A DNA stretch of 37,893 nucleotides. Source: Syncephalis plumigaleata (taxonomy: Eukaryota; Zoopagomycota; Zoopagomycetes; Zoopagales; Piptocephalidaceae). The stretch covers positions 1-37,893 of the forward strand of contig JAIXMF010000111.1 in NCBI GenBank assembly GCA_025201365.1. Direction: 5' to 3'. The position numbers and the translations under genes are program-made. How positions within the stretch are numbered: the first letter of the stretch is position 1; every line of letters starts with the position of its first letter. Shown here piece after piece: positions 1 to 37,893 of the stretch. The notes below the pieces were generated by a model. That model did no database searches. It was given only the letters and a program-made list of their open reading frames with translations, and was not told the origin of the DNA.

Positions 1-178
1 TTTTCATTTTGCCACTTATTATAAAATCCATTATTATTGTCCCACATATATTACTCACTCTCTCAATCACATCATACTATATTCCTCTTTTTCTTTTTCT
101 TTATACTTTACTGACTGGTCATCAGTTATTATCATTACTGCTACTACTGCTACTACTACTACTAGTGTAACAGACAAT

Positions 179-2222
179 ATGTCTAGCGAGCGTGTAGATA
201 AACCGGTAATATACTAGATGACAGTTATTGCTTGACACAAATAAATAACCTAGATATTGCTTAGACTGATAAAGACGTGCATCTAGACAATGATGAAGCC
301 GATCAGGTAGCCTATCTACTACAATAACCACTTGACTGTATGCTATTGATTATTAACCGTGTCTATCTGTTACTAGATTGGTATAGAAGATATTTTTGGT
401 GCTGATGGCTTAGATGATGAATTCTCTGATCTTGAAGGACTACCCGATTCTGATGATGGTAAGCTATTACTAAAGACTATAACACGCTTAATTCATTATA
501 TATTCACGCGTTATATTAGAGGAGAAACAAAAGAAGAGCACGACTAGTGGTGTAGCACAAGCGGGTGCTAGTTCACAAAAGACAGAGAGTGCAAAGCCAA
601 TCTATGAATTCACCTTGCCACGATTCAAGAAACGTGATCGTTCAGCCGTAGCAAACAATGCTAACGAGTATCAACAGGAAGACAATGACAATTATCAGGT
701 TACAGAGAGTAACTCACCAAGAGACGAGTCTACAAGTAGAAATCATGCAGATAGAGAAGGGTAAGCATTTATATCAACTATGATAACAATCATCTTTATT
801 AAATGGTACATCTAGTGCAAAAGAATCAGTAGAAGGAAAGTGTAAGTAATGAGAGTGTCTATAATAGTAGATACAATTACTAACATCATTACATAACTAG
901 CTAAAACAAGTGCAGCTAAAGAATTCATGGATTCAGTAATGAAAGACGTTAAAGGCACATCATCACGATCAAAGAGACGACGCAAGAATGGAGATCTAGT
1001 AAGTGAATGAATGAATGAACAAGTAACTGAACAATAGTAATAACCGTGTAATTGATAGGATGAAGTCACTCGTATGGATGATGAGGCTAGTGCACTAAAA
1101 CGAGCCATGCACAAGGCAGCACTTGATGACTTGGATAGTCATGCTAATGAACAACCAGGATTTGCTAAATTGATGCTACTAGATCGAGTTGTATTATCCA
1201 TGAACAAGTAAGTAACTAGATAGATAGATAGATCAGATACTATATAGTATATTAATAATGATGACTATTAGAGTGGATATGCATGATGCATTCATGGATG
1301 CCAATATACTTGAGGCCATTCGTGTATGGCTTGAACCATTTGCTGATCGATCATTACCGCCATTAGATATTCAACAAGCAATGTTCAAGATTCTAGATGA
1401 TGTAAGTGATTAACAAGTAGGAGAGAGTAGATATATATATATAGTGTTAATATTCTATATATATTACTAGTTACCTATTAGTACAGATCATCTACGTGAA
1501 TCAGGAGTTGGCCGTATTACATTATTCTATGTAAAGAACAAAAAAGTACAACCATCTATTCAACGATTAGCTGATCGTCTTCTTAGTAAGTAGTAGTAGA
1601 CTAGTCTATACAAATAGTATATACTCATACAATAATAGATAAATGGAGTAGACCTATCTTGGGCCTAAGTTCTGATTATCGTACAAAACGATTACCTACT
1701 GCTGCACTTGATGTACAAGATAAACCGTAAGTCATTTGTTATTCATATATCATTCTATATTATTTACATATAATATATATATATATAAATAGTCGACGAT
1801 CACATCCATCTACTCCATCAAACACATCATCACCATCTCTATTCTCATCCAGTCATAATGGTAGATCTCAAAGGTAAGTAATTAGGGTTATTATGTTACT
1901 CATCTATTCAATACAAATTCACTTTACAATAATATAATGATTATAGAGGATCTGAACCATCAGATACAATGTCTCATGGCAGTGCAGTAGCTACAGCACG
2001 AGCGCGCATGCCTACTACTTACTTACCAACCTTTGATGTTATGCCATTACCTGATCAAACAGTACATATAGCATCTATGAATGGAAAGGTAACATAATAC
2101 ATAGAATGATATGACATTGTCTATTAACTAATCGATATTATTAGAATAAGGATCCATTAAAGCGTATTAAACAAAAGATGAATATGATGAAACGACAAAC
2201 AGGTTCTAGTGGTAGACGTTGA
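179..2222 (+). CDS. IWS1: IWS1/Spn1 transcription elongation factor
   Basis: Iws1/Spn1 is a nuclear protein that binds Spt6 and RNA polymerase II and acts in elongation and mRNA processing. I trace about 13 exons (179-205, 265-306, 377-458, 520-760 and so on to 2146-2222), roughly 430 codons, with frame kept at every GT-AG junction. The N-terminal half is acidic and low-complexity (IEDIFGADGLDDEFSDLEG), as usual for the family. From about 1130 to 1730 runs the TFIIS N-domain-like helical core: FAKLMLLDRVVLSMNK, then ILEAIRVWLEPFADRSLPPL, then GVGRITLFYVKNKK, and the family hallmark NKWSRPILGLSSDYR. The end is a basic tail (KQKMNMMKRQ) before TGA. The start ATG at 179 is the first in-frame Met; exon 1 is only 27 nt, so the N-terminus is the least certain part. 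Confidence 0.93.
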
Positions 2223-2695
2223 ACATTTCTCCTTTAATCATTTGTAATAAACATTTAGCATTACTGCGCCATTACTCATAATAACATACATGTATATATG
2301 TATATATATATATAAGCCATTAGCTAAATGAATAATAAAGGCAATTTATATCACATGTTTGTATGAAATAGGTAGTGCCCCCAATACAGAATACATGTTG
2401 TCTGTAAAACATCATAATGCATTACAGACACACAGCACACACAGAAATGAATGAGCAAACACGGTCCAGTAATAAATGTCATGGATTTTGCCATGTTTTT
2501 TATTCTAAATGCCTTTGTTATTACAAAGTTGTTTTCTTTCTATCTCTCTCGCTTCTCTTTCTATCTCTCTCGCTTCTCTTTCTTCTCTCTTGCTCTCTCG
2601 TTCTCTGACTCGTGTGTTGTCGCTCTCTATTAGCATATATTCTTATTCTACTACTACTCTATTACTCTTTACTAGCATAACACCATTGGTACACT
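2223..2695. other. Intergenic, pyrimidine-rich putative promoter of the PAP2 gene
   Basis: No gene seen. It holds the IWS1 3' end, a (TA)n-rich patch near 2290-2310, and just upstream of the next ATG a long C/T tract containing a 21-bp direct repeat (2537-2557 and 2558-2578, then a partial third copy). Such C/T-rich leaders often precede fungal transcription start sites. The short ORFs here are products of the repeat. Confidence 0.6.
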
Positions 2696-3966
2696 ATGGT
2701 TAAATTCCAAGCTGAACGTTTTCGCCAATTATGGCCCACCTATCTTATTGATTGGTCGCTCTGTGTGGCATTTCTTGTTGGCACACTTTGTTTAGAGCTC
2801 GTTCAACCGTTTCGTAGACATTTCTCAGTACACGATGTTACTATTAGTTTCCCTTATGCTGTACACGAGACAGTCACCTATGGTCAAGCGATAGTAAGTA
2901 ACCATATTAGTCTAGTATGTTTCTCTAGACATAAGATAATGGCTGTTATGTTCACTGCCGCTACATGATATACTCACATGATGGCAACAATAGGTTGCTG
3001 CTATTATTGCACCTCTAGTCTTGGTAGTTGCCATTAATCTGGGCACACGTCGTGGCTTATTCGATCTACATCAAAGTGTTCTAGGTACGTTTATGCATAC
3101 ACACACACACACACACATTGGAGTGAGTAATAACAATATACATGTGTATATTAATAGGTATGCTGTTGACCTTTACACTCACTACTATTTTCACTGAAAT
3201 TGCCAAGGTATGTATGATCTTTCCTTCTTGTCATGTTATAGATCATATACTCATATAGGAATGATTAACCTTTGCTGTTACTTTGTGCATGTGATAGATC
3301 ACCGTTGGTCGACCTCGACCTGATTTTCTGGATCGTTGTAAGCCAAATGTCAGAGAAGATCCAGAATTTGGTCTGAGCACCGTGGATGTATGTACATGGA
3401 CTGACAAGAAGATAATACTCGATTCAATGCGTAGTTTCATGTCAGGTCATACATCTAGTAAGTGTACTATACTATACTATACAAGTATGCACTAGTTAAC
3501 TAACTAACTAACTGATGATACTATAATAATAGCGAGTTTTGCTGGCTTGGGTTTTCTCTCCTTGTACATGGCCGGTAAATTGCATATCTTCGATGAACGG
3601 GGCTTTGTCTTCAAGCCACTCATCTGTCTAATTCCCTTGCTTGGTGCCGCTCTCATCGGTATTTCACGTATTGCCGATTATCGTCATCATTGGCAAGATG
3701 TACTTGTGGGTGGCATTGTCGGCTTTGGTATGGCTTACTTTGCCTATCGTCAATACTATCCAAGTCTATCGAGTCATCAGTGTCATCGACCCTTCTCGCC
3801 ACGTATTCCAGCTAAGCGTATTGAACAGCTTAAGCATGGAGAAGATAATGTCGTGGAGCCTGAACCTGCCCCCACCAGTGTTAATATGAATAATGAGGAT
3901 GAAGCATTCGATCGTAGTCGTAGTGTAGAGGAGGGCAGTATTGCTGAACCAGCTCCCGTCAAATAA
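2696..3966 (+). CDS. DPP1: PAP2-family lipid phosphate phosphatase (DPP1/LPP-like)
   Basis: An integral membrane phosphatase that removes phosphate from phosphatidic acid, diacylglycerol pyrophosphate or lysolipid phosphates. Five exons: 2696-2893, 2994-3084, 3158-3207, 3298-3457 and 3533-3966, 310 codons, all junctions in frame. The three catalytic PAP2 motifs are present in order: KITVGRPRPDF (C1), SGHTSTSFAG (C2, with the catalytic-pair His) and SRIADYRHHWQD (C3, with the nucleophile His). Hydrophobic segments surround them in the usual six-helix plan: WSLCVAFLVGTLCLEL, VAAIIAPLVLVVAINL, LLTFTLTTIFTEIA, LGFLSLYMAG, LICLIPLLGAALIG and VLVGGIVGFGMAYF. The C-terminal 60 or so residues are a hydrophilic acidic tail. 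DPP1 and LPP1 cannot be told apart by eye; the fungal DPP1-type loop DVCTW between C1 and C2 favours DPP1. Confidence 0.93.
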
Positions 3967-4261
3967 TTACTATCCTCTATAATTACTAATATATACATAT
4001 GTTGTCACTGGCTTATTACGCATTAATAATTACAATAATGCTGTAAGCTAGTCCCTATATCAGTTTGTCTATTTGTTAGTCTGGTCTCTATGTTAAATGA
4101 TTAAACGCTTTATTACTTTGTTAGCAAAAGTGCAAACTACATGAACAATTATGACGTATATATTCATGCTAATGTGATGTTTACAAAACGACACTTTACT
4201 AAATGAAACACAACTAACTATTAGTTCTAGATATATAGATATACGTAAGTAAGTAAGTAGA
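3967..4261. other. Convergent 3' intergenic region
   Basis: The PAP2 gene and VAC14 converge here. AT-rich sequence with polyadenylation-like AATAAT stretches; no gene seen. Confidence 0.5.
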
Positions 4262-7200
4262 TTAGCGACGTGAACTGCCACCAGTACTACCGCCAATACG
4301 TCGAACAGGACGTGCACCCGTAGGTGAGATAGTTCCCGCTCCTCGTGTACTACCGCCAGATATACTGCTACTTTGTAGATGACGTGCTCGATCCAGTTCA
4401 TTATTCATACCACTGCCACGGCCTGATTGTGAAGTTGACGGTGTTCTAGCTCGACGTCGACCTTGTGATGGTAATGGCTTAGTTGCCGCATTACTACTAT
4501 TTATACCATTGCCATGGATACCTAGATGATGACAGATCACATTGTTATAATTACTATGATGATACGTGGTGTAGTTTTACATACCCTGATTGAAGACCTC
4601 TTCATGTTTAAGTTGCACTGCACGGAAATGACTTAGTAATTCACCAAATCGTAATGTATTCTCACTAGCAGTCTTTTGTCGTTTCATTAGATCTGTAGCA
4701 CTGTTCAACGACGGTAATAATATAGTTGATCTCTCATGTCAATATGTGTATACATAACAAATCTCAATTTCTTCCTATTACCTTTTCGCTGTTGATGCTG
4801 ATGATATGTTGAAGGGTCCAACGCTATTTAATCTATTTCGTAGTATGGCAAATGCACTGCTTTGTGGTAGTAGCATTAGAATCCCATAGAGACATTTGAA
4901 TAGGTAGGGATGTCGCTCCGGTTCAAGTAACTGAAGACGTAAATCTAAATGGCAATGTTAATCATCTATACATGTATCCTATTGACACATCCTCGTTACT
5001 TGCATGTAAACACTGGTGACTCTAATAGTTGCACCAATTTATCCAGTTGAATCAAGAAACTAACAGAGATATCCAATTCCGCACTATATATATACACATA
5101 TATATATATGAGATATCATTAGTATGTCATACACATGATCATTGATTACAATAGACTTACAATATTTGTAGCATATTAGCTGCATGTTCATATGTTTGTG
5201 CTAGTAAGCAGAGTGAAAATGTCGCGACAGAATTATGACACCATGATCGATAAAGAGCAACAAACAGTGTTTGATTCTCCTATTCAGCATGTATTACTCT
5301 ACCATTATTACTATCTGTCATTTATAAGCATTTACCTTAATATCCATTCGTTTCAATCGTTTACGTAGTTCTGCTGCTTCAGGCGATGTAATAAGAATGA
5401 TATTTAGATTCTGTACCATAATACTGGCAAATTCAAGATCCTATTATTGACATCACACGTATTATTGATGAGTATACACATGACATATAGATTTATCCTC
5501 GTCACTTCTTACCTCTTCTTTCTCGAGAGTCTCGGCAAATGCCAAATAAATACGTTCTGGATTGAGACTTAGACACAACTGACGAATAATGAGACTGCCT
5601 CGATTCTCGAGCATAGGTCGATCACTACTGAAGAGACGTAGTAGATGCACCATGAACTCTCGAAAGTAAGTGTCATCTGAATAGGCTGAGAATTGTGCCA
5701 ATAATTGTAGATCACGTTGTATTACCTACATGTACATCAAGTGTAAGATACTACAAAATATCAATTGATATCATCCTATTGACTTACTCTTTCTGAGGAA
5801 TCTGATAATATTTTCAATAATACCGGGAATAGACCATCATCTGTTGCAAGAATCTAGTATGTGTCGAGTAAGTATACTAATAAGATCAACATACAATATT
5901 CATACCTTGTGTGGTGCCTTACGCTGTAGCATAAGTAGCCATTCTAGACTCTCGACTCTAGTCGTTTCATGCTCATTAATGAATTGGAATGTTAATGCCG
6001 ATACAGTGGCATGATAGTCGAATGGATCTTGATTATCACGTTCACCGGTCTCTGATGATGATACTGTCATACTCGCTTCAGTTGTATCCTGAAATCCATC
6101 CGTTGTTTCCGCTTCACTACCCGTAGTTAGATTCGTGCCATCATCAGAGGCAGCAGTCGACATATTCCCAATACCCGTACGACTATTGATAGAGTCGTGT
6201 TTTGTTTCTAACAATAATAGTTTGTATTAATACTTTGATATTGCAAATAAGGGAAATAACATATTGTCCTACATACGTGGTGGTATCTCAATATGTTGTA
6301 TCAATTTGAATAGATTACGATTGGCACGCGTTGCTATCTCCCTTATAGAGGAATACAATCATTAATAACATCTTATTGCTGCTATTGCTGCTACATACCT
6401 GATATCAGATCTTTGATGAGAAAGACTAGGAAGGATGGCTCGTAATAACTCGGGTGTAAATGGCACGACAACACTCTGAGCAATGTGCATGAATTCATTG
6501 AGCCATCGAATGGCCGTCAACTGAATCTCTTCATCTAATACGCGATAGATTATATGATTAATACAACATTGGGAATAGTAACACTAACATAGTTCAAATA
6601 ACACTTACCTGTAGATATCAAATGTGGCTGAAGTATCTTGATAATCTGCGTGTAATCAATCTCGATACCTTGACCCGGTGTCCATACACCCGCCATCGGA
6701 TTGTTATTGTCACGTTCATTCAACGTGGAATGATTGACATCATCTGTGGTGCCATTCGACTCGACACCGCCGATCTCGGTTGTTTTCGCTTGCTGTTCAT
6801 TACGTAGTATAGCGATATCACGTATCTCCTGCAGGAAATCAGCGAGTAATAATGCGGTGGCATTCCGTATCTCCTGATTTCGATCACTTAGGAATTTAAT
6901 CAACTCGTTCAGGAATGCAGGCAAGTAGTATACAAGTTCGAGATCGGGAACGGAATTCAACACGGTAAGCCATTGAACGAGGAACATGCGTACGTGCTCG
7001 TTCGTGATATGCATACGTTCAGCGAGTACGGGAATGAACTTGGTTAGCGTGAACGGTCTCAAGAAACTCGACGCAGTTATCGGCGAATGAGGAGCGCCCT
7101 GACCCACGGTTATCGGATAATCATCCAGCTCATTAGTGGCCGGCATATGCACCGATGTATGCTCTGCTACAATATTCTTAATAAGCATGTTCAAATGATT

Positions 7201-7902
7201 CGCTCCCTTGGCCACCTGTTTGTCGGGATCAGCCACCAACTAATAGTATATACATACATATATATATATATATATTATATCGTCAATATATCGAATAAAT
7301 GAAGCTAGACACGATGCCCATTAATGCTAATCACCTTGCTTAACCCGTCAAATATCTCGGTAAAGAAGCGTAGAATACCCGCTTTAGCCGCATTGGCTAT
7401 ATTGTACATGGCTTCACAGGCACCATACCGTACCGTACTATCCTCAGCCGTGAATAATGGTGTAATAGATGGTATAAGTACACTAAGATAATTGTTGACT
7501 TCCTAGATATATATATATCGTTGAATGACTATTAATGCATGCATATATGTATATACTCAGCCTGTTCTAACTATTACTCCACTTACCGTGCCCAATCCAA
7601 TAGCTACCGCTGCCAGTCCAATAGCTCCACCGTTACGTACATTGGGAAGTAGACTGAGCGTGTAGTCATCTGTAAGACAGCGAATTACGAACATGATTCG
7701 TTCATAGTCTTTAACTTCCACCAACTGCCGTATTAGCCTATTATGCAAAATGTAAATACAATGACGTCTATTATCTCTGGCATATATATGTATATATGTA
7801 TACGAACTTCTCCACTTCAAGAGCAGCAGCCTTTCGCCGCTCATACACTTTATCTTGTAGGCCACGCAGGGTGTTCGGGGTCAAGGGCGAGATTTCAGAC
7901 AT
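4262..7902 (-). CDS. VAC14: VAC14, scaffold of the PIKfyve/Fab1 complex
   Basis: Vac14 is a HEAT-repeat scaffold that joins the PI3P 5-kinase Fab1/PIKfyve and the phosphatase Fig4 on vacuole or endosome membranes and so controls PI(3,5)P2. Reading from the ATG at 7902 I follow well over ten exons, roughly 850-900 codons, to TAA at 4262. Family-specific blocks in order: [97 protein letters not shown], and near the C-terminus the near-invariant [20 protein letters not shown] followed by MLLPQSSAF. The C-terminus adds a Ser/Gly/Arg-rich tail that looks disordered. The first intron must use GTTCGT as donor to keep the frame (see findings). Confidence 0.95.
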
Positions 7903-8220
7903 GATGACAAAGAGGGATAAGAAGGAACAACAATAGTACACTAAGAATCATGATGACATCAGACAATTCATTAACTATTTATAATTTATTGATTGAGTAC
8001 AATTCCATAACATTCATTGAAACGACAATAAGATAGGCTAACTTCTTATTAGTAGCATATGAATGTAATAATGATAATGATAATGATTCGGCTTAAATTA
8101 ACGCATATGTATATATAAAACAGACAAACCTATTATAGTAAATATATCTATCTATCAGTTAATACTATTCTATAACTCGTATAGTATATCTAACCTATTA
8201 TGAGGATTCTATCATGATTA
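7903..8220. other. Intergenic: VAC14 promoter and ORC6 3' end
   Basis: Both flanking genes lie on the minus strand, so this holds the VAC14 upstream region and the ORC6 terminator region. AT-rich with short ATA repeats; no gene or RNA recognised. Confidence 0.5.
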
Positions 8221-9759
8221 TTATTCCTCATTCGTATTAGCAGCATTGGATGCCTGTCTTGATGATGAGCGTAGTTTCTGTAACATCTTTTGTTTCCAAT
8301 CCTTTGCCTTTGCAAATTGACGTGTCTCTTTCCATGACATAGGCAATATCTAATTGTGCTCAGTAGTATAAGTACTCTACTATCATGTCATATCTCATCT
8401 ATACACTAATAATACATTACCATTGGATTAATGCCGTCAACAGGTGGTTCTCGAAGTTGTATGATGCGTTCATTGTTATCATCTTCAGGTAATGTTGCCT
8501 TATTTGTTTTAGCTGATGATTTACGACTATTCTCTGGCTCATTATTCGTTGCAGTCTTACGACGTTGACGTTTTACTTTAGGTGAACTAGGCTCGTTCTT
8601 AACCACTGATGTTGATCGAGCCTTACGAGGTTGTCGTGTAGAACGACGTGTTTTAGTAGTAGAATCACTCTCATCATGATTGTCATTATCATCTTCGTCA
8701 TTATTATTATTACTTTCTATCGGTGTTGCTTCCTCCATTATTTCATCGTTATCTTCATTTACAGTGGCTGATACTAATGCCTCTCCCTTTCCTTCTTTCT
8801 CTTCCTCTCCTTCTTGACTCTTTGTCTTTCTTTTACGCTTACCAGCTGCTGTTGATTTGACTGATGCTGCTGTTGCCACTTTCTGATCCTCTGCTTTACT
8901 TGCTCTCTTTCGAATACGCTTGACTGGTTCTTCTTTAGACGTAGATGCTGTACTAGTATTCGTTGATGCCTTGCTTGCAACTTTACGTGTCTGTGTCTTC
9001 TTGACATCTTTCGTTCGATTTGGTGCAGGCTGTGAATGTAAATTGGATAGACCAAGCGTTTTCAGCTCCTCTGCTGCATAGTATTCAGTGAGTGTAATCA
9101 CTTTGTTGATCTCTTCAGCTCGTTCGCCGGACATCAATCTTAGTTTCGCTCGATCAACGCGCACCTTACCCATTACAATAAGTACTAGTGGTCGCATAAC
9201 TGACTTGACAGAGGCTTATCACTCACCGATGCCACTTTACAACAAGCTAGGAACACGCCCACCGGAAATACCGCACGATCCCATTGTACCGCTCCTAACT
9301 GAGCACTCGGTAGTGAGGCTGACCAACGCTCCTTGAAGGCTTTCATCACTTGCTCACATCGTGGTAGCATGGAAATCGAACCAAACTGCACCACCAGTGA
9401 CTTTAGCGTGATACGCATGATATTTGATGATATACCAAGTAAATCGTGTAGTCGCATAAGTTCACTTTTATAAATGGTTACAGTTACGCCAGCTAATCGT
9501 GCTGTCATACGACGATCTAGCGCTGTACCATATCTGTATGAAAAAGTCAAGATTAGAAAGAAAATAAAGAATATTAGCATAAGCTGAGTGCTTACTTTTC
9601 TCCAGCTAATTCCAGACAGACAAGTGGTGTTGCGGAATTGGTGCCAGTACGTGCACTCGCTTGCGTATACAGCTGAAGTGCATATGGAACAATACGTGAA
9701 TCATGCTCAAGATTGAGCGTTTTAGCAAACTCACTTAGACTATACAGTACATTAACCAT
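8221..9759 (-). CDS. ORC6: Origin recognition complex subunit 6
   Basis: Orc6 is the smallest ORC subunit, with tandem TFIIB-like cyclin folds, needed to license replication origins. Four exons from ATG 9759 to TAA 8223, about 450 codons. The N-terminal region matches the animal-type protein: ASARTGTNSATPLVCLELAG, then TALDRRMTARLAGV, LLGISSNI and LVVQFG, then AVFPVGVFLACCKVAS joined across an intron to VRVDRAKLRLMSG. The middle is a long Lys/Arg/Glu/Ser-rich linker, which explains the length compared with about 250 residues in human. The short C-terminal exon encodes the conserved Trp-containing helix (SWKETRQFAKAKDWKQKML) that binds Orc3. The intron before VRVDRAK appears to use an AAG acceptor, the only one that keeps the frame. 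Neighbour MESH1 is divergent. Confidence 0.9.
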
Positions 9760-9978
9760 GGTGAATGTTGTGTGGATTCGAGTAGTGTTTGTAGTGGAGA
9801 AAATGGAATAAGATACGTTTTAATGATTGGCATAAATCATTACGCACAACCGTTGTTTGAATTGTTCAAATGCAGAAAATATTGAGTAGCAAATAATGTG
9901 ACATAGTCATTCACTTCTTATTCAATATTCATTTATCCATTGTCTACTTATTGCTCGTATTCATACATTGACTACAAT
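9760..9978. promoter_or_regulatory. Shared divergent promoter of ORC6 and HDDC3
   Basis: The 219 bp separate two divergent start codons, so both core promoters must lie here. I see no clear TATA box; the position is the only evidence. Confidence 0.5.
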
Positions 9979-10831
9979 ATGGATTCATTACCTGCAACAG
10001 CTACATTAGCCATACTACATGCAGCTGACTTTGCAGCACGTAAACATAAAAGTCAACGACGTAAAGACCCCGAAAAGACACGCAAGTATTAGTAGTATTA
10101 GTGGTAATACTAGTAGGATACTCGTTTGCTGACTATTGCTTAGCCTATATCAATCATCCTATAGGTGTGGCCTACTTGCTTGCCGAAGCGGGAGTGACCG
10201 ATACGGCGGTACTGCAGGCGGCATTACTTCATGATACGGTTGAAGATACGGATACTAGTTTTGACGAGGTGAGTAAGGGATATCCACAAGGAAGTAATAA
10301 ATAACTAATGTAGACGGTAAAGATTGAGCAAATATTTGGAGCACAAGTTCGTTCGGTGGTTGACGAATGTACCGATGATAAGAATCTACCTAAAGCTGAA
10401 AGAAAACGTTTACAAATAGTGGCAGCACCACATAAATCAACTAGAGTAAGTGTACTATGATCTCACTCAATTAATTATTACTACTAAATAGCAAGCCATC
10501 ATATCATTCTACTGTAGGCTAAGCAAGTTAAATTGGCGGATAAACTGTACAATCTACGTGATTTACAACGAGCAACTCCAGAGGGATGGTAATTGGCTAT
10601 ATCCTATTTGATCATTGATGCATTATACTAATCAATTTCATTATAGGACATCCGAGAGGGTACATGACTACTTTGTATGGGCTCGTCAAGTAGTTGATGG
10701 TATGTTGTCATAACAACAAGATGTCCTCCTCGTTAATTTGTATGTATATATGTTTAGGTTGTCGCGGCACTAATGATAGTTTGGAGAAACAATTGGATGA
10801 ACTGTTTGAACAAGTGTTGACAAACGTCTAA
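9979..10831 (+). CDS. HDDC3: MESH1/HDDC3-type HD-domain hydrolase
   Basis: MESH1 is the eukaryotic single-domain homologue of bacterial SpoT hydrolase. In animals it removes the pyrophosphate of ppGpp and also dephosphorylates NADPH, using Mn2+. Six exons, about 190 codons, close to the family length of about 180. Conserved blocks in order: [36 protein letters not shown], the metal-binding [19 protein letters not shown] (HD motif), [20 protein letters not shown] and [20 protein letters not shown]. No synthetase, TGS or ACT domain is attached. The first intron (10082-10143) starts with GCAAGT, a GC-AG intron, and only this donor gives the expected KTPYINHP junction. Whether it acts on ppGpp or NADPH here cannot be told from sequence. 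Confidence 0.93.
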
Positions 10832-11051
10832 GAAGTAATAGTAGTATATCCTATTGACAACACAATGCTACACATCAATAAAGTATCAAAAGCTTAATAA
10901 ATACAGAAAATAACATAGTTTTATTGAAGTATATATAAAGCGCTAATCAACATTCATATGGTTGGCATAAAAGAAAAAGGGAAAACTATCAAGTAAACGG
11001 TCAATCATTTGATGTTATTGTCAAAATCAACCCAACAGCTAAGAAGCTGTA
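10832..11051. other. Convergent 3' intergenic region
   Basis: The ends of HDDC3 (+) and the seven-helix protein gene (-) meet here. An AATAAA-like signal lies at about 10878-10883; no gene seen. Confidence 0.45.
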
Positions 11052-12920
11052 TTAGGTGTATGGCATATGTGGAGGCGGTGGCGGTGGCGTCGTCGAGGAA
11101 GGATACGGGTGCGGATATTGTCGTAGATTCGTAATATTATAGCTATACTTGGACGAGTTTGACGTTCGCATTGACCGCTGACTACCCGATGCACGCATAT
11201 GCGAGCTATCCATCGATGGTTTATGCTCGAGGTAGTGTCGCGGCTCATTGACCGACTCGCCGTAGCCGTAACCTTCGCCGAATAGTCGTTCCTCCTGTTG
11301 GCGATTGATCGCGGCAAATGCACGTCGTTGTTCCGCGTAACGTTGTTGATGCAGCAACACCTCCTGCTCGTAGCTACGCTCCTCCGGTATCGGTATGCTT
11401 GTCGTGTTTTTATCTCCCGGTGTAAGTAGCAATCCGGTGGATGACTTGACGCTTGTTGGGCTTTCCAGCGGACGACTAGGCGTGCTCCGCTCTGATTGTT
11501 GTTTCTCCTGCTTACGCTGTTTCTCCTGTTTACGCTTGTACTCGTAGGAAATAACAAATGGATCATAGTCAACACCGCCAAATGCTCCATTGGCACCGCC
11601 TGCGGAACCAGCACCCACCACCGTTGCACCATCATGTCCAACCAGCGGATGGATGCCGCCCTTTTCATTCTCGGCAAGTTGAAGCTTTTGCGTTGATTTA
11701 CGTGCATCAACCTCGTTCCTTCTCGGTTTACCGTTCGATTTCTTACTATCGAGTGTATTGGCATCGCTAATCATCGAGGATGTTTGTCCTTGTCCTTTCT
11801 GGATTGTTCTCGTGACATGTCGATTGTCCGCCGCTTCCGAAGATTTAGTCGAGTCAACCACGGCCATTTCCGTGATACGATCGAGTGTCGACGAGTGTAC
11901 CATGCTACTCGTGACGATCTTCAAGAATCCCGGCCATACTAGAATTGCCGCACCAACTGCTTCGAATAATCCTCGTAACATGCTGATATAACCAGCAACT
12001 GCTAACTCATACCGGATACTATCGCTTATTGCTGCACAAAGCATGCCAGTTGCTAAAAAGCTATTTGCAGTAATGATACGAAGTAATTGCTAATGACACA
12101 GGTTAATCATTTACTACGTATATATATATATATATATATGAGTGTATACTTACTGATACTTTGGCTTTACCAGCCACCAGATCATCTGGCCATTCTCGTG
12201 ACATTTTCCGATAAAGCATGAACAAATGAAATGGTACAACAAATATAACGAAATAGCCCCATGAAGAGGTAACGAGCAAGGCAAAGCCACGATCACTATT
12301 GGTGCTTGCCCTGTTAATACTACCAGCGATACCGATAGGTGTAAATACAAAAGCCAAAACACGTAGAATGTTCACTGTCCAGCGCAATTGTCTGCTACTG
12401 CCATCGCCGTCCATATCGGATGTAATGCTCTGTACATCGTCATTCCTAATTCATTGATTAGCATTAAAAGAACAGTGTAGACCGTTGTACATCCCGACAA
12501 CTTACTCCTCCTCTTCATCATTTTTCTGTCCTCGTGAATCACCAACAACACTCGTATGCCACAAATAAAGAAACTTTTGCAGTGTAAGCATAAGTAGAAC
12601 GGTACCAATAACCGTTGTAATACCGGATATGATGGTTAGCACATCGCCGGCAGATCCTACTAGTATAGAGTCAACGAGCAAGAGTGCGACTTCTGCAAAA
12701 GTACGAACTAATAATAGTGACCAAAAAACATGCAATATAAGTAATTCTGATGTCACATTTGTTTCATATCGATCGTATTCTTACATAATGCAAAAATGAC
12801 CATATACCAGTAGGGGTGGAATCCATCACGAAAGACATTGATGGCCAAGAGTACTAGAACGCCGATGTAGCAGGCTGATGCTATTGCATGTGCCGGTATC
12901 AATGAAATGTCATGTATCAT
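11052..12920 (-). CDS. Seven-helix membrane protein with long cytosolic-type tail
   Basis: I do not recognise this gene with certainty. Four exons (first 12920-12785, second 12707-12506, last ending at TAA 11052-11054) give about 550 codons. The first 260 or so residues hold seven likely membrane segments, e.g. HAIASACYIGVLVLLAINVF, WYMVIFALF-RTFAEVALLL, ISGITTVIGTVLLMLTL, ILRVLAFVFTPIGIAG, SWGYFVIFVVPFHLFML, ANSFLATGMLCAAI and LRGLFEAVGAAILVWPGFL. The short loop after helix 1 (NVFRDGFHPYW) and the overall layout resemble fungal DUF7702/RTA1-like proteins, a loose comparison. The last 290 residues are hydrophilic, Ser/Gln/Arg-rich (YEYKRKQEKQRKQEKQQ), and end in PPPPPPHMPYT, so probably disordered. 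A role as receptor or sensor is possible but unproven. Confidence 0.8.
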
Positions 12921-13666
12921 GTGCAATGAATGATTAATGTAATTTAATAATGCGCGAATTAAACGATTGGATTAGCGATAAGCGTGCTTGTGGATCAATC
13001 ACTCCACTCGTAACTCGCTAATAATGCTAGATATGAATTAATGGAGATAAAAAGAGGACGGATGTATAAACAATACTACTTGACGAGGTTTACAATTAGT
13101 TTTGTAGTAAATAGTGGCTAATAGAGAAAAGGAAAGAAACATGGAATGTAGAGCAGAGCAAGAAAAAACCTCCTACAAGGCAAGGGTAAGTGTAATGCTA
13201 GACTGACATTGACATACTAGGAAATGTCAGGTACAATTTAAAGAGCGATATCCGCTAATAGAACATTGTCCTTCTAATTAAACGAATCTAGAAAAGAGAC
13301 AAAAATCTATTATTATTGGCTGTAACATCATTGTAATTCGGGTTTTTAACGACAAGTGGTATGTAGATTTGCAAAACTCTAGTATAACAACAACTTGTTA
13401 CCACGGTTTTATACTTGTATGAAGATGTGGACTGGTTAATGCGATACATGTACATTCGTGTAACTATGGATTGACTTCATCGTTGCCATTGTATATCGTG
13501 CGTTGATCAGTTGTCGTCATCTAGTTGTCGTTTATTCTTTTATCCTGTCCTGTTCTCTTCTTATTCTTCTTCTTTCACTCTTACATTGTTCTGCATTCTT
13601 GTTCTTTTTTTCTTTTAAGCATTGACGCATTGCCATTTCGTTCGTTCGTTATTAGTATATTCTAGC
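12921..13666. other. Divergent intergenic region, 746 bp
   Basis: Upstream of two divergent genes. From about 13520 to 13618 it becomes strongly C/T-rich (TTCTTATTCTTCTTCTTTC), ending in a run of T and TTTTAAG just before the secreted-protein gene, which looks like a transcription start tract or a leader intron end. A possible mini-ORF at 13141 (21 codons) has no support. No RNA gene recognised. Confidence 0.5.
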
Positions 13667-14152
13667 ATGTCGCCTATTCATAAGCTATCATGTTTAGTGG
13701 CAGTCATTGCACTTGCCACCATTATAGTCGTGAGCCACTCGCCAGCATGTGATGCCATCCTGCCTGCCAATCAATTCAGTGCTATCGAGTCTAGTGTGGC
13801 GAGTAGCACTTCAGAGGAACAGATGAATCCCGTAGATCAATGGACGGTTACCAGGCTAAGTGACGATAAGCTGGCATCCTTACGAGTATTGGATAGCAAA
13901 CTGGAGACGGCAATCAATCAACTTGAAATGGAACCACCCAACGTGAATGCGGCACGAGAAACCATCGCCAGCATGCGTAAAACAACTTGGGCTTTCCGTC
14001 TACCGAATGGACTAAAGGTGGATACACGTCTAGACCATGCGGCCAAGTTTCTCGAGACGACTAATCACGGATACAAGTATGCATTGTCGCAGTTGAAAGG
14101 ATTACAAGATGGATTTGTTAAGCCGACCATTGCCATGTCAACAGCATCATAA
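13667..14152 (+). CDS. Small secreted protein, unknown function
   Basis: A single-exon gene of 161 codons; I do not recognise the family. The start is the ATG at 13667: the frame is open further up but has no ATG there, and this start gives a clear signal peptide (positive MSPIHK, then LSCLVAVIALATIIVVSH, then SPACDA with likely cleavage near residue 28-30). The mature part has a Ser-rich segment and then a region rich in Leu, Lys and Glu predicted to be helical (DDKLASLRVLDSKLETAINQ and RETIASMRKTTWAFRLPNG). The only cysteines lie within or next to the signal peptide, so no disulfide fold is expected. Codon use is like its neighbours. It could be an extracellular or cell-wall-associated protein. 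Confidence 0.75.
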   Translation: MSPIHKLSCLVAVIALATIIVVSHSPACDAILPANQFSAIESSVASSTSEEQMNPVDQWTVTRLSDDKLASLRVLDSKLETAINQLEMEPPNVNAARETIASMRKTTWAFRLPNGLKVDTRLDHAAKFLETTNHGYKYALSQLKGLQDGFVKPTIAMSTAS

Positions 14153-14859
14153 ACAAAAGGGAAGCATACGAGTATAGTTGCATCATTGATCCAAATACTG
14201 AAATAAAAAATGAATACAGTGTTATTGTAGTCATCTACATGGATTAATTGGTACAGAAAGGAATCATCTGTGCAAGAGTGGCATGATGAGCGTAGTTGCT
14301 TTTTTTTACTTCCATTTTGTCTGATCCCATAATCACTTACCAATTAGGCATCCTTAGCCTATTGCCATCAAGTGTGACCACGTACTGGTAGTCTACGTAC
14401 TATGTTCGCCGTTATTACTTTTGGATTTGGGGTTTTGACTACTCTTAGTAGTTAGTCAATATCAAACTACTACAGTCCATTGGCTTGTCAGGGCGAATAG
14501 AACAAACAACTAATAGAGGTCATATAAATTGATAGTAGCAGCTTATCATCCATGCTGTTCTTATTTACTAGTGACCATACATCTACGCTAATTATTACTA
14601 AAGATCAATTAAAATAACAATATAGAAAGCATCATCATCATCATCATTCTACACTTGCAATAACAAGTATATTGAATAAATTTTGTCTAGCTTTGTTAGT
14701 ATGGTTAACTATTACTATTTATTAGGCTGTTTATAGAATGCGTACAATCATTAGCTTTCTCCTCTCCTTTTCCCTCCTGTGTGCGTGTGTGCGTGTTTAC
14801 ATTCTAGTTTTATTTTTTCGCTACGGTACATACGCGTAACAATAGGTTAATCATATGGT
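14153..14859. other. Convergent 3' intergenic region, 707 bp
   Basis: Lies between the secreted protein (+) and uS15m (-). No coding or RNA gene recognised. An imperfect hairpin (TTGACTA and TAGTCAA arms) sits around 14435-14460, and short ATC and GTGTGC repeats occur near 14629-14645 and 14778-14796. Confidence 0.45.
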
Positions 14860-15698
14860 TTAGCGCACTACAAGTTCTCCTTCGACTTGTTCCGGTAATA
14901 ACGATAAACTCTTGAGACAGAGATGGTAGCGTTCAAGGCTTTCCCGCTTCAAGTAACGCAACATCTTTGCTCGTTTATGAATAAGCTGTCGGTAATTACG
15001 GCGATTGTGTACATCCTTTCGATGATCCGTAAGATGTCGTTCCAAATTGCGTATACGCACCGTCCACACTGCCGCTACACGAACGAGTAATAGTTGCAAG
15101 CTCGATTAATAGCCAGAACTAAATGTACTAGTTGTTGCTTACCTTGTACTTCAGGACTACCCGTATCCGCTTCTGCTCGACCGAATTCATCGACTGCTTT
15201 CTGGACATTCCATCGCACGATCTCTTTCGAATTGGCCGTATCCAATCCGATAATACGACGCACTTGTTCCGCTTGCTGCTTCACATGCTCCTTCTCTCCC
15301 GCCCATGTGGTCGGCGACTCGGTAATGGATGTAGGCAGATCACTCGTAGCCAGTTGATACTCCTCCAGAGTGACATGATGTTGTATTAACAACGGTGTCG
15401 CGCTATTTTGCTCCAATGACGCGTTGATTGGAGTCGTTTTATTCGCATTAGTACTTGCCAACAACGACGAGATAAATGGCGATATCGGTGCTTCTTTAGG
15501 TGTTTCCGGTAAATTCCGTTGCTGATTTGCCTTTACTTTAGAAGCACGACGACTAGCAAATCGAATCTGCTGTCCAAGACAATGACGAATCACGCCTAGT
15601 AATTACAATATAAATACCATCTCTCCCAAGGAATCCATAAAATATAACCTACCTGACGCCTGCTGGCGTAAACCGAATGCAAATGAACGCGTCAACAT
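14860..15698 (-). CDS. MRPS15: Mitochondrial small-subunit ribosomal protein uS15m
   Basis: A homologue of bacterial S15 that binds the central domain of small-subunit rRNA and makes an intersubunit bridge in the mitoribosome (MRPS28 in budding yeast, MRPS15 in human). Three exons, about 237 codons: a 46-nt first exon with basic leader MLTRSFAFGLRQQASG, then exon 2 to PEVQ, then exon 3 to TAA at 14860. The S15 core is plain: ADTGSPEVQ-AAVWTVRIRNL, ERHLTDHRKDVHNRR and YRQLIHKRAKMLRYLKRE, then LERYHLCLKSLSLLPEQVEG. The 120 or so residues between leader and core are a fungal-type N-terminal extension. The leader and extension indicate a mitochondrial, not cytosolic, protein. Confidence 0.95.
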
Positions 15699-16361
15699 GG
15701 ATCAACAAAGTAAAGGCAAACTATTGATTTGAAGACAGTAAAATGGTTTAAATCAATAGAAAAGAAAAAGAAAATAACCAAGATCTGGTTAGTTTCATTA
15801 TCACCTGGAATGTGATCATCAAATCAGAATAATAATCATTATTTATCTATCATTACTAATACGTTTACGAATGATTTGTATCGACTAGCATGTCTATGTT
15901 TAATTGATCATTACATCAATGACGATGAATGACACTCACTCGATGCATGTCTAATTCAATGACAATAATAGCTCATACGATGTACATTCATGTGGGGAGA
16001 GGAATGATACACGATACATTCTATGCAAAGGAGGTAATGCAATCATACGACAATTGACCTAGGTAGCTCATGTCGCTGTTGTTTCATATCATATATTTGG
16101 AATGCATTACTGGTTGACATAAACAGGTTATCGTGTATTCCTCCATCTAATTGGTACTAACTTACTCCGTGTACCATCTATTGCTTGTAGATTGGTAGTT
16201 CGACTATACTGATATCTGCCATTGCCACGTGTATACCGGTTAGAATAGACTTGTACCATCAGTCAGAGAGCGAACATACTGTCCGATACTCACATGTATG
16301 GCATGGTACGAATACAGGTTGATTGATGCTCATTAGGAATATCTGTCATCATCATCTCGGC
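15699..16361. other. Intergenic region upstream of uS15m and the microexon gene
   Basis: About 660 bp of AT-rich sequence between two divergent genes. I find no ORF with support, no tRNA and no repeat array. It must hold promoter elements of both genes. Confidence 0.45.
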
Positions 16362-16368
16362 TATAAAT
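16362..16368 (+). promoter_or_regulatory. TATA box of the microexon gene
   Basis: A TATAAAT within GGCTATAAATCG, 141 bp upstream of the ATG at 16509. It is followed by a C/T-rich leader with a 14-bp direct repeat (CTATTCTCGTTCTA, twice between 16420 and 16470). A strong TATA box is unusual among the genes here and suggests high or inducible expression. Confidence 0.6.
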
Positions 16369-16508
16369 CGAGCACTTTTTGACACACTCAACTTGCCATC
16401 TTCATACTCGCTCTTCTACTCTATTCTCGTTCTATTCTACTCTTACTACTCTCTATTCTCGTTCTAGTTAGCTGCGCTATCTATTCATTCCACTAGGCCA
16501 ACATCAAC

Positions 16509-18571
16509 ATGAAGTTCTCTGCCGTTATCGCTATTGCCGTCACCCTTGTCGCTCTCACCAGTCTGGTCGCCGTTGAAGCTAGTCCCGTCCTGGATCGTCG
16601 TGGTATGTCTGGCCGTGACCCTATCAATTGATGTACTAATCGTTGTCTATTGTTTCATTGTCTACCAATGATTACCGATAGGTGGTAAGTTCATGTATAT
16701 TAAACGATTGATTTCATATGTTAATCACATTGTAATGTTTATTCTTTTATTCATATGGTAGCTGAATGGGGTATGCTATCCTTTTGACTATAGCAAGTAC
16801 TATGCTAATTGTAGTGTAAATCAATATCATGTGTAATTACTTTTTCAAGATGTAAGCTACCATTCTAATTACAGTGCATGAATGTACTAATCACGATTTG
16901 TCACATGATTCGCTTATCATAGTGTGTAAATTACCATTTTGATTGCAATAAATAGCGTACTAATTTTAACGTGGCACCTGATTTCCTGTATGATAGGACG
17001 TAAGTTATCATTCTAACTGCATTGTATGAGATATTAACCACACTATGGCGTATGATTTGCATATGTTCGTGTATGATAGGACGTAAGTTGCTACCTGATC
17101 GTAATGAACGTGATACTAACTCCATGATCCATAATCAATACGTGTTTTCGTATAACAGCAAGTAAGTAATCGTTTTGACCGTAATGAATAACGTATTAAT
17201 TGTAACATAACACACGATCCATATGTTTCTGTATGATAGATTGTAAGTTATCATTCAATTCTGTGTACGGTGTACTAATCACGCTATGGCACGTAATCCA
17301 TACGTATGTCCCGGTATAATAGTGTGTAAGTTATCATTCCATTTATAAACTATGGTATACTAATTATGATGTGATACGTGATCCATACGTATATCTGCCT
17401 ATCTCAGTGTGTAGGTACCATTATGGTCGTAATGAATGGATGTACTAACTATGATACGCACACGATCCACATACATTCCTGTATGATAGAAAGTAGGTCA
17501 TTATTCTGACCATAATATAAATACGCTAATAACAATGTGGCTTATTATCCATGTCTGCTTGCGTATGATAGGTCGTAAGTTATCATTCTGGTTGTAATCT
17601 ATGGTGTACTAACTATACTATGGCACACGACTTTTTGTATGTTTCTGTATACAATAGATTGTAAGTCATTATTCTGACCGTAATGAATGAAGTATTAATT
17701 ATACTATGGCAACTAATCCACATATGCATGTATGATAGAATGTAAGTTAGCATTTTGCCTGTGATGAGTGATTTACTACTAACAGCGTTACACATAATCT
17801 ATATGCGCCATTGCATTATAGGGCGTAAGTTATCATTCTGGCCGTAATGAACGAGGTACTAATCACGCTATGGCACACCAATCTATATGTTCCCGTATGA
17901 TAGGAGGTAAGTTATTATTGCGATTATAATGTATGATTACTAATTATGATATGACATATGATCCGCACGTACCTGTATGATAGACCGTAAGTTGTCATTC
18001 TGGCGGTAATTTATGGCATACTAACTATGATACGGTGCACGATTCATTTACGGTTCTGTATGATAGACCGTAAGTTACCATTATGGCTGTAACCCATGTG
18101 GCACTGATTGTAAATGTGACACATGATCCATATACGTTTGTTTACGATAGGGAGTAAGTTACCATTCCAATCGTAATATATGGCGTACTAACTACATTAT
18201 TGCCACATAATCCACCTATGTTTCTGTATGATAGTATGTAAGTTATCATTTTGGCTATAATGAACGAATGTACTAATGATAATATGGCATATGATTTCCA
18301 TACATTTGTGGATAACAGTGCGTAAGTTACTATTCCCGATGATAACGTATGACTGTATTGATATTAATACGACACATGGTCTACCTATGCCCTCGTACGA
18401 TAGAGAGTAAGTGAATATCGCTGACCGTAACGTATGAATGAGTACTAATTACAGTATGGGCATGATTCACGTATGTTTGCGTATGATAGGACGTAAGTCA
18501 TCATTTCGATCGTCATTTATGAGAGACTAATCACAATACAATGTACATCATCTGAATAACAGCGTCATTAA
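16509..18571 (+). CDS. Secreted cysteine-containing peptide encoded mainly by one-codon microexons
   Basis: Exon 1 (16509-16602) encodes a typical fungal signal peptide (MKFSAVIAIAVTLVAL and so on, cleavage probably after VEA) and a short propeptide ending in Arg-Arg at residues 30-31, a Kex2-like site. After it come 24 introns of 70-83 bp, each with a GTAAGT-like donor, a central TACTAAY-like branch site and an AG acceptor. The exons between them are 3 nt, 9 nt, 2 nt and then twenty exons of exactly 3 nt in phase 0. The last exon adds two codons and TAA at 18569-18571. Spliced length is 177 nt, 58 residues. The predicted mature peptide of about 27 residues has four Cys spaced C-x4-CC-x10-C. 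Omitting the 2-nt exon gives a TGA stop two codons on, so the frame supports it. No known family is recognised; effector, signalling or antimicrobial roles are all possible. Splicing is inferred, not observed; skipping the whole array to the last exon would also stay open. Confidence 0.72.
16603..18562 (+). repeat. Array of 24 related introns separated by 2-9 nt exons
   Basis: Intron-exon map. Exon 2 at 16682-16684 and exon 3 at 16762-16770; exon 4 (AT) at 16850-16851. Then 3-nt exons start at 16923, 16997, 17080, 17159, 17240, 17323, 17408, 17490, 17572, 17658, 17739, 17822, 17904, 17984, 18067, 18151, 18235, 18319, 18404 and 18490. The last exon starts at 18563. Cys codons are those at 16923, 17323, 17408 and 18319. 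Typical intron features: a 5' block like GTAAGTTATCATTCTGGC, then CGTAATGAAYG, a central TACTAAYTAYRATATGGCAC, CAYGATCCATAYGT, and a 3' end in TATGATAG. The exact TATGATAG octamer abuts the exon in 11 of the twenty 3-nt exons, with one- or two-base variants in most others. The codons between share no consensus. Tandem duplication of an intron-plus-codon unit, or repeated insertion of an introner-like element, would both explain this. Confidence 0.8.
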
Positions 18572-18852
18572 GCAGTAAGCAACAATCCACAATAATCATA
18601 CTCATACTAATCCATTACGATTACAGAACAAGGCAAGGACACCATCAAGTAGATATTATAGGTATTCAAGTCAAGAATGTATTGGTGCAAGACCCTCATT
18701 TAGTGTCCATGCCATTCAAGCCATTATTCCTTAGGCCAAGAAATATATCTACAAGATCATTCAATCATTTATTGAATAAATATGTCGTATTGATCATTAC
18801 AATTACAGCTAGTCTAATAAGGAACCTAATTATACCTTTATTATTATTGCTA
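18572..18852. other. Convergent 3' region with a probable 3'-UTR intron
   Basis: Three bases after the microexon-gene stop lies a further donor (GTAAGC at 18575) and a branch site TACTAAT with acceptor TTACAG ending at 18626, so the 3' UTR may be spliced. The rest runs to the WASP stop codon. Confidence 0.5.
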
Positions 18853-20836
18853 TTATTCATCATCACTCCAGTCATCTTCTTCCTCTTCCTCATCATCTAT
18901 TACAATATTACAATTAGTATTCGTCACATGTAATGAGCAATTATTGAACTATTTACCTGAATTAGTGGAAAGCACCTTTTGACGAGCAATAAGCGCATTG
19001 GCTAATGAGGCCGCCAATCCACCGCCTGTATCCGAGGTGCCATCCGGACTTGACGATGAATTAGTAGGCTGACCATTAGCACCAGCAGATGCAGCACCGA
19101 GTGGCGTTGATTCACGCGTAGTTACTGATTTCAATTTACTCTTATTAGAGGAGCGAATACTTTCCAGTAAGGCATTACGCGAATCCGATGCTGGCAATGG
19201 TGATGCCTTATTACCATTACTAGGCAATGGAGGAGGAGGGGGTATGCCTGCACCATTACTACTAGTAGTAGTGGTAGTAGGTGGCAATGGAGGAGGGGGA
19301 GGAATTCCTCCACTGGTATTACTAGTAGCAGTAGGTGGCAGTGGTGGTGGTGGAGGTATTCCTGCATTGTTATTGATAGGTGGCAATGGAGGTGGTGGTG
19401 GAATAGGCGAGGACATGGCAGGTGCAGGAGAGGATGTCGTTGTGGTAGTAGTAGTAGATGGTGCAGGAGGTGCAGGTGATAGTTTACGAGCAGGCGGCGC
19501 AGGTGGTGGCATCTTACTCTTACGTGATGGTGGTGGCGGTGGTGGCTTGCGTCGTTCTACGTTCATTTACATTATTCATATTAGCTATATATATGTGACA
19601 AGTATTACAAGTGATTACTTCTTACCTGCAGAGCCGGTATTTGACGCAGATGTCGTTGCTGGTTTATTCTGTGGTCCACCATGTGCAGTAACATAATTGT
19701 ACACAAATTGCGCTGTATCTTTGTCTTTTAACGCATCCTAGAATACGTGTATATCATTACTAATTGTTTACTTGGTATTCTCACTTCATTACTTACCGCA
19801 GAAATGCCGTATTTGCCTAAATCTTCAATGAGTAACTTCCAACTTGGATCGACATTCGTCATCTAATAGTAGTAGTAATGATATGTTTGGTTATACAGTC
19901 TGCTTTACTCATCATCATCATCATTGTATATAGTATGACTTACATCGAATCCCTTATCAGGATCCCATCCAATATGACTTAGATGTCTATTTATCATATC
20001 GTGTCCGGTTAGCACGTCTATACTTACTACTCACCAGTTACTTACCGGAAATCCATGGGCAAACTAATTTGCGATTTATCAATCTTGGATCTTTGCTTCT
20101 TACTACGTGAACCGAATAGGAATCCTCCACTACCACGTCCACTATCGTTCCCGCCACGTTTACGCGCTACTACATTGTCAGTAAGCAAAAATAAACATTA
20201 TTATAATTACTAATGATATCACGCTGTTCACTTCTTACATTTGGCTGATTCACGACCTATTACTTTCTTGTAGAATACACCAGCTTCATGCTCATCGGCA
20301 AAGGCAAATCCTGCCAATGCATTCTACAATGATGGTCAGTAATGATACTCGTATTCATTTAGCATAGCCATCATTCTAGTGACTTACATCAATCTCAAAT
20401 GTATGAAAGAACGGTTTATCTTGATGATAATAAAAGTCGTTATACAACTCTTGCTCCCATAGCACACCTTGTCCGTTCTATAATCCATAGATATCGAATA
20501 GCTTCTGTCAATCATCTATTTGTAACACTGTGGCCCATTACTGCTTACCATCAAGTCAACTAATCGAAAAAAGAATGCGTTATTACGACTCTGATCACGT
20601 AGTAGCACAATGGCACCCATCAGTCCGGTATAGGTCCATACTTCCGGGTCAGGATAAGCGACGTAGAGTCGTGCCACAGTAGCAGTGAGTATTTTCTATA
20701 GATACAAGGAATAAGTCGACCAAGAAGTAAGACTACTCGTCGGTTGCATAGCTAAACTGCTTACATTGACTTTGCTTGGCAGTGCCTTTTTAATAGCAGC
20801 CTTATCTTCCGTGTTAGGAAGAGTTGCAGAAGGCAT
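18853..20836 (-). CDS. LAS17: WASP/Las17 activator of the Arp2/3 complex
   Basis: Wiskott-Aldrich syndrome protein homologue that activates Arp2/3 to nucleate branched actin at endocytic sites. From ATG 20836 the exons give a WH1 (EVH1) domain: ILTATVARLYVAYPDPEVWT, LMGAIVLLRDQSRNNAFFFR, ELYNDFYYHQDKPFFHTFEI and NALAGFAFADEHEAGVFYKK. A CRIB/GBD-like block follows, with SLPMDFRHLSHIGWDPDKGF, unlike budding yeast Las17, which lacks a clear GBD. Next is a proline-rich region with four (P)5LPP-type runs (19200-19560), a WH2 motif (RNALLESIRSSNKSKLKSV), and a last small exon with the acidic Arp2/3-binding end (DDEEEEEDDWSDDE, with the key Trp) before TAA at 18853. Roughly 480 codons. ARP3 lies 16 kb away in the same window. 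Confidence 0.95.
19200..19560 (-). repeat. Proline-rich repeat coding region in WASP
   Basis: Four copies of a block that reads IPPPPPLPP, separated by Thr/Ser/Asn-rich spacers of 10-15 residues, inside the WASP gene. These are profilin and SH3 ligand sites in the family. The repeat makes a long antisense Gly-rich ORF (19244-19696 on +) that is not a gene. Confidence 0.8.
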
Positions 20837-21250
20837 ACTGTTTACGAGTTAAATGTAGTACACTGACTAAGAGGAGGATAGCGGTAGTAGCAAGTCAAAG
20901 TAGTGAAATAGTAAGATGAATAGAGTGAAGGAAAGAATGGCAGTATTGGTTGTTAACGAGGACAAGTACCATTAAATGTGGTAGACATGTGACGCACACA
21001 TGTTGTTTCTTTACCCGCAAAACATGATCATCATGATCATCATCGCTATTATCATTTATATTTAGTAAATAGTACGCTACACTTGCTACTAAGGATACCA
21101 TGATAATAAAGTAAACAGAATATTGAAATGATTAGAATGACGCATGTGCCTCTTTCTTTGGTCTCGTTCATTTGATTGTATTTTATCGTGTTGATTGTAA
21201 TACAGATTTCCTTCCTTCCTTCCTTCTTTCTTCTTTCTTTTCCTTTCATA
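20837..21250. promoter_or_regulatory. Divergent promoter region of WASP and the Nudix gene
   Basis: 414 bp between two divergent ATGs. An ATGATCATCATGATCATCAT palindromic stretch lies at about 21025-21045. A run of CCTT repeats and C/T (21209-21248) directly abuts the Nudix start codon, as in other leaders in this window. Confidence 0.5.
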
Positions 21251-22532
21251 ATGGCTACTGTACCCACTGTAATAACTCTAAAGGAACTTGTTCAACGTTG
21301 TGATTGCTTTCCCTATACACGAGTGGATATAGAAAGGCAATACGGGTGTTTAACGCCCTTGATAGTCGATGGACATGTCGTTGGTCTACTGGTATCTGAT
21401 GTATTAACCGCGTTAAGGGAGGATGCTCGTCATTTATTCAACATCACCGATGAATCTGTTACATTTACGGATGATTACACTGACCAGGATGGTCGATCCA
21501 AAGGATTGGCACTTCTTCTCAAACAATGGCGTGAGGCAGATCGTTTTCCAGCACTACAAGGTAAATCGAATCGATCTAGGCAACAATTAATTTTACACAT
21601 CAGCTCAATGGCCATTATAATGGATAGGATGGCGCAATGAATTATACGCTGTCTATAGCGATCCTTATGCTGCCATCGATGATAGTCAGTGTATTGCATT
21701 TGTCATGGAACGTTCAGCTGCTGTACTCTTTGGTGTGTTAACATTTGGCGTACATTTAAACGTGTACACTAAATGTCCCGATACTGGCAGTATTAAGATG
21801 TGGATTGCTCAGCGTAGTGCCACAAAACCAACCTGGCCTGGTCGACTAGATAATGCGGTGTGTTCACAATTCGTATTGTCACTGTTTCATTGTCTAATAT
21901 ATGACGATAATGGTCATTTAGGTGGCTGGTGGTATTGCATTCGGTGATAGTATTTATGGAACAGCCATCAAGGAATGTATGGAAGAGGCTAATCTACCGG
22001 AACATGTTGCTTGTAAGGTAACTATTAAGTAAGTAACATGTCATCAAGTATTCTATAGTGATTATTCTGTTTGTACAGGCTAGACCCACTGGTACCATAT
22101 CGTATTTCACAGTTACGAAATTGGGACTAGCACCTGAAATACAATACATTTATGATTTGGAACTATTGCCACCAGATACTACTGCCCTCATTCCAAACGA
22201 TGGTGAAGTAGGCAAGTACTATTTGTGGGACATGGATGAGGTAAGCATCGCTAATACAAATCAATTACTCGTTTATTCATTCATCATTACACAACTATTA
22301 AGGTTCGATCGAATCTACAGGCGGATAAATTCAAGCCAAATTGCGGCATGGGTCAGTACATATATATATATATAAATATACATACATAACTAATCTATGC
22401 TCATGCTCATGCCTACTATTAGTGGTGATCGATTTCATGTTTCGACACGGTCTACTTGATGTGACTGAACCAGATTATCGCGAGATACAACAACGATTAC
22501 ATCGACGTCTAGTATTAGACGATTATAACTAG
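21251..22532 (+). CDS. YJR142W-type Nudix hydrolase (DUF4743 plus Nudix)
   Basis: This family, sometimes annotated as thiamin pyrophosphokinase-related or Nudix 20/24, hydrolyses damaged forms of thiamine diphosphate in yeast and plants. From ATG 21251 the N-terminal DUF4743 part reads LVQRCDCFPYTRVD, PLIVDGHVVGLLVSDVL and, after an intron to GATAG at 21627, GWRNELYAVYSDPYAAI. The Nudix part follows: FGVLTFGVHLNVYTK, MWIAQRSATKPTWPGRLDNA, and the Nudix box GGIAFGDSIYGTAIKECMEEA, in which Asp stands where the family motif has its first Glu and Lys-Glu replaces Arg-Glu. Downstream is the family block PTGTISYFTVTKLGLAPEIQ and VVIDFMFRHGLLD. The last intron has a GTCAGT donor. About 330 codons. 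The stop lies only 30 bp from the convergent CCE1 stop. Confidence 0.9.
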
Positions 22533-22562
22533 CGTTCCTACTACTCGAATGGAGGATCATAG

Positions 22563-23589
22563 TCATGATTTATCCTGCCAGTATTCCGCTTGTTGTAGTG
22601 CGTAGAAACGCCATTGCAACCAGGCAATCGCTTGCAATAAACAATCGCTTAAATCATCTCGCTTACTGTTATTCATAAAGTGATCCCTTAATGATTCCGG
22701 ACACTTTAACACGTCGTTTCGACTGAGCAACGATGTCACAAGCGTGACCGAGTTATTCTTCTTCTCCTTCGCTTTACGCACCGGTCTTTTACTCGTTTTC
22801 GCGCCTTTCCTTGTTGATTTCGCTCTGCTCTTGCTCTTACTCGTGGCGGCATCCAGTTCGACCGCGTCAAAAGCTTGTGGAAAGTAGCGAGCTACATGAT
22901 CGGGTCGTACACTCTCCACTTGCATGTTCTTTTTACGAAGTAGCGCGTGCAACATGGCTTCAATCACATTGGCGCGTAGAACAGGCTCCGGTATAATCCG
23001 CATGTTAGTGGAACGAAAACGTTGTCGCTCCACCAAACACGTACCAATACCGAGATGTAGCGGTAACTCGTCGACAAACTGATTCACCGCCACGGCATAA
23101 GCACTAGGCTCATACGATGAATCAACCTCAATATTCGTTAATTGCCAGTCCAGAAGATCGAGACTTGGTGTGACAACCGCATAGGCAATATTACGATAAC
23201 CGACATCAATCGACAATATCGGTTGTAATAGCGTGTCGCTATCTTTCTGTTCGAGCATTTTACGGAAATGTTGTCGTAGTCGTTCAGATTGTTCCGTTTT
23301 ATTACCGGTAACATTCAGTCCGCAATGCTCAAGCATATCAGACAACTCTTGCTGACGTAGTTGCTCTAGCCTATATTTCACGTATAGGATAGGATATCAT
23401 ACTAAGCAAACCGACATTGTATATAGTGAATGAGAACACTTACTTTTCAACATTACGAGTAGAACTATACTGACGAATTACTACTGGACTGCATACATAA
23501 TAGGCTGTTTGTTGCAATAGACCTTTATAGCAATAACGAGTCAGTGATCTAGAATAGGCTGAAAGCCTAAAGGACGATAAATAGAACAT
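22563..23589 (-). CDS. CCE1: CCE1/Ydc2 mitochondrial Holliday junction resolvase
   Basis: An RNase H-fold endonuclease that cuts four-way junctions in mitochondrial DNA and is needed for its segregation. Two exons from ATG 23589, about 315 codons. Exon 1 encodes a mitochondrial leader rich in Ser, Tyr and Arg (FRLSAYSRSLTRYCYKG and RQYSSTRN). Exon 2 starts with a SAP-like DNA-binding helix pair (RQQELSDMLEHCGLNVTGNK). The catalytic core follows: LSIDVGYRNIAYAVV with the first catalytic Asp, CLVERQRFRSTNMRI with the catalytic Glu, and KRDDLSDCLLQAIAWLQWRF with the C-terminal Asp pair. A Lys/Arg-rich insert (KSKSRAKSTRKGAKTSKRP) before the last block is unusually basic. The family is characteristic of fungi. 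Confidence 0.94.
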
Positions 23590-23805
23590 TAGCAATAGGA
23601 ATAAAGTAAAACTAAAAAATCCCGATTATCAAATTTGTAATTTGTATATCTTTATAGATTTAGTAAATTACACGTAACATTATTACTCTCATTCTATAAA
23701 ACGATCATATATAAAGAACAACTAATATGCTTTATTAAGACATCTAGTCTCTTTCGACAAATCGACCATTGTGCTGCTTCGTTGTCATTGTGTAGCGCAT
23801 CAGGA

Positions 23806-24753
23806 TTAATCCTTTAAATAGTATTCGCGATTAGTATAATCATTCTATAATACATGTATTGCTATTCCACTTACTTGACGTCCCTTTAGCGTACGTGTAA
23901 TCACCTTTTCAGGTGTACTAAATGATATGTTATGAGTAAGGGAAACCTAACATTCATTGATGTGCATTAGATTGAACTTACATGACATGAACTACCGCGC
24001 CCCAACCACTTAATGCATCACGATCCATGGCACTAAGCAATGCTTGCGATATGGTTTCAAACAAATCCTCTGGCTCCTACATTAAATAAACAAGAGTAAC
24101 ATATCATCATTTGTTAGTATCATCAGTATATTTATTAATACGAAACTACTTACAAGATCAGGCTCCCACAAGGACTCGCACATACCGAACAGATTAGGTG
24201 AGGAAGTACCGCAAACCACGAAATCTTTAGCAAAGTTAATACAACCGATCAAATCCATACCACAAATGAACGGCTGCTTCTTATCGTCCAGTCCAGCTAC
24301 AACTGGTTCCGCAAAGTATGGTCCAAATCTATGATATGATACAATAATGTTTTCTCTTTAGCAATCTAGCCTTATTATCTTGTAATCATTCATGAATACT
24401 TGCCTCTTCTCATACAATGTCGATGATAACATATGAGCAAATGTCTTTGGCTGGATGACACGTTCCTCGCGCATCTTGTACATATTGACTTTGAAACGTA
24501 ATAATTCCGACCTAAATTGATGCAAGTAAATACGTAGGTAAATAATCATAATAAGAGTATCTATTCTGACTTACATTGTTTGTACATCGGTTGCAAGACC
24601 AGCGAGTCCGTAGTAGGTGTTCTCGGTAGCGGGAAAGATCTTTGGGAACTCAGTCGACACCGTCATAGCCTGCATACCTAGACGTTTATCACTGGCGATG
24701 GCAACACAGTTCTTGCCGACCATTGCGACTAAAGAGCCGCCATTATATTGCAT
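23806..24753 (-). CDS. PUP3: 20S proteasome subunit beta-3
   Basis: A non-catalytic beta subunit of the 20S proteasome core. Conserved blocks: [87 protein letters not shown], and [13 protein letters not shown] followed by [15 protein letters not shown]. The absent N-terminal catalytic Thr fits beta-3. The last exon is only 6 nt (23806-23811, GAT TAA) after an AAG acceptor and supplies the final Asp; the ending RQD equals that of the yeast subunit. About 205 codons. The start ATG at 24753 gives MQYNGG, a few residues shorter at the N-terminus than known homologues, so an extra tiny upstream exon is possible. Confidence 0.93.
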
Positions 24754-25077
24754 AATAGACTAGTTACAACACAATACAGTTAGTTGTTATGCAGTAGTAG
24801 ACGATGATCCTACTACCATTGTGTGATTTCAATAGGACAGCAATCCAAGTGTGATGAGTGAGTCAGTTATTGTACGATGCAACGAGAATAGAATAAGAAG
24901 AAGCGGGATACTGACACACATACACACATACACACATATACACATACACATCCACGTCATCATCACTTATCAAGTCATATTGTTAACACCAGTTTCATTA
25001 TTACTACTTTATTGCATACGTTTTATTGACTAAGCGATGACTATTGTCTACCGCATAGTATATACAACTAGACTAGA
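24754..25077. other. Intergenic: PUP3 promoter and CX9C gene 3' end
   Basis: About 320 bp. Contains a (CACATA)n-like microsatellite at about 24914-24951; no gene seen. Confidence 0.5.
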
Positions 25078-25390
25078 TTATTTACGTCCAAGCTAATTAG
25101 AATAATAGATATTATTAATAAAGATTATTCTAGTCACTTTAATATTCAATCCACTACTTACTGAGCGACGCATACACTCTTTAAATAGCTGGAATTCAGC
25201 CTTACAAGCATCTCGTTGGATATTCTGATAGGTATTAACGATACACTGTCCATACTTTGCAGCCTATACGAGTGGATAAGCTCTAAATGAGTGACACGTC
25301 ATCACTATGTCGTATACTTACTTGTACTGAGCACTGCGCCATACTATGCTCAATTTTAGCAATATTCTTGATAGCTTTTTCGCCTTTCAT
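25078..25390 (-). CDS. Twin CX9C mitochondrial protein, NDUFAF8-like
   Basis: A 61-codon protein in three exons from ATG 25390 to TAA 25078. It has two CX9C motifs, CSVQAAKYGQC and CKAEFQLFKEC, separated by 15 residues, the helix-hairpin-helix signature of intermembrane-space proteins imported by Mia40. The order KYGQC and then ACKAEFQLFKEC matches human NDUFAF8 (AYGRC and FCAREFEALRSC), a complex I assembly factor partnering NDUFAF5. If right, the organism retains respiratory complex I. The coding segment is too short for certainty and other CX9C proteins are possible. The last exon is 15 nt. Confidence 0.8.
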
Positions 25391-25571
25391 ATTATCGAAT
25401 AGAGTTGACTAATCCACGTTAACTAGAGAGAGAGAAAGAAAGGAGATAAATAATGGCATATGTATGATTGGTTACGGTTATTGTCAAGAACAACAACAGC
25501 AACAGCAATAAAAAACAAAAATGTTTTTCTTTTGAGATATCAGTCCTATTTCATAGTAGTATTGTTATTGA

Positions 25572-27883
<2,312 letters not shown>

Positions 27884-27974
27884 TAACAACAACAACAATA
27901 AAATAATACACTATTGATTGATATATACTTGCTAATATCCAGTTCATTTTATTATATTCATTCCATGCTTATGC

Positions 27975-28598
27975 CTATTCTTCTACGGCTTCTTCGCCTT
28001 CCTCAGCAAGAAGCTGTCGCTTTTCCTCGGCACGTAATGCTTTATCCATAGGATTCTTAATAGCTGGCAATAACATCCAGTCGTGCTTTAATGCTGCCGT
28101 AATCAATACCGGTTTAGCAGTAGCGTATCGTTCTACGAACAAGCAATATTATGATTAATAGTGCATACCTACATACTATAAAGTATATGCATACCTTTCC
28201 ACATAAGACGACCTTTTACTTCACCGTTACGAAGTTCCTATTATCATCATCATTGTCGGGCTAGTTAGCAACTACAAAAGGCGCAACAACTATTATCGTA
28301 TCACTCACTCCTTTAGTAACCTTAAATTCTGCACTCTCTATCTTATAGCATGTATTCGTCTCTCCATCGGGTCCAACCTTTTGGCGTACATCAGCCTACA
28401 CCATTGATTATCATCTTAGTCATACGAGTATTGAGTATATGGATTGAGCAACAACACTCTATTACTTACTACTCGCTTGCCTACACCATAGTTAGGTTCC
28501 ACGCTGATTAGTTGCAACAAGTTTTTAGGCTTTCTCGACCAAGTGATTGTCGGCAATTCACTATAATTCAAGAGAACACGAGCAGCTACACGCGACAT
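27975..28598 (-). CDS. MRPS34: Mitochondrial small-subunit ribosomal protein mS34
   Basis: mS34 is a mitochondrion-specific ribosomal protein found in animals, plants and many other eukaryotes but absent from budding yeast. Exons from ATG 28598 to TAG 27975, about 140 codons. Matching landmarks are WSRKPKNLLQLISVEPNYGV and GKRVV near the N-terminus (human LLQLLGRLPLFGLGRLV), a central GEVKGRLMWKGR, and KHDWMLLP near the C-terminus (human YHDWRLVP). The C-terminal end is acidic (LLAEEGEEAVEE). Shares a 187-bp divergent promoter with KAE1. Confidence 0.82.
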
Positions 28599-28785
28599 AT
28601 TGGCATTAAATAAAGAAGACGTAGAAGCTACTATAATCACGCTTATAAAAGAAACAAGAAAAGAATCTGAATGAAAAATTAAAAAAAGCAATTCATCACT
28701 CTAAACGTATCACCACCACTCTATTATTCTATCTCCTCCACTTACCTGCTTTTAGTTTGTTGTTGTTATTGCTATTGCTATTACT
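28599..28785. promoter_or_regulatory. Divergent promoter of mS34 and KAE1
   Basis: 187 bp between two divergent ATGs, so both promoters share it. A C/T stretch (TATTCTATCTCCTCCACTTACC, 28722-28746) leads toward KAE1. Confidence 0.5.
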
Positions 28786-30255
<1,470 letters not shown>

Positions 30256-30385
30256 AGTGTGAATCATACAATGTCAATGTGACAATGAAATAAAATAATA
30301 TTGAAAAAATTGAAATCCCATTCCATTTCATTCCCTACTTTTTTCTATTACATTTTCAACGCTTTTATTAAGACTATTTGTACGG

Positions 30386-32845
30386 ATGGTGCGTAAATTA
30401 AGTAAAAACAAAGCGAAAGACTCGCTGGCACACGGGTCAGACTTTGTACCGCTGAACGATCGTGGGTCTGGCTCCTCTCGAGGAAATAGACAACGCGGTG
30501 GACGTGGTGGTGGTCGTGGTGGACGTGGCAATAGCAATAGCAATGGTAATGGACGAGGACGTACACGTAAGACTGGACGATCACAACACCATTCTGCTCC
30601 TGTACAAGGCCGTGGACCGGGTCTAGTAACGCAAATTATATCGAGTCTACAAAACCAGCCTAGTAAAGGACCAGGTCGCACCATTCAGATAAAGAATCAT
30701 GGAGGTCGACAAGCGAGAGAGTCTGCTTATCAGCATAGACCTACAGGACGTCGCAATAATGGCGAGTATTTACGTAAGTTAATTTGATTAATGGATAAGC
30801 AAACCTATTAATTCATGTCTATGTACCTATAGCCATGTCAGATGAAGACGAGGATGATGATGATGATGCCTATCTAATGTATGGTGATTATGATGATATA
30901 CTACATACTGAAGATGAAGAGGATTATCTAAGGGTAAGTGTTACTAATAGAGTATGATGCATACAAGCATTCCTTTGTTTAACAAGTGACATCATTCAAA
31001 TAGAACATCTTAGAAGAACTTAGCATTGCAGGTGGTAATGAGCATACGATTGAACCCACTCTGTTGGAACAATTCATACAAGATAATGCATTCCTTAATC
31101 AATTGAATCAGACTGATGATCCATTTATGTATGAAGATGAAGAAGACAGCAGTAGTGAATCGAATGACTCATCTGCAGAGAATCGAGACAATGATCATCG
31201 TGGACCAATATGGATGCAAGCATCTACAGCATCATCTACAGTAGTGAATACAGCAACGATTACTGAAGTGTCTTCATCAACAAGTGATGAAAAGGACAAG
31301 AAGGATCTATTCTATGTTGATGTTGCGGGAGAGGAGAATACACTCGACAATAATGGCAGTACTAGTGCTACTATAGCATTATCCGGTAAATCTAAAGGCC
31401 ATTTAGTTGTAGAAACGATAGCTAGTGATGAAGAGGACATATCAGATTCAGATGAAGATATACCCAATGTATGGTATGCTAGAGCAGTATCCGATGATGA
31501 TGATGACGATGACGACGACGATGACGATGTGATACCAAGTAATAAGAACTTTGAAGGCAACTTCCAATGGAATGATACGAGCGATGATAACAACAATGAC
31601 ATCGATGACATAGTGGATCAATCAGCTCGTGGTCATCTAGATAGAAAGCATCGATTAAAGAAGACTAAATCGACTGAAAAGTTTGAAGCAATATTGTCGG
31701 GTGATTTCTCACGTACACATAATACAAACAAACGAGGTAAATAATAATGTAGTCAGTATATATATATTGAGAGTAATAGCTAACAAGTAACATTGTATTA
31801 TTGATACTAGTGGAGAGACGAGTTAATCGATCACCCAAATGGATAATGATGTTGGATGATATAGAGGAAAACAATTGGTCGATAACGTCAATGAGGACAT
31901 CCAAGCCAAAGAAAAAGAAACAGAAAAAGTTGAGCAAACTAGAAAGGAAACAAGAACGAAAGGAGAAATTGATCAGTCAACGAGCAATTAATTTACGAGA
32001 GGTCAACAGGTAAGTAGATTACATGGAGGACATTAGTCATTGCTAATCATGAACTATTCAGGACAATACAAGAGTTTATTATGGATCCTACACTACTAAG
32101 GTAAATATCAATCAAGCATGATAATAATATACATTTACGCTAACATTACTCTATAGTACACCATTACCACCAATGGATAAATTAGCACGACGTATGGTGC
32201 ATCAACTGGCATTGCAATACAATGTAAACTCAAAGAGTACAGGTTCGGGTAGTAAACGGTAAGAAAACAATGGAAATACATCTAGCATCATTGTACTCAT
32301 TCATCATTGTCAAATTAGCTATACGATACTGTCAAAGAAACGAACAAGTCAACTGCCAGAAACAAATCGAGTTGTCAATGCCATTATTCGACAATACGAT
32401 AATATGACAAACTACGTAAATCCACACCAATCTAAGTTGAAGAAACAGAATAAGGAACGTGGCAAATCATCATCATTACCATCATCATCATCGAATACTG
32501 GATCGAAATCAGCCAAACGTAAGTGACAATATATACATAAGTATCTCCTTGTTTCTAATCCATTATTATCACTTTCATAGTTCGACCTGGTACAGTTGTT
32601 GGTAGTAATGTACCAGCATTATCAGCAAGTAATCTTGGACATCAACTACTCGCTAAGATGGGGTAAGTTATTTGCTAATAGACAAGAAGAAATGCTATAC
32701 ATGTTTACTCATTATCTCTATCCATTATAATGAATCAAATAGATGGTCACCAGGTGAAGGATTAGGTTCAAGTGTCACGGATGGTCGTGTTAATCCAGTA
32801 GAGGCTATTGTACCGATGGGACGACGTGGTCTCGGTCATCAGTAA
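30386..32845 (+). CDS. SQS1: SQS1-like R3H and G-patch protein
   Basis: Sqs1/Pfa1 activates the DEAH helicase Prp43 in ribosome biogenesis and spliceosome turnover. The N-terminus has an RGG-rich region (GNRQRGGRGGGRGGRG), then a long acidic stretch with an Asp run at 31492-31530. An R3H-like domain follows (PPMDKLARRMVHQLALQYNV and YTILSKKRTSQLPE), and a C-terminal G-patch: LGHQLLAKMGWSPGEGLGSS, and then IVPMGRRGLGHQ with TAA at 32843. Nine or so exons, roughly 670 codons. The final TAA overlaps a GTAAGC that could act as a donor, but GLGH is the normal end of the family. Confidence 0.93.
31492..31530 (+). repeat. GAT/GAC codon repeat in SQS1
   Basis: About 13 consecutive Asp codons (mixed GAT and GAC) in the acidic linker. 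The mixing of synonymous codons argues against a fresh slippage product. Confidence 0.8.
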
Positions 32846-33062
32846 GCTATAGCATTATTATTCTAATATAGTGTACATATCTACAATGGAATATTCGTGA
32901 ATCAACCTATATCGATATTAATACACACACATATATATATACGTACACATCCCATTGCAATCAAGATTTCGTAACATAATACTAGATGGTCATCTCTTTC
33001 TGTTTCTCACTAATAAATTTGGCATTTATTCATTATTCGAAATGCACAATGTCTAAACAAGA
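32846..33062. other. SQS1 3' region
   Basis: AT-rich, with a (CA)n/(TA)n patch at about 32921-32946. No gene seen. Confidence 0.4.
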
Positions 33063-33662
33063 CTAATGAATCAGGCCAGTGGATATTGCTGTGTTTATGC
33101 GTTGATCATGTTTATCGACTAAAATGATGTAACAATGATGTAACAATGATAATGTATTCTGTAGACTTTGATAATCCATAGCACGTACAGGCCATTTCCA
33201 TCCAATTTGCGCAGTTAGCCTTCTGTTATTACGAATAAATAATGATGATGTTAACACTTACCGGCCTTTTGAGCCCCCTGCATTCTGTTTCCCAGCCCCC
33301 TCTGGAGAAGAACTGGGGTGGTTGACGATACAACCCCGGTAATTTGTAATTTGTTGTTTGGTTCCTCGATGTCCTTGTCCTCCTTGTCTTGAATGATTGG
33401 AAGCAACGACCCTTGGATGAAGTTGTGTTGGAACATCGGTTCCACTACGAAGGCATTTGGTGATTTGAATGAAATCCAGACGAGCAACCATAACCCCGAT
33501 TCCACAAACGATACTCGTATCCTTTAACTTGCATGTCCTCTTTATATTGTTTGATGTGTGCATCTAGTAGAATAATGAATTAGTATACTGTAATAAATAT
33601 CAAAGTGTAATGAGGTATACTTACCGTAAGGGATCATGACAAGTAGTAGGACACTTTCTCAT
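33063..33662 (-). CDS. Possible three-exon hypothetical gene
   Basis: Weak evidence. From ATG 33662 a 38-nt exon (MRKCPTTCHDPL and two bases) has a GTAAGT donor. With the acceptor ATAAAGAG it joins in frame to an open stretch (TCKLKDTSIVCGIGVMVARL and onward to about 33259). A GTAAGT donor and AACAG acceptor then join to RLTAQIGWKWPVRAMDYQSL, with stop TAG at 33063. Splice sites are good, but the product matches no family I know and the middle exon is unusual in composition (GGQGHRGTKQQ). Alternatives are a decayed gene or a non-coding transcript. Confidence 0.3.
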
Positions 33663-34559
33663 TGATAGTGTGGGAGCTATGGTTGCTCGATTTGCTCAAG
33701 CACAATGTGTAGGCGATATACGATAAGGTAGAGTGAGTAGAGTGTAATAGGGACGATTGAACTGGAAGATGAAGATAAGTTTGTTCAATTCGTACAAAAT
33801 AGGACCCATATTTATAGTGGATAATGTAACGTTATTCAATATTGAAACTATGGTGAGTGTTGAAGGGACATGGCTGCAATACCAGCATAGACACCAATCT
33901 CATGATGCAGGAATGGTTGGGGGTAATAATGAGCAATAAGGAGCGCATCTCAGAAAGGATTACGTATACCTCTAGATACATTTAGTCAGTGGTGTTACCT
34001 TCAGATGCTCAAAAAAAGAGGATTACGTATACCTCTAGATACATTTAGTCAGTGGTATTACCTTCAGGTGCTCAAGAAAAGGAGGATCAATGCATCAAAG
34101 TGGCACAACTCCAAAGGTTCAAGAAAAAAAGGATTAGTGCAACAACGAGGATCAAACAGCGGAAAGCAACTTATTCGTGATTGTTATCGCTTCACATCCA
34201 AGATATGTAAGTTCTATCAACATGTCTATTATTAATATCACTGATTGCAATATGTGATATCGCTATCATTAACATTTCCCTCAACTGCTAGGGCAATGAC
34301 AACTACTCAATAATAATAGCAATGCGATAATGGTGTTAACAATTGTGTAAATCTGTTTATTAATAAACTGCAAATGTTAAAGGATAACAGTGTTAATTGG
34401 TTGGAAAAACGCTGTATAATAAAAAAGTAAAGATAAAGAATGATATAAAAATGATAGTAGTACTTGTTGTAGTTGTTATATGTCATAGTAATATAGGTAA
34501 AGGTAATTATAGGAGGTTATTGTCATTATCATTAGAGTAGTATCCCATTAGATGACTAT
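33663..34559. other. Poorly resolved region with possible gene remnant
   Basis: About 900 bp without a confident gene. On the + strand, 33750-33810 reads TIELEDEDKFVQFVQNRTHI before a stop, and 33950-34235 reads GLRIPLDTFSQWCYLQMLKK and onward to FTSKICKFYQHVYY. The two pieces could be fragments of one disrupted coding region. 34236-34559 is AT-rich with nothing recognised. Confidence 0.35.
33958..34084. repeat. 63-bp tandem direct repeat
   Basis: Two adjoining copies, 33958-34020 and 34021-34084, both starting GATTACGTATACCTCTAGAT. They differ at three positions in the body, all transitions, and slightly in an A/G-rich tail. The unit length is a multiple of three and one frame is open across both copies. 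A shorter diverged copy may follow to 34131. Confidence 0.9.
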
Positions 34560-35749
34560 TCATACTTGACGTCGTTTGTCATTATTGTGATCATCATCAT
34601 CATCATCATCAAGTGAGATAGTTTCCATGATGACTGATTCATCTACCGCATTGATATTCGCGTTGGATTGAGGATACGTTGCATCCTTATGCTTTGTATC
34701 GATTCGTTTCTCTTCCATTGCCGTGGCATCCATCATAGTGCCTTCATGACTATCGGGTGGCGAGGGCTGACCCGGTGCCAAGTGATAATTGGCTAGGGCA
34801 CGTGGCCATGCTGCAATACAGAACCAGGCAAACAATAGAACGTAGCCAGCGTATTGCAAGTAGACATAGTACATCAAAGCGAATCCATCAAGGAAATAAT
34901 AAAGGAAGAGAATGAAATTCAAGATAAATAACCGAATTACTTGCTAATAATGGAGAAGACAATAATGATCATCACATATCATTCGTTTGTATTAGTGATA
35001 GATTGATATGGGATGCAATTCTACTATGAATGACTTACATTACGTTTGCGTCGAATATCAACGGATGTTGGCAGTGCACGAATCTTCTTCCAACCTACGA
35101 GACCCGATAGAATTGTCATATACAGCGTGAGTATGCCGTAGCACCACATGAACGCATACCACAATTTGAACGACATATAAAGCTGACTCGGTTGTGTCAT
35201 AAGCCATATGGCCACGGCAGCCACAATGGCAAATATACCGTATAGTCCCAAAAGAACGCGAGCAGACCAAACAATTAGTTTATGCGGATAATTAGGAATA
35301 ATAATCTTGACAGAAGATGACCTAATAGTTTTCATAGGATACAGAGAGAGAGAGAGAGAGAGAGCCAGGACAAATCAAATGATATCAGTATAAATGATGC
35401 TTTCGACTCCGCTTTAATTGCCACGCTTACCAGATATGCAATAGACGTGCCGAGACAAGTGTAATACCGACAATGGCAATGAGTAAGAAGCCATAGGCTA
35501 CAGCAACAGCCGTAACGCTATAGTTACCTGGCCATGCCATTAATGCGATATCCGAGCCACATTGTACTAATATACATACGAATTAACTAATTGCTGGTAG
35601 ATGCATGGAATTACAAGACACTTACATAAACAGATGGTCAATAGGAACCAGTATGACTTGGCTCGAGTGATAATGGCATTGGCCAAGAATGCAAATGACA
35701 ATAGTCCATACACCACAAGGTGTACAATAGTAGTGGTAAATATAATCAT
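34560..35749 (-). CDS. Seven-helix membrane protein, unknown function
   Basis: I do not recognise the family. Four exons from ATG 35749 to TGA 34560, about 300 codons. Seven hydrophobic segments fill most of the protein, e.g. TTIVHLVVYGLLSFAFLANA, SYWFLLTICLLQCGSDIALM, SVTAVAVAYGFLLIAIVGIT, LIVWSARVLLGLYGIFAIVA, YAFMWCYGILTLYMTILSG, RLFILNFILFLYYFLDGFAL and YAGYVLLFAWFCIAAWP. The Arg/Lys-rich loop between helices 5 and 6 (KKIRALPTSVDIRRKRNQ) is probably cytosolic. The tail of about 75 residues is hydrophilic and ends with an Asp run and KRRQV. The topology is GPCR-like but no family motif is seen. Confidence 0.82.
35342..35364. repeat. (GA)n microsatellite
   Basis: Eleven or so GA dinucleotides inside an intron of the seven-helix gene. 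A second, broken GA run lies at 35759-35785. Confidence 0.9.
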
Positions 35750-36433
35750 TCGTTAAGCGAGCGAGAGAGCGAGAGAGAGATAAGAGAGGAAAATACCACT
35801 GCTTGCAATAGACGTATCACAAAAGAAGTAGAGACGATATACACAATAGTTTACTATCCAGTAGATAGGTAGATATTAAGTAAAGGCTTAATTGATGTGT
35901 ATCTTTATAGAGTGTGATATACAGACTATACAACTAAAGGCTAGGAATCTTAATAGTAGCAAGTAATGAAGTGGCGTGAGATGGTGAAGACGGATAGAAT
36001 AAGAGAAATACTGGTGGAAAGACAGGCAAGTAAACACATGCAATAGCAATAGCAACAGCAATAACGACCCTGATGGTAGTGGCATATCACACGGACTAGC
36101 TGTGGGGTTTAATACAGGTAGTCACTTCTTAAAATAGATTATATAAATGCTGTTCAAGTCGCATGATTGATCACATTGTATTGTAACAAGTCTGTATTAA
36201 TACATTTGGCCTTTAACCATTAATGACGAATATAAATGGATTCATATTAGATGGGATGAGTGTTTTATAATGACTATGATCTATCCATTACAATAGTGAA
36301 TGACATCATCTGCATCATCGTGTAACGTAATAGATTATTATTATTATTCAATAAAAAAGATGTTTATTATCTTATTTGATCAACTACTATTAGACTGAAT
36401 ACGTGCTCTAAATAGTGCCTTCCTCTTCGTCTT
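35750..36433. other. Intergenic, 684 bp
   Basis: Promoter side of the seven-helix gene and 3' side of ARP3. Contains a GCAATAGCAATAGCAACAGC patch near 36041-36065; no gene recognised. Confidence 0.5.
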
Positions 36434-37893
36434 CTATTCAATCGTATTAAAGACTCGGTTGTGTCGAGCAATGCTTGGTCCGTATTCTTCGTATTCCGCC
36501 TTTGTATGACAGTAAGAGTAGAACTCGTTCTAATATAGATAAATTATAGATAGATATACATTACTGTTACTCATTTCATATAATTGTAATCACTTACTGT
36601 TGAGGCTAATAAACTACCACCAAACCATACGGCATATCGTTGTTTTTTATGTGAAATAACGTTCACTTCCATAGGTGTGGACTGTATTGTATATTGATTA
36701 ATTAGCTAGCTAGCAAAGTATGCTATTGAAATATCACTAACCTTTAATCGACCACCGCTCAACTCTTCACTACGACGTAGACGAGCATCTACCGTACGTT
36801 TAATGTCGCGGTGTAGACGTTTACCGAAATCCTTGAACATGGTGGATCCACCCGATAGCACGATATTCTTATAGAGACCGCGTCGCGTGTCAATAGGACT
36901 CGTCTGAATGACATTGTCCACCACATCGGGCAATGGTGTTAGGAAATCGGAACTGGCGATTTCTGGATTGAAAAAGATCTCTGGTGCCAAGAATCGCTCG
37001 TAGCCAACATCCACTTCGTAGGGGCGTTGTGTCACACTGTGAACGCCTTCGTATTTGCGGAACATACTAGGATCCTGATCGTATTTACGGAATTCCTTCA
37101 CAATATCCTGACAAACATACGAGTGGCTTTCTTTGATGCGTTTAGCCACCTCTAATGAATCCTCCGGTGGAATAGCCGATTCATTACGATCACGTAGCAA
37201 TTGCTGTACAAATTGCGTGATATCTCGACCTGCAATAGGAATATGCTTAATAGAACTACCGATAACATAGCCATCCGCCTAGATAATACTTAATCAACCT
37301 ACTATTGCTGCTACTATCCATGGGAAGACACTTACCACGGGAATGACGTGTGTGACACCGTCACCACTATCGATGACCGTACCGGTAAGTGTACGCTCGG
37401 AAACTTTACCAGAGACCCAACTTGCAGCTAGAGCAAGCACGGCTTGTACTGCAATGTACATGCCTGGAATATTAAATGTTTCGAAAAAGATTTCTGCTGT
37501 ATTTTCACGATTCTCTGGTGCATTAAGCGGTGGTTCGGTCTACATCATTGTCATTGCCATTATTATCATCGCTGTTGCTTATCCACTCACATCGAATAAT
37601 GACACTTACCAATAGAAAGTAGTGATCTTCTGGTTCGCAGCGTAAATACTTGAAAATCGACTGCTCCCATAGACGTTCCATATGATCCCAGTTCTCAATT
37701 TGACCATGTCGGATTGGATAGTTGAGACCGTAGGACTTGCTGTGACGTATGGCTTCGTGACCGATATAAAAATCTAAACCTCCGTGCCCGTTTCGAAGCA
37801 AGGTGACCGGAGGCACCGCTCATACCCGAGGACTGCGACGCCATCGAACGCGTTGAACCACCGACTGCACTCTCGCGAGTAGCAATCACGGTA
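36434..37893 (-). CDS. ARP3: Actin-related protein 3, 5' end outside the window
   Basis: The Arp2/3 complex subunit that, with Arp2, forms the template for a branched actin filament. The window starts inside the protein at [10 protein letters not shown]; roughly the first 35 codons lie beyond 37893. Four exons seen, ending at TAG 36434. Strong matches: [116 protein letters not shown] and [20 protein letters not shown]. The wording is fungal ([11 protein letters not shown], and the SGHLASKR insert). Between SKR (about 37786) and LDFYIG (about 37770) the frame changes without a likely intron (see findings), so the gene model is broken there. Confidence 0.93.

Follow-up and report, generated by a model that had tools for sequence, protein, structure and literature searches.

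Genes built from many very small exons have been described in schistosomes and in aphids. The schistosome MEGs have exons of 6–81 bp (3–81 bp in the abstract of the source), mostly 15 bp, with 10–20 of them per gene and introns of 0.1–5 kb (PMC10526429). The gene family described here is like them in that a signal peptide is followed by many mostly in-frame microexons and the secreted products are variable (PMC10526429). It is unlike them, in a comparison of architecture and not of sequence, in having exons mostly of 3 nt and introns of ∼80 nt, and the 15-bp exons, long introns and trematode origin by which a schistosome MEG is recognised are not found in it. The bicycle genes of aphids have ∼17 exons per gene, with internal exons almost all in phase 2, and a megacycle gene has more than 100 microexons (PMC9168663). 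These genes are likewise putative secreted effectors with many small exons in a single phase, but they are not described there as consisting of single-codon exons (PMC9168663), and in place of phase 2 internal exons the main arrays of our family are in phase 0. Exons of 1–3 nt are known in plants, fungi and flies (PMC4674806, PMC12940212, PMC8831610, PMC7392893), among them the isolated exons of Arabidopsis APC11 (1 nt), Fusarium CYP621A (1 nt) and Drosophila homothorax (3 bp) (PMC4674806, PMC12940212, PMC7392893). They show that such exons can be spliced; unlike the arrays, they are single exons in ordinary genes. Searches at the level of titles and abstract openings, in literature with few subscription papers or bioRxiv preprints, returned no array of single-codon exons, and the one-codon-exon array is a new, extreme form of microexon gene.

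The window, that is, the whole stretch of 37,893 nucleotides of Syncephalis plumigaleata DNA that was analysed, contains a locus which, judged on its DNA, is very probably a protein-coding gene with its mature part spelled one codon per exon (Table 1). The original prediction was of a signal-peptide exon followed by twenty 3-nt exons in a row and of a coding product of 177 nt. A frame-blind splice-chain parse recovered all of these features, and with every triplet included the coding length is exactly 177 nt with the stop. Exon lengths are 94, then 3, 9 and 2, then twenty times 3, then 12 nt, so that 21 of the 24 post-leader exons are 3 nt (the exceptions being 9, 2 and 12 nt). The array was also predicted to have a unit spacing of 75–86 bp, GTAAGT-like donors throughout and one codon per exon in phase 0. 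It does, with three refinements: unit starts lie 74–86 bp apart, the lower bound being 1 bp less; GTAAAT and GTAGGT occur beside GTAAGT; and phase 0 is reached only through the 2-nt exon AT, which moves the frame on from the leader's phase 1. Most other loci have 5 nt where the window gene has this exon. The array triplets read TGT GAC GAC CAA ATT TGT TGT AAA GTC ATT (1–10) and AAT GGC GAG ACC ACC GGA TAT TGC AGA GAC (11–20). The decoded precursor is MKFSAVIAIAVTLVALTSLVAVEASPVLDRR followed by GAEWDCDDQICCKVINGETTGYCRDRH*, or, written in three blocks, MKFSAVIAIAVTLVALTSLVAVEASPVLDRR GAEWD CDDQICCKVINGETTGYCRDRH*. A TATAAAT-like box also lies 5′ of the three other array genes in the comparison, and two of its three intronless relatives have one as well. 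The neighbours in the window encode a Ydc2-type mitochondrial resolvase, which points to a fungus, a WH2 protein and an actin-family protein. At window positions 33956–34087 a unit of 63 bp is repeated in tandem (2.1 copies, 94% matches).

Table 1. Features of the window gene (window numbering) and the positions of two further array genes
Feature	Position	Strand	Basis or remark
TATAAAT, TATA-box-like	16362..16368	+	sequence
Leader exon, 94 nt: start codon, signal peptide, propeptide ending Arg-Arg; phase 1 at end	16509..16602	+	
3-nt exon GTG, phase 1	16682..16684	+	splice-chain parse
9-nt exon CTGAATGGG	16762..16770	+	splice-chain parse
2-nt exon AT, AAG acceptor; phase 1 to phase 0	16850..16851	+	splice-chain parse
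Twenty consecutive one-codon exons encoding CDDQICCKVINGETTGYCRD; introns ∼80 nt	16923..18492	+	splice-chain parse
Terminal coding exon CGTCATTAAGCA = CGT CAT TAA GCA, 12 nt, holds stop	18563..18574	+	
3′UTR intron, 52 nt	18575..18626	+	
Conserved 3′UTR	18627..18790	+	right end nominal
AATAAA in conserved 3′UTR	18775-18780	+	
L037 array gene (with L057, L058)	C1, about 1411283-1417653	-	some GC-AG introns
C68 array gene (L080, L081, L083-L085), leader MKVSIVTVFAAAFVAVAGVSLVDAETATGRGRGGS read by eye	C68, about 293,000-299,300		copy on C193

Kexin-processed fungal peptides and conotoxin-like precursors combine a conserved signal and a propeptide with a dibasic end, a variable mature part and fixed cysteines. 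The window family shares this layout of leader, dibasic site and fixed Cys; we know of no kexin-processed fungal or conotoxin-like precursor that is encoded codon by codon.

The family was analysed in a set of 20 loci, consisting of the window gene and L010–L028, which are not independent of each other. L009 was excluded because its leader is frameshifted. This locus (C35:76360-78415) is a 99% copy of the window gene with identical triplets, and is either a damaged copy or an assembly error. The parser scores donor, branch site, acceptor and intron length, is frame-blind and charges an equal cost for exons of 1–30 nt; its acceptor weights come from AG-NNN-GT sites and it prefers introns of ∼80 nt, which biases it toward such units. 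The refined version admits AAG acceptors and GC donors. Earlier parses without the AAG acceptor and weak donors had wrong ends, and a parser without GC donors placed three 7-nt exons and one 8-nt exon. The first exon of L018, L024 and L025 is 9 nt in the earlier parse and 3 nt in the refined one, the frame being kept either way. A 14-nt exon in L010 and L011 was rejected as probably a misparse of the 5-nt exon CGAAA, which leaves an equal remainder after division by three.

Across the genome (383 contigs, 32.6 Mb), a DNA search found at least about 39 places (40 of 183 candidates scored; counted by hand), and there are at least 150 matches to the leader peptide (150 of 174 candidates scored, every scored one matching). 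Some intronless genes and some apparent duplicate haplotypes are among the leader matches. A genome-wide search for the regularly spaced unit, suggested with the original prediction, returned 1938 exact units of the form GTAAGT-N58-88-AG-NNN-GTAAGT, against 124 for the reversed pattern. With a 4-nt exon the same unit was found 36 times and its reversal 225 times, and for this reason the reversed pattern is not a clean control. The 20 parsed loci hold 451 exact units against 632 three-nt exons, which by extrapolation gives roughly 2,500 to 2,700 three-nt exons genome-wide. Many genes appear to be assembled out of runs of 20–45 one-codon exons.

If the triplets are codons, this should be apparent in exon lengths and in stops. 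The 20 loci have 679 array exons, 632 of them 3 nt and 26 of them 6, 9 or 12 nt, in a count that stops at the last 3-nt exon and omits 38 later ones (terminal exons and odd-length overruns). Multiples of three account for 658; 21 leave a remainder of two and none a remainder of one. All 679 are of 14 nt or less, and a microexon gene is one coded mainly in exons of up to 51 nt. An exon with remainder two stands directly before the main array in 19 of the 20 loci, where the leader's phase 1 must turn into phase 0, and it has an AAG acceptor in 11 of the 11 loci whose DNA was inspected, the window included; in L020 the refined parser did not place it. Both L015 and L026 have an extra 2-nt exon. 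The full-length MKFS...RR leader is present in 20 of 21 loci. In 13 of the 20 the frame stays open as far as a TAA within the terminal exon, and in L012 and L026 it is open with a doubtful end, while the parse gave no complete ORF in L014, L015, L019, L020 and L025.

No in-frame stop was found among 541 distinct triplets of the 20 loci (607 before identical contexts were merged), where ∼21 are expected from positional composition. The absence of stops from the twenty codons of the window array would by itself be weak evidence, and it is the family that makes the count informative. Read in +1, 49 of 485 neighbouring pairs give a stop, and in +2 only 1 of 485; beside the latter figure, NTA and most NTG triplets are rare in these loci. 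Among the 1938 exact units genome-wide there are five stops (TAA or TAG once, TGA four times) against 167 TAY or TGY. The single TAR match, L082, lies outside any array. The four TGA matches are two sites in one array gene, on C68, and in its copy on C193, so the view that the genome-wide stop matches are non-array was wrong for four of the five. The result of 0/541 is independent of these matches, and the weight given to the one-codon-per-exon reading and its rivals is therefore unchanged.

Over the 21 three-nt units of the window gene, values of 2 bits are reached in the donor and acceptor columns and of 0.16–0.24 in the triplet columns. The predicted conservation of splice sites was thus borne out, whereas the accompanying claim that the enclosed codon varies freely was not: Cys codons hardly vary, and stops are kept out. 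This was examined by aligning units between paralogues via their introns alone (18 loci, with L011 and L014 set aside as probable haplotigs). For units whose flanking introns are 85% or more alike, Cys codons match in 90 of 90 pairs, against 89 of 164 for the remaining codons; with the near-duplicate pairs L017/L019 and L023/L025 removed, the figures are 86 of 86 and 56 of 129. With introns 75–85% alike, agreement is 97.9% of 241 for Cys and 11.7% of 665 for others, and with introns 65–75% alike it is 50% of 8 and 7.2% of 335, some units in this last class perhaps not being orthologous. Between L018 and L024, triplets are 77.8% and introns 93.4% identical, with seven replacement and two silent codon changes, and in one unit (TAT/ATC) all three bases have changed between introns more than 95% alike. 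The comparison of L023 with L025 goes in the opposite direction (triplets 98.1%, introns 92.6%). From the sequences, it looks as if selection acts on the amino acids and not on the DNA or the splice sites. Selection on a spliced product, which the original prediction had put forward, is supported by the family without stops, the frame-keeping exon lengths, the fixed Cys codons amid other codons that change no more slowly than their introns, and the uninterrupted homologues described below.

The pattern C...CC...C is found in 14 of the 20 decoded arrays (read by eye). As to the exceptions, L021 is without the framework, L012, L014 and L022 have two Cys, L026 is without the last, and L019 is not traceable. 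L022 and L028 have nearly identical ends, and ∼12 codons of L028, including the CC pair, are absent from L022 with the frame kept; L022 is an in-frame loss of a block of units. Adjacent identical non-Cys codons number 20 against 14.9 in shuffles, a value reached in 95 of 1000, and we do not claim tandem duplication.

Several genes carry the leader without introns. In two of them, L056 and L068, the product is ...RRAPQGLSCDKEKCCIMDSDICRPSSAKTHA* and shows the C...CC...C pattern. The DNA of these two genes, CGTCGTG CCC CTCAAGGTC TATCT TGC, matches piece by piece what array exons give when spliced, for example in L014, CGTCGTG / CTC / CTCAAGAAC / CACCC / TGC. The mature peptides of L056 and L068 are identical and their propeptides clearly different. 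The joined 3′UTR TAAGCA-AACAAGACAAGG (variants allowed) is uninterrupted in nine other loci, and the same junction is split by an intron of 51–54 nt in 13 array loci. Intronless coding with the same leader and 3′UTR was seen in L030–L033, L035, L038, L041, L043, L048, L049, L052–L054, L056, L062, L063 and L065–L068. The other intronless members have mature parts that are very unlike (helical, Gly-rich or Pro-rich by eye), and the leader and UTRs are therefore more widespread than the Cys-rich product. L032 and L043 share promoter sequence and the TATA box with the window gene and so are not simple retrocopies; L056, in which the match is limited to a short stretch just 5′ of the start codon, may be one.

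A second comparison of this kind comes from L037, an array gene that has both 5′UTR and 3′UTR sequence in common with the window gene, shows no signal peptide on inspection by eye, and has a leader with 24 matches, itself included. The 75 exons after this leader include 63 of 3 nt and translate into 147 aa, two exon choices having been made by hand. In a genome-wide search the decoded body finds an uninterrupted 135-codon frame (L078, with a copy, L079) at E 4e-9, the query predating the assignment of the last 5-nt exon. The final chain has 63 of 144 identities to the uninterrupted ORF and, like it, ends in EE. The true exon order scores 57.8 bits against a maximum of 29.6 in 100 shuffles of exon order. 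A phase-1 reading gives 31.6 bits, which is attributed to the C-terminal exons being read in phase 1 past the 5-nt exon. With everything except the 3-nt exons masked, the score is 25.4 bits, which falls inside the range of the shuffles, and much of the statistical weight thus comes from the longer exons. Since this genome also has uninterrupted relatives whose proteins match, the sequences strongly suggest that the cell assembles this secreted-peptide family, and a few other kinds of gene, codon by codon.

The 679 introns have a median length of 80 nt. GTAAGT is the donor in 534, the acceptors are TAG (485), CAG (171) and AAG (23), and a YTRAY branch site, which is a feature that the parser selects for, is present in 665. 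Such strong donors, branch sites and acceptors within the introns fit intron definition. In the proposed mechanism, a TATA promoter would drive a pre-mRNA with the leader exon, 24 short introns up to the stop and one in the 3′UTR, and each intron would be recognised through its strong donor, GTAAGT in most cases, together with a branch site of the CTAAY type and an acceptor that is YAG or AAG. As there is hardly room for the machinery on two sites 3 nt apart simultaneously, neighbouring introns would have to go sequentially, each removal adding one codon to the growing exon. For the 1-nt exon of APC11, it has similarly been held that the flanking introns are hardly spliced simultaneously, and intron definition and recursive splicing have been proposed (PMC4674806). 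The mRNA, with 177 nt of coding, would give a secreted precursor, and a kexin-type protease would cut after RR to release a disulfide-rich peptide of 27 residues, C-x4-CC-x10-C. A conserved hydrophobic leader ending in RR is present in 12 of 12 aligned precursors (signal by eye). Units of intron plus codon would be gained or lost without a break in the frame. The actual splicing and its order, the secretion, the cleavage and the disulfides are steps that we infer from the DNA. The leader is conserved, an RR site and a Cys pattern are present, and codons change fast; from this we infer a role, as in other effector-like families, as a large, fast-diversifying repertoire of secreted, disulfide-stabilised peptides aimed at other organisms or cells. 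None of nine decoded or intronless proteins had a Pfam match at the curated cut-off, and a search of PDB sequences gave no family, the best match being plectasin (E 0.48).

The layout of the array is also like that of recursive splice sites, and splicing of the leader directly to the terminal exon would be compatible with the sequence alone. The whole of 16603-18562 would then be one long intron, perhaps removed recursively at AG-N3-GTAAGT, with no triplet in the mRNA. We regard this as highly improbable, because discarded triplets would have no reason to exclude stops, would not hold Cys codons constant amid changing neighbours and would not match uninterrupted ORFs, and a long intron has no need of a phase-setting exon with remainder two. 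Just as little weight is given to a non-functional tandem repeat or decayed copy, in which intron-like units have multiplied without selection. Units within an array are indeed alike and some copies look damaged (the frameshifted leader of L009, the extra 2-nt exons of L015 and L026), but the retention of GTAAGT in 534 and YTRAY in 665 of 679 introns (selected for by the parser), a family without stops, and codon-specific selection in both directions are not what decay would leave.

A further possibility, which would add to the one-codon-per-exon reading, is combinatorial splicing, with one-codon exons skipped at will to give many in-frame variants. Any 3-nt exon could be skipped in frame, and at the gene level L022 has dispensed with ∼12 codons of L028 in this manner; against it, the uniformly strong splice sites point to constitutive use, and we consider it rather unlikely.

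Very small exons are thought to be hard to recognise. If the splicing of one codon at a time is true, these genes would offer a natural setting in which to study intron definition and the order and fidelity of splicing, with 25 exact splices needed for the window message and 76 for the longest decoded. One intron unit added or deleted is one residue added or deleted, and this would be a route to protein diversity. It is possible, and we propose it tentatively, that the codon serves as an exon unit genome-wide, in ∼2,500 three-nt exons and at least four kinds of gene. Cassettes of intron and codon would be duplicated, lost and exchanged via intron homology, bringing residues in or out without damage to the frame, and exon skipping may yield in-frame peptide libraries. 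Standard gene prediction would probably overlook genes of this kind, and similar families may therefore hide in other genomes.

Not all of the array genes appear to be read in the same way. For the C68 gene the parse gives 71 exons, 68 of them 3 nt, and the same 3′UTR comes after them. Its last stretch of 48 exons has two stops in the triplet phase and only a shifted frame is open, so that here the codons seem to straddle exon borders. The small gene L036 (C1:2255883; its leader recurs unchanged on C104) begins with another kind of secreted leader and contains a few 3-nt exons, in phase 1 by eye.
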